Source of the DNA: Szabonella alba
Lineage (GTDB): Bacteria; Pseudomonadota; Alphaproteobacteria; Rhodobacterales; Rhodobacteraceae
Reading direction: 5' to 3'
DNA length: 64,000 nt
Assembly (NCBI RefSeq): GCF_016765775.1
Contig: NZ_JAESVN010000008.1
Span: forward strand, 1-64,000
Shown here: piece after piece, positions 1-64,000 of the stretch
Numbering within the stretch: position 1 is the stretch's first letter
Layout of the letters: each line of letters starts with the position of its first letter
The notes under the pieces: generated by a model
The model's database searches: none
Seen by the model: only the letters and a program-made list of their open reading frames with translations
Told to the model about the DNA's origin: nothing
Made by a program: the position numbers and the translations under genes

Positions 1-127
1 CCCACACACTGCCCATGGCGGACAGCCGCCCGCCGTGGTCTACTTCAATCACATTGAAACCGATCAGCAGGTGCAGGCAGTAGCTTAACTCAGCCGGGAA
101 TCTGTCCAAGGATCGGGGAGTAGCTCA
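1..127 (+). mobile_element. Right end of an IS3-family insertion sequence, cut by the window edge
   Basis: The first 88 bases encode the tail of a transposase-like protein. They are followed by a terminus reading TGTCCAAGGATCGGGGAG and ending in AGCTCA at 127. The reverse complement begins TGAGCTACTCCCCGATC, which resembles IS3-family ends that start with TG and end with CA. Only one end is visible, so the matching left repeat and the target duplication cannot be tested here. The family call rests on remembered similarity of the C-terminus and the terminus. Confidence 0.55.
2..88 (+). CDS. IS3-family transposase, C-terminal fragment (partial at the left edge)
   Basis: The frame is open from base 2 to a TAA at 86-88 and encodes 28 residues ending in HIETDQQVQAVA. 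This tail, with the preceding HGGQPPAVVYFN, resembles the C-terminus of the integrase-core subunit of IS3-type transposases. The catalytic DDE residues would lie outside the window, so activity cannot be judged. Confidence 0.5.
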   Translation, partial: PHTAHGGQPPAVVYFNHIETDQQVQAVA

Positions 128-436
128 ATCCACAGGAGAAGCAGCGCTCGCGCCCACCTCGCCGCGTGCTGCTTGAGTGACTGCTTTTCGGTTTCGCTGG
201 AGCTACCGTGCCTCGCTGCCGTCAGGCTTCTTCCCGCCCTTTATGAAGTCAATGTCTCAGTACCTCGGACTAGGATGGACAGGCTATGCCATCTTTATGC
301 TAAGGCTTAGCACTTGTGCAGCGAGCTACGGGAAGCACCACTAAACGGGGATGCTTTGACAAGGTTGAAGCCCACCGGGTTCACCATGGATAATGCAGCA
401 GATATGGTTGCGGCTTGCGCTTGCATAGCGCTGACA
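128..436. other. Non-coding stretch between the IS end and the hipBA promoter
   Basis: No convincing gene is seen on either strand: frames are short and lack ribosome binding sites. Base composition is more AT-rich than the core genome further right. It may be decayed coding DNA of the island, but no family is recognisable. Confidence 0.5.
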
Positions 437-509
437 ATAGCCCTTGAGCTATGATGGACGCTTATCGTCCACGGGCTATATTGACAAAATATCGCCGAAG
501 GACTATTAG
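437..509 (+). promoter_or_regulatory. hipBA promoter with nested inverted repeats (probable HipB operator)
   Basis: A near-consensus sigma-70 promoter has TTGACA at 481-486, a 17-bp spacer and TATTAG at 504-509. Immediately upstream is a palindrome TGGACG-N5-CGTCCA at 455-471, inside an outer inverted repeat ATAGCCC (437-443) / GGGCTAT (473-479). HipB-type antitoxins repress their own operon through such palindromes, so this is the likely operator. The -10 box ends six bases before the hipB ATG at 516, so transcription would start at or next to the start codon. Confidence 0.75.
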
Positions 510-515
510 CGCCTC

Positions 516-764
516 ATGATAATCGCGCCTGCATATCCCATCAGAAGCCTTCGGCAAGCCGGGTCCGTCCTGCGCGCCAGGCGTGCTTCGCGCAGGATCA
601 GCCAGAAGCAATTGGGGCAGATGACAGGAACGGCACAATCTACCATCTCGGACATCGAGAATGGCGTGGTGTCGGTCAGCCTCGATGTCTATCTGCGCCT
701 CCTGGAAGCTTTGGATGCAGAGCTGTCAGCGACCGATCGACTGGTCGACCGGGACATGACCTGA
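516..764 (+). CDS. hipB: HipB-like antitoxin, XRE-family DNA-binding protein
   Basis: This 82-residue protein is almost entirely one helix-turn-helix domain of the Xre/Cro type. Residues about 14-68 include SQKQLGQMTGTAQSTISDIENG, which places glutamine and serine contacts in the recognition helix. It lies one base upstream of a HipA kinase gene, the standard antitoxin-toxin arrangement. By family precedent it binds HipA and represses the operon through the palindrome at 455-471. No Shine-Dalgarno sequence precedes the ATG, which fits the leaderless transcript predicted from the promoter. Confidence 0.88.
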   Translation: MIIAPAYPIRSLRQAGSVLRARRASRRISQKQLGQMTGTAQSTISDIENGVVSVSLDVYLRLLEALDAELSATDRLVDRDMT

Positions 765-765
765 G

Positions 766-2091
766 ATGGCGCGTAGTGCCCGCGCTGCTCGCGGTACACG
801 CCAGAACAAGACCGCAGTCTGGTACGAGAGATCCAGAGTAGGCACGCTGGCGCGTGCGACCGATGGAGCGATCAGCTTCACCTATGATCCTGCATGGCTC
901 GTGTCCGAGACAGCCTTTCCTGTGGCCAGCGCCTTGCCGCTGTTGAAGGCCAGGTGGCAAGGCCATCCCGTGGTCGCGGCCTTCGACAACCTTCTGCCCG
1001 ACGCGGAGGGTGAACTGCGCGAAAAGATCGCCGCGCGCGTTGGTGCGCAGGGCAAGGATGTATTCTCGCTTCTGTCGGTGTTGGGGCGCGATTGCGTCGG
1101 TGCGCTTCAATTTCTGCCGATGGATGAAGCCCCTGCCGAGCAGGACATGCAGTATCGGATCATCTCGGAAGAAGAGATGGTCGCCGATCTAAAAAATCTC
1201 GCGGCTGCCCCCCTCGCACAAAGTGACGATGAGGATTTCAGGATTTCCATCGCAGGCGCGCAGGAAAAGACTGCCTATCTGCATGTGAATGGTCAGTGGG
1301 CAAAGCCGCGCGGCATCACGCCCACCAGCCATATCTTTAAGACACCCATGGGCATCCTGCCCGGCCCGGACCAGATCGACTTAAGCGACAGTGTCGAAAA
1401 CGAACTGTTCTGCATGACCCTTGCACGGGAAATCGGGTTGCCCGCCGCGCATGTCGAGAAGATCGTCCTTCCCGGGCAAGTAGTACTGTCAGTCGAACGG
1501 TTCGATCGGGTTTGGCAGGGTGAGACGCTAAAACGTTTGCCACAGGAGGATATTTGCCAGTCGTTGGGTTACCCCTCAGCTATGAAGTACCAAAAGGTGG
1601 GCGGCCCCGGCATCGCGCAGATCATGGAGCTTTTGCGGGAATCTGATACACCGATTGAGGATCGGGAGACCTTCTTCCAAGCGCAGATTTTCTACTTCCT
1701 GATCGGCGCGTCGGATGGCCACGCTAAGAATTTTAGTCTGCGTCTGGGACGGCAGGGCCGCTTCAGCCTGGCACCCCTGTATGACATCCTGAGCGTCGCT
1801 CCAGTCGTTCGCGCCGGGCGCTTGCAGCGCAAGCGTTACCGGCTCGCCATGTCGGTCGATGGCCATTACGGCGTCGACGAGATCGTGCCCCGTCACTTCG
1901 AGTCCGAAGGGCGCGCTGCAGGTCTTCCCAAAGGCCGCGCATTGGAGTTGCTGCAGGACATGACCGATCGGCTGGGTCCGGCGCTGGAGTGCGCGATGGT
2001 GGCAGTCGGCGCTCAGGTGCCCCAAAGCGTCAGTGACCCGATAGCAGATGACGCGATGCAGCGGGCGGCACAGGTCAAGGAACTGCTTTAG
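766..2091 (+). CDS. hipA: HipA-family serine/threonine kinase toxin
   Basis: The product (441 aa) has the HipA N-terminal subdomain (about 15-120) followed by the kinase core. Visible motifs are SIAGAQEK with the conserved loop serine at 161, the ATP-binding lysine in HIFKTP (K192), the catalytic SDGHAKNFS (D317, N322) and the metal-binding aspartate in LAPLYD (D340). In E. coli HipA the loop serine is autophosphorylated and the target is glutamyl-tRNA synthetase; the target here is unknown. All kinase residues are present, so the toxin looks intact. The start follows the hipB stop by one base and is presumably translationally coupled. The 3' end overlaps the convergent MobC-like gene by four bases. 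Confidence 0.92.
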   Translation: MARSARAARGTRQNKTAVWYERSRVGTLARATDGAISFTYDPAWLVSETAFPVASALPLLKARWQGHPVVAAFDNLLPDAEGELREKIAARVGAQGKDVFSLLSVLGRDCVGALQFLPMDEAPAEQDMQYRIISEEEMVADLKNLAAAPLAQSDDEDFRISIAGAQEKTAYLHVNGQWAKPRGITPTSHIFKTPMGILPGPDQIDLSDSVENELFCMTLAREIGLPAAHVEKIVLPGQVVLSVERFDRVWQGETLKRLPQEDICQSLGYPSAMKYQKVGGPGIAQIMELLRESDTPIEDRETFFQAQIFYFLIGASDGHAKNFSLRLGRQGRFSLAPLYDILSVAPVVRAGRLQRKRYRLAMSVDGHYGVDEIVPRHFESEGRAAGLPKGRALELLQDMTDRLGPALECAMVAVGAQVPQSVSDPIADDAMQRAAQVKELL

Positions 2092-2663
2092 GGATCCGGC
2101 CCCTTGGTTGCCAAACCTGCTAGCGCCTTGTCGACCTCTCGCGTCATCGCAGCTTGTTTTGCCTCCCAGAGGGTGCGGAAGTCTTCGACGAAATCGACAA
2201 AGAACCCCGCGAAGGTGCGGATAGTGGTCATGTCTTCGACGGTGAAAGGGATGGGGCGGCCGCGCAGCTTGGCCTCGTTCAGTTTGCGGGCCACTTGGTT
2301 GATTGCGGTGCCGTGTGTCTTAATCTCTGCGCCCCAGTCTTGAATCTGGTCGATCACGCTCTGATCGGCCGGACGCAGCAGGACATCCGCAGCACCCATC
2401 AGACTACGCAGCGCGGCTGGGTAGTCCGTGATGCCCCGCTTCACCATCCCGTCCTTGAAGCCCGCCAGTTCGCGTCTACTGACGCGTAGGCTGATCGTTC
2501 GGGTGAGCGCCGGGTGCGCGCCTTGGGCCTTGTTCAACGTGTTGTAGACCGTCCGGCGCGAGACCCCGAATTGGCGGGCAAGTGCCTTGACGGACGTGCC
2601 TTCGGCGCGGGCTTCGATGATCTGGCGGCGTTCGTCGATGGTCAGTTTGCGATGTTGGCGCAT
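2088..2663 (-). CDS. MobC-like plasmid mobilisation protein with an N-terminal HTH
   Basis: This 191-residue protein has two parts. Residues 1-50 form a resolvase-type helix-turn-helix (TIDERRQIIEARAEGTSVKA, then FGVSRRTVYNTL). Residues about 55-190 resemble MobC/relaxosome accessory proteins, with ISLRVSRRELAGFK and the helix GTAINQVARKLNEAK. MobC proteins bind oriT and help the relaxase nick DNA. No relaxase is visible in the window, so this may be an orphan of a mobilisable element or a regulator. No strong ribosome binding site precedes the ATG. The gene points toward hipA and ends inside its last codons. Confidence 0.7.
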   Translation of the reverse strand: MRQHRKLTIDERRQIIEARAEGTSVKALARQFGVSRRTVYNTLNKAQGAHPALTRTISLRVSRRELAGFKDGMVKRGITDYPAALRSLMGAADVLLRPADQSVIDQIQDWGAEIKTHGTAINQVARKLNEAKLRGRPIPFTVEDMTTIRTFAGFFVDFVEDFRTLWEAKQAAMTREVDKALAGLATKGPDP

Positions 2664-2770
2664 GTGAAGTTTACGTTCCTATTTCTTGCCAACTTCATCC
2701 AAGCCTCCCGCCTCCCAGCGTCAGCGGAGGCGGATCAGAGGCTTGGATTCAATTTCAGTGATTTTGCGAG

Positions 2771-2952
2771 GTGAGGCGGGATGCAGCGGGCACTGCGCGG
2801 AAGACGCGATGCGCCAAGCGAAAAGCACTGAACGCGGCGCAAAGGACGCAATGCGGTGGGCGCGGTGCAGAAGACACGGGGCGCGATGCACGGTCCAGAA
2901 AGCGCAATGCACAGGACGCGGTGCGCGATGCGCCCTGCAAAGAACGCGCCTC
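2771..2952. repeat. Array of 26 degenerate tandem heptanucleotides (consensus RNNNNRC)
   Basis: From 2771 the plus strand divides into 26 consecutive 7-mers (gtgaggc, gggatgc, agcgggc and so on, to gcgcctc). Every unit starts with a purine and ends with C, and 24 of 26 have a purine at position 6. GCGATGC occurs three times, and GCAATGC and GCGGTGC twice each. The array ends at 2952, directly against the stop codon (2953-2955) of the replication-initiator-like gene. The phase does not continue left of 2771. Seven is not a multiple of three, so the open frames across it are a by-product rather than a gene. Confidence 0.85.
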
Positions 2953-3816
2953 TCATGCCGCCAGCCCCGCCGCGCGCAGCTGGCCATCGGTCACCAACCC
3001 CGCCGTCACCAGCGCCGTTACCTGCGGGGCGGTGATGTGTTTGCACATCGGGCTGCGGTCGCGGACCCAAGCGGCCAGCCGGACGTGGTGGTCGGCTGTG
3101 AGGGCGGTCTGCGCCTGCCGTTTCTCGGCCAACGCATCGAGGAAGCGCTGCCACCGCCGGTCGGCAAACCAGTTATCCGCGAAACAGACCTTCGACCTCG
3201 TGAAACCCTCGCTCTCGGTCGCATAGGCCTGCACAGCGCGCAGCAGGTCGTCGGGATCAACGCCCTCCTTCACGGCCTCCTCGATCCGGACCAGACACGC
3301 CGCCTTGCCGCGCTGGCGGTCCTTCGGGTAGGCGCCCAAGATCTTCTCGAACCTTTCATCCTCCACCGCCGCCGCCTCCGCGCGCTTGCGCGTAGGTGGT
3401 TTATGGATGGTTTCAGGGTGGTTTGGGGTCCACCCTGGACCCCGTACGCCGTCCACGGTGGCCCCCGTACCGGGTTCAGTCTGGACGGGGTCCACTGTGG
3501 ACCCCGTCCCCTCATCGGGTTCGGTCATCGATTCCAGCGCCATCACGCGCGCCAGCACGATCCGGTAGATGACTGTGAAACCATTCTTGCAGGGGCGGCG
3601 CCCGGTCTCGATCAGGATACCCTCTTTCAGGAAATCGCTGATCGTCCGCTTGACTGTGCTTTCGCCCAGCTCGGTGTGGCGTTGGATCGTGCCCTTGGAG
3701 CACCAGATGCCCGAGCCGTCATCGCTCGCCTTGTCGGCGAGGAACATGATGATCTGTTTGCGCGCGGCACTGCCGAAGCGGCGTTCGGCGCATTCGTTCG
3801 CGACGCGCCAACTCAT
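2953..3816 (-). CDS. Phage/plasmid-type replication initiator-like protein (winged HTH)
   Basis: This 287-residue protein has an N-terminal winged helix-turn-helix (about 10-95; CSKGTIQRHTELGESTVKRT lies in the HTH). A proline- and glycine-rich linker (about 100-145) follows, then a C-terminal helical domain starting near FEKILGAYPKDRQRGKAA and ending with FADNWFADRRW. This order, with a YP..GKAA motif and a late W..RRW motif, is typical of phage O-like or plasmid replication initiators that load a helicase. The linker is encoded by palindromic 18-bp repeats (3428-3507). The start is the ATG at 3816, preceded by TTGTACAG direct repeats. Function is inferred from architecture; a plain HTH regulator is the alternative. 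Confidence 0.6.
   Translation of the reverse strand: MSWRVANECAERRFGSAARKQIIMFLADKASDDGSGIWCSKGTIQRHTELGESTVKRTISDFLKEGILIETGRRPCKNGFTVIYRIVLARVMALESMTEPDEGTGSTVDPVQTEPGTGATVDGVRGPGWTPNHPETIHKPPTRKRAEAAAVEDERFEKILGAYPKDRQRGKAACLVRIEEAVKEGVDPDDLLRAVQAYATESEGFTRSKVCFADNWFADRRWQRFLDALAEKRQAQTALTADHHVRLAAWVRDRSPMCKHITAPQVTALVTAGLVTDGQLRAAGLAA
3397..3424. repeat. Three TGGTTT motifs at exact 11-bp spacing
   Basis: TGGTTT occurs at 3397-3402, 3408-3413 and 3419-3424, one DNA helical turn apart and on the same face. The triplet lies inside the initiator-like gene, four bases from the first 18-bp iteron. It is a candidate protein-binding or unwinding element of an intragenic origin. Confidence 0.5.
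3428..3507. repeat. 18-bp palindromic-core iterons inside the initiator gene
   Basis: Three copies of GTCCAC-NN-TGG(A/C)CCCCGT lie at 3428-3445, 3451-3468 and 3490-3507. A weaker copy is at 3474-3491. Each has the dyad TCCA..TGGA or a close variant. They encode the linker of the initiator-like protein (TGSTVD, TGATVD, VRGPGWT). In phage lambda the origin iterons likewise lie inside the O gene. Confidence 0.65.
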
Positions 3817-3851
3817 TGACGGGCCCCGCGAGGGCCTAAACCGGCCTCAAC

Positions 3852-3870
3852 TTGTACAGGTTTTGTACAG
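3852..3870 (-). promoter_or_regulatory. Direct repeat TTGTACAG at 11-bp spacing upstream of the initiator gene
   Basis: TTGTACAG occurs at 3852-3859 and again at 3863-3870, one helical turn apart. Each copy contains the palindrome TGTACA. The pair sits about 40 bases upstream of the start codon at 3816 and is a candidate operator or binding site for the HTH protein. Confidence 0.45.
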
Positions 3871-3971
3871 AAATCCTGTCTGCCGCCCCAGATTTCCCCG
3901 GGAATCAACTGGGCGTTTCCGCAGCCGCTTTCACAAGCCCCTGACAAAACGCCATATTTTATTGGGTTTTC

Positions 3972-4048
3972 TGGTGACCCCGGCAGGATTTGAACCTGCA
4001 ACCTGCCCCTTAGGAGGGGGCTGCTCTATCCAGTTGAGCCACGGGGCC
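3972..4048 (-). tRNA. tRNA-Arg (anticodon CCU)
   Basis: On the minus strand the sequence folds as a cloverleaf. The acceptor GGCCCCG (5' end at 4048) pairs with CGGGGTC, the D stem is GCTC/GAGC, and the anticodon stem GCCCC/GGGGC encloses loop CTCCTAA with anticodon CCT. The T arm is GCAGG-TTCAAAT-CCTGC. The discriminator is A, and CCA is encoded at 3972-3974. It reads the AGG arginine codon. Arg tRNA genes are common integration sites, and here the gene's 3' end faces the accessory region on the left. Confidence 0.96.
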
Positions 4049-4121
4049 ATCCGCCTCTTTCATGCTGGCAAATCGGCGCTTGTGCAAGCCGGGTGCGCCC
4101 GCGATGGGCAAAAAAGCGAGA

Positions 4122-4151
4122 GGGGGGATGCGATTGGCCCACCATCCCCCC
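4122..4151. terminator. Hairpin GGGGGGATG/CATCCCCCC with flanking T-tracts on both strands
   Basis: A 9-bp perfect stem (4122-4130 with 4143-4151) is followed on the plus strand by TTTT and, a little further out, on the minus strand by TTTTTT. It lies between the divergent tRNA and LacI-family genes, so it terminates no obvious transcript and may simply insulate them. Confidence 0.4.
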
Positions 4152-4166
4152 TTTTGCCGCGTCCTG

Positions 4167-4198
4167 ATCCCGGACGCCGGGGCGTCCGTTGCCGGGAT
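4167..4198. repeat. Nested inverted repeat (GGACGCC-GG-GGCGTCC inside ATCCCGG/CCGGGAT)
   Basis: A perfect 7-bp hairpin (4172-4187) is nested within a second 7-bp inverted repeat (4167-4173 and 4192-4198). The arms share bases, so the two structures are alternatives. It lies upstream of the LacI-family gene and has no assigned role. Confidence 0.4.
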
Positions 4199-4246
4199 GC
4201 GATCCGCCTGATCACAGGGAATGATCCCTTTGAACCGGCCAGAATT

Positions 4247-4260
4247 TGTTAGCGGTAACA
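4247..4260 (+). promoter_or_regulatory. GntR-type operator TGTTA-GCGG-TAACA
   Basis: The 14-bp dyad TGTTAGCGGTAACA closely matches the TGTTACC-GGTAACA boxes bound by gluconate-type LacI-family repressors such as E. coli GntR. It lies 83 bases upstream of the GTG start of the LacI-family gene, which points to autoregulation. Confidence 0.65.
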
Positions 4261-4342
4261 TAGATGTGGAACGAGGCTTGGACAAGCCCGGCTTTTGGCG
4301 CTAACAGACAGAACGTCGTTCCAGTTCCGCGAGGCCCGCCCC

Positions 4343-5404
4343 GTGACCCGATCCCCTGATGCCCTGCGTGGTTCCGATCTGCGTCGTCCGCTGACGCTGC
4401 GCGATGTGTCCGAAGCATCAGGCGTCAGCGAAATGACGGTCAGCCGTGTGCTGCGCAACCGGGGCGATGTGTCCGAGGCGACGCGCGAAAAGGTGCTGAA
4501 TGCCGCGCGAAACCTGGGCTATGTGCCCAACAAGATCGCGGGTGCCCTGGCCAGCCAGCGGGTCAATCTGGTCGCGGTCATCATCCCCTCGCTGTCGAAC
4601 ATGGTCTATCCCGAGGTGATGACCGGCATTTCGGCGATGCTGGAAGATACCGGCCTGCAACCCGTTGTCGGCGTCACCCATTACCAGCCCGACCGCGAAG
4701 AGGCGGTGCTGTATGAAATGCTGTCCTGGCGGCCCTCGGGCGTGATCCTTGCCGGGCTGGAACACAGCGATGCCGCGCGGGCCATGTTGTCCAATGCCGG
4801 GATCCCGATTGTCGAAATCATGGATGTGGACGGCCAGCCCGTGGATTCGGTCGTGGGCATTTCGCATCGTCGCGCGGGTCTGAAAATGGCCGAGGCGATC
4901 CTTGCGGCGGGCTATCGGCGCATCGGGTTTCTGGGCACGATGATGCCCTATGACCACCGCGCCCGCAAACGGATGGAGGGGCTGCAAGAGGGCCTTGCCA
5001 GGGCCGGAATTGTGCTGGCCGATCAGGAATTCTATTCCGGCGGCTCGGCCCTGCTGAAAGGCCGCGAGATGACGGAAACCATTCTGGCGCGCTCACCTGA
5101 TCTGGATTTTCTGTATTATTCCAATGATATGATCGGGGCTGGCGGTCTGCTTTACTGTCTCGACAAGGGCATTGACGTGCCCGGGCAACTGGGGCTTGCC
5201 GGGTTCAACGGTGTGGAACTGCTGGACGGGCTGCCCCGGCAACTGGCAACCATGGATGCCTGCCGGGCCGAAATCGGTCGCATCGCGGCCGAGATCATTG
5301 CGGGCAAGCGTCCCGGAATGGCAGGGGGCCGCGTCATCGGGGGTGAACAGGTGGAACTGACGCCCAAGCTGCAGCCGGGCGATACAATCCGCCGGGCGGG
5401 CTGA
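4343..5404 (+). CDS. LacI-family transcriptional regulator, gluconate repressor (GntR) type
   Basis: The 353-residue protein has an N-terminal LacI helix-turn-helix (LTLRDVSEASGVSEMTVSRVL) and a hinge helix (NKIAGALASQR). A periplasmic-binding-protein-like sugar-sensing domain fills the rest. It resembles GntR/IdnR-type gluconate repressors. The GTG at 4343 is preferred because GAGG lies eight bases upstream; a TTG at 4295 is an in-frame alternative with no ribosome binding site. No gluconate gene is adjacent, so any targets other than itself are elsewhere. It converges with fabI. Confidence 0.85.
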   Translation: MTRSPDALRGSDLRRPLTLRDVSEASGVSEMTVSRVLRNRGDVSEATREKVLNAARNLGYVPNKIAGALASQRVNLVAVIIPSLSNMVYPEVMTGISAMLEDTGLQPVVGVTHYQPDREEAVLYEMLSWRPSGVILAGLEHSDAARAMLSNAGIPIVEIMDVDGQPVDSVVGISHRRAGLKMAEAILAAGYRRIGFLGTMMPYDHRARKRMEGLQEGLARAGIVLADQEFYSGGSALLKGREMTETILARSPDLDFLYYSNDMIGAGGLLYCLDKGIDVPGQLGLAGFNGVELLDGLPRQLATMDACRAEIGRIAAEIIAGKRPGMAGGRVIGGEQVELTPKLQPGDTIRRAG

Positions 5405-5446
5405 GCGGTCCGCAGCGCCGCTCCATCCGGTCGGCCCCGCGACACC

Positions 5447-5497
5447 TCGATTTTCCGGCAAGATTGATTTTCCGGCAAGATTGATTTTCCGGCAAGA
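5447..5497. repeat. Three tandem copies of a 17-bp unit (TTGATTTTCCGGCAAGA)
   Basis: Units at 5447-5463, 5464-5480 and 5481-5497 are identical except for one base in the first. They lie in the gap between the convergent LacI-family gene and fabI. No hairpin is formed. Such repeats are prone to copy-number change. Confidence 0.9.
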
Positions 5498-5527
5498 GCG
5501 GCGCAGCGAAGGCTCCGCCCTTCCCGA

Positions 5528-6316
5528 TCAGATATTCTCGGCCTTCGGCATGCCCAGAACATGGAAACCGCCATCGACGCGAAGCACTTCGCCGGTCGTG
5601 TGCATCCCGTAATCGGAACACAGGAAAACCGCAGCCCCCCCCACCGATTCCAGCGTGGCATTGCTGCCAAGCGGCGCATTCGCCTCGGTATGGCGATAGG
5701 TCGCCCGCGCCCCCCCGATGGCAGCCCCCGCCAGCGTCTTCATCGGACCGGGCGAGATGGCGTTGACGCGGATCGCCTGCTGGCCCAGATCGGCGGCCAG
5801 ATAGCGCGTCGCACTTTCCAGCGCGGCCTTGGCCACCCCCATCACATTGTAATTCGGCGTCACGCGGTTCGACCCCTGAAAGGTCAGCGTCACAAGGCTG
5901 CCGCCTGCAGGCATCAGCTCTGACGCGCGGCGGCTGACATCAATGAAGGAAAAGCAGGAAATATCCAGCGAATTGGCGAAATTCCGGCGGCTCGTGTTGC
6001 TGAACCGCCCCGTGAGTTCGGCCTTGTCGGAAAAGGCGATGGCATGGATCAGAAAATCCATCCGGCCCCAGCGATCCTTCAGCGACGCGAAACAGGCATC
6101 AAGGCTGGCATCGTCCGACACGTCCACATCGACCAGAAAATCCGACCCGACCGAGGCCGCCAGCGGTTCCACCCGTTTGCCGAACGCCTCACCCTGATAG
6201 GAAAAGGCAAGCTCTGCCCCCTCCTGCGCCAGGGCCTTGGCAATGCCCCAGGCAATCGAGCGTTCATTCGCGACGCCCATGACAAGCCCGCGTTTGCCCT
6301 TCATCAGATCGGCCAT
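5528..6316 (-). CDS. fabI: Enoyl-[acyl-carrier-protein] reductase (NADH)
   Basis: FabI performs the last reduction of each fatty-acid elongation cycle. The 262-residue protein is a short-chain dehydrogenase with the FabI nucleotide motif GVANERSIAWGIA near the N-terminus. Catalytic Tyr156 and Lys163 are in PNYNVMGVAKAALE. Numbering matches E. coli FabI exactly, but the second active-site tyrosine (Tyr146) is phenylalanine here (TLTFQGSN). The gene starts four bases after fabB and has AAGGGG as ribosome binding site. The two genes form an operon. Confidence 0.95.
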   Translation of the reverse strand: MADLMKGKRGLVMGVANERSIAWGIAKALAQEGAELAFSYQGEAFGKRVEPLAASVGSDFLVDVDVSDDASLDACFASLKDRWGRMDFLIHAIAFSDKAELTGRFSNTSRRNFANSLDISCFSFIDVSRRASELMPAGGSLVTLTFQGSNRVTPNYNVMGVAKAALESATRYLAADLGQQAIRVNAISPGPMKTLAGAAIGGARATYRHTEANAPLGSNATLESVGGAAVFLCSDYGMHTTGEVLRVDGGFHVLGMPKAENI

Positions 6317-6320
6317 CGTC

Positions 6321-7547
6321 TTACCCCTTAAAGGTGCTCATCACGAGCGTGGCATTGGTGCCGCCAAAGCCGAAACTGTTGGACAGGATGCTGTCATGCT
6401 CCACCTCGCGATAGTCTGTCGCGATCTCATGGGGCCGCAATTCGGGGTCCAGTTCGGTCACATTGGCCGAGGCCGCGATGAAGCCGCCCTGCATCATCAG
6501 CAGGCTGTAAATCGCCTCATGAACCCCGGTCGCGCCAAGGCTGTGCCCGGTCAGCGATTTGGTCGAGGAAATCGGCGGCACGGCATCCTCACCGAACACC
6601 CGACGCACGGCCTTCACTTCGGTCACGTCACCGGCAGGCGTCGAGGTGCCATGCGCGTTGATATAGGTGATCTTGCGCCCTTCCGGCAGGGTGCCAAGCG
6701 CCAGCCGCATCGACCGCTCACCGCCCTCACCCGACGGGGCCACCATGTCATGCCCGTCGGATGTGGCACCATAGCCCGTCACCTCGGCATAGATCTTCGC
6801 GCCGCGCGCAAGCGCGTGTTCCAGTTCTTCCAGCACGACGACCCCGCCACCGCCGCCGATCACGAAACCGTCGCGCGTGGCGTCGAAGGCGCGGGAGGCG
6901 GTTTCCGGTGCGTCATTGTATTTCGACGACATCGCCCCCATCGCATCGAACAGACAGGACAGCGTCCAGTCCAGTTCCTCGCCGCCGCCGGCGAAGACGA
7001 TATCCTGCTTGCCCATCTGGATCAGTTCGGTGCCATTGCCGATGCAATGCGCCGAGGTCGAACAGGCCGAGGTGATGGAATAGTTCACGCCCTTGATCTT
7101 GAAGGGCGTCGCCAGACAGGCCGAATTGGTCGAGGACATGCAGCGCGTCACCATGAAGGGGCCCATGCGCTTGGGCGCGCCCTTTTCGATCACGATGTTA
7201 TGCGCCTGAAAGAAGTTCGAGGTCGAGGGCCCGCCCGATCCGACGATGATGCCCGTGCGTTCATTCGACACATCACCCGGTTCCAGTCCGCTATCGGCAA
7301 TCGCCTGTTGCATGGACAGGAAGTTATAGGCCGCCCCCGGCCCCATGAAGCGCAGGTCGCGCTTGTCGATATGATCCTCCAGCACGATCTGCGGCATGCC
7401 GTGGATCTGGCTGCGGAACCCGTGTTCGGCATATTCGGGCGCAAAGACGATGCCCGATTTGCCCTGACGCAGCGAGGCCTCGACCTCGGCGGCGGAATTG
7501 CCGATGGGGGAGATGACCCCGATCCCGGTGATGACGACGCGGCGCAT
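6321..7547 (-). CDS. fabB: 3-oxoacyl-[acyl-carrier-protein] synthase I
   Basis: This 408-residue condensing enzyme elongates acyl-ACP and, with FabA, supports unsaturated fatty-acid synthesis. The thiolase-fold triad is visible: Cys162 in [10 protein letters not shown], a histidine in [11 protein letters not shown] and a histidine in [10 protein letters not shown]. Length and motifs match FabB rather than FabF. GGAGG precedes the ATG. It is first in the fabB-fabI operon and lies close to fabA, from which it is separated by two small plus-strand genes. Confidence 0.95.
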
Positions 7548-7801
7548 GGTGCCTCCATTGGTCTTGGCTTACCGCCTGTTTAGGCCAGCGGGGGGGAAGG
7601 GGCAAGCGGCTGGCTGCGCGCGCCCTTTGCCGCCTTTTTCACCGCCACGCAGAACCGCGGGCCGGTGCATCCCGGCAACGGCCCGCACGGCACAGGGTAA
7701 AATCTGCTTGATCACCACCCGGCTTCGGGCTTTGTCTGTCCTTGGGGGCGGGGCGTGCCCTGATCCATTTGATCGGCTCAATTGGTGTAAAGGGTTATTG
7801 A

Positions 7802-8326
7802 ATGCATATCATCGGTCTGGTTCTGACAGTTCTCGGCGGTATCGCCTTCTGGTATTACCGGATGCAGGCCGCGCGCGAGGCCTCGGAAACCCTTGTCGAT
7901 GCGGCCAATGACGTGCGGCTGGCGGCGAAACGCTTTGCCTATCGCCGCCGCGTCAAGACCCATCCGCTGGACTGTGTCGAGGATGCCCGTGTCGCGGCCC
8001 TGGGCATTGCAGCCTCGATCGTGCAGATCGAACGGGGCTGGGACAAGGACATCTCGGATACGATGATCCGTCAGGCGCAAAGCCTGTTCGATATCGACGT
8101 GAAAGAGGCGGCCGAAATGGTGGTGCTGGCCAAATGGCTGTCGGACCAAGCGACGATGCGCGCCGATGCCGCGCGGCGCCTGACACGCCGCGTCAGGGCG
8201 CTGGTCGGCCCGGCGGCCCTGCCCGATCTGCAACGTCTGCTGACAATCCTGATCGGGCCCGAAGGCAGCGCCAGCGAGAATGTCGAAGAAGCCCGCGCCG
8301 CCATGATCCGCGATCTTCAGGCCTGA
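7802..8326 (+). CDS. Membrane-anchored hypothetical protein with a TerB-like helical domain
   Basis: The 174-residue product begins with one transmembrane segment (residues 4-19, IGLVLTVLGGIAFWYY), so it is probably an inner-membrane protein with a cytoplasmic body. The C-terminal two thirds are helical and weakly resemble TerB/DjlA-type domains, with repeated acidic-hydrophobic helices around ISDTMIRQAQSLFDIDVKEA. AAAGGG lies seven bases before the ATG. It is divergent from fabB and followed by a second small gene. No function can be assigned. Confidence 0.75.
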   Translation: MHIIGLVLTVLGGIAFWYYRMQAAREASETLVDAANDVRLAAKRFAYRRRVKTHPLDCVEDARVAALGIAASIVQIERGWDKDISDTMIRQAQSLFDIDVKEAAEMVVLAKWLSDQATMRADAARRLTRRVRALVGPAALPDLQRLLTILIGPEGSASENVEEARAAMIRDLQA

Positions 8327-8409
8327 GGGCCGGAGGCGCGGTAAACCGCCGAACGGGCCGGACGCGGATTGCAAGGGAACTGCAGGAACCATTGCCACCG
8401 GAGGTGAGA

Positions 8410-8766
8410 ATGACCGAAATCAACCTGGGCCAGGATTGCGGAAACTCACCGAAAAACCGCTTTGTCCAGACCCTCGCCATTGCAATGGAAACCGGGCAGA
8501 TGACGCCCGATGACCTGCGCGACGATGTGACCTGGCACCGGCCCTCGGCGCAACCGGTCAGCGGACGAGATGAAGTTCTTGAAGAACTCTCAAGGCGTGA
8601 TGCGCCCGCATCCCTATGCGTCGAACACGCAATTTCCCATGGCAGGACCGGGGCGGCTTGTGGCGTAACGGTTCTGAAGAACGGCGACAGGCGCCATTTC
8701 AGCCATTTTTTTGAATTCACCAATACCAAGGCCAGCCGCGTCGCCGCCATCAAAAGCTATGGCTGA
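8410..8766 (+). CDS. Small SnoaL/NTF2-like hypothetical protein
   Basis: The 118-residue protein starts at the ATG at 8410 behind a full GGAGGTGA Shine-Dalgarno sequence. It has the outline of a nuclear-transport-factor-2 (SnoaL-like) fold: an N-terminal helix, the segment DDVTWHRPSAQPVSGRDEVL, then beta strands ending in HFFEFTNTKASRVAAIKSYG. Members range from isomerases to non-catalytic binding proteins, so function is open. It may form an operon with the upstream membrane protein. Confidence 0.7.
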   Translation: MTEINLGQDCGNSPKNRFVQTLAIAMETGQMTPDDLRDDVTWHRPSAQPVSGRDEVLEELSRRDAPASLCVEHAISHGRTGAACGVTVLKNGDRRHFSHFFEFTNTKASRVAAIKSYG

Positions 8767-8833
8767 CCCTTGACCCCCGTCCGGTGCAAGGGTGGGGGCC
8801 TGCCTTGCGATGGACAGCCCCCTGTCCGCGCCC

Positions 8834-9343
8834 TTATGCCTCGCTCAGCGCGACCTTCATGTCCTTGACCTGATAGATCACCTCGCCATCGGCCTCGACG
8901 ATGCCATCGGCAACCCCCATGGTCAGACGGCGGGTTTGCAGGGCCTTGGTGAAATCCACCTTGTAGGTCAGCATCTTGCGGTCGGGGCGCACCATGCCCG
9001 TCAGCTTCACCTCGCCCACGCCCAGCGCATAGCCGCGCCCCTGCCAGCCGCGCCAGCCAAGGTTGAATCCGGTCAGTTGCCACAGGCCGTCAAGGCCCAG
9101 ACAGCCGGGCATGATCGGGTTGCCGGGGAAATGGCAGGCGAAGAACCACAGGTCGGGATGGATGTCGAATTCCGCCACCACATGCCCCTTGCCATGCAAG
9201 CCCCCATCACCGGAAATCTCGGTGATGCGATCCATCATCAGCATGGGCGGTTCGGGAAGCTGGGCATTGCCGGGTCCGAACAACTCCCCCCGCGCGCATT
9301 TCAAAAGGCCCTCGCGGTCGAAGCTTGTCGGATATGCCGCCAT
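8834..9343 (-). CDS. fabA: 3-hydroxydecanoyl-[ACP] dehydratase/isomerase
   Basis: FabA dehydrates hydroxyacyl-ACP and isomerises the C10 intermediate to start unsaturated fatty-acid synthesis. The 169-residue protein has the hot-dog active site: His71 in [13 protein letters not shown] and Asp85 in [10 protein letters not shown], one residue offset from E. coli. The start ATG at 9343 ([12 protein letters not shown]) gives the usual family length; longer upstream frames look unconserved. It is divergent from irr and lies near fabB-fabI, forming a fatty-acid and iron-regulator neighbourhood usual in Rhodobacterales. Confidence 0.94.
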
Positions 9344-9501
9344 TCCAGTCTGTCCCTTCCGGTCTGAATTTCCTTTTCCATAGCACCGGGTCTTTGTGAC
9401 TGGCAAGGGCGACCCCGCCGCCTGCCCCCGGCAGGAACCGGCAATCGGGTTGAAAAGAACGGCCGGAAGGCCTTATATGGAACATGACGAAAGGGGATCG
9501 G

Positions 9502-9921
9502 ATGTCGGGATCGGCTATTACTCGCGGCACGGAATGGCTGTCCAAGGGCGGGCTGCGCCCGACGCGTCAGCGCCTTGCGCTGGCTGGCCTTCTGGTGGGC
9601 GACGGCCAGAACCGCCATGTCACCGCCGAAAGCCTGCATGCCGCCTCGACCCGTTCGGGCGAAGGGGTCAGCCTTGCGACCGTCTACAACACGCTGCGCG
9701 CCTTTTGCGAGGCGGGGCTGATGCAGGAAGTCGTGGTCGATGGCTCCAAGAGCTATTTCGACACGCGCATGGATGACCATCCGCATTTCTACTGGGAAGA
9801 CAGCGCCGAACTGACCGACGCCCCGGCGGATCAACTGGAAATCAGCCGTCTGCCGGAACTGCCCCAAGGCACTGAACTGGCCCGCGTCGATGTGGTGATC
9901 CGCCTGCGCCGCACAGTCTGA
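9502..9921 (+). CDS. irr: Iron response regulator Irr (Fur family)
   Basis: The product (139 aa) is a Fur-family winged-helix regulator with GLRPTRQRLALAGLL and the recognition segment SLATVYNTLRAFCEAGL. The metal/haem motif is DDHPHFYWED (His93, His95), characteristic of Irr rather than Fur. In alphaproteobacteria Irr senses iron through haem status and controls haem synthesis and iron uptake. The ATG at 9502 is chosen because AAAGGGG sits just upstream; an ATG at 9484 is in frame. It is divergent from fabA. Confidence 0.88.
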   Translation: MSGSAITRGTEWLSKGGLRPTRQRLALAGLLVGDGQNRHVTAESLHAASTRSGEGVSLATVYNTLRAFCEAGLMQEVVVDGSKSYFDTRMDDHPHFYWEDSAELTDAPADQLEISRLPELPQGTELARVDVVIRLRRTV

Positions 9922-9972
9922 TCCGGGACCAGACCCGACCAGCCGCCGCCCCCCTGCTCACGGGCGCACCCG

Positions 9973-11298
9973 TCAGCCTGCGAACACCCGCGCATCAATC
10001 TCCGGTTTCGGAAAATGCGCCATGGCGCGGGCCAGTTCGGGCGCCGTCTTCGCCTTCTCCTCCAGCGTGATGCCGTCCCGCGCGGCCTCAGCCGCCTGCC
10101 GCATCGCGGTCACGCCCGCCCCCGCCCTGTCTGGATGGCCGATCAGCCCGCCCCCGGCACAGAAGATGAAATCGTCATTGCCCAGCACCTGCCGCGACGG
10201 ACCCAGTTGCCAGACCGTCTGCCCCGAGGAAAAGACCGGCATCGCCGTCATCGCAGGGGCCTCGCCGTCACAGGCCGGGGCCTGCACCGCGCGGGCCGAC
10301 CGGGCGACCGACAGATCGGCCTCGGTGAACTTGCTGGCCAGCCCGTTGACATGCAGATGATCCGCCCCGGCCAGCCGCCACAGCTTCTGCATCACCGGAA
10401 AGTCGATGCCGACCTGGGGGGAGCGCGAAAACAGCCCCCAGCCCGCGCGATGGCCATGGATCGGCATCGCGGTATGGTCGCGCACAACCCGCAGCCCCGG
10501 CAGGCCCACGGCATTGAGACAGACCATCGCGCAAGCGGCGCCATGCCGCTCCAGCAGGTCCAGATTGCGGCGCATCTCGTCAATCTCACCCGAGATGTTG
10601 AAGGCGTAAAGGACGCGCTTGCCGCTGCGCTCGGCATGATCGTTCAGCACCGCCATGACCTGCGCCACCCGGTCGGCCAGCGGGCAATCGGGGCCATCGG
10701 CCTGCAATTCGTCATCCTTGATGAAGTCGATCCCCGCCGCCGCCATGCTGCGCACCAGTTCAGCGGTCTCGGCCGGGGACAGGCCGACGCTGGGTTTGAT
10801 GATCGTGCCGATCAGCGGGCCGTTATGCCCCCCCATCGCCGCCCGCGTTCCCGCCGCACCGAATTTGGGGCCGGGATGGGCGCGGGCGAAATCGGCGGGC
10901 AGCGTCAGATCGACCAGCCGCGCCGCCGAAAGCTCGGCCAGTTCGAACAGGTTTCCGGCAATCGTCGCCATCAGCACCGGCAGTGAAGTGCCGAAGGTGC
11001 CCAGCGGCCAACTGATCGTGACGCGGCCGCGTTCATAGCTGGCACCGGCTTCACGGACGGGCAATGCAGGATGGTCGGAACGGCCCGTCACCTCCACCGC
11101 CTCGATCCGCGCGGCAGAGCGGTCGCGCAGCGCATCCGTCTCACCCGCCAGCCGCAGGAAAGTGCCGGTCGACTGTTCCCCAGCCAGAACGGCGGCGGCA
11201 TGGGTGACGCCCTTTGCCGATTCGATATCATAGGTTGCGGTGACGCGGGCCTGTGATGCCCCAGTCTTCGCTGTGGCACCGGTATTGCGGTCGTTCAT
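9973..11298 (-). CDS. RuBisCO-like protein, probable 3-oxo-isoapionate-4-phosphate transcarboxylase/hydrolase or decarboxylase
   Basis: This 441-residue RuBisCO-superfamily protein keeps the active-site pattern: K168 in GTIIKPSVGL, carbamate lysine K194 in FIKDDE, then HGHRAGWGLFSR, HVNGLASKF, SSGQTVW and FCAGGGLIGHP. It is not a carbon-fixing RuBisCO. It follows an OiaK kinase through an ATGA overlap and lies near ApnO, matching D-apionate pathways in which OiaX (decarboxylase) or OiaT (transcarboxylase/hydrolase) acts on 3-oxo-isoapionate 4-phosphate. No erythrulose-phosphate isomerase genes are nearby, which favours OiaT chemistry (3-phosphoglycerate plus glycolate). GGAGGAGG precedes the ATG at 11298. 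Confidence 0.82.
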   Translation of the reverse strand: MNDRNTGATAKTGASQARVTATYDIESAKGVTHAAAVLAGEQSTGTFLRLAGETDALRDRSAARIEAVEVTGRSDHPALPVREAGASYERGRVTISWPLGTFGTSLPVLMATIAGNLFELAELSAARLVDLTLPADFARAHPGPKFGAAGTRAAMGGHNGPLIGTIIKPSVGLSPAETAELVRSMAAAGIDFIKDDELQADGPDCPLADRVAQVMAVLNDHAERSGKRVLYAFNISGEIDEMRRNLDLLERHGAACAMVCLNAVGLPGLRVVRDHTAMPIHGHRAGWGLFSRSPQVGIDFPVMQKLWRLAGADHLHVNGLASKFTEADLSVARSARAVQAPACDGEAPAMTAMPVFSSGQTVWQLGPSRQVLGNDDFIFCAGGGLIGHPDRAGAGVTAMRQAAEAARDGITLEEKAKTAPELARAMAHFPKPEIDARVFAG

Positions 11299-12674
11299 CG
11301 GCTGCCTCCTCCGTCGCGTACCCATCCGAAATAATCGCGGCTGCCCATCTGGCCGCCCTTCAGCGCCAGTTCCAGCCCATCGGCAGGCCCTGTGCCATGC
11401 GCACGGAAAATTGCCGCACCCGGGATTGTGGGGGCAAGGGCGGACAGCGCAAAGATGCCCAACTGCCGCACCGCATGACCGGAAGTATCCCCGCCCGAAA
11501 CCACGGCCCGTGCCGGCGGACCGGACCGCGCCAGCAACCGGGCCAGCAGGCGGCCAAGAGTTTCACCAATCCGCTGATTGGCGGCCTGTGGATCGGTGCC
11601 CGTGGCCGCGCAGGCACGGCGGAACCGTGCCACCGCCGGATCGTCCGGCCCGGCGGCGGTATGGATCAGCGGATCACGCCCCGCCGCAAGGGCCAGCCGC
11701 GCCAGCGCCTCCAGCCGCGCAGCCTCGGCCTCCAATGCGGCCTCACCGCGACAGGCCGTGCTGGCGTCGAATTCCAGTGCTGCAAAGCCGTTCTCGGCCG
11801 CCCAGCGGATCTGTGCCGCCGTCACCGGCGAGACCGAACCCGAGACCACAATCGTTGCCTTTGCGCGGCCGATGCCGGGGGCGGATTGCTGCGGGGCGAT
11901 CAGGCCCTCATCCTGCCAATGGCGGATCAGGGCATATTCGACGCCCTGTGATCCGGCGACAAAGGGGCAATCCCCGCGCGCCTGCCAGATCAACCGCCCG
12001 GCCTGTGCCTCGCTGACCGCATCCACCGCATCCAGCGTCACGATGCCAATCCGGCCCGGCACCGCGGCAGGGCTGCGCAGATCGGCGCTGGCAAGGTCCT
12101 CCAAACTGATGCAGCCGGCGTCGATCCGGTCCGATTGCAGCGCGATATGCCGGGCGACGTCTGATTCGGTCATCGGCGTCACCGGATGGCGCGCCATGAC
12201 CGGATGCCGGTCCAGCCGGAACACGCCACCCTCCATCCCCGCGAAAAGATGACCAAAGCATTGATAGCGCCGCATCTGCGGGGCGGCGACCAGCACCGGC
12301 ACGCGGAATGCAGCGCACAGATCCGCACCGATCTCGATGGCGCAGCCAATGGACCCGGTTTCAGGCGCGGAATCCAAGGTTGAACAGGTTTTGTAATGCA
12401 GGATCTGCGGATCAAGGCCGCGAAGCGCCGCAAAGGCACCGGGCAGTTCGTCCCGCATCCAGCCCGGTCCCTGCGATCGAGCGGTTGAGGCAATGCCCAC
12501 CCCGCGCAGGCCCGGAAAACGGGCCAGTTGTTCCGCCGAAGGCGGGGCAAGGAACAGGACAGAGGGCAGCCCGGCAAAGGTCAGCACCTCCATCACCGCC
12601 GCAGCGCCGGTGAAATCATCGCCATACCAGCCGATCAGCAGACCCTCGGGCAGCCGCGCCTCGGTCTCCGACAT
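11295..12674 (-). CDS. oiaK: 3-oxo-isoapionate kinase (DUF1537 four-carbon acid sugar kinase family)
   Basis: This 459-residue protein has the two-domain DUF1537 architecture. The N-terminal substrate domain starts with LLIGWYGDDFTGAAAVMEVL, and the C-terminal ATP domain holds VVSGGDTSGHAVRQLG and a glycine-rich ending. The family phosphorylates sugar acids. The neighbouring RuBisCO-like protein and ApnO point to 3-oxo-isoapionate as substrate, giving the 4-phosphate. The ATG at 12674 has a G-rich ribosome binding site; an ATG at 12686 is possible. Its stop overlaps the RuBisCO-like gene start by ATGA, so the two are translationally coupled. Confidence 0.82.
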   Translation of the reverse strand: MSETEARLPEGLLIGWYGDDFTGAAAVMEVLTFAGLPSVLFLAPPSAEQLARFPGLRGVGIASTARSQGPGWMRDELPGAFAALRGLDPQILHYKTCSTLDSAPETGSIGCAIEIGADLCAAFRVPVLVAAPQMRRYQCFGHLFAGMEGGVFRLDRHPVMARHPVTPMTESDVARHIALQSDRIDAGCISLEDLASADLRSPAAVPGRIGIVTLDAVDAVSEAQAGRLIWQARGDCPFVAGSQGVEYALIRHWQDEGLIAPQQSAPGIGRAKATIVVSGSVSPVTAAQIRWAAENGFAALEFDASTACRGEAALEAEAARLEALARLALAAGRDPLIHTAAGPDDPAVARFRRACAATGTDPQAANQRIGETLGRLLARLLARSGPPARAVVSGGDTSGHAVRQLGIFALSALAPTIPGAAIFRAHGTGPADGLELALKGGQMGSRDYFGWVRDGGGSR

Positions 12675-12821
12675 CCGTCCCCCCATTCGCCCGCCCCCCC
12701 CCCTTCCGCGCTTCGATAATCCCGCCGGGAAGCCTCTTGACAGACAGGTGCAATTATTACCTCATCATACCAGTTGTCAAACCCGGCGATCGCAAGCATC
12801 GCCGGAAGGGAGGAGAACCGG
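12675..12821. promoter_or_regulatory. Divergent promoter region between oiaK and apnO
   Basis: This 147-bp gap must hold promoters for both units. It contains TTGACA at 12737-12742 and an AT-richer stretch with two TACC direct repeats around 12757-12775, ending in TTGTCAA. The GntR-type regulator encoded at 13853 is the likely ligand-responsive repressor, but no clear dyad operator could be assigned. Confidence 0.4.
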
Positions 12822-13652
12822 ATGATCAAGCTCGCCCTCTTCGGGGCCGGGGGCAAGATGGGTATGCGCCTTGGCGCCAATCTTGCCAAATCGGACGAAT
12901 TCGAAACGCTGCGCGTGGAAATCTCAGCCGAGGGGCAAGCCCGGGTGAAAGCCGCCTTCGGCACGGAATGTGTCACGGCCGATGCGGCGCTGGCCGAGGC
13001 GCAGGTCGTCGTTCTGGCCGTACCCGATACCCATATCGGCAAGGTCGCGACCGCGATCATCGACAAGCTGCGCCCCGGCACGATGCTGGTCTGTCTGGAT
13101 GCAGCCGCCCCCTATGCGGGCCATCTGCCTGAACGCGCAGACATCACCTATTTCGTGACCCATCCCTGCCATCCGCCGATCTTCAATGATGAAACGGACA
13201 TGGCGGCGAAGCGCGACCATTTTGGCGGCATTGCCGCGAAACAGGGTGTTGTGAACGCGCTCATGCAGGGACCCGAAACGGATTACGCGCTTGGTGAAAA
13301 GGTCGCCAAGGCGATCTATGCGCCGGTCGCAAGATCCCACCGCGTGACGCTGGAAGGCATGGCGCTGCTGGAGCCGGGCCTGTCGGAAACCGTGGTCGCC
13401 TCGCTTCTGGTGGTGATGCGCGAGGCGATGGATGAGGTCGTCGCCCGTGGCGTGCCGGAGGAGGCCGCGCGGGATTTCCTGCTGGGCCATATGAACATCC
13501 TTGCCGCCGTGATCTTCAAGGAGGTGGACGGGGTGTTTTCGGATGCCGCGAACAAGGCCATCGAATTCGGCAAGCCGGTCCTGATGCGCGACGACTGGAA
13601 ACGGGTGTTTGAACCTGCCGAGATTCGCGCCAGCATCGAGCGCATCACCTGA
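12822..13652 (+). CDS. apnO: D-apionate oxidoisomerase-like dehydrogenase
   Basis: This 276-residue NAD-dependent protein has an N-terminal Rossmann motif (LALFGAGGKMGMRLG) and the C-terminal domain of the phosphogluconate-dehydrogenase-like family to which ApnO belongs. ApnO oxidises and isomerises D-apionate to 3-oxo-isoapionate, the substrate of OiaK. GGAGGAG precedes the ATG at 12822. It faces oiaK and the RuBisCO-like gene across a shared promoter region. The exact substrate is inferred from context; other branched sugar acids are possible. Confidence 0.75.
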   Translation: MIKLALFGAGGKMGMRLGANLAKSDEFETLRVEISAEGQARVKAAFGTECVTADAALAEAQVVVLAVPDTHIGKVATAIIDKLRPGTMLVCLDAAAPYAGHLPERADITYFVTHPCHPPIFNDETDMAAKRDHFGGIAAKQGVVNALMQGPETDYALGEKVAKAIYAPVARSHRVTLEGMALLEPGLSETVVASLLVVMREAMDEVVARGVPEEAARDFLLGHMNILAAVIFKEVDGVFSDAANKAIEFGKPVLMRDDWKRVFEPAEIRASIERIT

Positions 13653-13687
13653 TGCAGGCAGCCGGGCCGCTGCCCCCCGGGACCGTG

Positions 13688-13703
13688 CCGGAACCTGTTC
13701 CGG
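13688..13703 (+). terminator. Possible hairpin after apnO (CCGGAAC-CT-GTTCCGG)
   Basis: A perfect 7-bp inverted repeat lies 36 bases past the apnO stop and is followed by a pyrimidine-rich GGGGCTTTCTTC. It could terminate or attenuate transcription before the regulator gene. The T-tract is weak. Confidence 0.35.
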
Positions 13704-13852
13704 GGCTTTCTTCGGGGTCTGTACCGCGACCGGGTCACCTAGTCGCTTTCCCCTCCCACCATGCCGCAGCGCGGCGGGGAAGGGGAATTGACGGCGCGGG
13801 GCGGCGGGTGGTTATCTCGTCATTCCAGTTAGCCATTTCAGGATTACAAGTC

Positions 13853-14671
13853 ATGCAACACAACAGCGGCGCAGGCCATTCCCGCATCGACCCGCCCCCC
13901 CGCGACGGGGCGGCGGAGCAGGGCGTGGACCGGGCTGCTGATCGCGCTGCAGACCGGGGGCATGACGACATCATTGTGCGGCAGAAACTGTCGGATCAGG
14001 TCTTTGAACGGCTCTGGCAGATGATCGAGACCGGAGAACTGTTGCCCGGCGATGCCCTGCCGTCGGAACGCGCGCTGATGGACCGGTTCCGCGTCGGCCG
14101 CCCCGCCGTGCGCGAGGCGCTGCAGACCATGGCGAACAAGGGGCTGATTTCGATTTCCCATGGCGAACGCAGCCGGGTGAACCATCTGACCGCCGATATG
14201 GCCTTTGGCCAGATCGAGGATATCGCGAACCTTCTGGTCCGCCGCGCCCCCTCGACGTTGGACAACCTGAAACAGCTGCGCAAATTGCTGGAGGCGGGAA
14301 CGATCCGGCTGGCCGCCGAGCGTTGCACAGCCGCCGATGCGGCGGCGCTGCGGATGATTTCCGCCGAACAGCGCCGCAAGATCGCCGATGAACGCGCCTT
14401 CATCGAGACCGATATCGATTTCCATGTCCGCATCGCCGCGATCTCGGGCAATCCTCTCATCGAACAGGTGACGCGCTCGATGCTGACCTGGCTGTTCGGC
14501 TATTACAAACCCATGCTGCACTGGTCCGGTCGGGAACAGACCACGATGCGCGAACATGACCATATGGTGGATCTCTTGGAAAAGCGGGATGCCGAAGGGG
14601 CCGTGGCGATGATGCAGGCCCATCTCAACCGCTCGGATCCGCTTTACGATGCGACGCAGGAAAGGGGCTGA
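13853..14671 (+). CDS. GntR-family (FCD) transcriptional regulator, NanR-like
   Basis: This 272-residue regulator has a winged helix (about 45-115) with LPSERALMDRFRVGRPAVREAL and an FCD ligand domain. The segment ISISHGERSRVNHL and the overall layout resemble NanR. The ATG at 13853 has AGGA about ten bases upstream; the frame stays open further 5' but encodes an unlikely GC-rich tail. Placed between apnO and the TRAP transporter genes, it probably responds to the imported sugar acid or an intermediate. The 200 bases before it hold no other gene. Confidence 0.82.
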   Translation: MQHNSGAGHSRIDPPPRDGAAEQGVDRAADRAADRGHDDIIVRQKLSDQVFERLWQMIETGELLPGDALPSERALMDRFRVGRPAVREALQTMANKGLISISHGERSRVNHLTADMAFGQIEDIANLLVRRAPSTLDNLKQLRKLLEAGTIRLAAERCTAADAAALRMISAEQRRKIADERAFIETDIDFHVRIAAISGNPLIEQVTRSMLTWLFGYYKPMLHWSGREQTTMREHDHMVDLLEKRDAEGAVAMMQAHLNRSDPLYDATQERG

Positions 14672-14761
14672 CAGCCACGCCGAACCTGCGCGTCAGGGCG
14701 GTCGCCGAAGGCGCCACCCGACACCAACCCCAGAACGACCAACAAAAACGGAGGAGACCTG

Positions 14762-15730
14762 ATGAAACATTATATCCTTGGCACCGTCGCGGCCCTGGCC
14801 CTGGCCGGAGCCGCCGAGGCGCAGCAGCGCATCGTGATCGGCACCACCACCTCGGCCACATCGCATTACGGTGTCGGCGCCGAAGCCTTCATCGCCAAGC
14901 TGGCCGAACTTTCGGACGGCGCTTTTGTGGGCGAACAGGCCCCCGCCGGCCAGCTGGGCGGTGAGCGCGACCTGATTGAGGGGCTTCAGATCGGCTCGGT
15001 CGATATGGCGATCTCGTCCAGCGGCCCGCTGGGCAACTTCGTGCCCGAAGTCTTCGCGCTGGACCTGCCTTTCCTGTTCCGCGACTATGACCATGCCCGC
15101 AAGGTGCTGGATGGCGAGATCGGGCAGGAACTGCTGGCAAAGGTGGATGAGAACAACCTTGTCGGGCTGGCCTGGGCCGAAAACGGTTTCCGCCATGTTA
15201 CCAATTCGCAGCGCCCGATCCTGACCCCCGAAGATCTGGGCGGCATCAAGCTGCGCACGATGGAAAACCGCGTGCATATGGCCGCCTTCACCGGCATGGG
15301 CGCCTCGCCGACGCCGATGGCTTTCCCTGAACTGTTCGGCGCGCTGCAACAGGGCGTGGTGGACGGACAGGAAAACCCGATCACGGTCATCACGGCCTCT
15401 AAATTCTGGGAAGTCCAGAAATATGTCTCGCTGACGGGCCATGTCTATTCGCCCGCCATCATCCTTGCCTCGCCCGCACTGATCGACGGGCTGACCGAGG
15501 AACAGAAGGGCTGGTTCTACGAGGCCGCGAAGGTCGGCGTCGAGGCCAACCGGGCCGAGGTGAACCGGTTGGAGGCCGAGGGCGTGGCGCTGTTGCGCGA
15601 GAACGGGATGGAGGTCATCACCGATATCGACAAGGCGCCCTTTGCCGCCCTGGCAGAGGAATCCGCCTATGCGGTCTATACGGATGAGTATGGCACCGAG
15701 ATGATCGACCGGATCAAGGCCGTCGAGTGA
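14762..15730 (+). CDS. dctP: TRAP transporter substrate-binding protein DctP
   Basis: The 322-residue periplasmic protein starts with a signal peptide cleaved near AGAAEA-QQ (residue 20). The TRAP signature is clear: the conserved arginine in GIKLRTMENR and the motif PELFGALQQGVVDGQENP. GGAGGAG precedes the ATG. It is first of a dctPQM set downstream of the NanR-like regulator, so it probably captures the carboxylated sugar (likely apionate) used by the neighbouring enzymes. The substrate is inferred only from context. Confidence 0.92.
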   Translation: MKHYILGTVAALALAGAAEAQQRIVIGTTTSATSHYGVGAEAFIAKLAELSDGAFVGEQAPAGQLGGERDLIEGLQIGSVDMAISSSGPLGNFVPEVFALDLPFLFRDYDHARKVLDGEIGQELLAKVDENNLVGLAWAENGFRHVTNSQRPILTPEDLGGIKLRTMENRVHMAAFTGMGASPTPMAFPELFGALQQGVVDGQENPITVITASKFWEVQKYVSLTGHVYSPAIILASPALIDGLTEEQKGWFYEAAKVGVEANRAEVNRLEAEGVALLRENGMEVITDIDKAPFAALAEESAYAVYTDEYGTEMIDRIKAVE

Positions 15731-15797
15731 TTTCCTGACGATCCGTCGGGCCGGCGCAGGATTGCGCCGGCCCTTTCCATCTGAAAGGAGCAGTCGG

Positions 15798-16298
15798 ATG
15801 ACCCTCTTCCTGCGTTTCGAGCGGCTGACCACGGGCCTTGCAACAATTCTGTCGATCACCTTCCTGCTGATCGCCGCAGCCCTTGCGATCTATCAGGTTT
15901 CGGCCCGTTTCATCTTTGGCAACCCCTCGACATGGTCCGAGGTCATTTCCCGCTCTGCCATGATCTGGGCGGTCTTTCTAGGCGTGGCCCCTGCGGTGCG
16001 TGAGGGCGCGATGATCGTGGTCGAGATCGTGCAGCGATCCCTGCCCGCGCGGCTGGGGATGGCTCTGCATCTTTTCGCCTCGTTCCTCAGCTTCGTCTTC
16101 TTTGCAATCCTGTTCTGGCAGGGCTGGGCGATGACCGAACGGGTCGCACGGCAGAAACTGGCCGCGCTGGATGTGTCCATCGGCTGGGCCTACGCGGCAC
16201 TGCCTGTAGGATCGGCCTTCATCCTGATCGCCGTGGTGGCAAGCGCGATCCGCGCGACGCAAGGCGAATGGGCCGAACGGGCGGAGGTGGTCCAGTGA
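15798..16298 (+). CDS. dctQ: TRAP transporter small permease DctQ
   Basis: The 166-residue membrane protein has four predicted transmembrane helices and the DctQ motif around FGNPSTWSEVISRSAMIW. It is the small integral subunit that pairs with DctM. The ATG at 15798 is supported by AGGAG seven bases upstream; an earlier in-frame ATG has none. Its stop overlaps the GTG start of dctM. Confidence 0.9.
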   Translation: MTLFLRFERLTTGLATILSITFLLIAAALAIYQVSARFIFGNPSTWSEVISRSAMIWAVFLGVAPAVREGAMIVVEIVQRSLPARLGMALHLFASFLSFVFFAILFWQGWAMTERVARQKLAALDVSIGWAYAALPVGSAFILIAVVASAIRATQGEWAERAEVVQ

Positions 16299-17581
16299 AC
16301 ACCGCCCTTGCGCTTTCGCTTCTGATCTTCTTCATCATCGGCGTGCCGATTGCCGTGGCCATTGGCCTTGCCTCGATCATCGGGATCGAGGTTCAGGGCC
16401 GCCTGCCCATGCTGATTGTCGCGCAACGCATGTTCACGGGTCTGGACAGCTATCCGCTGATGGCGATTCCGCTGTTCATCCTTGCGGGCAACCTGATGTC
16501 GGCGGGGGGAATTTCCCACCGGCTGGTCGAGCTTGCCAAATCCATCGTCGGTGGCATTCAGGGCGGGCTTGCGGCCTCCTGCGTGCTGACCTGCATGCTC
16601 TTCGCCTCGGTCTCGGGGTCATCAGTTGCCACAACCTTTGCCATCGGGGCAATCCTGATCCCCGCCATGGTGCGGCAGGGCTATCCGGCGCCGCTTGCCG
16701 CCTCGGTGCAGGCCAGTTCGGCCGAGCTTGGCGTGCTGATCCCGCCTTCAATCCCGCTGATCCTGTATGGCGTCTCGACCGAAACCTCGATCGGGCAACT
16801 GTTCCTTGCCGGTATCGGGCCGGGCTTTCTGGTCGCCGGCGCGCTGATGGCGCTGGTGCTCATCCTTTGCCGTATCAAGGGTATCGGCAAGATGGACGGA
16901 ATCGACCGGCCGCGCCTTTTGCCCTCATTCATCGCGGCACTGCCTGCGATGCTGGTGCCGGTCGTCATTCTGGGCGGCATCTATTCGGGCATTTTCACCC
17001 CGACCGAGGCGAGCGCGATGGCAGTGGTCTGCGCGGTGGTGGTGGGGATGCTGTTCTACAAGGAACTGAAGTTCCGCGACCTGCCGGGCATCCTGAAACA
17101 GACAATGCTGGCAACCTCGGCAATAATGCTGATCATCTCGGCAGCGGCCCTGTTTTCCTTCCTGATCGCACGGTCTGGTCTGCCGAATGAAGTGGCAGCA
17201 TGGTTCAAGGACATGTTCGAATCCCGCATCGCCTTTCTGCTGGCGGTGAATATCCTGCTGCTGATGGTGGGCATGTTCATCGAGACATCGGCGGCAATTC
17301 TGGTGCTGGCGCCGATCCTGACGCCGATTGCCATCGCTTACGGTGTCGATCCGGTGCATTTCGGCCTGATCATCGTGGTCAATCTTGCGCTTGGCATGAT
17401 TACCCCGCCCCTCGGCGTGAACCTTTTCGCCGCCTGCACCGTGGCCCGCCTGCCGGTGGAGCGGATCATCCCGCAACTCTTGTGGTTCGTGCTGACGGTC
17501 TTTGCCGCGCTGATGGTCGTGACCTATGTTCCGGCAATCTCGCTCTGGCCGATGCAGATGATCATGGGGATCGGGCCGTAA
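16295..17581 (+). CDS. dctM: TRAP transporter large permease DctM
   Basis: The 428-residue protein is strongly hydrophobic (about 12 helices) and carries DctM landmarks such as SSAELGVLIPPSIPLILYG and NLALGMITPPLGVN. It uses the sodium gradient to move substrate delivered by DctP. The GTG at 16295 overlaps the dctQ TGA (GTGA) and has GGAGG upstream. A strong terminator follows at 17611. Confidence 0.93.
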   Translation: MNTALALSLLIFFIIGVPIAVAIGLASIIGIEVQGRLPMLIVAQRMFTGLDSYPLMAIPLFILAGNLMSAGGISHRLVELAKSIVGGIQGGLAASCVLTCMLFASVSGSSVATTFAIGAILIPAMVRQGYPAPLAASVQASSAELGVLIPPSIPLILYGVSTETSIGQLFLAGIGPGFLVAGALMALVLILCRIKGIGKMDGIDRPRLLPSFIAALPAMLVPVVILGGIYSGIFTPTEASAMAVVCAVVVGMLFYKELKFRDLPGILKQTMLATSAIMLIISAAALFSFLIARSGLPNEVAAWFKDMFESRIAFLLAVNILLLMVGMFIETSAAILVLAPILTPIAIAYGVDPVHFGLIIVVNLALGMITPPLGVNLFAACTVARLPVERIIPQLLWFVLTVFAALMVVTYVPAISLWPMQMIMGIGP

Positions 17582-17608
17582 CCGGTCATGGGATAGTTCG
17601 AAAATGTC

Positions 17609-17640
17609 AAAAGGGGCGGGAAAAACCCGCCCCTTTTTCT
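17609..17640. terminator. Rho-independent terminator shared by dctM and the convergent dehydrogenase gene
   Basis: The stem GGGGCGGG (17613-17620) pairs with CCCGCCCC (17626-17633) around an A5 loop. Flanking A and T runs give a U-tract on both strands, so it can act bidirectionally. Confidence 0.92.
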
Positions 17641-17659
17641 TGTCCTCACCGGTTCGTGG

Positions 17660-18550
17660 TCAGGATTTCGATGGTTTGCCACCCAGAAGGGATGAGGTTT
17701 CCGACAGGAACCGCGCCGAATGGCCCGCCTCCATAAGCCCCGCCAGTGTTGTCAGAACCCCCGTTGCAACCCCGGCCGAAGCACCCTGATCCGCAGCAAG
17801 CTGCCCGTAATAGGACAGATCCTTATGCGCATTCGCGACCGAGAAGCGCAGCCGCGACGTGTCGCCTTCCAGCAGATAGGGCGACACCCGGTCCAGTCCC
17901 GCGCCATAGCCGCCGCCCTTTTTCAGCACATCGACCAGAACCTCGGGCGCAATCCCGCTGGCGCTGGCACAGGCCGCCGCCTCGGAAATCAGCAGGACCG
18001 AGCCCAGCGACACAAAGTTGTGCAGCAGTTTCAGCGTATGGCCCGCCCCGACGCCGCCCGCGTGAAAACGGTTCTCGGAAAAGGTTTCCAGCAGCGGTTC
18101 CATCTCGGCATACAGCGCGGGATCGGCCCCGATCAGCAGGTTCAGACGCCCCTCGGCCGCCTCAAGCGGGGTGCGCGTCATCGCGGCATCCATGAAGCGG
18201 CTGCCTGCGGCGGCAACCTTCGCGCCGATCGCCTCGGTCGAGGCGGGAATGGCGGTGGAACAGTCGATCACGACCGACCCGGGGCGCAGCGCCTCCAGCA
18301 CGCCGCCTGCCCCCAGCATCACCGCCTCGACCTGAGGCGAGCCGTTGAGACAGAGGATCATCACATCCGAGGCGCGTGCCAGTTCCGCCCGGTCATCAAA
18401 GCGCCGCGCTCCCATCGCCTCAAGATCCGCGACGGGCTGATTGCCCTCATGATGCAGGAAATTCACCTGCCAGCCCTTGCGGGCGATATTGCTGGCGATG
18501 CCATGCCCCATCAGGCCGACGCCGATGATCCCGATTGTCTTATCCGTCAT
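17660..18550 (-). CDS. 3-hydroxyisobutyrate dehydrogenase-family NAD(P)-dependent oxidoreductase
   Basis: This 296-residue beta-hydroxyacid dehydrogenase has the Rossmann motif IGIIGVGLMGHGIASN and the catalytic lysine in GAGHTLKLLHN. The usual substrate loop DAPVSGG reads DAAMTRTP here, so it is not a standard tartronate-semialdehyde reductase and its substrate is open. The ATG at 18550 overlaps the stop of the upstream dehydrogenase (ATGA). The pair faces the GntR-ALDH unit and is probably a sugar-acid catabolic operon. Confidence 0.83.
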   Translation of the reverse strand: MTDKTIGIIGVGLMGHGIASNIARKGWQVNFLHHEGNQPVADLEAMGARRFDDRAELARASDVMILCLNGSPQVEAVMLGAGGVLEALRPGSVVIDCSTAIPASTEAIGAKVAAAGSRFMDAAMTRTPLEAAEGRLNLLIGADPALYAEMEPLLETFSENRFHAGGVGAGHTLKLLHNFVSLGSVLLISEAAACASASGIAPEVLVDVLKKGGGYGAGLDRVSPYLLEGDTSRLRFSVANAHKDLSYYGQLAADQGASAGVATGVLTTLAGLMEAGHSARFLSETSSLLGGKPSKS

Positions 18551-19650
18551 TTTGTCTTGTCCTCCTCCGACAGGGCCCGGCAGATCGCCTCGGCCATCGC
18601 ATTGCATCCCGTCTGCCCGCCCAGATCGCGCGGCACATGATCCCCTTTGGCCAGCACCCGGCCCACGGCGGCCTCAACCCGGTCGCCCGCCTGCCGCAGA
18701 TCCGCGTCCTCATGCCGGTCGGCCAGCCAGTGCAGCATCATTGCGCCCGACAGGATCGTGGCCAGCGGGCTGGCGGCATCCTGCCCGGCAATATCGGGCG
18801 CCGATCCATGCGCGCCCTGAAACAGGGCATGGCTGTCCCCGATCTCGGCCGAGGGGGAAATGCCCATCCCGCCGACCGTGGCCGCGCCCAGATCGGAAAT
18901 GATATCGCCGAACATGTTTTCGGCTACGATCACGTCATAGAAATCCGGCCGTTTCACCATATGAACGGTGATCGCATCAGCATAGGCATAGTCGATCTCG
19001 ACCCCCGGATAATCGCCATGCACCTCATCGCAGACGGCGCGGAAAAACGCATAGCTGCGCAGGATGTTGGCCTTGTCACAGACCGTCACCCGGGCGCGGC
19101 CATCGCGGGGTGCGCCCTTGCGCCGCTGCGCCAGATCAAAGGCAAAGCGCGCCACGCGCTCGGTGCCCTTGCGCGTCACGACCAGCGTATCGGTCGCCAT
19201 CTCACCGCGCAGCAGCACACCCGCCCCCCGGCTGGCATAAAGCCCTTCGGTGTTTTCCCGCACCACGACATAGTCGATCCCGCCGCCGTCAAAATCGCGC
19301 AAGGGCGAGCGCACCCCGGGCCAAAGCCGGATCGGGCGCATATTGGCGTAAAGGTCCAGCCGGAACCGCAGGCGCAGATGCAGGTCATTGCCGACCTCGG
19401 TGCCGTCGGGATAATTGACCCCGGGCAGTCCCGCCGCACCATGCAGGATCGCATCCATGTCGCGGCAGGCGGCGAAGGTGTCATCGGGCAGCACCTCACC
19501 CGTGCGGCTGTAATGGCCAGCGCCGCCCGGCATGTCCTCAAATGTGATGCGGGACGCCCCCAGCGCCTCGGTCAGCACTTTCAGCGTTGCGGCGGTCACT
19601 TCCGGCCCGATGCCATCGCCTGCGATGGTGGCCACACGGTAAGATTTCAT
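18547..19650 (-). CDS. Isocitrate/isopropylmalate dehydrogenase-family protein, tartrate/malate dehydrogenase-like
   Basis: The 367-residue protein starts with YRVATIAGDGIGPEV and has the IPMDH-fold motifs RENTEGLYAS, the metal-binding region MFGDIISDLGA and HGSAPDIAGQ. It lies outside leucine or TCA gene contexts. Relatives oxidise D-malate, tartrate or related 2-hydroxy acids with NAD. GGGGAGG precedes the ATG. It is first in a two-gene operon with the downstream dehydrogenase. Confidence 0.82.
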   Translation of the reverse strand: MKSYRVATIAGDGIGPEVTAATLKVLTEALGASRITFEDMPGGAGHYSRTGEVLPDDTFAACRDMDAILHGAAGLPGVNYPDGTEVGNDLHLRLRFRLDLYANMRPIRLWPGVRSPLRDFDGGGIDYVVVRENTEGLYASRGAGVLLRGEMATDTLVVTRKGTERVARFAFDLAQRRKGAPRDGRARVTVCDKANILRSYAFFRAVCDEVHGDYPGVEIDYAYADAITVHMVKRPDFYDVIVAENMFGDIISDLGAATVGGMGISPSAEIGDSHALFQGAHGSAPDIAGQDAASPLATILSGAMMLHWLADRHEDADLRQAGDRVEAAVGRVLAKGDHVPRDLGGQTGCNAMAEAICRALSEEDKTK

Positions 19651-19698
19651 TCCGCCTCCCCTGCCGGGGCATGGGCCGCCGGTTTTTGCTTCCTATTT

Positions 19699-19718
19699 CG
19701 GATACGATACGATATCCG
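19699..19718. promoter_or_regulatory. GntR-type operator CGGATACGATACGATATCCG
   Basis: A 20-bp element with perfect 6-bp outer arms (CGGATA/TATCCG) lies between the divergent dehydrogenase operon (start 19650) and the GntR gene (start 19765). FCD-type GntR regulators bind GATAC-rich dyads of this kind. It is well placed to control both directions. Confidence 0.7.
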
Positions 19719-19764
19719 GCGTAGTGAGCCAACCCATCCGCGTCAAGCGGCAATCGAGCCAGTC

Positions 19765-20445
19765 ATGTCAGATACCCCCGTTCTTCAGCCCCTTGCCCCC
19801 CGCCATTCGCTGGGCGAGGAGGTACATGGCCTGTTGCTGGCGCGGCTCATGTCCTCAGTCATTCCGCCGGGTGAACGCATCGCCATCGACACGCTGGCCC
19901 GCGATCTGGGGGTTTCACAGACCCCGATCCGCGCGGCCCTGACCCGGCTTGAGGCCGAAGGTCTGGTCTTGCGGCGGCATAATGCGGGTTTCAGCGCAGC
20001 CCCCCTGCCCTCGGCCGAACGGACGCGGCAGCTTTATGAATTCCGCCTTCTGCTGGAACCCGAGGCCGCCGCCATGGCCACCCGCACCCGCCAGCCCGGA
20101 CTGCTGGAGGATCTGCGCGCCACCCTGACCGAGATGGAGGCGTCGCTGTCCGACATTGCCGCCGGTCAGGGCCGGTTCGCCCTTGCCGATCTGCGATTCC
20201 ATGACCGCGTGGCCAGCGGTTCGGGCAATGAGGTGATTGCCGAGGCGCTTGGCCGGTTGCGCCAGCCGATGCAGATGTTCCGACTGCGCTTTGCCCCCGA
20301 TGTGCAGGACCGCGCGATCCGCGAACACGGGCTGATCGTTGACCGGATGGCGGCGGGCGATGACCGGGGCGCCGCCGAGGCGATGCGCGCCCATATCGCC
20401 GAAGGCCAGCGCCGTTTCGAACCGTTCTACCGCGAATTGCGCTGA
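19765..20445 (+). CDS. GntR-family (FCD) transcriptional regulator
   Basis: The 226-residue regulator has a winged helix with IAIDTLARDLGVSQTPIRAALTRLEAEGL and an FCD domain with the metal-ligand pattern RFHDRVASGS..H. The ATG at 19765 gives the normal family length; a much longer open frame upstream is antisense to the dehydrogenase gene and is rejected. It lies beside a 20-bp dyad and just before an aldehyde dehydrogenase gene. It is probably the local regulator of this unit. Confidence 0.86.
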   Translation: MSDTPVLQPLAPRHSLGEEVHGLLLARLMSSVIPPGERIAIDTLARDLGVSQTPIRAALTRLEAEGLVLRRHNAGFSAAPLPSAERTRQLYEFRLLLEPEAAAMATRTRQPGLLEDLRATLTEMEASLSDIAAGQGRFALADLRFHDRVASGSGNEVIAEALGRLRQPMQMFRLRFAPDVQDRAIREHGLIVDRMAAGDDRGAAEAMRAHIAEGQRRFEPFYRELR

Positions 20446-20526
20446 CTTCTGCATCCCCGCGTTTCCCCTTCACGGCGCGCTTTGGCCCTGCCCGCGGCGC
20501 CCGACAGTCCCCGAAAGGATTTCACG

Positions 20527-21981
20527 ATGACCGACCCGCAACTCTGGTTTGATCCCACGCAGATCTTTATCGGCGGCGCATGGCGTCCCGTCACCGGCGG
20601 CGGGCGGATCGCGGTGATCGACCCCTCGACCGGCGCGCAGATTGCTGAAATCGGGCGGGGCACGACCGCTGATATAGACGCGGCGGTGGCTGCGGCCGAA
20701 ACGGCACGGGCCGGGGACTGGGGCCGCATGACAGCGCTGGATCGCGGGCGGCTGCTGATGCGGTTGCGCGAACTTGTGCTGGACCGTGCCGAGGATCTGG
20801 CACGACTGGAATGTCTGGACGTGGGCAAGCCCATCGGTCAGGCCCGCAATGATGTCACAGCACTGGCCCGCTATCTGGAATTCTATGCCGGGGCGGCGGA
20901 CAAGCTGCATGGCGAAACCCTGCCCTATCAGGCGGGCCATACCGTGCTGACCCTGCGCGAACCCCATGGCGTGACCGGCCATATCGTGCCCTGGAACTAT
21001 CCGATGCAGATTGTCGGGCGGTCGGTCGGCGCGGCGCTGGCCACCGGCAATGCCTGCGTGCTGAAACCGGCCGAGGATGCGTCCCTGACCGCGCTGGCGC
21101 TGGCCGATCTGGCATCACAGGCGGGGTTCCCTGCCGGGGGTTTCAATGTCGTCACCGGCTATGGCGCCGAGGTGGGGGCGGCGCTGGCCGGTCATCCGGG
21201 CGTGCATCATGTGTCCTTTACCGGATCGGTCGGCGTCGGGCAGGCGATTCAGGTCGCCGCCGCGCGCCATGTCGTGCCGGTCACGCTGGAACTGGGCGGC
21301 AAGTCGCCGCATATCGTCTTTGACGACGTGGATCTTGAGGCCGCTTTGCCCACGCTGGTCGGGGCCTGCATGCAGGCGGCGGGGCAGACCTGTTCGGCAG
21401 CATCACGCGTGCTGATCCAGCGCAGCATCTATGACCGGGTGATCGAGGCCATGGCCCGTGTCTATCGCGACCTGCGCGTCGGCCCGGCCATGACCGATCC
21501 GCAGGTCGGCCCACTGGTCTCGGCCCGGCAGAAGGCCGGGGTGGAACGCTTCCTTGCCATGGGCTCCGATCTGACCATCGCGGCGCAGGGCAGCCTTGCC
21601 GAGGACGCCCCTGCATCGGGCAATTATGTCCTGCCGACCCTGTTCCGCGATGTGCCCCCCGATCACCCGCTGGCACAGCAGGAGATTTTCGGACCCGTTC
21701 AGGTCGCCATTCCCTTTGAGGATGAGGCCGAGGCCATCGCAATTGCCAATGGCACCGAATACGGGTTGGTCGCCGGGGTCTGGACCCGCGATGGCGCAAG
21801 GCAGTTCCGCATGGCCCATGCGCTGAATGCCGGGCAGGTCTTCATCAACAATTACGGCGCGGGCGGCGGGATCGAACTGCCCTTTGGCGGCACCGGAAAA
21901 TCGGGCCATGGCCGCGAAAAGGGGTTTGAGGCGCTATACGGCTTCACCCGGCTGAAAACCATCACACTGAAACACGGCTAA
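20527..21981 (+). CDS. NAD(P)-dependent aldehyde dehydrogenase (betaine-aldehyde dehydrogenase-like)
   Basis: The 484-residue enzyme has the full ALDH set: the cofactor lysine in VLKPAEDAS, the glutamate in LELGGKSP, the nucleophilic cysteine in AGQTCSAASRV, and EIFGPV near the C-terminus. It oxidises an aldehyde to an acid. Gene context with sugar-acid dehydrogenases suggests a C2-C4 aldehyde such as glycolaldehyde. GAAAGGA precedes the ATG at 20527. It follows the GntR gene in the same direction and is probably controlled by it. Confidence 0.88.
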   Translation: MTDPQLWFDPTQIFIGGAWRPVTGGGRIAVIDPSTGAQIAEIGRGTTADIDAAVAAAETARAGDWGRMTALDRGRLLMRLRELVLDRAEDLARLECLDVGKPIGQARNDVTALARYLEFYAGAADKLHGETLPYQAGHTVLTLREPHGVTGHIVPWNYPMQIVGRSVGAALATGNACVLKPAEDASLTALALADLASQAGFPAGGFNVVTGYGAEVGAALAGHPGVHHVSFTGSVGVGQAIQVAAARHVVPVTLELGGKSPHIVFDDVDLEAALPTLVGACMQAAGQTCSAASRVLIQRSIYDRVIEAMARVYRDLRVGPAMTDPQVGPLVSARQKAGVERFLAMGSDLTIAAQGSLAEDAPASGNYVLPTLFRDVPPDHPLAQQEIFGPVQVAIPFEDEAEAIAIANGTEYGLVAGVWTRDGARQFRMAHALNAGQVFINNYGAGGGIELPFGGTGKSGHGREKGFEALYGFTRLKTITLKHG

Positions 21982-22040
21982 GGCGCCGGAAACCCCTCCG
22001 CGACAAACAACGCGGGAATCAGCCGCGCTGCGTTTTTCTG

Positions 22041-22092
22041 TTCGGAAATATCCTCGGGAGGGGTCCGGGGAGGGCAGACAGCCCTCCCCGGC
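22041..22092. repeat. Interspersed REP-like element, copy 1 (hairpin GGGGAGGGC/GCCCTCCCC)
   Basis: The sequence TTCGGAAATATCCTCGGGAG is followed by a strong hairpin (22067-22075 with 22081-22089). It shares the GAAATATCC core with the long inverted repeat at 45973-46056. It lies after the ALDH gene and may act as a terminator. Confidence 0.6.
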
Positions 22093-22158
22093 GCGGTCAA
22101 CCCAGCCGCACGGCCTGTTGTGGTCGCGCGCTTTCGGAACTCGCAACGGGGCGGGCGT

Positions 22159-24234
22159 TCAGCCCGCCGCCTTCGCGCCCCCGCGACGCCCCTCGATCAG
22201 CCATGCGCCGATGGCAAGGCTTGCGGCCATCAGCAGCCAGAGCCATGCGGGCAGTAACGCACCCACGCGGATATCCTGCGTGACATAGGCCCCGCGCGGG
22301 GTGATCCCGATCCAGCCCCGGCCTGATGCAACCCGCCCTTCGGCAACACGCCGGATATCGGGTGCCCCGTCCTCGATCCGCAGGATGCCGCCACGCGTTT
22401 CCGCGACCGTCTCGGCCAGTTTGTCGCCCGAGGCGATGGTTTCTTCAAATTCCCGGGGGGCTGAGGGGCCAAGCGCGATGACACGTGTCAGATCGCCCTG
22501 TTCCAGCCGGTAAAGCCCCATTTCCGGCGCGTCCCATTGCGCGCTGTAGCGCCCGGGGGACGCCTCGGGCAGGTCCAGCACGGTTTCGGTCCCGTCCGGA
22601 TGGGTGATCGTCACCGGGCCGGGATCCTCGCCGATGGTGCGGCGCGTCACGGTCATGCGCTGGCCCGAGGCGCTGGCCGACAGGGCCTCTTCCTCAAGCT
22701 CGGGTTCCTTCATCATCCAATGGGCCAGACGGCGCAGCAGTTCCAGTTGCGGCCCGCCCCCCTCATAGCCCCGGCCCCAAAGCCACATATGGTCCGAGGC
22801 CATGACGGCCACGCGCCCCTCTCCCACCCGGTCCAGCACCAGCAGCGGCTGACCATCGACGCCCGACATCACCGCCTGCCCGCCGGTCTGGCGGATGCCG
22901 ATATGGCGGAACCAGCGGCCCCAGCCCTCGGCCGGGGCCAGATCCTCCAGCCCCTCGGTCACCGGATGGCGTTGGCCCAGTTCGGTCAGTTCCGGGCGGA
23001 AGCCCTGTTCATAGACGCGGCTGGTCGCATCGACCGGCATGATATCGCCAAGGGCCGAGCGCCACAGACTGTCGGCCCCGCCAAACTCCGGCCCGGCTGC
23101 GACCAGAACCGTGCCCCCCCGGCGCACGTAATCGCTGACATTGTGCAGATAACTTTGCGGCAGGATGCCGCGCAGCCGGTAGCGGTCAAAGACGATCAGA
23201 TCGAATTCCTCGATCTTCTCGACGAACAGTTCGCGCGTCGGAAAGGCGATCAGCGACAGTTCCGAAACCGGGATGCCGTCCTGTTTTTCCGGCGGGCGCA
23301 GAATGGTGAAATGCACCAGATCCACCGAAGGATCGGATTTCAGAAGGTTCCGCCAGACCCGTTCACCGGCATGGGGTTCGCCCGAGACCAGCAGCACCCG
23401 CAGCCGGTCACGCACGCCGTTGATCTGCACCACGGCGGCATTGTTGCGGTCGGTCAGTTCGCCCTCCCCCACCGCGACCTGAAACTGCAGCACATTGATG
23501 CCACCATGCGGCAGGGTCACGGGCAGTTCCAGATCCTCTCCCACCGGCACGGTAAAGACCTGCGGATCCTCCCCGTCGATGGCAATGGACAACTGCGCCG
23601 ATCCGGCCAGCCCTTCGGGCACGCGGCCCTGATCATCAACGCGCAGGCGCAGGGTGACGGGTTCGCCTAGAATGGCAAAGGCGGGCGCATTGGTGACGAC
23701 AAGGCGTCGGTCCCAGTCGGCGGCGCGTCCGGTCAGCAGCACATGCAGGGGGGCGGGCATGTCGGGGGCAAGCCCCATGTCATGCGCCTGCCCGTCGGTG
23801 ATCAGGATCGCCCCGGCCACCCGCGCGCGGGGTTCCTCGGCCAGCGCCTCGGCCAGCGCGGTCATCAGTTGCGTGCCCAGATCACCCTCCCCGTCGCCCA
23901 GCCGGACGATGCGCAGTTCGGTATCGGGCAGCGCCGCCACCTCGGCCCGCACCCGCGCCAGCGCGGCCTCGCTTTGCGCGGGACGGTCGCTGATGCGCTG
24001 GCTGGCGCTGTCATCGACCACGGCAATCACGATATCGGAGAGCGGATCGCGGTCCTCGCGCTGCAGGGACGGATTGGCCAGCGCCACCAGCAGCACCGCC
24101 AGCGCCGCGCCGCGCAGCCACCAGCCCGACAGGCCCCGCCACAGCGCCAGCACGGCCGCCATCAGCGCGACGCCCGCCAGTGCATAAAGCACGGCCAGCG
24201 GGATCAGGGGATCAAGGATCAGCGTTCCGGTCAT
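22159..24234 (-). CDS. Large membrane protein with vWA-like and glutamine-amidotransferase-like domains
   Basis: The 691-residue protein has two N-terminal transmembrane helices and a region with IVIAVVDDSASQR that resembles a von Willebrand A fold. A central class-I glutamine-amidotransferase-like domain (about 300-500; RGGTVLVAAGPEFGGADSLW) follows, and a C-terminal membrane helix ends the protein. It is the last gene of the MoxR-DUF58-DUF4159 operon. Such operons are widespread and their role is unclear; chaperone-like assembly of envelope or metal proteins is often proposed. The ATG at 24234 fits the domain start. Confidence 0.78.
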   Translation of the reverse strand: MTGTLILDPLIPLAVLYALAGVALMAAVLALWRGLSGWWLRGAALAVLLVALANPSLQREDRDPLSDIVIAVVDDSASQRISDRPAQSEAALARVRAEVAALPDTELRIVRLGDGEGDLGTQLMTALAEALAEEPRARVAGAILITDGQAHDMGLAPDMPAPLHVLLTGRAADWDRRLVVTNAPAFAILGEPVTLRLRVDDQGRVPEGLAGSAQLSIAIDGEDPQVFTVPVGEDLELPVTLPHGGINVLQFQVAVGEGELTDRNNAAVVQINGVRDRLRVLLVSGEPHAGERVWRNLLKSDPSVDLVHFTILRPPEKQDGIPVSELSLIAFPTRELFVEKIEEFDLIVFDRYRLRGILPQSYLHNVSDYVRRGGTVLVAAGPEFGGADSLWRSALGDIMPVDATSRVYEQGFRPELTELGQRHPVTEGLEDLAPAEGWGRWFRHIGIRQTGGQAVMSGVDGQPLLVLDRVGEGRVAVMASDHMWLWGRGYEGGGPQLELLRRLAHWMMKEPELEEEALSASASGQRMTVTRRTIGEDPGPVTITHPDGTETVLDLPEASPGRYSAQWDAPEMGLYRLEQGDLTRVIALGPSAPREFEETIASGDKLAETVAETRGGILRIEDGAPDIRRVAEGRVASGRGWIGITPRGAYVTQDIRVGALLPAWLWLLMAASLAIGAWLIEGRRGGAKAAG

Positions 24235-24244
24235 CGGACTTCCT

Positions 24245-27058
24245 TCAGTTGCCCAGCCGTTCCAGCAGGGCAGGCACATGGACCTGATCGGATTTGTAGT
24301 TGCCCGTCAGCACATGCATGACAAGGTTGATGCCAAAGCGGTTGGCGATCTCGCGCTGGCGTTCTCCGGCATAGCCGCGCCCGACGGGGAACATCGGCAC
24401 GCCCACGTCATCCGTGGCCCAGGCCGAGGCCCAGTCATTGCCGCCGATCACCACCGGCGTCACCCCGTCATTAAGATTGCGGAAGGGCATGCCGTCGGCG
24501 CGTTCGGCATCGGGGGGGGCTGCCTCGACCCAGATTGCACGGCTCACATGGCGGCCCGGAAAATCCTGCAACAGATAGAAGGTCCGGGTCAGGACATGAT
24601 CCTCGGGCAGCACTTCAAGCGGCGGAATGTCCAGCGGGGCCGCCAGCACCTGCAGCCGCCGCGCCTCGGGTGTCGAGGCCCCGGCAGAAATATCCCCGTC
24701 GCGCGTATCGAACAGGATCATCCCGCCGGTGCGCAGATAGGTATTGAGCCGCGCATAGGCCGCGCCCGATGGCGCGGGCTGATCGGCGGTGACAGGCCAG
24801 TAGAGAAACGGAAAGAAGGCCAGTTCATCCGTCTCCAGATCAACCGCGATCGGGGCCTCGGGTTCGATCGTCGTGCGTTCGAACAGCCGGTCACCCAAGC
24901 CGCGAAGCCCCGCCTCGGAAATGCGGTCCACCTGCGCATCGCCGGTCAGCACATAGGCCAGCCGCACGGCAGTCGTGGCCTCGATGGCGCGCAGATCGTC
25001 GGGCAGGCCCGTTTCCGTCTGTTCCGGCGGGCTTTCGGGCGGTGCAGCCGGTTCCTGCGCCTGCGGCAGGCCCGGCAGCAGCATCAGCGCCAGCAGAACC
25101 ACAGCCGCGCGGCCCAGCCCGCCCGACAGGCGCCCGGCAATGGCCAGTGCCGCCAGCACATCCAGCATCAGAAGGCCCGCCGCCAGCGACAAAAGCCCCC
25201 CTTTAAGCGATTGTTCAGCCACCACTTCCAGCCCCTCGCGCATGATGCGGTCCGGCCAGACGGCGGGGGTCAGCGGCGTCTCGGCCCGGATCACATTCAG
25301 CGCGATGCGCCGGTCGTCCCCGGCATAAAGCCCCGGCGGCAAGGCAGGCCCCGGGCCGGCCAAGGATAAGGCGGCAGCAAGGTCCGCTCCCTCAACCCCC
25401 GGATGGTCCCCGGCATCACCAAGCGCGCCGAACCCATCCAGCACCGCCTGCGGCACCCAGACCTGCCCGGCCAGATCGGCGGCATCAGGGGCGGCGGGGC
25501 GGGTCGAGACGGCCAGCCGTTCCAGCATCTGCATGAAAAGGCCCGACAGCGGCAAGGATGACCATTCCGCATTCGCCGTGACATGGAACAGCACCACCTG
25601 CCCCTGCCCCACCGATTTGCGCGTCACCAACGGGGTGCCATCGGCCAGCGTGGCAATGGTGCGGGCCGAAAGTTCAGGGTCGGGCTGGGCCAGAACCTGT
25701 GCGCTGACCGATACATCCTCGGGCACCGGCAGACCAAAGAAGGGCGACCCTTCGGCAAAGGGGGCCAGCGTTTTCGGCTCTCCCCAGCTCATCGCGCCGC
25801 CGACCGTGCGCCCGCCCTCACGCAGACGCACCGGCATCAACGCATCCTCGGTCGCGCGGCTGACATCGGATGCGGCCAGACGCGGCCCGGCAAAGCGCAA
25901 CAGCAGTCCGCCCTTGTCGACCCAGTTCCAGACGGCCTCCCCCTCATCGGGGGACAGGCGGGCGACATCGGCCAGCACGATCACCTCGGGGCTGGCCAGC
26001 ACCACATCCGACAGCCCGCCATCAACCAGTTCTGCAACCGGTTCCAGCGCCTGACGCAGATAATGGAGGGGCGACAGAAGCTGCAGCCCTTCCGCCGATC
26101 CGCCAGACCCGGAAATCAGCGCGATGCGGCGGCGTTTCAGGCTGTCATCGGTCAGGCTGACCGCGCCTGCCGACCGGATCCCCGGCAGTTCAAAGCGTGA
26201 TATACGGTTGCGCAATTCCGGGGGCAGGGACAGCGACACCTCACCCTCGGGCTCACCGGCGGCAAATGTGACCGGCAGGCGGGCCAGTTCCCGTTCAATT
26301 CCGGCCGGGTCCAGCCCGCGTGCGGAAATCTCAACCTCCTGCGCCTCGGTCGCGGGATGCCGCGCGGCAGAGAGTTTGACCACGCCATCCTCAAACCTTG
26401 CGGGACGCAAGGCCAGAACCGGGCGCGGGCTTTCGAAAACCGTCACCGGCCCGCGCGATTCCAATGCGGCCAGAAGATCGGCGCGGCCCGGATGATCGAG
26501 CCCGTCCGACAGCCAGAAACTGGAAAAATCACCATCGGGCAGCGCCCCGGCCCAATCGCCTGCGCGCGGTGCCCAGGGCTGGGGGGTGATGCCGCCAAGG
26601 CGCTGGCCCAGGGCATTCGCCGCCTGAAAGCTGGTGGCGACCGGCGCATCGGTCAGGCGGATCAACGCGACAGGCCGCCCCTCGCGACCCGCCTCGGCGA
26701 TCAGGGCCTGCGCGCGGTCAATCCGGCGCGGCCAGTCGCGGGCATCGGCCCAGCCGCCATCCATCACCAGCAGCAGGGGGCCAGTGCCCGCATCACGCTG
26801 TTGCGGGTTCAGGACCGGCCCGGCAAAGGCGATGATCGCCGCCGCAATCGCCGCCATGCGCAGCAACAGCAGCCACCATGGCGTCTTGTCCGTCTCATGA
26901 TCGGCATCTTTCAGCCCCAGCAGCAGCGCCACACCCGGAAAACGCCGCCGAACGGGTGCGGGCGGCACCGCGCGCAGCAATAGCCACAGCACCGGCAGCG
27001 CGATCAGCCCCAGCAGCAAAAGCGGCGTTGTAAAGCCCAAGGGGCCGATCATCCACAT
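24245..27058 (-). CDS. DUF4159/BatA-like large membrane protein
   Basis: The product (937 aa) starts with two helices and a BatA-type N-terminal domain (LLGLIALPVLWLLLRAVPPA). A long periplasmic section follows, then a membrane segment near residue 660. The C-terminal DUF4159 domain has LYWPVTADQPAPSGAAYARL and YLRTGGMILFDTRDG. Its ATG overlaps the DUF58 gene stop by one base (TGATG). It is the central member of the operon; its biochemical role is unknown. Confidence 0.8.
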   Translation of the reverse strand: MWMIGPLGFTTPLLLLGLIALPVLWLLLRAVPPAPVRRRFPGVALLLGLKDADHETDKTPWWLLLLRMAAIAAAIIAFAGPVLNPQQRDAGTGPLLLVMDGGWADARDWPRRIDRAQALIAEAGREGRPVALIRLTDAPVATSFQAANALGQRLGGITPQPWAPRAGDWAGALPDGDFSSFWLSDGLDHPGRADLLAALESRGPVTVFESPRPVLALRPARFEDGVVKLSAARHPATEAQEVEISARGLDPAGIERELARLPVTFAAGEPEGEVSLSLPPELRNRISRFELPGIRSAGAVSLTDDSLKRRRIALISGSGGSAEGLQLLSPLHYLRQALEPVAELVDGGLSDVVLASPEVIVLADVARLSPDEGEAVWNWVDKGGLLLRFAGPRLAASDVSRATEDALMPVRLREGGRTVGGAMSWGEPKTLAPFAEGSPFFGLPVPEDVSVSAQVLAQPDPELSARTIATLADGTPLVTRKSVGQGQVVLFHVTANAEWSSLPLSGLFMQMLERLAVSTRPAAPDAADLAGQVWVPQAVLDGFGALGDAGDHPGVEGADLAAALSLAGPGPALPPGLYAGDDRRIALNVIRAETPLTPAVWPDRIMREGLEVVAEQSLKGGLLSLAAGLLMLDVLAALAIAGRLSGGLGRAAVVLLALMLLPGLPQAQEPAAPPESPPEQTETGLPDDLRAIEATTAVRLAYVLTGDAQVDRISEAGLRGLGDRLFERTTIEPEAPIAVDLETDELAFFPFLYWPVTADQPAPSGAAYARLNTYLRTGGMILFDTRDGDISAGASTPEARRLQVLAAPLDIPPLEVLPEDHVLTRTFYLLQDFPGRHVSRAIWVEAAPPDAERADGMPFRNLNDGVTPVVIGGNDWASAWATDDVGVPMFPVGRGYAGERQREIANRFGINLVMHVLTGNYKSDQVHVPALLERLGN

Positions 27059-27963
27059 CACCGCCCCCTTTCCAGCGCCGCAAACAGCCAGAGCAATGCC
27101 GATTGCGCCCCCTGCCCGCTGTGATGGCACAGGTAATGCCAGCCCGAGGCGCGCGCCAGATCGGCCAGCCGCGCCTTGCGTTCGGCCAGCCGGTCCAGAT
27201 AGCGCGCCCGCAGATCCGAGGCGCGCAGCGTTTCATGCCGCAGCCCGCCGCCCATGGATTCAAAGATCGTGCGCCCGTCAAAGGGAAATTCCTCTTCCGC
27301 CGGGTCCAGCACCTGCACCAGCGCGCCGCGCACCCCGCGATCCGAGGCCAGCCCCAGCGCGGTTTCGACATCCTCGATCGGGCCAAGGAAATCCGACAGG
27401 AAAACCGCGCGGCCATGGCTGACCAGCCCGGACACCTGCGGTGCGCCATAATCCTCGGCTTCATCCTGCATCAGCCCGTTCATCAGATGCAAAAGCTGCG
27501 CCCGGCCTGACCGGGGGCGGGCCTGATCACCCGACAGCCCCACCCTTTCACCACCGCGCAGCAGCAGCACCGACAGCGCCAGCGCCAGCAGCCGCGCGCG
27601 GTCAGCCTTGGGCGGGCGGTTCCTTGCACCGGAAAAATTCATCGACTTCGCGCCATCGACCCACAGCATCACCGTCTGCGCCGCCTGCCATTCGCGTTCG
27701 CGCACATAATGCTGATCGGACCGGGCGGATCGCCGCCAGTCGATCATCGTGGCGGCATCGCCGGGGGCGGCGGCGCGATATTGCCAGAACTCATCACCCA
27801 TCCCGGCCCTGCGCCGCCCGTGATCGCCCAGAATGACGGTCGCGGCCAGTTGTTCCGCCTCGGCCAGCAAGGGGGGCAGCGACTGGCCCAGCGATTCGGC
27901 CCTTGCGCGCAGATCGGCAAGGGCGGGGCCAAGAGGGGAAGGGTCGCGGGCGGTTTCGGTCAC
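27058..27963 (-). CDS. DUF58 domain-containing protein
   Basis: The 301-residue soluble protein has the DUF58 core with GDEFWQYRAAAPGDAATMIDWRRSARSDQ and the following aspartate-containing strand MLWVDGAKSMNFSG, which resembles a vWA metal site. DUF58 proteins pair with MoxR ATPases. The gene overlaps moxR by four bases (ATGA) and is clearly co-translated with it. Confidence 0.9.
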   Translation of the reverse strand: MTETARDPSPLGPALADLRARAESLGQSLPPLLAEAEQLAATVILGDHGRRRAGMGDEFWQYRAAAPGDAATMIDWRRSARSDQHYVREREWQAAQTVMLWVDGAKSMNFSGARNRPPKADRARLLALALSVLLLRGGERVGLSGDQARPRSGRAQLLHLMNGLMQDEAEDYGAPQVSGLVSHGRAVFLSDFLGPIEDVETALGLASDRGVRGALVQVLDPAEEEFPFDGRTIFESMGGGLRHETLRASDLRARYLDRLAERKARLADLARASGWHYLCHHSGQGAQSALLWLFAALERGR

Positions 27964-28973
27964 GCCGCCGCCTCAAGGCCCAGCGTGCGGGTCACTGTGG
28001 CGTCGATCAACCCGCCAAGGCTGTCGCCCCGTGCTCGCGCGGCAAAGGACAGCGCCATCCGATGGGTCAGCACCGGACGCGCCAGTGCGGCTACATCGGC
28101 GACCGAGGGCACCAGCCGCCCGTCAAGAAGCGCCCGCGCCCGCACGGTCAGCATCAGCGCCTGCGCCGCACGCGGGCCCGGACCCCAGGAAAGATGCCCC
28201 GCCAGCGCGGCGCCCTCGGGTTCCCCCGGGCGGCAGGCGCGCACAAGGTCAAGGATCGCCTCGACCACCGCATCCCCCACCGGCATCCGCCGCAGCACCG
28301 ATTGCGCCGCAAGCAGATCGGCAGCGGTAAAGACCTGATGCACCTGCGCCTCCTCGGCGCCCGTGGTGGCCAGCAGGATGTCGCGTTCTGTCGCGCGGGT
28401 CGGATAGTCGACATCGACTTGCACAAGAAACCGGTCCAACTGCGCCTCGGGCAGCGGATAGGTGCCTTCCTGTTCAATCGGGTTCTGGGTCGCCAGCACA
28501 TGGAACGGCGTGCCCAGCGGGCGGTGCTGCCCGGCGATGGTGACCTCGCGTTCCTGCATCGCCTGCAGCAATGCCGATTGGGTGCGCGGGCTGGCGCGGT
28601 TGATCTCATCGGCCATCAGAAGCTGACAGAAGATCGGCCCCTCGATGAAGCGGAAGGCCCGGCGGCCATCGGCGGCGGCGTCCAGCACTTCCGAGCCAAG
28701 GATATCGGCAGGCATCAGGTCGGGAGTGAACTGGATGCGGTTGCCCTTCAGCCCCATCACGGTCGACAGCGTATCGACCAGCCGCGTCTTGCCCAGTCCC
28801 GGCAGGCCCACCAGCAGCGCATGACCGCCGCAAAGCATGGCCGCCAGCACCAGATCCACGACCTTTTCCTGCCCGATGAAACGGCGGTCGATGGAGGCTT
28901 TCGCCTCGGCAAGCCTGCCGCCAAGGGCTTCGATCTCGGCGACCAGTTCGGCGGATTCGGGCGATGCGGTCAT
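27960..28973 (-). CDS. MoxR-family AAA+ ATPase
   Basis: The 337-residue ATPase has Walker A (GLPGLGKTRLVD), Walker B (LLMADEINRA), sensor residues in ATQNPIEQEGTYPLPEAQLDR and an arginine finger region. MoxR proteins act as chaperone-like ATPases for metal-centre or envelope protein assembly, working with vWA-domain partners such as those encoded downstream. It is the first gene of a four-gene operon and is divergent from the DUF1285 gene. Confidence 0.93.
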   Translation of the reverse strand: MTASPESAELVAEIEALGGRLAEAKASIDRRFIGQEKVVDLVLAAMLCGGHALLVGLPGLGKTRLVDTLSTVMGLKGNRIQFTPDLMPADILGSEVLDAAADGRRAFRFIEGPIFCQLLMADEINRASPRTQSALLQAMQEREVTIAGQHRPLGTPFHVLATQNPIEQEGTYPLPEAQLDRFLVQVDVDYPTRATERDILLATTGAEEAQVHQVFTAADLLAAQSVLRRMPVGDAVVEAILDLVRACRPGEPEGAALAGHLSWGPGPRAAQALMLTVRARALLDGRLVPSVADVAALARPVLTHRMALSFAARARGDSLGGLIDATVTRTLGLEAAA

Positions 28974-29033
28974 GACATTCCTCGGTCTCGGACTATATTG
29001 GCACAGTAAAGCGAGTTATGCCGCGCGGCACAA

Positions 29034-29633
29034 ATGGCAAAAGGGATGAGCGGACAATTGATCGTGAAACAAGGCATGGATGGCGTGATCGCCTCGGCAA
29101 AAGCCGCCGGAAAAGGCGCGGGCCCCGCCCCTGTGCATCTGTGGAACCCGCCCTTCTGTGGCGATCTGGACATGCGCATCGCGCGGGACGGGACATGGTT
29201 CTATCTGGGCACGCCCATCGGTCGGCCCGCGCTGGTGAAACTGTTTTCGAACATCCTGAAACGTGAGGGGGACCGCTATTTCCTTGTCACCCCGGTTGAA
29301 AAGGTCGGCATCACCGTAGATGACGCGCCTTTCGTCGCGGTGGATTTCGAGGTGGCGGCACCGGGGCCGGATCAGGTCATCACCTTCGTCACGCAGGTCG
29401 GGGACCGAGTGGCTGCGGGGCCGGACAACCCGATCCGCGTAACGCGTGATCCCGAAAGCGGCGAGCCTTCGCCCTATGTCATGGTGCGCGGCGGGCTGGA
29501 GGCGCTGATCGACCGCAAAAGCTTTTACCGGCTTGTCGATCTGGGGGAACATAAGGACCATGAGGGCGCGCGCTGGTTCGGCATCCGTTCGGGCGGGGAT
29601 TTCTTTCCGGTCATTCCCAGCAACGAATTATAG
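29034..29633 (+). CDS. DUF1285 domain-containing protein
   Basis: The protein has up to 199 residues and matches the DUF1285 family, with LWNPPFCGDLDMRIARDGTW, TPIGRPALVKLFSNIL and YFLVTPVEKVGI near the expected spacing. The function of the family is unknown. The start is either the ATG at 29034 or the one at 29046, which directly abuts an AAAGGG. It is divergent from moxR, and the pairing may be functional. Confidence 0.82.
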   Translation: MAKGMSGQLIVKQGMDGVIASAKAAGKGAGPAPVHLWNPPFCGDLDMRIARDGTWFYLGTPIGRPALVKLFSNILKREGDRYFLVTPVEKVGITVDDAPFVAVDFEVAAPGPDQVITFVTQVGDRVAAGPDNPIRVTRDPESGEPSPYVMVRGGLEALIDRKSFYRLVDLGEHKDHEGARWFGIRSGGDFFPVIPSNEL

Positions 29634-29689
29634 GCGCGGTTCGGGCGCGCGCCGTTTCGGCGGACGACCGCCCGAAACTTCCCACCCAT

Positions 29690-29715
29690 GGAACAGATCC
29701 CGGACCGCAGGCGTT
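29690..29715 (+). promoter_or_regulatory. EcfG-type general-stress promoter (GGAAC-N17-CGTT)
   Basis: GGAAC at 29690-29694 and CGTT at 29712-29715 are 17 bases apart, matching the EcfG/RpoE2 promoter of alphaproteobacteria. It lies about 58 bases upstream of the secreted-protein gene at 29773. Confidence 0.65.
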
Positions 29716-29772
29716 GACGCCCGAAGGGCAACCGCCTGTCTGAAATGCAATTCTTTTAAAAGGGGGCCAGCC

Positions 29773-30267
29773 ATGAAACCCATGTCTGTTTCGATCATTC
29801 TTTCCGCGCAACTGCTGGCAGGGGCCGCAGTCGCACAAGAGGGCGGCATCGTCTTCGGTCAGGACTGGAGCACTTCGCTGGCAACCGCCATATTCGCCGA
29901 GAACCGCGAGAGCGTCCGCCCCGCCAATGAGATCGCGATGCAATGGGCCACCCTGTCGCCCGAGGATCAGGACATCATCCGGCGCGACTGCATGGTTCAT
30001 ATGCAGACCCCGGTCGAGGGAACCGAGGGCGCGGCAAGCGATCCTGCCGGTTCTTCCATTCCCCCGGTGATCGACCCTGAAACGCTGCCGCTTGAGGGCG
30101 GGCCGGGTGCTTCGGATGGGGGGACGATCGGAGATGCGCCGCTGACTGAGGGCGCGCCCGAAACCCCGCCCGCGACCGTCATGCCCGCCAATCCGGCAAA
30201 TCCCGACCCGCTGAGCGTTACGCCCGGGCAGATGGATGAGATCTGCGCCGCGACCAACGATCTGTGA
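29773..30267 (+). CDS. Secreted hypothetical protein, proline-rich C-terminus
   Basis: The 164-residue product has a signal peptide (cleavage near AGAAVA-QE) and a short helical region with WATLSPEDQDIIRRDCMVHM. A low-complexity Pro/Gly/Thr-rich tail rich in acidic residues follows. AGGGGG precedes the ATG. The closing CAATNDL and an internal cysteine could form a disulfide. It is preceded by an EcfG-type promoter, so it may be a periplasmic stress protein. No family is recognised. Confidence 0.7.
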   Translation: MKPMSVSIILSAQLLAGAAVAQEGGIVFGQDWSTSLATAIFAENRESVRPANEIAMQWATLSPEDQDIIRRDCMVHMQTPVEGTEGAASDPAGSSIPPVIDPETLPLEGGPGASDGGTIGDAPLTEGAPETPPATVMPANPANPDPLSVTPGQMDEICAATNDL

Positions 30268-30386
30268 TCCGGCCCGCCCCGGCAAGGGGTGGCGCCTGAC
30301 CCTATCGGCGAAAATTTGGTCGCTGTCCGGCCAAGGACAGCGATCTTACCTGACCTGCCGCGCGGGTCATGATCTTGGGCGCAGTA

Positions 30387-30461
30387 CAGGCCCGCGTTGG
30401 TCTGGCCCGAATCCGCCTGGCCCGAGTTTGTCAGGCCCGTGTCTGGCAGGCCCGTGTCTGG
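30387..30461. repeat. Minisatellite: five tandem 15-bp units
   Basis: Units at 30387, 30402, 30417, 30432 and 30447 follow the pattern C(A/T)GGCCCGNNTNNGN. The last two are identical (CAGGCCCGTGTCTGG). The array lies immediately downstream of the DUF3008 stop codon. On the minus strand one frame would encode pentapeptides LPDTG, LPDTG, LTNSG, QADSG, QTNAG, but no start or ribosome binding site supports a gene. Confidence 0.85.
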
Positions 30462-30465
30462 CAGG

Positions 30466-30654
30466 TCAGTCTTTCGGCGCGTGTTCGGGCAGGTCGTCAT
30501 GCGCGGTGCTGGCAAGCTCTTCCAGCTCGGCCTCGGTCATGCTGTCGAACATGTCTTTCGACGCTCCGACAAGGTCGGATTCCGGCTGTTCACCGCGCTT
30601 CGCCGCAAGGGCTGCACCGGCGGCCTTTTGCTGTGCTCTGGAACTCGCTGGCAT
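30466..30654 (-). CDS. DUF3008 small stress-type protein
   Basis: The 62-residue protein starts MPASSRAQQKAAGAALAAKR and continues GASKDMF, matching the short, highly charged DUF3008 family. The ATG at 30654 has GGAG six bases upstream; an ATG at 30660 overlaps that site. An EcfG-type promoter lies about 120 bases upstream on the same strand. DUF3008 genes are small accessory stress genes of unknown mechanism. Confidence 0.85.
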   Translation of the reverse strand: MPASSRAQQKAAGAALAAKRGEQPESDLVGASKDMFDSMTEAELEELASTAHDDLPEHAPKD

Positions 30655-30771
30655 TGTCATCTCCTTTTCAGGTTTCGTCTTGAATGCGGGCGGATCGTGA
30701 CTGCCCCGCGGGATGGTCTGGCACGCGAAGGGCCGGGCAGCGATTGGTTCCGGGCCGCGGCCTCCGGGCAG

Positions 30772-30796
30772 AACGCGGTACGCTTGGGTTTGTTCC
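30772..30796 (-). promoter_or_regulatory. EcfG-type promoter for the DUF3008 gene (GGAAC-N16-CGTT)
   Basis: On the minus strand GGAAC (30796-30792) and CGTT (30775-30772) are separated by 16 bases. The promoter would give a leader of about 110 nt before the ATG at 30654. Confidence 0.65.
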
Positions 30797-30898
30797 AGCC
30801 TTCGATCAGGACCTGCGGTGCGGGGGCCTCCGGGGTGGGCTTTGCGGCCGGGGAGGGCTTTTCGGCGGGCGGGCTTTCGCCGAAGGGACAATCGGGCC

Positions 30899-30923
30899 GG
30901 AACAAGCCGCGCCTTGCCGCGTT
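30899..30923 (+). promoter_or_regulatory. EcfG-type promoter for the PRC-barrel gene (GGAAC-N16-CGTT)
   Basis: GGAAC at 30899-30903 and CGTT at 30920-30923 have 16 bases between them. It points toward the PRC-barrel gene at 31076 with a leader of about 145 nt. Confidence 0.6.
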
Positions 30924-31075
30924 GTTTCCCTGAAGATACCCCGGACATGTCAATCGGGCGCAACGGCACGGAAAACATGGCGATTTTCCCGATTTCCCGC
31001 CATGGCCAACGCATTGGCAGACGCGTTCCTGTCCCGTTTGTCCGGGGATATCTTTCCATTCAAAAGGAGACCGTG

Positions 31076-31387
31076 ATGGACCACAGTACCCATACCCCGC
31101 TCGACCGTTCCGAATACACCAATGCCATCCTGACCGATGCGCCTGTCTATGGCTCACAGGATGAAAAGATCGGTCATATCTCACATGTGCATGGCATCGG
31201 CACCGCAACCGATGTGGTGATTGATGTCGGGGGCTTCCTTGGCATCGGGGCGAAACCCGTGCTGCTGAGCCTTGAAGAGGTCCGGCTCATGCGGGACGGG
31301 TCCGGCAATGTTCATGGGGTCACCTCCTGGACGAAGGACCAGCTGAAGGACCTGCCCGAGCATCACCACAGCCCGCCGCTGGCATAA
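31076..31387 (+). CDS. PRC-barrel domain protein
   Basis: The 103-residue protein carries one PRC-barrel domain: LTDAPVYGSQDEKIGHISHV, then a strand VVIDVGGFLGIGAKPVLLSL and a charged helix. These small beta-barrels occur in photosynthetic reaction-centre H subunits, RimM and many stress proteins. AAGGAG precedes the ATG at 31076; the longer upstream frame is not used. It is divergently paired with DUF3008 under EcfG-type promoters. Confidence 0.88.
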   Translation: MDHSTHTPLDRSEYTNAILTDAPVYGSQDEKIGHISHVHGIGTATDVVIDVGGFLGIGAKPVLLSLEEVRLMRDGSGNVHGVTSWTKDQLKDLPEHHHSPPLA

Positions 31388-31538
31388 GGTCGGGTCTGCC
31401 GGGTTTAATTTCCCCGCGCATCTGACCTGTGCTGCCCCGGATCCGCAAGGGTCCGGGGCGCAATGCTTGGCGCGATGACCGGCCGGGCGGACCTGCGGAA
31501 TGCGGCAGCCCGCACGCGCGGGATCGGGGCAGTCCGGG

Positions 31539-32129
31539 TCAGGCCAACCCGGTAAAGGTCCAGTGCAGAACGCCCGCCCCGATCCCCACCAGCGCCAGCG
31601 CGCCCAACAGGAAAACCCCGTCCCGGGCCAGCAGACCCGCCGCGATGATCGCGATGAAGGTGCCCGCGATGGTGCCCGAGGTGGGAACCAGTTCCATCAC
31701 CGGCATGAACATCCCCACCGCCAGAACGATCAGCAGCCACAGATAGATCAGCGGCCGCCTGACCAGAACCGTCAGCCGCGGCTTCAGATGGCGGCCGATC
31801 CATGTCAGGGGCTTGCGAAGCCAACCGGTGGCGGTCCGGATCCGCTGGCTTTCAATCGACAGATTGCCGATGAAGCCGGGCATCCAAAGCGATTTGCGCC
31901 CGGCGATCATCTGCGCCGCCAGCAGCGCCTCAAGGATGCCGACCGTCGCCGTCACGCCCGGCACGGCGCTGGCCGGAGAAACCGCGATCAGCGCCACGAT
32001 CAGCATCAATGCCGACATACCGTTGGCGCCGAAGGATTCGGACATGTGGCGCACGGTGACACGTGGGCCGTCCAGCCCTTCTTCCAGCCGGTCCAGCAGA
32101 TCGGTCAGCGGCTTGGCCTCAATGTCCAT
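31539..32129 (-). CDS. exoD: ExoD-family membrane protein
   Basis: The product (196 aa) has an N-terminal cytoplasmic segment (PLTDLLDRLEEGLDGPRVTV) and four or five transmembrane helices typical of ExoD. ExoD was found as needed for exopolysaccharide production and alkaline tolerance in rhizobia. The start is uncertain: the ATG at 32129 gives the family length, while one at 32180 adds an unlikely tail. It lies in the stress-type cluster, but no EcfG-type promoter was found directly upstream. Confidence 0.85.
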   Translation of the reverse strand: MDIEAKPLTDLLDRLEEGLDGPRVTVRHMSESFGANGMSALMLIVALIAVSPASAVPGVTATVGILEALLAAQMIAGRKSLWMPGFIGNLSIESQRIRTATGWLRKPLTWIGRHLKPRLTVLVRRPLIYLWLLIVLAVGMFMPVMELVPTSGTIAGTFIAIIAAGLLARDGVFLLGALALVGIGAGVLHWTFTGLA

Positions 32130-32205
32130 CTGCACATCCCGGACCAGCACATCTCGGCAACCGGACGGAACGCCCGGCACATTCTGCGGCGCTCGGAAAA
32201 GGACG

Positions 32206-32230
32206 GGAACAACCCGCCCCGGTCAGCGTT
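32206..32230 (+). promoter_or_regulatory. EcfG-type promoter for the proline-rich small gene (GGAAC-N16-CGTT)
   Basis: GGAAC at 32206-32210 and CGTT at 32227-32230 are 16 bases apart. The start codon of the small gene lies 53 bases downstream at 32284, an ordinary promoter distance. Confidence 0.65.
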
Positions 32231-32283
32231 GGTACAGCACAGTCAAAATTCCGCCCGGAATCCTGCAAGGAAAGGAACAATTC

Positions 32284-32481
32284 ATGATCCTGCAAACCCC
32301 CGTGCTTCTGCAAACCCCCGGCCGGCCGCCCAACGATCTGCCGCCAGACAACATTCCCGCGCCGGAAGAGCAGCCCGATCCGAACACGTTTCCCGATCCG
32401 ATGCCCGACCCGATTCCGGTTCCGCCGCATGACCCCGAATCCCCCCCGCCCGGAGAGATCACGCCCCCGATCCACGGTTAG
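32284..32481 (+). CDS. Proline-rich small hypothetical protein
   Basis: The 65-residue peptide is acidic and about one third proline (PDPMPDPIPVPPHDPESPPP). It has no signal sequence or membrane segment. AAGGA lies upstream of the ATG, and an EcfG-type promoter is at a normal distance, so expression is plausible although the composition is unusual. No family is recognised. Confidence 0.6.
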   Translation: MILQTPVLLQTPGRPPNDLPPDNIPAPEEQPDPNTFPDPMPDPIPVPPHDPESPPPGEITPPIHG

Positions 32482-32758
32482 TTGATCGCCGTTCAGCGCA
32501 GGCCCGCACCCCGGGGGGGCGCTGCAAACAATCGGGGCCGACCGCGCCACCATCCTTCCGGTTGTGATGACAACGGCATGAGAACACAGGGAACAAGAAA
32601 TCATCAAAGGCTCCGCTGCGGATCCGCAGGGATCCGTGACGGCGTAGATAGCGCGTTCCCACAGGGGCACACAAGACCGGGAGCCACAAGCCGGCAGGAC
32701 GCAGGCCCGGGCGCGGCCTGTGGCCCCGCCTGACAAACCGGTCTGCAAGGGGCGTCTG

Positions 32759-33271
32759 TTATTCATCGCGCGTCGACAGCGCCTCGATTCGTCGCGATAC
32801 GCCGCGCAGCAACCACAGCACCACCACCGCCAGCACGGTTGCCATGATGGCCAGCGGCATCCGGCCCGTGCCACAGGCCAGACCAATCGCCCCGGCCATC
32901 CACATGCCCGCCCCGGTCGTCAGCCCCGCAACCTTGCCGCCCGAGGTGATGATCGACCCCGCTGCAAGAAAGGCGACCCCCGCCGTCACAGCCTCGATCA
33001 GACGCAGCGGATCGGTGCTTTGCTGCACCCCGCCCGGCAGATCATCCGTGGCGACGATCTCCAGTGAGATCAGCGTGAACAGGCAGGCGGCAATGGCGAT
33101 CAGGATATGGGTGCGCAGACCCGCCGTGCGGGCGTGCAATTCCCGTTCAATGCCGATCACCGCGCCCAGACCTGCGGCAAAGATCAGCCGGACCAGCGCG
33201 GTCAGCGGATGCATCGCCTGAAATGTCCCCTGAAAATCTGCCGGGACGGCGTCGATGAACTGTTCCCACAT
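32759..33271 (-). CDS. MgtC/SapB-family membrane protein
   Basis: The 170-residue protein has the MgtC signature GLGAVIGIERELHARTAGLRTH, which follows the first helix, and about four or five transmembrane helices. MgtC proteins support survival under low magnesium or acid in part by affecting ATP synthase; homologues in free-living bacteria are less studied. The ATG at 33271 starts MWEQFIDAV. An EcfG-type promoter lies 50 bases upstream on the minus strand. Confidence 0.88.
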   Translation of the reverse strand: MWEQFIDAVPADFQGTFQAMHPLTALVRLIFAAGLGAVIGIERELHARTAGLRTHILIAIAACLFTLISLEIVATDDLPGGVQQSTDPLRLIEAVTAGVAFLAAGSIITSGGKVAGLTTGAGMWMAGAIGLACGTGRMPLAIMATVLAVVVLWLLRGVSRRIEALSTRDE

Positions 33272-33319
33272 ATGCGGCTCCGGCTGAGGACGGGTTCGGG
33301 CGCAAAGGCCCCGGGTCGC

Positions 33320-33344
33320 AACGCGGCCAGCGCAGTTTTGTTCC
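33320..33344 (-). promoter_or_regulatory. EcfG-type promoter for the MgtC-family gene (GGAAC-N16-CGTT)
   Basis: On the minus strand GGAAC (33344-33340) and CGTT (33323-33320) are 16 bases apart and point at the start codon 33271. The leader would be about 40 nt. Confidence 0.65.
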
Positions 33345-33451
33345 ACCCTGCCGCCCGCGCGGGGTCATTCTGCATCGCGCGGCCGGCTTGCCCTTGCTGC
33401 GGGCGCGTCTTGGGATAGAATGGCGCGACGCGAATTGCAGGAAGGCCAGCC

Positions 33452-33631
33452 ATGACCACGCCCGTCCCCGAAACCCAGACAGTCACCACCTGGAAAGTCG
33501 CCTGCGATGGGGGCGCGGGGGGGCATCCGCGTGTCTGGCTGACCATCCCGCGTGAAACCGGCTGGGTCGAATGCGGCTATTGCGACAAGCGCTATGTGAT
33601 CGACCTCGACCACGCGCATGACGATCACTGA
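33452..33631 (+). CDS. Zinc-finger domain protein (zf-CHCC, NDUFS6-like)
   Basis: The 59-residue protein starts [20 protein letters not shown] and ends after [12 protein letters not shown]. It has the Cys..His..Cys-X2-Cys pattern of the small zf-CHCC family, whose mitochondrial relative NDUFS6 binds zinc in complex I. GGAAGG lies upstream of the ATG. It sits between the MgtC-family gene and polA. The function in bacteria is unproven. Confidence 0.85.
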
Positions 33632-33882
33632 ACCACCCCACGGCTAGCCGGGCGTTCTGACGGACAATCGCATGCTGGCGGCAGGGCCAGGCGACGCCTC
33701 TGGCGGCTCTGCGCCGGTGATCCCCTCATCCTCTCCGCAGGCCCCCGCCGTGCCGGGCGCGTTCCTGGCCGGGCGCGCCTTGATGCCACGGCGGAATGGC
33801 TTTCGCAGAGGGCCGGTGCAGGGCTGGCAGGGGGCGGATGATCATGCCAATATCCCTGCCACGGACAATAGGAGCGCGGATC

Positions 33883-36702
33883 ATGGCCACAGCGGATGCA
33901 AGTTTCGGACAGGGCCATCACCTGCATCTGATTGACGGTTCGGCCTATATCTTCCGCGCCTATCACGCGCTGCCGCCCCTGACCCGCAAATCCGACGGCC
34001 TGCCGGTGGGGGCAGTGGCCGGGTTCTGCAACATCCTGTTCCGCTATCTCGAAAACAACAAGAACGGCGATGCGCCGACCCATGTCGCGGTGATCTTCGA
34101 CCATTCCTCGAAAACCTTCCGCAATGACATCTATCCCGAATACAAGGCCAACCGCCCCGAACTGCCCGAGGATCTGCGCCCGCAATTCCCCCTGACACGC
34201 GAGGCGACGCGCGCCTTCAACGTCTCCTGCATCGAGACCGAGGGCTATGAGGCCGATGACATCATTGCCACCCTGTCCTGCAAGGCGCGCGATGCGGGCG
34301 GCAAGGTCACGATCATCTCCTCGGACAAGGATCTGATGCAACTGGTCGGCAATGGCGTCTTCATGCTGGACCCGATGAAAAACCGTGAGATCGGCCCCGA
34401 GGAAGTGCTGGAGAAATTCGGCGTCCCGCCCGAACGGGTGGTCGATGTGCAGGCACTGGCAGGCGATTCGGTCGATAATGTGCCGGGCGCGCCGGGGATC
34501 GGCATCAAGACGGCGGCGCTGCTGATCCAGGAATATGGCGATCTGGACACGCTGCTGGAGCGCGCGGGTGAGATCAAGCAGCCCAAGCGGCGCGAAACCC
34601 TGATCGGCCATGCCGAACAGATCCGCATTTCCAGACGGCTGGTGCAGCTGGATTGCGACACCCCGCTGGATTTCACGCTGGAAAGCCTTGAGGTGCGCAA
34701 GCCCGATCCCGAGGCGCTGATGGACTTCCTCAATCAGATGGAATTCCGCACCCTGACGCGGCGGGTTGCCGAAAGCCTGAAGGTAGAAGCCCCGCCTGCG
34801 CCCGAGACCCCCGCAGCGGCGGCAGGCCCAGAGACGGCCGAGCCGGGCATCACCGCCCTGCCCTTCGACCATTCCGCCTATGAATGGATCCGCGATGCGG
34901 CGGCGCTGCAGGTCTGGATCGACGAGATTGCCGAACAGGGTTACGTCGCCATCGACACCGAAACCACCAGCCTTGACGAGATGCGCGCCGAACTGGTGGG
35001 CATCTCGCTGGCCACCCGGGCGGGTCGGGCCTGCTATATCCCGCTGGCGCACCGGCAGGGCGGCGGCGATCTGTTCGGCAGTTCGGATCTGGTCGAGGGG
35101 CAATTGCCGATAGATGTGGCTTTGGCGCTGCTGAAACCGGTGCTGGAGGATGCGGCGATTCTGAAGATCGGCCAGAACATGAAATATGACTGGAAGATCT
35201 TCGCCCGTCACGGCATCGACGTGGCCCCCATCGACGACACGATGCTGATGAGTTCCGCGCTTTATGCTGGTCAGCATCTGCATGGCATGGACACATTGTC
35301 GGACCGTTACCTTGGCCATCAGCCTATTCCGATCAAATCGCTGCTGGGGTCGGGCAAGGCGCAGATCACCTTTGACCGCGTGCCGGTCGAGGAAGCGGTG
35401 AAATATGCCGCTGAGGATGCCGATATCACGCTGCGGCTGTGGCAGATGCTGAAACCGCGCCTGCATCGGGGCCATGTCACGACGGTCTATGAGACGCTGG
35501 AACGCCCGCTGGTGCCGGTGCTGGCGCGGATGGAAATGGCGGGGGTGCAGGTCGACCGCGATACGCTGTCGCGAATGTCCAACGCTTTTGCGCAGAAAAT
35601 GGCGGGGCTGGAGGCCGAGATACAGGAACTGGCAGGCCGGTCGTTCAATGTCGGCTCTCCCAAGCAGTTGGGGGAAATCCTGTTTGACGAACTGGGCCTG
35701 CCGGGCGGGTCCAAGGGCAAGACCGGGGCCTATTCCACCGGGGCCGATGTGCTGGAGGATCTGGCGACCGAACATGAACTGCCGCGCCGTGTGCTGGACT
35801 GGCGGCAATTGGCCAAGCTGAAATCGACCTATACCGATGCGCTGCAGGACCACATCAACCCTGAAACAGGCCGTGTCCATACCTCCTATTCGCTGGTGGG
35901 TGCGGTGACGGGGCGGCTGTCCTCGACCGATCCGAACCTGCAGAATATTCCGGTGCGGTCCGAAGAAGGCCGCCGCATCCGCGAGGCTTTCGTCGCGCCC
36001 AAGGGCCGGGTGATGGTCACCCTGGATTACAGCCAGATCGAATTGCGCATCCTTGCCCATATCGCCGATATCCCGGCGCTGAAACAGGCCTTCAAGGACG
36101 GCATCGACATTCACGCCATGACCGCGTCCGAGATGTTCGGCGTGCCGGTCGAAGGCATGGAGCCCTCCATCCGCCGTCAGGCCAAGGCGATCAATTTCGG
36201 CGTGATCTACGGGATTTCAGGTTTCGGCCTTGCGCGGAACCTGCGCATCCCGCGCGCCGAGGCGCAGGGCTTCATCGACCGGTACTTTGAGCGTTTTCCC
36301 GGCATCAAGGAATATATGTCCGAAACTGTCAAATTCGCGCAGGAAAAGGGCTATGTCCAAACCCTGTTCGGTCGGAAAATCCATACGCCCGAAATCAACG
36401 CCAAAGGGCCGGGAGCGGGCTTCGCCAAACGCGCGGCGATCAACGCGCCGATTCAGGGCACGGCGGCAGACATCATCCGCCGCGCCATGGTGCGGATGCC
36501 CCAAGCCATCAACGGGCTGGATGCCAAGATGCTGCTGCAGGTGCATGACGAATTGCTGTTCGAGGTGGCCGAGGATGCCGTCGCCCCTCTGATCGACGCC
36601 GCCCGCGCTGTGATGGAGGGCGCCGCCGCCCCCGCCGTGCATCTGACCGTGCCGGTGACTGTGGATGCCGGACAGGGCACAAACTGGGCCGAAGCGCATT
36701 GA
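33883..36702 (+). CDS. polA: DNA polymerase I
   Basis: The product (939 aa) has all three domains: a 5'-3' flap exonuclease (residues about 10-300, with IDGSAYIFRAYHALPPL and SSDKDLMQLV), a 3'-5' proofreading domain with DTETT, NMKYDWKIFARHG and YAAEDAD, and the polymerase domain with DYSQIELRILAH, RRQAKAINFGVIYG and QVHDELLFEV. All catalytic acidic residues appear present. It functions in Okazaki fragment processing and repair. The ATG at 33883 has TAGGAG upstream. A YjbR-like gene overlaps its stop. Confidence 0.97.
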   Translation: MATADASFGQGHHLHLIDGSAYIFRAYHALPPLTRKSDGLPVGAVAGFCNILFRYLENNKNGDAPTHVAVIFDHSSKTFRNDIYPEYKANRPELPEDLRPQFPLTREATRAFNVSCIETEGYEADDIIATLSCKARDAGGKVTIISSDKDLMQLVGNGVFMLDPMKNREIGPEEVLEKFGVPPERVVDVQALAGDSVDNVPGAPGIGIKTAALLIQEYGDLDTLLERAGEIKQPKRRETLIGHAEQIRISRRLVQLDCDTPLDFTLESLEVRKPDPEALMDFLNQMEFRTLTRRVAESLKVEAPPAPETPAAAAGPETAEPGITALPFDHSAYEWIRDAAALQVWIDEIAEQGYVAIDTETTSLDEMRAELVGISLATRAGRACYIPLAHRQGGGDLFGSSDLVEGQLPIDVALALLKPVLEDAAILKIGQNMKYDWKIFARHGIDVAPIDDTMLMSSALYAGQHLHGMDTLSDRYLGHQPIPIKSLLGSGKAQITFDRVPVEEAVKYAAEDADITLRLWQMLKPRLHRGHVTTVYETLERPLVPVLARMEMAGVQVDRDTLSRMSNAFAQKMAGLEAEIQELAGRSFNVGSPKQLGEILFDELGLPGGSKGKTGAYSTGADVLEDLATEHELPRRVLDWRQLAKLKSTYTDALQDHINPETGRVHTSYSLVGAVTGRLSSTDPNLQNIPVRSEEGRRIREAFVAPKGRVMVTLDYSQIELRILAHIADIPALKQAFKDGIDIHAMTASEMFGVPVEGMEPSIRRQAKAINFGVIYGISGFGLARNLRIPRAEAQGFIDRYFERFPGIKEYMSETVKFAQEKGYVQTLFGRKIHTPEINAKGPGAGFAKRAAINAPIQGTAADIIRRAMVRMPQAINGLDAKMLLQVHDELLFEVAEDAVAPLIDAARAVMEGAAAPAVHLTVPVTVDAGQGTNWAEAH

Positions 36703-37067
36703 TCGCCGACTGGCCCGGGCTGAAGGCGCTGGCCCTTGGCATGGGCCTGCCCGAGGTCACCGACACGACCGCATGGGGCAATCCCTGCCTGAAGGCGCAT
36801 GGCAAGATGTGGTGCTGGTGGTCGCCCTATGTCGATGCCGCTGTATTCAAGGCCGATTTCGATGAGCGTGAGATGCTGCTGGCCGCTGATCCAGAGACCT
36901 TTCTGATGCATCCGCATTATGCCGCGCATCGGCTGATGCTGGTGCGGGCGGGGCGGATCGCGCCGGACTGGGCCCGCGCAAGGCTGCTGCGGCAATGGCG
37001 CGATGCGGCCCCGAAACGCTGGTTGAAAAACTGGGACGGGCAGCAGGTCCAGACCGGCGGGGTGTGA
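36699..37067 (+). CDS. MmcQ/YjbR-family DNA-binding-like protein
   Basis: The 122-residue protein matches the YjbR/MmcQ fold (GLPEVTDTTAWGNPCLKAHGK early, then a WW and an LR-rich C-terminus). These proteins have a CyaY-like fold and are thought to bind DNA. The probable start is a TTG at 36699 overlapping the polA stop (TTGA), suggesting coupling. Confidence 0.8.
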   Translation: MIADWPGLKALALGMGLPEVTDTTAWGNPCLKAHGKMWCWWSPYVDAAVFKADFDEREMLLAADPETFLMHPHYAAHRLMLVRAGRIAPDWARARLLRQWRDAAPKRWLKNWDGQQVQTGGV

Positions 37068-37185
37068 CCGATCTGGCCTGACCGGGCTGACATAACGGTC
37101 CGGGGGGGGGTGACGGGCGCAGCCTTTATCCCCTGTTCCTGTCCCCTGCCCTTTCCGATGCGGTGGGCTGTCACGCGCCGCCGTT

Positions 37186-37962
37186 CTACCCCGCCTCGGG
37201 ATCGCCGGTCACAACGACATCGGTGCCCCAATCGGCGCAGGAAGCGGTCAGCCGTTCGGGCAAAGGCAGATCGGTGAAAACCTTGTCCAACTCGCGGACC
37301 GAGGCGATACGCGCCGGCGCCGCACGCCCCAGTTTGGAATGATCTGCCACCAGAAAGCTTTGCCGCGCCTGCCGCAGGATCGCGCGACTGACCCGCACCT
37401 CGGCCAGATCGAAATCCAGAAGATCGCCATCCTCATCCAACGCCGATGTGCCGATGATTGCGTAATCCACCTTGAACTGGGCGATGAAATCGGTGGTCAG
37501 ATCCCCCACCAACCCGCCATCGACCCGCCGCAGCGCGCCGCCCGCCACCATGATGTCACAGCCCGGATTGGCCAGCAGGATATTGGCCACGTTGATATTG
37601 TTGGTGACCACGGTGATATTGCTATGGGACAGCAATTCGCGGGCCACCGCCTCGGTCGTGGTGCCAAGGTTCAGGATCAGTGAACAATTGTCCGGAATTG
37701 CCGCAGCACAGGCCTTGCCGATGGCGGTCTTGGCGCCCGCATTCATCCGGCGGCGCTGGTCATAGCCGATATTGACGACGCCGGTGCGCGGCACCGCCCC
37801 GCCATGCACCCGGTCCAGAAACCCCGCCTCGGCCAGATCGCCCAGATCGCGCCGGATCGTCTGCAGCGTCACATCGAATCGCTGCGCCAGTTCCTCAACC
37901 AGAACCCGCCCCTCGGCGCGCGCGATTTCCAGAATCTCGGTCTGCCGGATGTTCAGCGCCAT
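37186..37962 (-). CDS. glpR: DeoR-family glycerol regulator GlpR
   Basis: The 258-residue repressor has a DeoR helix-turn-helix (LVEELAQRFDVTLQTIRRDLGDLAEAG) and a sugar-phosphate sensing domain starting near residue 70 with LNLGTTTEAVARELL. It is divergent from the glpD-glpSTPQV genes, and GlpR-like half sites lie between. Glycerol 3-phosphate is the usual inducer. The ATG at 37962 gives the standard N-terminus MALNIRQTEIL. Confidence 0.92.
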   Translation of the reverse strand: MALNIRQTEILEIARAEGRVLVEELAQRFDVTLQTIRRDLGDLAEAGFLDRVHGGAVPRTGVVNIGYDQRRRMNAGAKTAIGKACAAAIPDNCSLILNLGTTTEAVARELLSHSNITVVTNNINVANILLANPGCDIMVAGGALRRVDGGLVGDLTTDFIAQFKVDYAIIGTSALDEDGDLLDFDLAEVRVSRAILRQARQSFLVADHSKLGRAAPARIASVRELDKVFTDLPLPERLTASCADWGTDVVVTGDPEAG

Positions 37963-38095
37963 GGGCAATCCTCCTTTGGCCTTGCAGGATGCCGCAAGGA
38001 ACCAGGCCATTCAAGCCGCCGTGCAGCGCGCGCGTCACTTTCCTTTATCTTCGGATATCATAAACTTGCCGCGATGCAGCAAAAACTTTAATGCG

Positions 38096-38140
38096 ATATA
38101 TGTTCGCTTTGCTGCAAACCGAAAACAAAACGAACATTTT
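38096..38140 (+). promoter_or_regulatory. Candidate GlpR operators (ATGTTCG and CGAACAT half-sites)
   Basis: ATGTTCG at 38100-38106 and CGAACAT at 38131-38137 match the two halves of the E. coli GlpR operator, which places them side by side. Here they are 24 bases apart, and each has a weaker partner beside it (CTTTGCT and AACAAAA). They lie between glpR and glpD. Confidence 0.65.
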
Positions 38141-38208
38141 TGCTTGACCCGCAGCACAATTCGAATGACCTTGGCTGCATCGAGAAACCCGATGGGAGGA
38201 GGGGCAGC

Positions 38209-39813
38209 GTGACCGGCGACCGGCAGTCAGGGATTTCTGACCTCTTCATCATCGGCGGCGGCATCAACGGATGCGGCATCGCCCGGGATGCGGCGGGGCG
38301 CGGGCTGACGGTCGTTCTGGCCGAACAGGGTGATCTGGCACAGGCGACCTCATCAGCCTCGACCAAGCTGTTCCATGGCGGGTTGCGCTATCTGGAATTC
38401 TTCGAATTCCGTCTGGTGCGTGAGGCGCTGGAGGAACGTGAAACGCTGCTGGTCGCCATGCCACATATCAGCTGGCCCATGCGTTTCGTGCTGCCATGGC
38501 ATCCCGATATGCGCTTTGAAAGCGATACGCCGACCTCGCGCCTGCTGGGCATTTTCATGCCCTGGATGAAGGGGCGCCGCCCGGCATGGCTGATCCGGCT
38601 GGGGCTGTTCCTGTATGACCGGCTGGGCGGGCGCCGCATCCTGCCCGCAACCCGCACGCTGGACCTTGCGACCGATCCGGCAGGACGGCCGCTGAACCCG
38701 AAGTTTCGCCGCGCCTATGAATATTCCGATTGCTGGGTCGAGGATTCGCGACTTGTCGCGCTGAATGCCCGCGATGCGGCGCAGCGCGGCGCCCGCATCA
38801 TGGTGGGCGCGCGCGTGGTCAGCGCGACCCGCGCGGGCGATCACTGGGACATCGTGACCGAGGGCACGGACGGCAGGCAGACCCATCGCGCCCGGGCGCT
38901 GGTCAATGCGGGCGGGCCATGGGTCGAGGATGTGATCCGCAATGTCGCCCGCATCAATTCAACCGAGGGCGTGCGGCTGGTGCGCGGCAGTCATATCGTG
39001 ACGCGCAGGCTGTATGATCACGACCGCTGCTATTTCTTTCAGGGCGAGGACGGGCGGATCATCTTCGCCATCCCCTATGAACAGGATTTCACCCTGATCG
39101 GCACCACCGACAAGGATCATGACGGCCCGCCCGGCAGCGCCGAATGCACGCCCGGGGAACGCGATTACCTGCTGGCCTTCGCCTCGCGTTATTTTGCCAA
39201 GCCGGTAACGGCGGAGGATGTCGTCTGGACCTATTCCGGCGTCCGCCCGCTTTACAATGACGGGGCGAAATCGGCGACTGCGGCGACGCGGGACTATGTT
39301 CTCAGTCTTGATGCAGGTGGGACAGAAGGGGCGGGCGGCGCGCCGCTGCTGAATGTCTTTGGCGGCAAGATCACCACCTACCGGCGTCTGGCGGAAAGCG
39401 CATTGGCGAGGCTTGCGCCGCATTTCCCGGGGCTGAAACCGGCATGGACCGCGCGTCAGCCGCTTCCGGGTGGGGATTTCCCGCATGACGGGGTGGCGGC
39501 GCTGACGGAACGGTTGCGGGGCAGCCACCCTTGGCTGACGCCCTATCACGCCGCGCGCCTGATCCGCGCCTATGGCACCGATGCCTTTGCCCTTTTGGGC
39601 AAGGCGGAGGGCCCCGGGGATCTGGGCCACGATTTCGGCGCGACCCTGACCGAGGCCGAGGTCCGCTGGCTGATCGAACACGAATTCGCGCGCAGTGCTG
39701 GGGATATCCTGTGGCGGCGCAGCAAACTGGGTCTGCGCATGACGGCAGAGGAGGCCGCAGCGCTGGACCGGTTCATGTCGGAGGAATGCGTGGTCAGTCC
39801 GGCAGCGGAATAG
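38209..39813 (+). CDS. glpD: Aerobic glycerol-3-phosphate dehydrogenase
   Basis: The 534-residue flavoprotein has an N-terminal FAD motif (LFIIGGGINGCGIARDAAGR), the GlpD strand SASTKLFHGGLRYLEFFEFR and the late segment FGGKITTYRRLAESAL. It oxidises glycerol 3-phosphate at the membrane and passes electrons to ubiquinone. The GTG at 38209 has GGGAGGAGGGG just upstream. It starts the glycerol operon and is divergent from glpR. Confidence 0.95.
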   Translation: MTGDRQSGISDLFIIGGGINGCGIARDAAGRGLTVVLAEQGDLAQATSSASTKLFHGGLRYLEFFEFRLVREALEERETLLVAMPHISWPMRFVLPWHPDMRFESDTPTSRLLGIFMPWMKGRRPAWLIRLGLFLYDRLGGRRILPATRTLDLATDPAGRPLNPKFRRAYEYSDCWVEDSRLVALNARDAAQRGARIMVGARVVSATRAGDHWDIVTEGTDGRQTHRARALVNAGGPWVEDVIRNVARINSTEGVRLVRGSHIVTRRLYDHDRCYFFQGEDGRIIFAIPYEQDFTLIGTTDKDHDGPPGSAECTPGERDYLLAFASRYFAKPVTAEDVVWTYSGVRPLYNDGAKSATAATRDYVLSLDAGGTEGAGGAPLLNVFGGKITTYRRLAESALARLAPHFPGLKPAWTARQPLPGGDFPHDGVAALTERLRGSHPWLTPYHAARLIRAYGTDAFALLGKAEGPGDLGHDFGATLTEAEVRWLIEHEFARSAGDILWRRSKLGLRMTAEEAAALDRFMSEECVVSPAAE

Positions 39814-39841
39814 ACCGGATGGCAGACAGGAAGGGGGGGCA

Positions 39842-40945
39842 ATGGCCTTGGAATTGCGGGGCGTCACACGGGTCGTGGACGGGCGGACACATATCCATCC
39901 GACCGATCTGACGCTGGAGAAAGGCACGATGAACGTGCTTCTGGGGCCGACGCTTTCGGGCAAGACCTCACTCATGCGCGTCATGGCGGGGCTGGATCGC
40001 CCGACCGAGGGCCGGTTGCTCTGGGATGGTCAGGATGTGACGGGCATCCGCGTGCAGGATCGCGGCGTTGCCATGGTCTATCAGCAATTCATCAATTACC
40101 CGGGCCTGAGCGTCTATGAAAACATCGCCTCCCCCCTGCGGCTGATGGGCCGCCCCAAGGCCGAGATCGACGCCCGCGTGCGTGAAACCGCCGAGATGAT
40201 GCGCCTGTCACCGATGCTGGAACGACGCCCGTTGGAACTGTCGGGCGGCCAACAGCAACGTTGCGCGCTGGCCCGGGCGCTGGTCAAGGGGGCGGGGCTG
40301 GTCCTGCTGGACGAACCGCTGGCCAATCTGGACTACAAGCTGCGTGAGGAAATGCGGGTCGAGATCCCCCGGATCTTCGAGGCTTCGGGCGCGATCTTCG
40401 TCTATGCCACGACGGAACCCGAAGAGGCGCTGCTGCTGGGCGGCCATACCGCAACCCTGTGCGAAGGCCGCGTCACGCAGTTCGGCCCCACCCCGCAGGT
40501 TTACCGCCAGCCCGCTGACCGGGACACCGCACGGGTGTTTTCCGATCCCCCGATGAATTTCATCACCGCCGAAAAACGCGGTGACACAATCCGGCTGGGT
40601 CAGGCCAACGCGGTTGCGGCAGGGGGGCTGTTTGCGGGTCTGCCCGACGGGACCTATCACGCCGGTTTCCGCGCCAATCACCTGAGCCTGCATCGCCAAG
40701 GCCCACTGGCCGTGGAATTCCGCTGCGGGCTGGATGTGACCGAGATCACCGGATCGGAAACCTTCCTGCATTCCCGCCACGGATCGCAGAAATGGGTGGC
40801 GCTGGTCCATGGCGTGCATGACCTGCCTCCGGGATCGGATCTGACACTCTGGCTTGATCCGGCGCATGTCTATCTTTTCGGCGCCGATGGACGGCTGGCC
40901 GCCGCAGCCCCCTATGCCACCGAATACATGCGGGGGGCCGCCTGA
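39842..40945 (+). CDS. glpS: Glycerol ABC transporter ATPase GlpS
   Basis: The 367-residue ATPase has Walker A (GPTLSGKTS), an intact signature (LSGGQQQRCALARAL) and Walker B (LVLLDEPLANLD). The switch (H-loop) histidine is missing: the site reads YATTEPEE instead of VTHD. The C-terminal OB-type domain resembles MalK-like ATPases. It forms a pair with GlpT in the glycerol importer first described in Rhizobium. A ribosome binding site precedes the ATG, and the gene overlaps glpT (TGATG). Confidence 0.92.
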   Translation: MALELRGVTRVVDGRTHIHPTDLTLEKGTMNVLLGPTLSGKTSLMRVMAGLDRPTEGRLLWDGQDVTGIRVQDRGVAMVYQQFINYPGLSVYENIASPLRLMGRPKAEIDARVRETAEMMRLSPMLERRPLELSGGQQQRCALARALVKGAGLVLLDEPLANLDYKLREEMRVEIPRIFEASGAIFVYATTEPEEALLLGGHTATLCEGRVTQFGPTPQVYRQPADRDTARVFSDPPMNFITAEKRGDTIRLGQANAVAAGGLFAGLPDGTYHAGFRANHLSLHRQGPLAVEFRCGLDVTEITGSETFLHSRHGSQKWVALVHGVHDLPPGSDLTLWLDPAHVYLFGADGRLAAAAPYATEYMRGAA

Positions 40946-42027
40946 TGGCACAGATCACGCTGAAAAATCTTGCGCACAGCTATGTCCCCAATCCGAAATC
41001 CGAGGCCGATTTCGCCCTCAAGCAAATGGATCACGTCTGGCAGGATGGCGGGGCCTATGCGCTGCTGGGATCCTCGGGCTGCGGCAAGACCACGCTGTTG
41101 AACATCATCTCGGGCCTCGTGCGCCCCAGTCAGGGCCGGGTGCTGTTCGGCGACCGCGACGTGACCGATGCCGAAACAGCCGCGCGCAACATCGCGCAGG
41201 TGTTCCAGTTTCCGGTCGTCTACGACACGATGACGGTGCGCGACAATCTGGCCTTTCCCTTGCGCAATCGCGGCATGGATGCGGGCTATATCGCGGCCCG
41301 CGTGCAGGACATCGCGCGGATGATCGGCATGGAAGAGGCCCTGCACCGCAAGGCCAAGGGCCTGACGGCGGACGCGAAACAGAAGATCAGCCTTGGCCGC
41401 GGCATGGTGCGCGAGGATGTGAACGCGATCCTGTTCGACGAACCCCTGACCGTGATCGACCCGCATATGAAATGGGAATTGCGCACGCAACTCAAGCAGT
41501 TGCACCATCAGTTCGGCCATACGATGATCTATGTCACCCATGACCAGACCGAGGCGCTGACCTTCGCCGACAAGGTGGTGGTCATGTATGACGGCCGCGT
41601 CGTGCAGATGGGCACGCCCGAGGAGTTGTTCGAAACCCCGGCCCATACATTTGTCGGCTATTTCATCGGCTCGCCGGGGATGAATTTCTTTGACGCCGAT
41701 GTGACCGGAACCCGCGCCCGTCTGGGCGACGCGGTGGTCGATCTGGGCGCGGCCTATGGGCCACAAACGGGCCGCGTCCAGATCGGCATCCGCCCCGAAC
41801 ATGCCGAACTGACGGCGGGCGAAGGGCTGCCGCTGCAGATCCAGCGGGTCGAGGATGTGGGCCGCCACCGCCTGTTGCGGGGCACCATCGCCGCGGGCGA
41901 AATCAATATCGTCCTGCCCGAAGGCACCGGGATCGGCGCCGACCTGACCCATGTCCGGCTGCGCCCCGAAAAGATCAATCTCTATTCCGATGACTGGCGC
42001 GTGACGCCCGAAGGGAGGGCCGTCTGA
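40945..42027 (+). CDS. glpT: Glycerol ABC transporter ATPase GlpT
   Basis: The 360-residue ATPase has Walker A (GSSGCGKTT), Walker B (AILFDEPLTVID) and a normal switch histidine (YVTHDQTEAL). The signature motif is lost: LTADAKQKISLGRG stands where LSGGQ is expected. These lesions complement those in GlpS, so a GlpS-GlpT dimer has one canonical and one degenerate ATP site. The name follows the Rhizobium glp system and is distinct from the E. coli GlpT antiporter. It overlaps glpS and glpP by one base each. Confidence 0.92.
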   Translation: MAQITLKNLAHSYVPNPKSEADFALKQMDHVWQDGGAYALLGSSGCGKTTLLNIISGLVRPSQGRVLFGDRDVTDAETAARNIAQVFQFPVVYDTMTVRDNLAFPLRNRGMDAGYIAARVQDIARMIGMEEALHRKAKGLTADAKQKISLGRGMVREDVNAILFDEPLTVIDPHMKWELRTQLKQLHHQFGHTMIYVTHDQTEALTFADKVVVMYDGRVVQMGTPEELFETPAHTFVGYFIGSPGMNFFDADVTGTRARLGDAVVDLGAAYGPQTGRVQIGIRPEHAELTAGEGLPLQIQRVEDVGRHRLLRGTIAAGEINIVLPEGTGIGADLTHVRLRPEKINLYSDDWRVTPEGRAV

Positions 42028-42899
42028 TGGACAAGACCCAGAACAACAAGGCGTGGTTTCTGGTCCTGCCGGTGCTGGTGCTGGTGGCCTTTTCCGCCGT
42101 CCTGCCGCTGATGACGGTGGTGAATTACGCCTTCAACGACACATTCGGCAATAACCGCTTTTTCTGGGCGGGGCTGGAATGGTTCGAGCAGATGGTGACG
42201 TCAAGCCGCATGCATGACGCGCTTGGCCGCCAGATCCTGTTTTCCGCGATCATTCTGGCCATCGAGGTGCCCCTTGGCATCTTCATCGCGCTGAACATGC
42301 CCAAGCGCGGCTTCTGGGCATCCTTCTGCCTTGTGGTCATGGCGCTGCCGCTGCTGATCCCGTTCAATGTCGTCGGCACGATCTGGCAGATTTTCGGCCG
42401 GGTCGATATCGGCCTGCTGGGCCGGGTCCTGAACGATCTGGGCATCGCCTATAACTACACCAACAACCCGTTCGATGCCTGGGCCACGGTGATCGTGATG
42501 GATGTCTGGCACTGGACATCGCTGGTGGCACTGCTGTGCTATGCGGGGCTGAATTCCATCCCACAGGCCTATTATCAGGCCGCCCGCATTGATCAGGCCA
42601 GCCGCTGGGCCGTGTTCCGCTATATCGAACTCCCGAAGATGAAGGGCGTGCTGCTGATCGCGGTTCTGCTGCGCTTCATGGACAGTTTCATGATCTATAC
42701 CGAACCCTTTGTCGTCACCGGCGGCGGGCCCGGCAATTCGACCACCTTCCTGTCGATCGACCTTGTGAAAATGGCCATCGGCCAGTTCGACCTCGGGCCC
42801 GCCGCCGCGTTCAGCCTGATGTATTTCCTCGTGATCCTGCTGGTGTCCTGGGTGTTCTACACCGTGATGACCAATCTTGACCGGGAGGAGCAGAAATGA
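42027..42899 (+). CDS. glpP: Glycerol ABC transporter permease GlpP
   Basis: The 290-residue permease has six transmembrane helices and an EAA-type motif (YYQAARIDQASRWAVFRYIE) for ATPase docking. It resembles MalF-type sugar permeases and should form a heterodimer with GlpQ. The ATG overlaps the glpT stop (TGATG). Confidence 0.92.
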   Translation: MDKTQNNKAWFLVLPVLVLVAFSAVLPLMTVVNYAFNDTFGNNRFFWAGLEWFEQMVTSSRMHDALGRQILFSAIILAIEVPLGIFIALNMPKRGFWASFCLVVMALPLLIPFNVVGTIWQIFGRVDIGLLGRVLNDLGIAYNYTNNPFDAWATVIVMDVWHWTSLVALLCYAGLNSIPQAYYQAARIDQASRWAVFRYIELPKMKGVLLIAVLLRFMDSFMIYTEPFVVTGGGPGNSTTFLSIDLVKMAIGQFDLGPAAAFSLMYFLVILLVSWVFYTVMTNLDREEQK

Positions 42900-43702
42900 T
42901 GCGCATCAAACCCTCGGCCATCGTGATGGCGCTTTATCTGATCTTCCTCATGCTGCCGATCTACTGGCTTGTGAATATGAGCCTGAAGACCAATACCGAG
43001 ATTACCTCGGCCTTCACGCTCTGGCCGCATGACCTGACCTTCCGCAATTACCGCGTCATCCTGACCGATCCGTCATGGTATATGGGCTATGTCAATTCGG
43101 TCATCTATGTGTCGATGAATGTGGTGATCTCGCTGACCGTGGCCTTGCCTGCGGCCTATGCCTTCTCACGCTATCACTTCATGGGCGACAAGCATCTGTT
43201 CTTCTGGCTCTTGACCAACCGGATGGCGCCGCCTGCCGTTTTCGCGCTGCCCTTCTTTCAGCTTTATTCCTCGGTCGGCCTGTTTGACACGCATATCGCG
43301 GTGGCGCTGGCGCATTGCCTGTTCAACGTGCCGCTGGCGGTCTGGATCCTTGAAGGCTTCATGCGCGGGGTGCCCAAGGAAATCGACGAGACCGCCTATA
43401 TCGACGGCTATTCCTTCCCGCGCTTCTTCGTGAAGATCTTCATGCCGCTGATCGCGCCGGGGATCGGGGTCGCGGCCTTTTTCTGCTTCATGTTCTCATG
43501 GGTGGAACTGCTGCTGAGCCGCACGCTGACATCCGTGAACGCCAAACCCATCGCCGCGACGATGACGCGCACGGTTTCGGCCAGCGGGATGGACTGGGGC
43601 GTGCTGGCCGCAGCAGGGGTGCTGACCATCGTGCCGGGGGCCTTGGTCATCTGGTTCGTGCGCAACTACATTGCCAAGGGCTTTGCCCTGGGGAGGGTGT
43701 GA
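42896..43702 (+). CDS. glpQ: Glycerol ABC transporter permease GlpQ
   Basis: The 268-residue permease has six helices and the EAA motif KEIDETAYIDGYSFPRFF. It is a MalG-type partner of GlpP. The name follows the Rhizobium glycerol system and is unrelated to glycerophosphodiesterase GlpQ. Two ATG codons (42896, 42899) are possible; the first overlaps the glpP stop. Confidence 0.92.
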   Translation: MMRIKPSAIVMALYLIFLMLPIYWLVNMSLKTNTEITSAFTLWPHDLTFRNYRVILTDPSWYMGYVNSVIYVSMNVVISLTVALPAAYAFSRYHFMGDKHLFFWLLTNRMAPPAVFALPFFQLYSSVGLFDTHIAVALAHCLFNVPLAVWILEGFMRGVPKEIDETAYIDGYSFPRFFVKIFMPLIAPGIGVAAFFCFMFSWVELLLSRTLTSVNAKPIAATMTRTVSASGMDWGVLAAAGVLTIVPGALVIWFVRNYIAKGFALGRV

Positions 43703-44124
43703 TGAACATGGCACATTCCCCCGCCCGCCGGGCCAACTGGACCGCGATCACCCTTGGCGCCGTGGCGGTAATGGGGGGCGCGATTGGCACCCTGTTCCTC
43801 ATCGCCCCGAAGAAGGAGGGCGCGATCGACTGGTTCGCGCCCATGTCGGCGACGGGCTGGATGGCCTGGACGCTGCCGGTCGCGATCTTCTTCTGGTGTA
43901 TCGCAAGCCTGCTGGTCACCTTCACGCTGCTGGCAATCCGTTTTCCCGAAACCCCGCGCGTGGGCATCCTGCGGATCGAGACGACGCGCGGCGACCGTCT
44001 GTTCATTTCCTTGCTGGGTTCGGCCTTCATCTGCCTGATCTGGCTGTTTTTCGCGGGAAGCCCGCTTTGGTGGGCGCTCGCGCTTTGCCTTGCCTATGCC
44101 GCAGCGGTGTTCCGCTGGGTCTAG
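43702..44124 (+). CDS. DUF2160 family membrane protein of the glycerol operon
   Basis: The 140-residue protein has about four hydrophobic segments (FCWxIASLLVT-like and IWLFFAGSPLWWALALCLAY). DUF2160 genes are regularly found between glpQ and glpV, so it is probably an accessory subunit of the importer. The ATG overlaps the glpQ stop by one base. Confidence 0.88.
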   Translation: MNMAHSPARRANWTAITLGAVAVMGGAIGTLFLIAPKKEGAIDWFAPMSATGWMAWTLPVAIFFWCIASLLVTFTLLAIRFPETPRVGILRIETTRGDRLFISLLGSAFICLIWLFFAGSPLWWALALCLAYAAAVFRWV

Positions 44125-44213
44125 TCAGGGCCGGAAGGACCGGGGCGCAGAACCTTGTGCAGGCGCGCCCCGGGTCACGATCAATCCACTGTCTCAATCT
44201 GGGAGGATACATC

Positions 44214-45935
44214 ATGAGACTTCGCCAAACCACAACCGCCATGGCGCTTGCGCTGATGGCCATGGGCGGCGCGCCCGCCTGGGCCGATATGGAGGCCGCC
44301 CGTGCTTTTCTCGATGCCGAGATCGGCGATCTGTCCTCACTCACGCGTGAGGAACAGGAGGCCGAGATGCAATGGTTCATGGATGCGGCCCAGCCTTTCG
44401 CAGGCATGGATATCAAGGTCGTGTCGGAAACCATCACCACGCATGAATACGAATCCAAGGTGCTGGCGCCTGCCTTTACCGCTATCACCGGCATCACTAT
44501 CACCCATGACCTGATCGGTGAGGGCGATGTGGTCGAAAAGCTGCAGACGCAGATGCAGACCGGCGAGAATATCTATGACGCCTATATCAATGACAGCGAC
44601 CTGATCGGCACCCATTGGCGCTATCAGCAGGCCCGCAGCCTGACCGACTGGATGGCAAATGAGGGCGCGGCCGTCACCAACCCGAACCTTGATCTTGAGG
44701 ATTTCATCGGGCTGAAATTCACCACCGCGCCGGATGGCCAGCTTTACCAGCTGCCCGACCAGCAATTCGCGAACCTTTACTGGTTCCGCTATGACTGGTT
44801 CAATGACGAACAGACCAAGGCCGCCTTTCAGGAGGCCTATGGCTATGAACTGGGCGTGCCGCTGAACTGGTCGGCCTATGAGGATATTGCCGAATTCTTC
44901 ACCGGCCGCGACATGTCGCATGTTGGTGGCCCCTCCTCGGTCTGGGGGAATATGGATTATGGCAAGAAGGACCCCTCCCTTGGCTGGCGCTACACCGATG
45001 CCTGGATGTCCATGGCCGGTATGGGCGATGTGGGCGACCCGAACGGCCTGCCGGTCGATGAATGGGGCGTGCGCGTCGATGAAAACTCACGCCCCGTGGG
45101 TTCCTGCGTGGCGCGCGGCGGGGCGACTAATGACGCCGCAGCAGTTTATGCGGTGACCAAGGCCATCGAATGGCTGCAGAAATACACCCCGCCGGAAGCC
45201 CAGGGCATGACCTTTGGTGAGGCCGGGCCGGTGCCTGCGCAGGGCAATATCGCCCAGCAGATGTTCTGGTACACTACCTTCACCGCCGACATGCTGAAAC
45301 CCGGCACCGCCGTCATGAACGAGGACGGCACGCCGAAATGGCGCATGGCCCCCAGCCCGCGCGGCGCCTACTGGACCGAAGGCACCAAGCTTGGCTATCA
45401 GGATGTGGGGTCCTGGACGCTGATGAAATCCACCCCGGTGGACCGTGCGCAGGCCGCATGGCTTTACGCGCAATTCGTCACCTCCAAGACGGTGGATGTG
45501 AAGAAAAGTCATGTCGGCCTGACGCTGATCCGCGAAAGCTCGATCCAGCATGAAAGCTTCACCGAACGCTCGCCCGCCTTGGGCGGTCTGGTAGAGTTCT
45601 ACCGCTCGCCCGCCCGGGTGCAGTGGACGCCGACCGGCACCAATATCCCGGATTATCCGCGTCTGGCGCAGCTGTGGTGGCAGCACATCGGCGACGCGAT
45701 GGCAGGCGCCAAAACCCCGCAAGAGGCGCTGGATGCGCTGTGCGCCGAGCAGGAAAGCGTGATGGAACGGCTGGAGCGGTCCGGCGTGCAGGGTGATATC
45801 GGCCCGAAGATGAACGAGCCGCAAGACCCGCAGGTCTGGCTGGATGCGCCCGGAGCCCCGGTTGCAGCATTGGAAAACGAAAAGCCGCAGGGTGAGACCA
45901 TCGCCTATGACGAGCTGATCAAATCCTGGCAATAA
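44214..45935 (+). CDS. glpV: Glycerol ABC transporter substrate-binding protein GlpV
   Basis: The 573-residue periplasmic protein has a signal peptide (cleavage after APAWA-DM) and a large extracytoplasmic binding domain (family 1). It is bigger than typical sugar-binding proteins, as is usual for GlpV. It contains one short cysteine-bearing loop (VGSCVARGG). GGGAGGA precedes the ATG. It closes the importer gene set and is followed by a large inverted repeat and glpK. Confidence 0.92.
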
Positions 45936-45972
45936 GCCGGAAATCAGGGGGCAGGGTCTTGCCTTGCCCCCT

Positions 45973-46056
45973 TTTTTCTGTCCCGAAATATCCCCGCCGG
46001 AGGCTCCCCCGGCTGGTTGCGGAAGCCTCCGGCGGGGATATTTTCAGACAGAAAAA
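45973..46056. repeat. Interspersed REP-like element, copy 2: 33-bp near-perfect inverted repeat
   Basis: The arm 45973-46005 pairs with 46024-46056 around an 18-base loop, with only a few mismatches (in CCC/AGA near the outer end). The core TATCCCCGCCGGAGGCT is perfect. It lies between glpV and glpK and could stall transcription. The GAAATATCC core is shared with 22041-22092. Confidence 0.85.
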
Positions 46057-46083
46057 CACGATGATGCCGAAGGGAGGCGCGCC

Positions 46084-47568
46084 ATGACCCATATCCTTGC
46101 CATAGATCAGGGCACGACCTCATCCCGCGCGATCCTGTTCGATGCCGGACTGCGCGTGGTCTCGGTCGCGCAAGAGGAATTTCCGCAGCATTATCCAGCC
46201 CCCGGCTGGGTCGAGCATGACCCGTCCGACCTGTGGTCGACGGTGGCGGGAACCGCGCGCGCCGCGATTGAAAAGGCCGGGATCGCGGCGCGCGACATCG
46301 CGGCCATCGGCATCACCAATCAGCGTGAGACGACGGTGATCTGGGACCGCAAAAGCGGAGAGCCGATCCATAATGCCATCGTCTGGCAGGACCGGCGCAC
46401 AGCGGATATCTGCGAGCCGCTGAAACAGGCCGGGCATGAACCGATGGTGACCCGGCGCACCGGCCTGCTGCTGGACCCCTATTTCTCGGGCACCAAGGTG
46501 AAATGGCTGCTAGACAATGTGCCGGGCGCGCGGGCGCGGGCCGAGGCGGGAGAGCTTGCCTTCGGCACGGTCGACAGCTTCCTGATCTGGAAGCTGACCG
46601 GAGGCCGCGCCCATGTGACCGACGCGACCAATGCCGCACGCACGATGCTGTTCAACATCGCGACACAGGAATGGGACCCCGAGATCTGTGCGCTTATGGG
46701 CGTGCCCATGGCCATCCTGCCCGAGGTGAAGGATTGCGCCGCCGATTTTGGCCTGACGCGGGCAGATCTTTTTGGCCATGAGATCCCGATTTCCGGCGTT
46801 GCGGGCGATCAGCAGGCCGCGACCGTCGGGCAGGCCTGTTTCGCGCCCGGCATGATGAAATCAACCTATGGCACCGGCTGTTTCGCGCTGCTGAACACCG
46901 GGTCGGACATGGTTCCGTCGACCAACCGGCTGCTGACGACCGTGGCATACCGGCTGGACGGGCGCACGACCTATGCACTGGAAGGGTCGATCTTCATCGC
47001 GGGTGCGGTGGTGCAATGGCTGCGCGACGGGCTGAAGATCATCCGGGATGCCAAGGAAACCCAGCCCCTTGCCGAAGCCGCCGACCCCGCGCAGGAGGTG
47101 GTTCTGGTCCCAGCCTTCACCGGGCTGGGCGCGCCTTACTGGCGGCCCGACTGCCGGGGGGCGGTTTACGGCCTGACGCGCAATTCCGGGCCTGCCGAAC
47201 TGGCCCGTGCAGCGCTGGAAAGTGTGGGCTTCCAGACCCGCGACCTTTTGGAGGCGATGCGCGCCGATTGGGGGGCTGCGGCGGATGGGGTGCTGCGCGT
47301 CGATGGCGGCATGACCGCCAGCGACTGGGCGATGCAGTTTCTGGCCGATATCCTTGGCGCGCCGGTGGACCGGCCCGTGGTAACCGAAACCACAGCCCTT
47401 GGCGCGGCCTATCTGGCGGGGCTTCAGGCCGGCATCTGCCCGCCCCCCGAAGAATTCGCCAAAAGCTGGGCGCTGGAGCGCCGTTTCGATCCCGGGATGG
47501 AGGACAGCACGCGTGAGGCGAAATATGCCCGTTGGGGCCGCGCCGTCGCCGCCACGATGTCGGTATGA
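46084..47568 (+). CDS. glpK: Glycerol kinase
   Basis: The 494-residue kinase has the FGGY-family ATP motif [24 protein letters not shown] in the substrate region, and [20 protein letters not shown] with the FGGY ending GAAYLAGL. It phosphorylates glycerol delivered by the ABC importer. GAAGGGAGG precedes the ATG at 46084. The gene is separated from glpV by a large inverted repeat and overlaps the next gene by four bases. Confidence 0.95.
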
Positions 47569-48698
47569 TCTTCACCATCCATTCCCCTCCGCGGATCCTG
47601 TTCGGGCGCGGCAAGGCGGCGCTTGCGGCGGATGAGGCACTGGCCTTCGGGCCGCGCGGGGTCGTCGTTCATGGCGCGCAGGCCGGACGGGCGGAATGGC
47701 TGATCGCGGCACTGCGGGCGCGCGGCGCGGAGGTTCTGACCCTTGCCGCCCCGCGCGAACCGCTGCTGGAGGATCTGACAGCGGCCACCACCGCCGCGCG
47801 CGACCACCGGCCCGACTGGGTGCTGTCACTGGGCGGCGGGGCGGCGATTGATCTGGGCAAGGCGCTGGCCGCGATGATCCCCGCCCCCGGGGATGCGCTG
47901 GACCATCTGGAGGGCGTCGGGCGCGGCCTGCCCCTGACCGCCGCCCCCCTGCCCTTTCTGGCCTTGCCAACCACTGCCGGAACCGGGGCCGAGGTGACGA
48001 AGAATGCGGTGATCGGCCTGCGCGATCATGGCCTCAAAATCTCGCTCCGCGATGACCGGATGATCGCGCGGGTGGCGATTGTCGACCCCGCATTGACCGA
48101 TGGCTGCCCGCGCGATGTGACGCTGGCCTCAGGGCTCGATGCGGTCACGCAGGTGATCGAACCCTGGCTGAGCGTGAAGGCCACGCCCTATTCCGATGCC
48201 ATCGCAGCGGCCGCGATCCGGCCCGGGCTTGAGGCGCTGAAGCGGCTGATGCAGGCGGAAGACCCCGACGCGCGGGACCGGCTGGCCTGGGTTTCGCTGT
48301 CGGGCGGGCTGGCGCTGGCCAATTCAGGGCTGGGCGCGGTGCATGGGCTGGCGGGGGTGATCGGCGGCAGGATCGCCGCCCCGCATGGCGCGATCTGCGG
48401 CGCGCTGCTAGGGCCGGTTCTGGCGATGAACCGGGAACTGACAGGCGGCACCGCGCGCGAAAGGGTGGATCAGGTCTGCGCGACAATCGCCGACATGTTG
48501 GGCGGCACGGCGCAGGACGCCCCCGCGCGCCTGCAAGGATGGGCCTGCGATCAGGGCCTGCCGGACCTGCGGGCGCTTGGCGTAGATCCCGCCCATCACG
48601 ACGCGATTGCCGGGGCGGCACTTGGCTCATCTTCCATGAAGGGCAATCCGGTGCTTCCTTCCCTTGTTTCAGTGCGCCATGCTCTTGCACAGGCATGA
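47565..48698 (+). CDS. Iron-containing alcohol dehydrogenase family protein
   Basis: The 377-residue protein has the group III ADH layout: [14 protein letters not shown] (nucleotide), [12 protein letters not shown] and metal-site histidines in [20 protein letters not shown]. The first metal motif reads DAVTQVIE, so one of the usual histidines is glutamine, as seen in some subfamilies. Its ATG overlaps the glpK stop (ATGA), so it is tied to glycerol metabolism. Substrate unknown; glycerol or a three-carbon aldehyde is plausible. Confidence 0.85.
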
Positions 48699-48737
48699 TC
48701 AACTTCCGCTCATCAGTCCCGGCATGGCCCTGGATCA

Positions 48738-48811
48738 GGCAGCCCGAATTTAACTTGATCCATAGTGCCCATCAGACAATACTTCGTCCTGGGGGCCAAT
48801 TTCGGGCTGCC
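48738..48811 (+). promoter_or_regulatory. Promoter flanked by 13-bp inverted repeat arms, upstream of the LysM gene
   Basis: GGCAGCCCGAATT (48738-48750) and its near-perfect inverted copy (48799-48811) flank a possible promoter with TTGATC at 48755-48760 and AATACT at 48778-48783, spacing 17. The arms could bind a looping regulator or form a leader hairpin. The promoter match is only moderate. Confidence 0.45.
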
Positions 48812-48838
48812 AGTGCAACTGATAAAGGGATTTTCTCG

Positions 48839-49759
48839 ATGTATGTTGATAAGAAACACAAGATTGGAAAGAATGAAAAGTTGGATTCCGTAATCAAGAA
48901 ATATGGCCACAAGGACTGGAAGATCATCTGGAAAGACAAGGCCAATGCGTCTTTGGTCAGCAAGCGCAAAGAGCCGGAGAACCTGCAACCGGGCGATGTC
49001 GTGATCATCCCGCCCAATGCCAAGCAGGCACAGGAAATTGCCGAATACATCTTCAAGCTTAATGAAAGCCTCGTAGCCGAACGTGCCTTCGTGGACTCAT
49101 GCAACGGCTTCGAACAACGGTTCACCCGCATGGCCGCACAAAATCGCAAGTATGCGGACGAACTCGCCGACGAATACGGTGACATGATCCATAAGATAAA
49201 GCTTACGAATTCTTCCACCAAAAGAACAAGCGATGGGGTCGATGTTGCTGCGGATATCGCATTGCTGTTCGTCGCCATCGGCAAGCTGGGGCAGGCCAGC
49301 AGCAAGGCTGCGAAATCAAGCGGGGCGGAACTGAAAAAAATCAATGACGACGCGGCGAAAGATGCGATGGCTTTTGCCGCATCGCCTGTCGAAAAGGTGA
49401 TCGTTTCAGCCTGTGGAAAATTCCTGTCAGACGCGAAAGCCGGGCGCTCCTACACGGCACTCTTCGTTGGAGATCTGGTGACAGCATCTGCAAACCTCAC
49501 CAAACCCTCCTTCTGGGGCAAGACAATCGTCAAGCTTCATGACGGGGCAAGCTGGTCGGAAGCCGTGACGGCCGACCTGTCAAAAGACCTCGACAAAGCT
49601 ATAGAAAAACTGGAGCGGGATCGGGATGCGGCAGTACGCGGCTTTCTCACCACTGCCAAGAGCCTCGAACAGCGGGCAGTCGAAATGAAAAAAGCTGCCA
49701 AGAATGCGGGCAGCCATATCAAGAAACTGGAACGCGAACTCTCGGACCTAGAGAGCTGA
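48839..49759 (+). CDS. LysM-domain protein with a coiled-coil C-terminus (orphan)
   Basis: The 306-residue protein has an N-terminal LysM-like module (about 1-55; KIGKNEKLDSVIKKYGHKDW then LQPGDVVIIPPN). A central helical region follows, and the C-terminus is a charged coiled coil (KDLDKAIEKLERDRDAAV). There is no signal peptide. LysM domains bind peptidoglycan or other glycans. The gene is visibly AT-richer and lysine-richer than its neighbours, so it is probably a recent arrival. AAAGGGA lies eight bases before the ATG. Function unknown; a toxin or effector carrier is one possibility. Confidence 0.75.
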   Translation: MYVDKKHKIGKNEKLDSVIKKYGHKDWKIIWKDKANASLVSKRKEPENLQPGDVVIIPPNAKQAQEIAEYIFKLNESLVAERAFVDSCNGFEQRFTRMAAQNRKYADELADEYGDMIHKIKLTNSSTKRTSDGVDVAADIALLFVAIGKLGQASSKAAKSSGAELKKINDDAAKDAMAFAASPVEKVIVSACGKFLSDAKAGRSYTALFVGDLVTASANLTKPSFWGKTIVKLHDGASWSEAVTADLSKDLDKAIEKLERDRDAAVRGFLTTAKSLEQRAVEMKKAAKNAGSHIKKLERELSDLES

Positions 49760-49913
49760 CTGGGCCTTTGCGCTGGCAATCGGTGCAGACATGTTGGCGG
49801 AAAACCTGAAAATTTGATCGACCTTCAGGAAAGCGCCAGAAAGGGCGGGAGAAAGATGCAGAAATCCGCTGACCGTGCGACCCGCGCCCCTGAACTGGGG
49901 CGCGGCTCTGGAC

Positions 49914-50294
49914 CTATTCTCCCCGCGCCAGCATCCGGCCCAAAGGCCGCCCCCCCAGAATATGCAGATGGTAATGCGGCACTTCCTGCACGCCCGCCTC
50001 ACCGGCATTGGAAATGGTGCGATAACCGCCACCCGCATCGGGTGTGACCTTCATCATCGCGCAGACCTGCGCGGCCACGCGGTGGAAATCCACGATCTCG
50101 GCCTCTGACGCCTCGGCGCAGAAATGGTCAAAGCAGACATAGGGGCCTTTCGGGATCACCAGCACATGCACCGGGGCCTGCGGCTGGATGTCATGAAAGG
50201 CCAGCGTATGATCGGTTTCCAGAACGGTCTTGTTGGGGATCTCGCCGCGCAGGATGCGGGCGAAGATATTGGTTGTGTCGTAGCGATGGGCCAT
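49914..50294 (-). CDS. HIT-family nucleotide-binding protein
   Basis: The 126-residue protein has the HIT signature VPHYHLHILGG and an N-terminal NIFARILRGEIP typical of the Hint branch, which hydrolyses adenosine 5'-phosphoramidates. It stands alone, close to the glycosyltransferase gene but with no overlap. The 154-bp gap on its 3' side holds nothing recognisable. Confidence 0.92.
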   Translation of the reverse strand: MAHRYDTTNIFARILRGEIPNKTVLETDHTLAFHDIQPQAPVHVLVIPKGPYVCFDHFCAEASEAEIVDFHRVAAQVCAMMKVTPDAGGGYRTISNAGEAGVQEVPHYHLHILGGRPLGRMLARGE

Positions 50295-50297
50295 GGA

Positions 50298-51875
50298 TCA
50301 GTCCGAAAATAGATGCGGGGTGCGGGCGATGGCCTGCGCGGCCTCTGACGGAATACCAAGAAATGCCGCCAGTGCCACGCTGTTTTCGTCCACTCCCGCC
50401 GATTGGCGAATCCGGTGCAGCCCCGGCAGATCGGCGTCGCGGATCCGGTCGCTTTCGAATTTCACGTCATAGCGGATCGTCGGCAGCAACCGGTCGATGA
50501 CCTCACGCGGGCTGGATTCACCGGCCAGACCGACGCGGCGGGCATGGCCGATCAGGTAATCATCGGTGAAATCGCAGTCCACTTCCAGCAGCCGCAACAC
50601 CGCCTTGTCCGAGGCGAAATCCTGCATCAGGTCCACATTCGCGGGGTCGATACAGACCACAAGCGTATCGCTTTGCCAGTAGTCGAACAGCATCCGCATC
50701 AGCGCGCGGCGGTGGCGCGTGCGCTTTTCCAGCGTCGACTGGATACCGCCCAGATCCGGCAGGGGGGTCGAGGCCTCATTGAACAGGTAATCCACCGCAG
50801 GCAGGTTGGTTTCCTGCCGGATCCGTTCGACCAGCCGCTTGGCGACATGCCATTTCTTGCAGATCACCATCAGCAGCGTCCGCTCGCGCCCCAAACTGCT
50901 TTCGGTTTCCCAGAAACGCGGCGCAAATCGGCGGCCGATCCGGCCCCGCCCGGTCAGGAACTGGAAAAGCCCCCGCCCCTCATTCGAGATGGAGAACCGC
51001 ACCCCCTGCGAGGCATAAAGATTGCCCAGACGCTCCTTCAGATCCCGCGCATCGGGTGAGATCTTGCGCGCGAACAGAAAATCCTGCGACACTAGAAGAT
51101 CGTAATGATCATTGTGGAAGGTGACCGGCATCCCGTAATCGGTGAAGATCAGAAAGGTCAGCGTGCGGGTGCGGATCTCCTCTTCCGGCACCAGATGGCG
51201 CACAAGGGTCTGGAAGAAGGTTTCATCCGGGATCCATGTCGTGCGGAAAAACCGCATCACATCGCGGCGACGCTTGCAGAAATCCAGCACCGCCTCGACC
51301 GTGCGGCGGCGCAGGCACCACCACTGGCTGCCGATCTGGATCTGGAGATCGGCCGGAACCCGGCGCGCCAGACCCAGCCGCTCCTGCAGCTTCATCGAGC
51401 CATAGAACAGCGCCTTGTTGTTGCGTTCATTGAACCAGTGCCGGTAGACCAGCCGTTCCTCCTTGATCCCGGTCTTGATCCAGTCGGATTTGAAGAAGTC
51501 GAAACTTTCGATGAAATCGGCCTCTTCACGGTCCAGCAGTGCATGGGCGTATTCGGCCGATTTGATCGGCATGCAATCACCCGACAGCATGTAAAAATGC
51601 GTGGCCCGTGGAAAGGCATCGACCGCGGCGCTGACCGCCTGCAGGGTCGCGGCGACAAGGCTCCATTCCCCCCAGCCGCATTTCAGCCGCCGCTTGGCGA
51701 AAACGACCGCCGGATTGGGCTGCAACGCCTCGCGAATCCGGTCGAAATCGGTGCTTCGCGCCCGCGCATCGAAGTGAATCGCCACATAATCACCGGCCGC
51801 CGTCAGGCGTTCGGCCTGTGCGATGATCCCTTCCGGGTCCTTGTGGCACAGCAGGATATAGGCGATTTTAGCCAT
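50298..51875 (-). CDS. Core-2/I-branching-type beta-1,6-N-acetylglucosaminyltransferase-like protein (DUF5928)
   Basis: The 525-residue protein has a GT14-like N-terminal half (MAKIAYILLCHKDPEGI, ATHFYMLSGDCMPIKSAEYA, GSQWWCLRRRTVEAVL). The C-terminal half (about 310-525) resembles DUF5927/5928 and contains ERTLLMVICKKWHVAKRLVE. It probably transfers a sugar during surface polysaccharide synthesis. It is divergent from a sulfotransferase gene, so the two may modify the same glycan. The ATG at 51875 is the natural domain start. Confidence 0.85.
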   Translation of the reverse strand: MAKIAYILLCHKDPEGIIAQAERLTAAGDYVAIHFDARARSTDFDRIREALQPNPAVVFAKRRLKCGWGEWSLVAATLQAVSAAVDAFPRATHFYMLSGDCMPIKSAEYAHALLDREEADFIESFDFFKSDWIKTGIKEERLVYRHWFNERNNKALFYGSMKLQERLGLARRVPADLQIQIGSQWWCLRRRTVEAVLDFCKRRRDVMRFFRTTWIPDETFFQTLVRHLVPEEEIRTRTLTFLIFTDYGMPVTFHNDHYDLLVSQDFLFARKISPDARDLKERLGNLYASQGVRFSISNEGRGLFQFLTGRGRIGRRFAPRFWETESSLGRERTLLMVICKKWHVAKRLVERIRQETNLPAVDYLFNEASTPLPDLGGIQSTLEKRTRHRRALMRMLFDYWQSDTLVVCIDPANVDLMQDFASDKAVLRLLEVDCDFTDDYLIGHARRVGLAGESSPREVIDRLLPTIRYDVKFESDRIRDADLPGLHRIRQSAGVDENSVALAAFLGIPSEAAQAIARTPHLFSD

Positions 51876-52025
51876 CGGGGTAACTTTCGACCAGTGACAA
51901 ACAGGTGGTTTCCCCTCCATAACGCGATCGGCGATTGAAGAAACAGGATTTCTTTGCTTTCTTGTCGCCAAACAAGAACCCGCCGGATGCATGGGGCGTT
52001 TCGGGGGGCACGGAGGTTCGAGCCC

Positions 52026-52844
52026 ATGGGTTTTCCCGGCACCTGGATGACCGAGAGCGAAAGCGTCATCTATCGCGTCGTTCCGAAATGCGCCTGTTCG
52101 ACGATCGGACAGATCATGTTCTATTCCGATCATGGACGCTTCTTCGATGGCGACATTCATGACAGCACATCAGGCCTGCACAAATGGGCGCAGGAGACCA
52201 GCCAGCCGCTGATCGAGCGTTCGGTGAAGGGGCAAAAGACCTTTGCCTTCACCTGTGTGCGCAACCCGTATACGCGGATTCTCTCATCCTTCTTCGACAA
52301 GATCTGCGGCATCCAGCGCAACGGCAAGCGCTATCGCGGCAATCTGGTGCCGCTGCTGGTGCAGAAGTACGGGATCGAGGTCGGCGGCGAGGATGGCAAG
52401 CAGGCGTTCGACCAGATCCAGAGCTTCCGTCGATTCCTGCTGTTCGCCCGGGACAGCATCCGCTGGCGCAAACCGATGGAACCCGACATCCACTGGTCGG
52501 CCATGTCGGGCCATGTCTCGACCTTCATTGCCAATGGCGGGCGCTATGACCGGGTTGTCTTCACCGAAAAGTTCAACGAAGGCATGAAGGGCGTGCTGGA
52601 CGGGATCAAGACGCCGCACAAGGTTGATCTGAAGAAGATCCCCCGATTCAATGAAAGCGAAGGCCATGGCCCGAAACGCGAACATCCGGTCGAGGATTAT
52701 TTCGACGATCTGTCGATGCATCTGATGTGGGAAATCTACAAACGCGATTTCCAGCTTTTCCGCTATGATTTCGACAATCCCGCCAACAAGATGCCGCTGG
52801 GTGAGGTCGATCTTGACGAGGTCCATGCCAAGCTGGGCGACTGA
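52026..52844 (+). CDS. Sulfotransferase family 2 protein
   Basis: The 272-residue protein has both PAPS-binding motifs: a 5'-phosphosulfate loop (VVPKCACSTIG) and a 3'-phosphate site (RNPYTRILSSFFDKI). The histidine in the middle (SGHVSTF) may be catalytic. It likely sulfates a surface glycan. GGAGG lies about ten bases before the ATG at 52026. It is divergent from the DUF5928 glycosyltransferase gene. Confidence 0.88.
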   Translation: MGFPGTWMTESESVIYRVVPKCACSTIGQIMFYSDHGRFFDGDIHDSTSGLHKWAQETSQPLIERSVKGQKTFAFTCVRNPYTRILSSFFDKICGIQRNGKRYRGNLVPLLVQKYGIEVGGEDGKQAFDQIQSFRRFLLFARDSIRWRKPMEPDIHWSAMSGHVSTFIANGGRYDRVVFTEKFNEGMKGVLDGIKTPHKVDLKKIPRFNESEGHGPKREHPVEDYFDDLSMHLMWEIYKRDFQLFRYDFDNPANKMPLGEVDLDEVHAKLGD

Positions 52845-52853
52845 ACCGCCTGC

Positions 52854-52886
52854 CCCTGATCGCGTAAGGACCCTGATCGCGTAAGG
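52854..52886. repeat. Two tandem copies of a 17-bp unit (CCCTGATCGCGTAAGG)
   Basis: CCCTGATCGCGTAAGG occurs at 52854-52869 and 52871-52886, period 17. It lies ten bases after the sulfotransferase stop. A hairpin begins at its end (52885). Confidence 0.9.
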
Positions 52887-52901
52887 GGGCGTCCCGCCCC
52901 C
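52885..52901 (+). terminator. Hairpin GGGGGCG-TCC-CGCCCCC after the sulfotransferase gene
   Basis: A perfect 7-bp GC stem lies about 40 bases past the stop codon. The T-tract is absent, so its strength is uncertain. Confidence 0.5.
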
Positions 52902-52914
52902 TAGCGCTGACGCG

Positions 52915-52945
52915 CTCACCCCCGGAGGTATTTTTGCCAGGATGA
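52915..52945. repeat. Interspersed Rhodobacterales-type element, copy 3 (CCCCCGGAGGTATTTTTGCC)
   Basis: The sequence CTCACCCCCGGAGGTATTTT and GCCAGGATGAAGC resembles the CCGGCGGGGATATTTT part of the 45973 element. It lies in the intergenic region between convergent genes and is followed by another GC hairpin. Confidence 0.5.
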
Positions 52946-52998
52946 AGCAGCGAAGGTCCGGTCAGGACTTTCACCTTGGTCCAAATACATTGCGGGGT

Positions 52999-53019
52999 CC
53001 GGGGGCGCAAAGCCCCCGG
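52999..53019. terminator. Hairpin CCGGGGGC-GCAAA-GCCCCCGG next to the adenosine kinase gene
   Basis: A perfect 8-bp stem lies eight bases beyond the stop codon of the minus-strand kinase gene. It could serve both convergent transcripts. No U-tract follows. Confidence 0.55.
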
Positions 53020-53026
53020 CGCGGGG

Positions 53027-54010
53027 TCACAAAAGCCCCGCCTTGCGGAACAGCGCGCCCAGATCGGTTTCCGGCCGGGCGCCGTAATGGCCGATGACCT
53101 CGGCCGCGGCAATGCAGCCCATGCGACCCGCGACCTCGATCCCCTGTCCGGTCGCCAGCCCGAAGATGAACCCCGCCGCGAACTGATCGCCCGCCCCGGT
53201 TGCATCGACCGGGGTGATGGGCGTCACCGCCACATCGGCCCGGTCCTGCCCGCGCCGCACGATCACATCCTGACCGGACCGGGTGCAGACCACCAGACCG
53301 GCATCCGCCGCAGCAAGGTCCAGGGCCTCGGGAAGTTCGGTCTGGTAAAGCGCGCACCATTCATGCTCATTGCCGATGACATAGTCGAGATCGCGCACCA
53401 GACGGCGGAACCCGTCACGGTGGCGGTCCACGCAGAAAGGGTCCGACAGGGCAATCCCCGCCTGTCCACCCTTTTCCCGGCACAGTTTCGCGGCCCGCTC
53501 AAAGGCCTGTTTTCCCATGGGCTTGTCATAAAGATAGCCTTCAAGGTACAAAAACTCCGCCTCACCAGCGACCGTATCGGCAACATCCCCCGGCCCCAGA
53601 TCGGACGAGATCCCCAGATAGGTGTTCATCGAACGCTCCCCATCCGGCGAGACGAAGATCATCGAACGCGAGGTCGGCAGGTCCCCCCCCGGCACCGGCG
53701 CATTGACAAAGGCCGTGCCGCCTTCTTCCATCGAACGGGCATAGAACCGCCCCAGCGCGTCATCATGCACGCGCCCGATAAAGGCGGTGGACAGGCCCAG
53801 ATTTCCGATCCCGGCCAGCGTATTGGCCACCGATCCGCCCGGCGCCTGCGTGCGGTCCTTCATCGCCGCATAAAGCAGTTCTCCCCGCTCACGCTCGACC
53901 AGTTGCATGATGCCCTTCCCGATCCCCATGAGTTCAAGAAAGCTGTCATCAGCCGGAGAGATCACATCGACAATCGCATTGCCGATGCCGACGACCTTGT
54001 AGGTTTTCAT
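53027..54010 (-). CDS. Adenosine kinase (PfkB family)
   Basis: The 327-residue kinase has the PfkB pattern: VVGIGNAIVDVIS at the start, APGGSVANTLAGIGNLG, and the catalytic DATGAGDQFAAGF. Length and N-terminus fit bacterial adenosine kinase-like members, which salvage adenosine to AMP. Its start codon overlaps the nth stop (ATGA), so it is translated with the DNA repair gene. Substrate specificity is inferred. Confidence 0.88.
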   Translation of the reverse strand: MKTYKVVGIGNAIVDVISPADDSFLELMGIGKGIMQLVERERGELLYAAMKDRTQAPGGSVANTLAGIGNLGLSTAFIGRVHDDALGRFYARSMEEGGTAFVNAPVPGGDLPTSRSMIFVSPDGERSMNTYLGISSDLGPGDVADTVAGEAEFLYLEGYLYDKPMGKQAFERAAKLCREKGGQAGIALSDPFCVDRHRDGFRRLVRDLDYVIGNEHEWCALYQTELPEALDLAAADAGLVVCTRSGQDVIVRRGQDRADVAVTPITPVDATGAGDQFAAGFIFGLATGQGIEVAGRMGCIAAAEVIGHYGARPETDLGALFRKAGLL

Positions 54011-54651
54011 TGGGTCTTTTCCTCGTATTGGCACCATTCAAAAATCGGGCAGACCGCGCATCTGGGTTTGCGCGCCGTGCAGATATACCGGCCATGCAGA
54101 ATAAGCCAGTGATGCGCATGAAGCTGGAACTCGGCGGGCACATTGTCCTCGATGGCACGCTCCACCACATCGACATCGCGCCCCGGGGCGATACCGGTGC
54201 GGTTGCCGATGCGGAAGATATGGGTATCGACGGCCTGTGCGGGCTGGCGGAACCACATGTTCAACACGACATTGGCCGTCTTGCGCCCGACCCCGGGCAG
54301 CGATTGCAGCGCCGCCCGGCTGGACGGCACCTCACCGCCATACTGCTCAACCAGAATGCGGCTCAGCTTCATGACATTCCTGGCCTTGTTGCGGTAAAGG
54401 CCGATGGTGCGGATCGCCTCGGTCAGGGCCTCTTCGCCCAGATCCAGCATTTTCTGCGGATGGTCCACGCGCGCGAAAAGCGGACCCGTCGCCTTGTTCA
54501 CCCCGGCATCTGTCGCCTGTGCCGACAGCGCGACCGCCACCAGCAGAGTATAGGCATTGACGTGATGCAACTCCCCCTGCGGCTCGGGCTCGATCTCCCG
54601 AAATCGGGTAAAGACCGCATGCATGTCATGATAATTCAGTTGGCGTGCCAT
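54007..54651 (-). CDS. nth: Endonuclease III
   Basis: The 214-residue DNA glycosylase/AP lyase has the helix-hairpin-helix with the catalytic lysine (LQSLPGVGRKTANVVL), the catalytic aspartate in AVDTHIFR and a C-terminal [4Fe-4S] site (C-X6-C-X2-C-X5-C). It removes oxidised pyrimidines. The ATG at 54651 (MARQLNYHDMHAVF) gives standard length. It is divergent from the Ada-like gene. Confidence 0.95.
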   Translation of the reverse strand: MARQLNYHDMHAVFTRFREIEPEPQGELHHVNAYTLLVAVALSAQATDAGVNKATGPLFARVDHPQKMLDLGEEALTEAIRTIGLYRNKARNVMKLSRILVEQYGGEVPSSRAALQSLPGVGRKTANVVLNMWFRQPAQAVDTHIFRIGNRTGIAPGRDVDVVERAIEDNVPAEFQLHAHHWLILHGRYICTARKPRCAVCPIFEWCQYEEKTQ

Positions 54652-54778
54652 GCCCTGCTCATGGCGCAGCCCACGGCCCGGAGCAAGCGGCTGCCGCAAA
54701 TTGCGCAGATTTCGGGTCGCGGTGATGCAACGGGGTGCCTATTCTGATCCCAAGGAACCGCCCGAGGAATGAGTGCCC

Positions 54779-55657
54779 ATGAAACCTGACACAGTAGCCG
54801 ACGCAGCCCCACAATCCGCCTATCATTACGGCGTGATCGGCCGTGCACTGAAGATCATCGACAGCACCGGGCCGGGCCTGACGCTGGACGAACTGGCCGC
54901 CCGCATGGGGATGAGTCCCGCGCATTTCCAACGTCTCTTTTCGCAATGGGTCGGGATTTCGCCAAAGCGGTATCAGCAATATCTGACGTTGGACCATGCG
55001 AAGCGTTTGCTGACCGAACGGTTCACGGTGTTGGAAACCTCATTGTCCACCGGGCTTTCAGGCGGCGGGCGGCTGCATGATCTGTTCCTGCGATGGGAGG
55101 CGATGAGCCCCGGAGACTATGCCCGCGGCGGTGCGGGGCTGCGCATCGGCTGGGGCTGGTTCGACAGCCCCTTCGGCCCCGCGCTGGTCATGGGCACCGA
55201 CCGGGGCATCTGCGGTCTGGGTTTCGCTGCCGAAACCGGCGAGGCCGCGACCATGGCCGATCTTTGTGCCCGCTGGCCCCGCGCGCAGTTCACCGAAGAT
55301 CGCGACCTTTTGCGCCCATGGGTTGCGGCAGCCTTCGGCAAAGATCCCGGCGGCGAGGTGCCGCTATACCTGATCGGGGCACCGTTCCAGATCAAGGTCT
55401 GGGAGGCGCTGCTGCGCATCCCCTCGGGCCATGTCACGACCTATTCCGAGATTGCAGGCGCCGTAGGCCATGCGCAGGCGATGCGTGCGGTCGGCACGGC
55501 GGTCGGACGCAACCCGGTCAGCTGGCTGATCCCCTGCCACCGCGCCTTGCGCAAATCGGGGGGCCTGGGCGGCTATCACTGGGGGCTGCCGGTGAAACGC
55601 GCGATGCTGGCCTATGAGGCCGCGCGCAGCGATGGGGACGCTATCACGGCGGCGTGA
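54779..55657 (+). CDS. Ada-like protein: AraC HTH fused to O6-methylguanine-DNA methyltransferase
   Basis: The 292-residue protein has an AraC-type HTH (about 30-115; LDELAARMGMSPAHFQRLFS) followed by an Ogt/MGMT domain with the active-site motif SWLIPCHRALRKSGGLGGYHWG. The N-terminal metal-binding methyl-phosphotriester domain of full Ada is absent. The active cysteine in PCHR is present, so repair is likely, with regulatory potential. The ATG at 54779 or a GTG at 54773 may be used. It is divergent from nth, giving a DNA-repair gene pair. Confidence 0.9.
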   Translation: MKPDTVADAAPQSAYHYGVIGRALKIIDSTGPGLTLDELAARMGMSPAHFQRLFSQWVGISPKRYQQYLTLDHAKRLLTERFTVLETSLSTGLSGGGRLHDLFLRWEAMSPGDYARGGAGLRIGWGWFDSPFGPALVMGTDRGICGLGFAAETGEAATMADLCARWPRAQFTEDRDLLRPWVAAAFGKDPGGEVPLYLIGAPFQIKVWEALLRIPSGHVTTYSEIAGAVGHAQAMRAVGTAVGRNPVSWLIPCHRALRKSGGLGGYHWGLPVKRAMLAYEAARSDGDAITAA

Positions 55658-55703
55658 GGCCGGTTGCGATCTGCGCTGATTTCCGCCGAGTGGCGCGCGC
55701 GAG

Positions 55704-55729
55704 GGAACTGTTTTCCCGTCTCGGACGTT
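55704..55729 (+). promoter_or_regulatory. EcfG-type promoter for the OmpA lipoprotein (GGAAC-N17-CGTT)
   Basis: GGAAC at 55704-55708 and CGTT at 55726-55729 have 17 bases between them. The start codon at 55783 is 54 bases downstream. This is the only such site found outside the 29-33 kb cluster. Confidence 0.65.
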
Positions 55730-55782
55730 ATAGGATACAGGTGCGCGCATTGCAGCGCCAATATCGAACGAGGCCGCGAGAC

Positions 55783-56442
55783 ATGATCCTGAAAAAACCC
55801 TTTATCTTCGCCATTCTTGGCGCCGTTGCCCTGACGGGCTGCGTCAACAATCAGCCCTTCGGACCGACGACCGAAGACAACCGCCGCACCCAGGCCGGTA
55901 TGGCGACGGGGGCGCTGGTCGGCGCTGCCATCGGCACGACACGCAACCGGGGCAGCACGCTGGGTAATGCCGCAGCCGGGGCCGCCGTGGGCGCGCTTCT
56001 GGGCGGGGCGATCGGGGCCTCGCTGGATGCGCAGGCGGCCGAGTTGCGCCGCAGCATCGGCAATGACCGGGTGTCGATCACCAATACCGGGTCGGAACTG
56101 ATTGTGAACCTGCCGCAGGACATCCTGTTCGCGGTGGACAGCGCCAATCTGCGCCCCGACCTGACCGCCGATCTGGCGGCCGTGTCGCGCAACCTGCTGA
56201 ACTATCCCAATTCAACCGTGCAGGTTGTCGGCCACACCGACAATACCGGCACCGCCGCCTATAACCGCGATCTGTCGCTGCGCCGTGCGAATTCGGTTGC
56301 CGGTGTGTTGCGCAACAACGGTGTGCCCGGCGGGCGCATTCAGACCTTTGGTCAGGGCTTTGACCGGCCCGTTGCCTCGAATGCGACCGAGGGGGGGCGC
56401 GCGCAGAACCGCCGCGTGGAAATCATCATCCGCCCGAACTGA
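55783..56442 (+). CDS. OmpA-family lipoprotein with a glycine-zipper segment
   Basis: The 219-residue protein has a lipoprotein signal with lipobox ALTGC (Cys20). A glycine-zipper stretch follows (about 42-85; GATVGALVGAAIG-like repeats), then an OmpA peptidoglycan-binding domain with VVGHTDNTGTAAYNRDLSLR and NRRVEIIIRPN. It anchors the outer membrane to the wall. GAGG precedes the ATG at a suitable distance. An EcfG-type promoter lies upstream, and a terminator follows. Confidence 0.93.
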   Translation: MILKKPFIFAILGAVALTGCVNNQPFGPTTEDNRRTQAGMATGALVGAAIGTTRNRGSTLGNAAAGAAVGALLGGAIGASLDAQAAELRRSIGNDRVSITNTGSELIVNLPQDILFAVDSANLRPDLTADLAAVSRNLLNYPNSTVQVVGHTDNTGTAAYNRDLSLRRANSVAGVLRNNGVPGGRIQTFGQGFDRPVASNATEGGRAQNRRVEIIIRPN

Positions 56443-56461
56443 TCCCAGGCCCGAACTGATC
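56432..56461. repeat. Two tandem copies of a 17-bp-period repeat spanning the OmpA stop codon (GCCCGAACTGATC)
   Basis: GCCCGAACTGATC at 56432-56444 contains the stop codon of the lipoprotein gene and is repeated at 56449-56461, period 17. The second copy is an untranslated duplicate. It resembles the tandem units at 5447 and 52854 only in period, not in sequence. Confidence 0.8.
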
Positions 56462-56484
56462 TTAGCGCGGACATGAGATTTGCG

Positions 56485-56508
56485 AAAGGGGCGCCACGGC
56501 GCCCCTTT
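56485..56508 (+). terminator. Terminator AAAGGGGCGC/GCGCCCCTTT after the OmpA lipoprotein gene
   Basis: The stem AAAGGGGCGC with its complement (56485-56494, 56499-56508) around a four-base loop lies 43 bases after the stop. It is followed by ATGCTTTTGGGG. Confidence 0.7.
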
Positions 56509-56617
56509 ATGCTTTTGGGGCCCAGCCTTTCGAATGGAAAGAAAGACCATCGGCATTATCCGCATTGAGCAATCGCGCAGGCGGTCATAGATTCTGACCA
56601 ATCGTGCGAGGAACATT

Positions 56618-57388
56618 ATGCCCTTCGAAAAGGTCCAGCCCGAAAAGCTGTCCACCACCGTCACGCGACAGTTTGAAAAGCTGATCCTGCGCGGCATCCT
56701 GCGCCCGGGTGAACGCCTGCCCTCAGAACGCGAACTGGCCGAGCGCATGGGCGTTTCCCGCCCCAGCCTGCGGGAGGCTGTCGCCGATCTGCAGGAACGC
56801 GGGCTGCTGGAAAGCCGCCCCGGCGCGGGCATCTTTGTGGCGGGCGTTCTGGGCTCGGCTTTTTCCGAGGGTCTGGTGCGGCTTTTTGCCAGCGATGACG
56901 AGGCGGTGTTCGACTATCTGTCCTTCCGCCGCGATATGGAGGGGCTGGCCGCCGAGCGCGCGGCGCAGCTTGGGTCCGATACCGATCTGCAGGTCGTGGG
57001 CGCGGTGTTTGCGCGGATGGAAATTGCCCATGGCAAGCGCGACCCTGCGGATGAGGCTGAACTGGATGCCGCATTCCATATGTCGATCATCGAGGCCAGC
57101 CATAATGTCATCATGCTGCATATGATGCGCTCGATGTATGACCTGCTGAAACAGGGGGTTTTCTACAATCGGCAGGTGATGTTCCGCAACCGTACCACGC
57201 GCGACGCCCTGCTGGACCAGCATCGCGCGATCCGTGACGGGCTGCTGGCCCGTGATCCGGTCGCGGCGCGCGATGCGGTGAATGCCCATCTGGATTTCGT
57301 CGCCAGCGCGCTGAAGGCCGAGATCCGGGCCGAACGGCATGAAACCATCGCACGGCAAAGGCTTTATCACGAAACCGGGCGGGGCTGA
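56618..57388 (+). CDS. GntR-family (FCD) regulator, PdhR/LldR-like
   Basis: The 256-residue regulator has a winged helix with LPSERELAERMGVSRPSLREAVADL and an FCD domain whose histidines (FHMSI, QHRAI, VNAHLDF) may bind metal. It resembles PdhR/LldR regulators of pyruvate or lactate genes. GAGGA lies eight bases before the ATG. A TGACCAAT half site, reminiscent of PdhR operators, is at 56595-56602. No target gene is adjacent. Confidence 0.82.
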   Translation: MPFEKVQPEKLSTTVTRQFEKLILRGILRPGERLPSERELAERMGVSRPSLREAVADLQERGLLESRPGAGIFVAGVLGSAFSEGLVRLFASDDEAVFDYLSFRRDMEGLAAERAAQLGSDTDLQVVGAVFARMEIAHGKRDPADEAELDAAFHMSIIEASHNVIMLHMMRSMYDLLKQGVFYNRQVMFRNRTTRDALLDQHRAIRDGLLARDPVAARDAVNAHLDFVASALKAEIRAERHETIARQRLYHETGRG

Positions 57389-57444
57389 TCCGACCGGGGC
57401 AGGCATCCCGGCCATCACGCGGCAAGCCACGCGGGCCGGAACGG

Positions 57445-57469
57445 AAAAACCCGGCCGCAAGGGCCGGGT
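57445..57469 (-). terminator. Rho-independent terminator of the F0 ATP synthase operon
   Basis: On the minus strand the stem ACCCGGCC/GGCCGGGT (57469-57449) is followed by TTTTT. It lies 29 bases after the atpF stop and faces the convergent GntR gene. Confidence 0.85.
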
Positions 57470-57497
57470 CATTCACGATTTCAGATTGGCACAGGCC

Positions 57498-58061
57498 TTA
57501 GTGCAGACGCGCATCCACGGTCTTGATCGCCTCATCAATCGAGGCGGCAGCCGTTTCGGCGGTCATCTGCTTTGCCAGCACATCGCCCGCCGCCGCAATC
57601 GCGACCGCAACCGCCTGTTCGCGAACCGCACGCACGGCACCCGCCTCGGCCGAGGCGATACGGTCTTCGGCAGTTGCCAGACGGCGCGCGATGGCGCGTT
57701 GCAGTTCCGCCTTGCCTTCTTCGGCCGCAGCCTTGGCCTCATCCCGGGCCGACGTCACGATCCGGTCAGCCTGATCCTGCACGTCCTTGCGCTTGCGCTC
57801 ATAGCTGGCCAGCAGGGCCTTGGCCTCTTCGCGCAGCGCACGGGCCTCATCCAGATCGGATTTGATCTGCGCGGCCCGCGTGTCCAGCATCGACCCCAGC
57901 TTGCCCGGAACGCCCAGTTTCACCAGCACGCCCACAAAGATCAGAAACGAGATCAGGACGATGAAATCGGTATTCCCGAGCGAGAAGAACGGGCCCGTTG
58001 CGGCCTGCGCCGGAACCGCGCCCGCCGCCGCCAGAATTCCGGCGAGAATCGGTTTTTTCAT
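57498..58061 (-). CDS. atpF: ATP synthase F0 subunit b
   Basis: The 187-residue subunit starts with a cleavable-looking leader (MKKPILAGILAAAGAVPAQA). A membrane helix near residues 32-50 (FIVLISFLIFVGVLVKLGVP) and a long coiled coil that contacts F1 follow. The ATG at 58061 has AAAGGG eight bases upstream; a GTG at 58070 overlaps the atpX stop. It is last in the operon. Confidence 0.93.
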   Translation of the reverse strand: MKKPILAGILAAAGAVPAQAATGPFFSLGNTDFIVLISFLIFVGVLVKLGVPGKLGSMLDTRAAQIKSDLDEARALREEAKALLASYERKRKDVQDQADRIVTSARDEAKAAAEEGKAELQRAIARRLATAEDRIASAEAGAVRAVREQAVAVAIAAAGDVLAKQMTAETAAASIDEAIKTVDARLH

Positions 58062-58066
58062 CGCCT

Positions 58067-58591
58067 TCACCCTTTCAGCCGTGCATTGACCGCAGCCGTC
58101 ACCGAACGGGCATCGGCCTTGCTTCCAAGGGCGGCCACCAGTTCCCTGGCGGTGTCCTTGGCCACTTCCGTCACGCTTTCCAGCGCACCGGCCCTGATCT
58201 CGGCAATGCGTGCCTCGGAAACCGCCGCTTTCGCGTCGATCTCGGCATCCGCCTTGGCGGTGGCCTTGGCAAGTTCGGCGTCGATCTCGGCCTTGGCCTG
58301 CGCCACGATCTTCGCCGCCTCGGCGCGTGCCGTGGCCAGCGCCTCATTATAGGCGGCTTCGGCCTCGACGGCCTTCAGCTTCAATTCTTCCGCTGCGGCC
58401 AGATCATTGCTGATCGTGCCCCGGCGTTCCGCCAGAACCGCCCCGATCCGGGGCAGCGCCACGCGGGTGAGGATCATGTAGATCGCGACCAGAGTGACCG
58501 CGAGCCAGAAGATCTGGTTCGGCCAGGTCGAGAAATCTAGCTGCGGCATGCCGACGGCCTCGCCTGCAGCACCCTGCGCATCAGTCGCCAT
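58067..58591 (-). CDS. atpX: ATP synthase F0 subunit b' (second b-type subunit)
   Basis: The 174-residue protein has one membrane helix (about 27-45, [20 protein letters not shown]) and a charged coiled coil. Together with AtpF it makes the heterodimeric peripheral stalk found in photosynthetic and related alphaproteobacteria. It lies between atpE and atpF. Confidence 0.92.
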
Positions 58592-58662
58592 GTCTTTTCT
58601 CCAGCATCTTCAGGCCCGGACCGGAGACGCATCCCCGGCCCTGCAAACACGAAAGACTTGGA

Positions 58663-58899
58663 TCAGACCGCGAACATCAGCAGCAGGGCGATCAGGAACG
58701 AGAAGATGCCCAGAGCTTCGGCAAACGCGATGCCGACGAACAGGGTCGCCATCTGCCCGGGGGCTGCCGAGGGGTTGCGCAGCGCACCGGCAAGGAAGTT
58801 CCCTGCGACATGGCCCACGCCGATGCCCGCACCGCCCAGACCGATCGTGGCCAGACCAGCGCCGATGAACTTGCCCATTTCTGCGATATCGCCTTCCAT
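58663..58899 (-). CDS. atpE: ATP synthase F0 subunit c
   Basis: The 78-residue hairpin protein has [20 protein letters not shown] in helix 1 and the proton-carrying glutamate in [16 protein letters not shown] of helix 2. It lacks the sodium-binding pattern, so it is a proton ring subunit. The gene order atpI-atpB-atpE-atpX-atpF is standard here. Confidence 0.96.
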
Positions 58900-58948
58900 A
58901 GCTTTTGCTCCTTATGGAATGTGGATTGGTAGGATGAAGGTCCGGACC

Positions 58949-59698
58949 TCAGTGATGCGCGCCGCCGACGGCGTCCCGCAGATACACACAGGTCAGAATG
59001 GTGAAGACATAGGCCTGAACGACCGCAACCAGCAGCTCCAGACCGTAAAGCGCGGAAACCGCCCCGATCACAACCGGCGAGACAATGGCCATCGAGGCAA
59101 AGCCCGCGATCACCTTCACGACGGCATGACCTGCCATCATGTTGCCTGCAAGACGGATGGAATGGGAGACGGGGCGCACGAAATAGGAAATCACCTCGAT
59201 GATCGCCAGCACCGGACGGATCGCCAGCGGGGCCGAGGACACCCAGAACATGCCCAGAAAGCCGACACCGTTCTTGATGAAGCCAAGGATGGTGACGCCC
59301 AGAAAGACCAGAAGCGCCAGAACCACAGTCACCGCGACATGGCTGGTCGTGGTAAAGGCCATCGGCAGAAGGCCCAGCAGGTTCGACAGCAGGATGAACA
59401 GGAACAGCGTCATGACATAGGGGAAGTATTTCACCCCCTCATGGCCGGTCACGTCCTCGACCATGTTGTAGATGAAACCGTAAATCATTTCGGCGACCGA
59501 CTGGCTGCGCGACGGAACAATCGCCCGACGGCGCGTCCCGTAGATCAGCAGCGCCGCAATCGCCACGACCGCCAGCGCCATCCACAGCGTGACATTGGTC
59601 ACCGTGTACCATGCGATATGGTCACCGCCGAACAGCGGCTTCACGATGAACTGGTCCATCGGGTGAATCTGGAAACCGCCGGTCGCCTCGTCAGCCAT
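58949..59698 (-). CDS. atpB: ATP synthase F0 subunit a
   Basis: The 249-residue membrane protein has five or six helices and the essential arginine in [16 protein letters not shown]. The N-terminus [17 protein letters not shown] matches the family. It conducts protons between the membrane and the c-ring. Its start overlaps the atpI stop by eight bases. Confidence 0.96.
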
Positions 59699-60077
59699 TG
59701 CCGCCCTCGTCCTTTTCCGCCGTTCGCGCCGCATCTGCGGCCGTTGTTTCGCGCACCGCCTGTGCGGCCGTTGTTTCGTCGTGCCGTGCCGCCATGGCTT
59801 TCGCGGTTCCCATCATGGTCCGCACCCCGGCAGCAAAGCCCAGCAGCGCAAAGACAGCAAGGAAGATGGGGCGCGTGCCGAACACATGGTCCAGCCCGAA
59901 ACCGATGGACAGGCCGATCAACATGCCCGTCACCAGTTCGATCACCATCCGCCAGGCCATCTCGCCCTGCGAAAATGCCTTGCCTTTCGTGGAAGGCGTC
60001 TTTTCCGGTTTCGCCCTGACCCGTGCAAGCCGCGCCTCAAGGGCGCGAAGTCGCTCCGGGTCGGGTTCATCCACCAT
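59691..60077 (-). CDS. atpI: ATP synthase assembly protein AtpI
   Basis: The 128-residue protein has two transmembrane helices (about 44-88) and a charged N-terminus. The C-terminus has a duplicated unit (TTAAQAVRE / TTAADAART) encoded by a 27-bp repeat at 59736-59785. AtpI assists c-ring assembly or cation supply. It is first in the F0 operon. Confidence 0.9.
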
Positions 60078-60258
60078 GACAAGACGCCCCTCGATCAGTC
60101 GGGCGGAACCTACGCAGGGGGCGCGCCTGAGTCAAGCACGGTTCTGCCCTGCAGCATCCAACTCAACCTTTTGATATTCATTGATTTTGCAAGGATGCCT
60201 CAGATCACGCAACCCTCCTGCGGCCCCATTCGGGCCGGTTTCGGGGCGCGGCTGTCAT

Positions 60259-60274
60259 TCAACCATCCGGTTGA
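60259..60274 (+). promoter_or_regulatory. ArsR-type operator TCAACC-ATCC-GGTTGA
   Basis: A perfect 6-bp dyad with a 4-bp spacer lies 31 bases before the ArsR-family start codon. AACC-N4-GGTT dyads are usual for this branch of the family, so autoregulation is likely. Confidence 0.75.
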
Positions 60275-60305
60275 CGATCCCGCACCCTTGCCGCACCCTG
60301 CGCGC

Positions 60306-60653
60306 ATGACCGACCCGCTGGACATGACTTTTGCCGCCCTTTCGGATCCGACCCGCCGGGCGATCCTGTCGATGCTGCTGGAAGATGACATGGCGGTAAC
60401 GGATGTGGCCGCGCCTTTCGGCATCTCGCTGGCCGCGATCTCGAAACATCTGACGGTGCTGGCCGAGGCGGGGCTTATCAGTCAGGAAAAGCGTGGCCGC
60501 GTGAAATGGTGCAAGCTGGAGCCGGATGCCATGCGCGCGGCCTCGGTCTGGATGCAGGGGTTCGGCCAGTTCGAACCGGTCAATCTGGACGCGTTTGAAC
60601 GCTTCCTGATGCAGGAATTGCAGGACCTGCCCGACGCCGCCACCGCGGACTGA
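60306..60653 (+). CDS. ArsR-family transcriptional regulator
   Basis: The 115-residue winged-helix protein has the pattern ALSDPTRRAILSMLLEDDMAVTDVA and FGISLAAISKHLTVLAEAGL. No metal-binding CXC motif is visible, so it belongs to the metal-independent branch often paired with an SRPBCC protein; no such gene is adjacent. A dyad operator lies just upstream. The ATG at 60306 gives the normal length. Confidence 0.88.
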   Translation: MTDPLDMTFAALSDPTRRAILSMLLEDDMAVTDVAAPFGISLAAISKHLTVLAEAGLISQEKRGRVKWCKLEPDAMRAASVWMQGFGQFEPVNLDAFERFLMQELQDLPDAATAD

Positions 60654-60793
60654 CAGCGCCACCGATCATGCACGAACCGGAAACCGATTGTTTCCATTCC
60701 TGCCGTTGGTTGCACAGTCTCATCGCCTCGGTGCCGCAGTTATGCCGCGGTTGGACACCAGCCTTGACCAACCCCGAGGCAGAGGACCACCCC

Positions 60794-60955
60794 ATGACGC
60801 TTGCAACCACCCTGCTTGGCCTGTTCCGCCGCAGCGCCCCCGACCCGGTTGATGACGGCTTTGGCCGCCGCCTTGGCAGGATCGGCAGCCGCCGCGAGAA
60901 TCTGTCGCCGCGTTTCCTGATCTTCAGAAATCTGGCGTCACGCCGGGAAGCCTGA
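60794..60955 (+). CDS. Small basic hypothetical protein
   Basis: The 53-residue ORF (starts MTLATTLLGLFRRSAPDPVD) is arginine-rich and has AGAGGA eight bases before the ATG. Its 3' end overlaps mipZ. Evidence for expression is weak, and no family is recognised. Confidence 0.4.
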   Translation: MTLATTLLGLFRRSAPDPVDDGFGRRLGRIGSRRENLSPRFLIFRNLASRREA

Positions 60956-61733
60956 GTTCAGTGACAAGATCGCGCAATTCTTGCCGCGCCGCGATGTTCG
61001 ACATGTTCAACTGATCGACGCCGGTATCTTTCAGATCCAGCAGCGTCAGCCCGCGCGGGAAAAGTTCACGGAAAATCACACGCTCGGAAAATCCGGGCGC
61101 GATGCGGAACCCGATGCGGCGCGACAGATCCTCCAGCGCAGCCCCCACCTTTTTCTTGTTATGCATCTGCTGCACACCCAGCCGATTGCGCACGACCAGC
61201 CAGTCAATCGGCTTAAGCCCCGCCTGCGCGCGCAACTGCCGCGCCTGCCAGACCATTTCGGAATAGATTGACGGCCCCTTGACCTTGCCGGTTTCCGGGT
61301 CGATCCGGGCCAGCAGGTCGAAATCCACGAAACTGTCATTCAGCGGCGTGACCAGTGTATCGGCAAGGCTGTGGGCGACCTGGCTGAGCCGCGTATGCGA
61401 TCCGGGGCAGTCGATCAGAATGAAATCCACCCGCGGTTCCAGTTCAGACACTGCCGCCGACAGGCGCGCGTCATACGGATTTTCGCCGGGCGTCAGTTGC
61501 GCGGGGTCCAGTTCGGGCAGATCGCGGTAATCGGGCGTGGGCAGGTTCAGCCCATGGCTGGCGGTGAAGGCGCGGCGGTTCTCGACATAGCGGCCAAAAC
61601 TGCGCTGACGCAGGTCCAGATCCAGCGCCCCCACGCGTTTGCCCAGTCGCGCCAGCGCGGTGGCGATATGCATGCAGGTCGTGGATTTCCCCGAGCCGCC
61701 CTTTTCGTTGCCGACAACGATGATATGCGCCAT
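60924..61733 (-). CDS. mipZ: MipZ-type division-plane positioning ATPase
   Basis: The 269-residue ParA-superfamily ATPase begins MAHIIVVGNEKGGSGKST with an intact deviant Walker A. The motif LDLDLRQRSFGRYVENRRAF marks MipZ rather than plasmid ParA. MipZ forms a gradient from the poles and inhibits FtsZ away from midcell in alphaproteobacteria lacking Min. It is a single gene, usual for the group. Confidence 0.93.
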   Translation of the reverse strand: MAHIIVVGNEKGGSGKSTTCMHIATALARLGKRVGALDLDLRQRSFGRYVENRRAFTASHGLNLPTPDYRDLPELDPAQLTPGENPYDARLSAAVSELEPRVDFILIDCPGSHTRLSQVAHSLADTLVTPLNDSFVDFDLLARIDPETGKVKGPSIYSEMVWQARQLRAQAGLKPIDWLVVRNRLGVQQMHNKKKVGAALEDLSRRIGFRIAPGFSERVIFRELFPRGLTLLDLKDTGVDQLNMSNIAARQELRDLVTELRLPGVTPDF

Positions 61734-61831
61734 GTGCCGCTCCCTGATCTGACTTCGGGCTTTACCTTGCGGCCCGCAGGCGGGCAACCGCTTATGCGCA
61801 GCACAACGGCGGCGCACATTCGCCGAAAATG

Positions 61832-61858
61832 AAAAACGGCCCCGCAAAGGGGGCCGTT
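61832..61858 (-). terminator. Rho-independent terminator after rpmE
   Basis: On the minus strand the stem AACGGCCCC/GGGGCCGTT (61858-61835) is followed by TTTTT. It lies 23 bases after the rpmE stop. Confidence 0.85.
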
Positions 61859-61880
61859 CTCCGAAAAACTGCTGTCTGGA

Positions 61881-62102
61881 TCAGAAGCCCAGCCCGGCAT
61901 ATTTGTTCTTGAACTTCGACACACGGCCGCCGGTGTCCATCAGTTTGGCATTGCCGCCGGTCCAGGCCGGATGCGCCAGCGGGTCGATGTCCAGCGACAT
62001 CATCTCGCCTTCCTTGCCCCAGGTCGTGCGGACCTGAAACACGGTGCCGTCCGTCATCTTGACGTCGATCATGTGGTAATCGGGGTGGATACCGTCTTTC
62101 AT
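61881..62102 (-). CDS. rpmE: 50S ribosomal protein L31
   Basis: The 73-residue L31 starts [20 protein letters not shown]. It contains no cysteine, so it is the zinc-independent (C-minus) form. Upstream is rplS in the same direction, with an 11-base gap. Confidence 0.96.
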
Positions 62103-62113
62103 CTTTCCGCTCC

Positions 62114-62497
62114 TCAGGACTTGGCGGCGTCGAGCGCCTTGTAGGTGCTGTCTTCGGCAATCCGGGCGGATTTGCCGCGGCGCGAGCGCAGGTAGTAAAG
62201 CTTGGCGCGGCGCACACGGCCACGACGGACGACCTCGATCGAGTCGATATTGGTCGAGTAAAGCGGGAACATACGCTCAACGCCTTCACCGAAGGAAATC
62301 TTGCGGACGGTGAACGAGGCGGCGAGCGTGGAACCGCCACGGCGGCTGATGCAGACGCCTTCGTAATTCTGGACGCGGCTGCGGGTGCCCTCGGTCACCT
62401 TGTAGCCGACGCGGATCGTGTCACCGGCCTTGAAATCCGGGATGGTCTTGCCGAGAGCGGCGATTTGTTCCGCCTCGATCTGTGCGATCAGGTTCAT
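62114..62497 (-). CDS. rplS: 50S ribosomal protein L19
   Basis: The 127-residue protein matches L19, with [20 protein letters not shown] and the motif [20 protein letters not shown]. It sits between trmD and rpmE, the usual order. Confidence 0.97.
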
Positions 62498-62546
62498 GCC
62501 CTGGTCCTTTCAATGCTCGCGGTTTTTTCCGCGAAGTGATGCCGCC

Positions 62547-63422
62547 TCAGCGCTCTTGGTCTTCGTCCGGGTCCCTACCTTGCTGCGCAAGATAAGCCCG
62601 CCAGAGATCAGGCCTGCGTTCCTTTGTCAGCCTTTCGGCCATCTCCCGCCGCCAGATGGCGATTTTCCCGTGATTGCCGGACAGAAGAATGTCCGGTATC
62701 GCAAGGCCGTTCCAGTCGGCGGGTTTCGTATACTGTGGAAACTCCAAAAGCCCGCCCGAAAAGCTTTCCTCTTCGGTGGACAGGTGATTCCCAAGCACGC
62801 GGGGTATAAGCCGCACCGTCGCGTCGATCAAGGCCTGTGCTGCAATCTCACCGCCTGTCAGGACGAAATCGCCAAGGCTGACCTCTTCAACCCCGCAATG
62901 CTGCAAAACCCGTTCATCCACGCCCTCGAACCGGCCGCAAAGCAGGGTGATCCCCTGCCCCTGCGCCCAGCTACGCGCCATGGCCTGCGTGAACGGTTTG
63001 CCGCGCGGGGACAGATAGACAACAGGCCATTGGCGGCGGTCCTGCGGTGTGCCCTCAGCGGCCTTTTCAAGCGCTGCCGCCACCACATCGGGCCGCAGGA
63101 CCAGCCCCGCCCCGCCGCCTGCGGGCGTATCGTCGACATTGCGGTGCCTGCCCTGCCCGAAGGTCCGCAGGTCAATCGTCTCAAGCGCCCAAAGCCCCTG
63201 ATCCAGCGCCTTGCCGGTCAGCGACAGGCCCAGCGTCCCGGGAAAGGCATCGGGAAACAGCGTGACGATCCGCGCCCGCCATGCGCCGACCACGGACATG
63301 TCCGCCATCAGATCGCGCGGCTTCAGGCTGGCCGAAATTGCCAGACGGCCATGGGACCGGCCGGGCTTGCGGTCAGGCTCCGGGACAGAGGATGCGGGGT
63401 CGGGCGGGGTATCGTCATTCAT
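62547..63422 (-). CDS. trmD: tRNA (guanine-N1)-methyltransferase
   Basis: The 291-residue SPOUT methyltransferase has the trefoil-knot motifs GRFEGVDERVLQH and SLGDFVLTGGEIAAQALID. It methylates G37 of tRNAs with a G36 anticodon neighbour. The N-terminal about 45 residues (with SHGRLAISASLKP) are an extension typical of Rhodobacterales. The start is the ATG at 63422. Confidence 0.95.
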   Translation of the reverse strand: MNDDTPPDPASSVPEPDRKPGRSHGRLAISASLKPRDLMADMSVVGAWRARIVTLFPDAFPGTLGLSLTGKALDQGLWALETIDLRTFGQGRHRNVDDTPAGGGAGLVLRPDVVAAALEKAAEGTPQDRRQWPVVYLSPRGKPFTQAMARSWAQGQGITLLCGRFEGVDERVLQHCGVEEVSLGDFVLTGGEIAAQALIDATVRLIPRVLGNHLSTEEESFSGGLLEFPQYTKPADWNGLAIPDILLSGNHGKIAIWRREMAERLTKERRPDLWRAYLAQQGRDPDEDQER

Positions 63423-63495
63423 GCCCCGCCCATATCCGCAAATGCCCTGCAACGGAAGGCCCCGGACGTGATGCAACTCCGCTGCTCAGGACCGG

Positions 63496-63990
63496 TCAGG
63501 CCTGTCCCAGTTGGCCCGAAGGCGGCAGGGCGGGCGCCGCTTCGGGGCCTGCGTCGTGCAGCAAGGCCAAGGCGCGGCGCGCCGCTGTCGAGGCGGTGCC
63601 GGCCTGCGTCTTTTCGGCCAGCAATGCCTTTATCAGACTGCACGGGACATGCTGGCGCAGCACCTCAAGATGATCGGACAATTCCCGGTCCGAGGTCTCG
63701 GCGGGCAGATCCTCCAGCGGCTCCAGCATGCCAAGGGCGAATTCGCGCCGCGCCGCTGCGGCGGGGTCATGGATCAGCCGGGCCAGCGGCACGGCCAGAA
63801 AGGACATCGCCAGCGGCAGGACCAGCGGAATTTCAGGCAAGACGCCAAGTGCGCCGCCGATGCCCCGGCCGATGCCGAACAGAACGAGCACCAGCACGAT
63901 CTGCAGCAGCGCCCGCGACAGCATCGCCAGACGGAAATCCGCGCCGCGCCAGTCCCTTGGGTTCAGCGGAAAGCGTTCCGGTGCCAGCAC
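63496..63990 (-). CDS. Membrane hypothetical protein, possibly truncated by the right edge
   Basis: The 164-residue protein has two transmembrane helices (about 26-70) followed by a helical soluble domain rich in alanine and leucine. The apparent GTG start at 63990 has no ribosome binding site, and the frame stays open to the window edge, so the true start may be outside. It lies upstream of trmD where rimM is often found, but it is not RimM. Confidence 0.65.
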   Translation of the reverse strand: MLAPERFPLNPRDWRGADFRLAMLSRALLQIVLVLVLFGIGRGIGGALGVLPEIPLVLPLAMSFLAVPLARLIHDPAAAARREFALGMLEPLEDLPAETSDRELSDHLEVLRQHVPCSLIKALLAEKTQAGTASTAARRALALLHDAGPEAAPALPPSGQLGQA

Positions 63991-64000
63991 AGCAAGCCAG

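Follow-up and report, generated by a model that had tools for sequence, protein, structure and literature searches.

VirC1 reportedly binds overdrive next to the T-DNA border, bringing the relaxase and the coupling protein together (PMC4949242). The ribbon-helix-helix (RHH) ParB of pSM19035 acts on 7–10 contiguous 7-bp repeats, and at least four of them in a row are needed to activate ParA (PMC9499535). In R388, 9-bp repeats near oriT are bound by StbA, which is accompanied by the ParA-like StbB (PMC3098194). A search of open-access papers on VirC1/VirC2, overdrive and integrative mobilizable elements of Rhodobacteraceae yielded only the overdrive, pSM19035, R388 and SGI1-type systems.

The analyzed DNA, further referred to as the window, was the whole stretch of 64,000 nucleotides from Szabonella alba (contig NZ_JAESVN010000008.1). 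A preliminary description of it had reported 26 contiguous phased heptamers, which proved to be exact to the base. When the plus strand was cut every seven bases from 2771, position 1 was G in 16 and A in 10 units, position 7 was C in 26 of 26, and position 6 was a purine in 24 of 26. The period-7 column information reached z = 19.3 over dinucleotide-preserving shuffles, and the maximum for unrelated periods was z = 2.2 (14 and 21 being multiples of 7). A shuffle check had been suggested as well, and in 2,000 dinucleotide shuffles the longest R-N5-C run comprised 7 units, versus the 26 observed. The array was the sole run of at least 8 perfect RNNNNRC units in its own 4.2 Mb genome, and the period-7 gain was 80 bits in the array versus at most ~35 bits elsewhere in the window. 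Among homologous loci, the units were degenerate yet constrained: their order was largely kept, whole units were gained or lost, and the middle bases varied while the phase stayed. The array is real, conserved and far above chance. Its end at 2952 adjoins the stop codon of a replication-initiation-like gene (rep); as rep lies on the minus strand, the array starts right after the stop on the coding strand.

Table 1. Coordinates of the heptamer array and of the features around it in the window.
Feature	Position	Strand	Evidence or remark
hipB-like antitoxin gene, island cargo	516..764	+	Pfam HTH_3; same place in relatives
hipA-like toxin gene, island cargo	766..2091	+	Pfam HipA_C, Couple_hipA
mobC, relaxosome accessory protein	2088..2663	-	best relatives carry the annotation mobC (MOBP/MPF_T plasmids); Pfam HTH
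T-DNA-border-like motif TTGGCAAGAAATAGGAACGT, presumed relaxase nick region	2673..2692	-	conservation in islands and class-1 plasmids
Inverted repeat of oriT, two stacked stems	2698..2747	-	compensatory changes; folds with z -6.5
Heptamer array, 26 degenerate units	2771..2952	+	RNNNNRC on the plus strand; GYNNNNY on the mobC/rep strand
Replication-initiation-like protein gene (rep), phage O-like family	2953..3816	-	PHROG replication initiation, E 7e-22
tRNA-Arg(CCT), attachment site, left island end	3972..4048	-	Rfam tRNA; 3' end directly repeated behind the integrase gene

The hairpin, the nick motif and mobC, which lie beside the array, had gone unmentioned in the preliminary description. 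The block of array, hairpin, nick motif and mobC was retained in all 22 related islands. When the hairpin was compared between islands and plasmids, 95.5% of cells were paired, versus 36–50% in slid controls, and six pairs were doubly changed. Every island and class-1 plasmid had the motif TTGGCAAGAAATAGGAACGT in exact or near-exact form, about 80–110 bp from the array in both groups. The motif was recorded in 27 of 395 family genomes, and a reversed control pattern in none. It resembles the T-DNA border consensus, and presumably marks the nick region. A structure model of MobC (pLDDT 85) displayed an N-terminal HTH, an RHH-like middle and long C-terminal helices. No match to MobC was found in phage records, and viral contigs held no confirmed MobC or VirC2-like relatives and no copy of the nick motif. 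Judged by sequence, the array belongs to the origin-of-transfer block beside it (hairpin, border-like motif, mobC) rather than to rep.

Conjugative plasmids of the MOBP/MPF_T type had the same arrays, of about 13–53 units, in their oriT, with virC1-virC2 on one side and mobC-virD2 on the other. The gene order of these plasmids was a divergent virC1-like gene, a spacer, mobC, and the genes of a VirD2-type relaxase and a coupling protein; the spacer held the heptamer array, then the inverted repeat and TTGGCAAGAAATAGGAACGT, and a Pfam VirC1 match was obtained in three plasmid examples. Among the loci with mobC and relaxase, the array was present in 18 of 18 with VirC1 nearby and in 0 of 8 without it. 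The nominal p of 6e-7 for this association overstates the evidence, as the loci are related and the counts non-independent, and it includes two borderline cases, namely an array near the threshold (L113, 56 bits) and a weak VirC1 match (L200, 38 bits). In a nick-motif survey of the 395 family genomes, which overlaps the mobC/relaxase survey in some of them, arrays were recorded at all 18 places with mobC, relaxase and VirC1 and in all seven islands, the window included. No array was detected in either of two mobC-only small plasmids, in any of three plasmids with the nick motif only, or at L209, L210 and L230 of the nick-motif survey. Four further places of this survey (L217, L229, L234 and L237) had an array of 51–68 bits, with neither VirC1 nor relaxase in the sequence read there, and represent remnants or truncated context. 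The relaxase-less plasmids L116, L117 and L118 carried the 20-bp nick motif but neither array nor mobC, and are likely minimal oriT mimics.

The gene after virC1 had about 140–260 codons. It matched Pfam VirC2 at L152 (65 bits) and L122 (37 bits), and an iterative profile seeded by these two gathered the other array-adjacent members, 24 proteins in all. It was by this profile, the first link of which was weak (E 0.0075) and the later scores high, that a VirC2-type gene was recognized next to virC1; the hhalign probability of the VirC2 link was 50% over 34 columns. The VirC2-like sequences contained two strand-helix-helix-like stretches (KIDIRVNA... and RTSLAV...), which would fit a single-chain RHH pair. 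Only chance-level matches were returned when PDB was searched by profile with the VirC2-like alignment.

Further, a VirC1-led survey was started from PF07015, and the Rhodobacteraceae loci of at least 70 bits that were long enough to score (n = 19) were evaluated. In all 19, the best period within ~510 bp upstream was 7, 8 or 9 (z 6.1–20.1). The unit cores differed by lineage and included GYNNNNY, ACANNNN, TCNNNNA, a GAT-rich 7-mer, the 9-mer GTCTCGANC and 8-mers, and outside Rhodobacteraceae an 11-mer (L155) and GTTGAYN (L164) were found; several of the odd periods each rest on one locus. Many class-level VirC1 loci, some with good VirC1 scores, showed no convincing array, and because of this the rule of an array upstream of VirC1 can be taken as firm for Rhodobacteraceae only. 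We give roughly even odds to a broader idea, in which alphaproteobacterial VirC1/VirC2 conjugation would generally have a "conjugation centromere", that is, a long, phase-strict and sequence-loose oriT array in which the VirC2-like protein dictates unit length (7, 8, 9 or 11 bp) and core, and islands without a relaxase would copy the array of the helper for docking at the mating apparatus. An 8-bp-period array (67 bits) was also observed at 7247 of L117, a 10-kb plasmid of Leisingera, beside a pair of genes for ParA and an RHH protein; it probably represents a common type Ib partition site and lends itself to comparison.

The window held the tRNA-proximal end of an island, cut by the contig start, and the tRNA was the sole convincing match of an Rfam search. 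In four relatives read end to end, the order was tRNA-Arg(CCT), rep, array, hairpin, nick motif, mobC, hip-type toxin-antitoxin, variable cargo and att repeat. This repeat of the tRNA 3' end was found 13.1–14.4 kb downstream, beside a tyrosine integrase; a direct repeat after the integrase gene was present in the four relatives and, in the genome of the window, on contig C48. The integrase on C48 was 96% identical and had attR directly behind it, and we infer that the halves in the window and on C48 form one island across contigs. No relaxase or VirC1 was detected by tblastn in the four end-to-end islands (13–14.4 kb), no partition gene was found in the integrated island, and the cargo at L185 comprised GHKL ATPases and an Eco57I-type methylase, with no transfer gene by Pfam. 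An integrase and att repeats in four relatives, together with an oriT and mobilization gene without a mating apparatus, are the features of an integrative mobilizable element, one end of which is, by these sequence features, carried by the window at tRNA-Arg(CCT). Behind attR on C48 (L192, after 14955), the sequence again resembled the left end of the island, which suggests a second-element remnant or tandem accretion. A perfect 17-bp tandem repeat of 2.9 copies, GATTTTCCGGCAAGATT, was noted at 5449-5497 of the window.

The genome of the window had one further relaxase, its VirC1-like ParA matches were all weak, and no class-1 helper was visible in it; in another genome (G002), an island and a class-1 plasmid contig were found together. 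The unit matrices of other islands correlated with that of the window at r 0.90–0.97 and those of class-1 plasmids at r 0.75–0.93, always on the opposite strand, versus 0.2–0.6 for other classes. The nick motif was likewise common to islands and class-1 plasmids. The match of island and plasmid units is predicted by hijacking of a class-1 helper, but would be equally expected if the oriT blocks derived from a common ancestor. The island probably copied the docking sequence needed for its transfer by VirC1/VirC2 plasmids. A small plasmid-like contig of the genome of the window (L211, contig C16, 9,073 bp) contained inverted one-mismatch copies of the nick motif (5054-5073 on the plus and 6177-6196 on the minus strand) and no heptamer array. 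It encoded a recombinase, a DNA methylase-type protein of 948 aa and a ParA, and an array of 8-bp period lay upstream of the ParA gene.

We proposed that the array is a centromere/overdrive-like docking array of oriT for the VirC1/VirC2 of a helper, and consider this explanation, in which the VirC2-like protein is the putative binder, to be likely. The VirC2-like RHH protein would bind each 7 bp to form a continuous lattice, the lattice would engage the ParA-type ATPase VirC1, and VirC1 would carry the relaxosome to the coupling protein and the secretion channel. The island, having no VirC1, VirC2, relaxase or type IV secretion system of its own, would be mobilized by a resident class-1 conjugative plasmid by means of the matching array, hairpin and nick motif. 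By analogy with overdrive, pSM19035 and R388, an array that is strict in phase and loose in sequence would be accounted for most simply by a continuous protein lattice that advances in 7-bp steps and is read by VirC1. Counting against the docking explanation are the weak first step of the VirC2 link, the relatedness of the loci, the lack of a visible class-1 helper in the genome of the window, the inversion of the island arrays relative to those of class-1 plasmids, and the occurrence of the nick motif without an array in some relaxase-less plasmids (L116–L118). The last of these suggests that the array stimulates transfer without being essential for it.

It was also considered that MobC, with its HTH and RHH-like region, may itself bind the array, which would then serve as an operator and as the place where the relaxosome assembles, with VirC1/VirC2 playing no part. 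MobC is the sole transfer protein encoded by the islands and accompanies the array in all of them whose sequence extends far enough; however, the eight array-less loci with relaxase and without VirC1 contain a mobC of the same family, as do the two mobC-only plasmids, and we regard binding by MobC alone as rather unlikely. A role as an operator that regulates the genes next to it (virC1-virC2 in plasmids, mobC or rep in islands), without direct involvement in transfer, would agree with the overlap of the plasmid array with the region upstream of virC1, and partition arrays often serve as promoter operators too, as in pSM19035 (PMC9499535). The array was nevertheless retained in islands without virC1 and virC2, which argues against an operator of these two genes alone, and its length, up to about 50 units, far exceeds that of usual operators. 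An operator function of this kind seems improbable.

The remaining explanations tie the array to rep, either as iterons for the adjacent initiator or as an RNA element at the 3' end of its transcript, the latter having been put forward in the preliminary description. In most islands the array does begin at the rep stop codon, but it is set apart from it in L020 and L033. Eighty loci encoding homologues of the initiator were compared, 22 with Rep of at least 80% identity and 58 with Rep of 65–73%. The search of relatives that had been recommended was borne out by the close set: phased arrays of about 20–27 units lay just 3' of rep in 22 of 22 loci, all from other Rhodobacterales. In contrast, none of the 58 more distant loci had an array by a period-7 scan of the whole locus, where the best period-7 gain was 52.7 bits at most and mostly near 35, against 63–79 bits in array loci. 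The gene directly after the array was common to the array loci and missing from the array-less ones. Since Rep homologues at 65–73% lack the array and plasmids with other neighbours have it, the link between array and rep is, on these comparisons, incidental; an iteron array would accompany its cognate Rep, whereas this one was lost in Rep relatives and occurs without this Rep. The RNA element is disfavoured further by the inverted placement of plasmid arrays between virC1 and mobC and by a fold no better than that of shuffles (DNA folding parameters). Both rep-based explanations were rejected as very improbable. The more general suggestion of a protein-binding array, for example for a replication or partition factor, is partly supported: its partition direction is favoured, given that the arrays track the ParA-family VirC1 and a presumed RHH partner, and its replication part is not.

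Two observations concern rep itself. The array-less rep family (L034–L091) is situated with varied toxin-antitoxin or mobilization genes, in some cases beside the same tRNA-Arg, which suggests a larger island family with interchangeable modules. Between tRNA-Arg and rep, the element CTGTACAAAACCTGTACAAG (3851-3870 of the window) is kept in the inspected islands and, with little change, in the array-less rep family, and is a candidate rep operator or iteron pair.

The array ties partition-style DNA arrays to conjugative transfer beyond Agrobacterium. The unit matching suggests a sequence-only predictor of which helper plasmid moves which island, and the clear phase, the clear partner genes and the natural unit-length variants make a tractable system for how VirC1 recruits the relaxosome. 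As related islands carry restriction-modification and other defence-like cargo, the array would help to decide its spread in Rhodobacterales.

Agrobacterium overdrive is likewise a cis element beside a VirD2-type border, served by the ParA-like VirC1 and the RHH protein VirC2 (PMC4949242). A VirD2-type border lies near the present array, the plasmid relaxase is VirD2-type, and VirC1 was in the same system in 18 of 18 plasmids; the islands have no VirC1 and would have to borrow it. Unlike overdrive, the array is long, strictly phased and degenerate (about 13–53 units) in a plasmid or island oriT beside mobC, and the two are likened by setting and partner genes. The parS of pSM19035 (type Ib, omega/ParB) shares gapless 7-bp repeats, an RHH protein and ParA, and works in either orientation (PMC9499535). 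The 26 contiguous repeats exceed the four needed there; however, the 7–10 units of pSM19035 are near-identical WATCACW serving partition, whereas here GYNNNNY (mobC strand) is repeated in 20–50 loose units at oriT, next to a relaxase gene or in an island. The stbDRs of R388 are also direct repeats beside oriT, with a repeat-binding protein and a ParA-like ATPase affecting conjugation (PMC3098194), but they comprise 9-bp repeats, five in each of two sets and separated by 2-bp spacers, TTGCATCAT, and involve a different DNA-binding protein, in contrast to the 7-bp units without spacer found here. The island resembles oriT-mimicking integrative mobilizable elements (SGI1 type and others), which are integrase-bounded, have no mating apparatus of their own and carry a helper-like oriT; unlike in these, mimicry here would add a matched ParA-docking array, there is no relaxase, and mobC and a replication initiator are present. 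The preliminary description knew of no element of such form. The open-access papers searched indeed contained nothing on heptameric repeats at oriT, but the array has kin in overdrive and partition sites. Although undescribed in these open-access papers, it belongs with the overdrive/partition-site kind and is not a new category.

Follow-up and report, generated by a model that had tools for sequence, protein, structure and literature searches.

Comparative evidence for an initiator gene containing its own replication origin in a tRNA-integrated element of Szabonella alba

Comparison of homologous sequences argues strongly that an O-like replication initiator gene of Szabonella alba contains its own origin. 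The gene, located in the window (the whole stretch of 64,000 nucleotides that was analysed), very probably represents a complete replicon within one reading frame, in which an initiator carrying its own origin would replicate an element that is integrated at a tRNA gene and later excised. An earlier note on this DNA had proposed the double role of initiator and origin, and the proposal is supported by the synonymous constraint on the linker, the matches to O-like proteins and an order of parts like that in lambda, from which replication initiation is what we infer. The features are collected in Table 1.

Table 1. Positions of the initiator gene, its proposed origin and the neighbouring parts of the carrier element within the window.
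Feature	Position	Strand	Basis or remark
O-like replication initiator gene, 287 aa, carrying the proposed origin	2953..3816	-	PHROG matches and AF2 two-domain model
N-terminal winged helix-turn-helix, codons 1-96, proposed iteron-binding domain	3529..3816	-	AF2, PDB wHTH matches
Linker under synonymous constraint, codons 103-150	3367..3510		
Iteron 1, GGGGTCCACTGTGGACCCC	3487..3505	on +	Core of a perfect 27-bp palindrome, 3483-3509 (13+1+13)
Weak fourth, half-conserved site, GTCCAGACTGAAC	3474..3486	on coding strand	Centre 3480
Iteron 2, degenerate in this genome (3 mismatches)	3448..3466		Intact in most close homologues
Iteron 3, GGGGTCCACCCTGGACCCC	3425..3443	on +	
Candidate DNA unwinding element, three 11-mers CCAAACCACCC TGAAACCATCC ATAAACCACCT	3394..3426	on coding strand	Directly after iteron 3
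GC-rich dyad, CGCGCAAGCGCG	3381..3392		Near end of constrained region; junction in domain-swapped relatives
C-terminal helical domain, codons 152-287, proposed replisome-recruiting part	2956..3363	-	AF2
tRNA-Arg(CCT), attachment site	3972..4048	-	3' end is the element boundary
HTH protein, next in the element after the initiator gene; looks MobC-like by eye (GTAINQVARKLN)	2088..2663	-	Matches to HTH models alone (Pfam HTH_23 and others)
HipB/HipA toxin-antitoxin pair, element cargo	516..2091	+	Pfam HipA_C 7e-48, Couple_hipA, HTH_3

Results

The initiator protein

The protein matches the PHROG profiles phrog_270 (replication initiation, E 6.9e-22) and phrog_391 (O-like, 5e-11), and phrog_1032 and phrog_678 match as well. 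The best match spans most of the protein, and its place among the O-like PHROGs is given by the N-terminal winged helix-turn-helix (wHTH). O-like viral structures also resemble it. In the AlphaFold2 (AF2) model, built on an alignment of 35 homologues, residues 1-96 are folded as a winged helix (helices H17-29, H41-48 and H52-65, wing E68-86), residues 98-151 have pLDDT <50 and form the linker, and residues 152-287 are helical. The N-terminal wHTH and C-terminal helical domain claimed in the earlier note thus agree with the model, with a disordered linker between them, and the repeats that were said to encode the linker do all lie within this low-pLDDT segment. The N-domain is near-invariant among homologues, and the C-terminal domain is common to relatives with other N-domains. 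A PDB sequence search with the protein gave no match, and a PDB fold search gave general wHTH matches only, all to residues 1-99. A second phrog_270-like match is present in the same genome (G000:C8:26002-26370, E 2e-15), perhaps in another element.

Iterons and the adjacent unstable stretch

The iteron unit is 19 bp long and is composed of the 9-bp half-sites GGGGTCCAC and GTGGACCCC around one free central base. Iterons are centred at 3496, 3457 and 3434, with the weak fourth site at 3480, resulting in a spacing of 16, 23 and 23 bp. Three 18-bp palindromic repeats at 3428-3507 had been described before; the three repeats are real, but the unit is 19 bp, Szabonella alba has a degraded middle copy, and the range resolves into the three intervals of Table 1. 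A weaker fourth repeat, also described, is indeed present and weak, and in several C-type homologues it forms a perfect 13-bp palindrome. A search of the 4.2-Mb genome for GGGGTCCANNNTGGACCCC, allowing ≤2 mismatches, gave the two good iteron copies and nothing else. These two copies are modestly unusual in the single sequence (p about 0.08 versus synonymous-codon shuffles), and the iteron pattern has 8 matches in the window versus 3.4 expected. Odd palindromes of 19 bp were poorly captured by a generic half-site score based on 8-mers, and also by a palindrome test that assumed even centres, which was replaced. The excess over chance in the single sequence is only modest; the decisive evidence for the repeats is comparative.

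The 11-mer stretch that follows iteron 3 has the lowest stability in the gene by nearest-neighbour energy, with a median rank of 0.3% in 94 homologues and a rank of 1.8% in the Szabonella alba gene. It is only moderately A+T-rich and displays few synonymous changes among homologues.

Selection on the linker DNA

Homologues were present in 71 of 295 sampled family genomes, each from a different genus, and in 80 named contigs. In a test of 95 different homologous genes, synonymous divergence over codons ~103-150 was 0.12-0.38 of expectation and 0.8-1.4 elsewhere, a 4- to 10-fold drop that coincides exactly with the linker; the homologues are related, and the pair counts behind these ratios are not independent. 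The linker constraint was 0.15, 0.13 and 0.25 of expected within clades A, B and C, respectively, and 0.26-0.33 between clades. Outside the linker, the value was about 1.1 of expected, with no equally long segment below 1.06. Examined codon by codon, synonymous variability in the linker was highest at T107, T120 and H133 and moderate at P115, G116, G126 and P140. Palindromes 1 and 2 are centred on the third bases of T107 and T120, respectively, and palindrome 3 on position 2 of codon 128, where the residue itself varies (R/Q/L/G). The freest bases of the linker are therefore the palindrome centres and a few spacer positions. Such constraint, together with the free palindrome centres, implies that the linker is selected as DNA first, and the repeated sites in it are under DNA-level selection. 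The expectation in the earlier note that homologues would keep the repeats at the DNA level, synonymous sites included, was borne out strongly and repeatedly.

Covariation of the iteron core with the N-terminal domain

The half-site core is TCCA/TGGA in clade A, mostly TTCA/TGAA in clade B and GCCA/TGGC in clade C, where the A/B/C type labels were assigned by a simple rule. Several iteron copies in one gene change together, sharing the core of the clade. The iteron type requires 4 changes on the N-domain tree versus 7 on the C-domain tree, both of which are quick trees with many weak branches and in which L072 and L102 are intermediates. In the sequences compared, then, the iteron core differs between clades and tracks the N-terminal winged-helix domain. 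At residue 60 most genes have S/T/N in clade A, I in clade B and R in clade C, and helix 52-65, which holds this residue, should include the recognition helix.

Relatives with swapped domains

Some relatives have the common C-domain from about residue 135-149 onward and an unrelated wHTH before it. Their linkers contain other palindromes, TTTGCCC..GGGCAAA in group D and GTCTCA..TGAGAC in group E, and linker-only synonymous constraint is again observed (0.00-0.46 in group D, 0.09-0.44 in group E). The linker position corresponding to the 11-mer stretch is also A-rich in both groups. Between one C-type and one E-type gene, DNA identity stays at the background level of 38-56% as far as the GC dyad around codon 142 and is 64-91% beyond it. 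Other distant relatives have repeated linker palindromes of their own, such as the four copies of GGGTGAAGGAGATTCACCC in L144. It is an evenly balanced proposal that wHTH, cognate iterons and unwinding element form one exchangeable cassette, in which initiator and origin specificity evolve together; recombined onto the common C-terminal domain at the conserved intragenic GC dyad, it would let integrative mobilizable or conjugative elements (IMEs/ICEs) switch replication type, perhaps incompatibility group, by a single crossover. The swapped cassettes offer a natural experiment on initiator-origin recognition, that is, on which wHTH residues read which iteron.

The carrier element

The initiator gene begins inside the 3' end of tRNA-Arg(CCT), at a distance of about 155 bp, and the same arrangement is found in many homologues. 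In five relatives, direct repeats of the tRNA end, 43-51 bp long, enclose elements of roughly 8-30 kb. The initiator gene (rep) comes first inside the tRNA boundary of these att-bounded relatives and a tyrosine integrase comes last where seen; between them lie a PF03432 relaxase in L120, VirB4 and an SLT transglycosylase in L124, and cargo. In the genome of Szabonella alba itself, a second att copy is located at G000:C48:14979, after an integrase on contig C48, and contigs C51 and C48 probably contain the two ends of one element. Within this split element a relaxase was not seen. The MobC-like/HTH gene next to the initiator gene is conserved in A-type elements. Judged by its boundaries and by the genes of its relatives, the carrier appears to be of the IME/ICE type, with integration at a tRNA, direct repeats and a tyrosine integrase. 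A phage carrier was rejected, and the carrier does not look like a phage, because the relatives bounded by att sites contain genes for an integrase, a relaxase, VirB-type proteins and cargo.

Several further observations concern the element and its relatives. Between rep and the MobC-like gene, at 2770-2950 of the window, dense degenerate repeats of ~14 bp (GACGCGATGCRC-like) are present, possibly an oriT or control region. On contig C48 (L130), positions 3295-5990 encode a multi-ubiquitin/E2 protein followed by a ThiF-JAB protein, with a DprA-like gene nearby; this ubiquitin-like conjugation operon is probably cargo of the same element. Beyond the second att copy, L130 15002-15100 is similar to the rep upstream region of the window; a tandem element, or what remains of one, may follow there. 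Two B-type copies (L068 and L105) lie about 24 kb apart on one contig (CANMIX010000013), apparently in tandem elements. The IMG/VR 'viral' contigs L002 and L003 carry the initiator gene, L003 also a relaxase-family gene, and such contigs may be IMEs mistaken for viruses. A 54-kb plasmid of Sulfitobacter, which carries a distant O-like gene (L115), was considered as proof of a free replicon and rejected, a RepC gene also being present. In that distant gene, L115 4370-4450 contains a long inverted repeat along with A+T-rich DNA at the same linker position.

Discussion

Taken as a working mechanism, the N-terminal winged helix, probably dimeric, would recognise the 19-bp palindromes in the DNA that codes for the protein's own linker. 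Once several copies were bound, the neighbouring 11-mers would open, and the helicase and the host replisome would be brought in by the C-terminal domain. The element would excise by tyrosine recombination at the tRNA, and the excised circular form would replicate from the intragenic site, during or after transfer. If this is true, a large family of mobile elements that are not phages has an intragenic origin of the lambda type, and these integrated elements possess a replication system within a fragment of about 1 kb.

A wHTH fold is common among transcription regulators, and palindromic operators are typical of dimeric repressors, so the protein could instead be an autoregulator or incompatibility factor that binds operators in its own gene and blocks transcription, with replication starting elsewhere or never. 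This is improbable: the sites lie ~300-390 bp inside the gene, the conserved unstable stretch after them is constrained in the same way, they do not recur elsewhere in the genome at ≤2 mismatches, and the PHROG matches of the protein are to replication initiators. The neighbourhood raises another thought, namely that the sites serve as the transfer origin or centromere of the element, since the gene resides in a mobilizable-type element and adjoins a MobC-like gene or relaxase. That the sites covary with the wHTH of an initiator-like protein, and resemble the lambda ori in spacing and position, makes this very improbable.

Conservation of the linker DNA might also be attributed to an overlapping antisense gene or to RNA structure. 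In most homologues one antisense frame does run for about 75-78 codons without a stop, and the palindromes could form hairpins. Yet the freest synonymous positions are palindrome centres and spacers rather than every third base, families D and E exhibit the same linker-only constraint with unrelated motifs, and the copies have one half-site sequence in common, which pairing alone would not require; we regard this explanation as extremely improbable. An initiator gene with its origin in the linker remains the preferred reading.

Comparison with known systems

A close likeness is that to lambda O, in which wHTH, linker iterons, easily melted stretch and C-domain follow in the same order. The lambda ori iterons adjoin an A+T-rich tract (PMC7466680), and the four in the O gene (L183:187-1086) occupy codons 117-145, with starts 20/24/23 bp apart; here they occupy codons 104-131 at a similar spacing (centres 16/23/23 bp apart). 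However, lambda O belongs to a phage module with an adjacent P gene, while relatives of the present element contain relaxase/T4SS genes. The lambda O profile phrog_277, which lambda O itself matches at 1e-152, was not among the matches of the initiator, direct pairwise alignment of the two proteins gave no similarity, and a helicase loader gene P is not adjacent, the next genes being MobC-like/HTH, hip or relaxase. Membership in the lambda O family proper was rejected on these three grounds. The O-like initiator of the earlier note thus stands as regards the PHROG matches and the lambda O order, with two corrections: the protein lies outside that family, and its carrier looks like an IME/ICE and not like a lambda-type phage.

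Other initiators also contain their origins. In pSK41 Rep (RepA_N) the ori occupies a central part of rep whose encoded residues the protein can do without (PMC5703833); RepA_N initiators differ in belonging to Gram-positive plasmids, and the RepA_N Pfam domain had no match in the present protein at E≤1. RepC of the repABC plasmid p42d, with oriV within repC, where silent mutations of an A+T-rich region abolish replication (PMC3155836), shares both the intragenic oriV and the occurrence in Alphaproteobacteria. It differs in that p42d repC is without iterons (PMC3155836) and encodes about 400 aa, and the PF03428 RP-C domain likewise had no match in the initiator at E≤1. Integrated elements that replicate when excised are known from SGI1 and the SXT/R391 ICEs (PMC7433901, PMC4489591), although SGI1 has its oriV downstream of rep and another type of initiator. 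The alternative Rhodobacterales replicases RepQ, RepY and RepW, tested by cloning in Phaeobacter inhibens, with RepY assigned to RepL and RepW to Rep_1 (PMC9025767), are of other families and act on free plasmids. A description of the present initiator or element family was not found in the literature searched, and may exist elsewhere. Lambda O, pSK41 Rep and RepC already provide examples of an intragenic origin, and the layout is not a new principle. What is new is the non-phage element family, found in ~25% of the sampled Rhodobacteraceae genera, and the exchange of wHTH, iterons and candidate unwinding element as one cassette.
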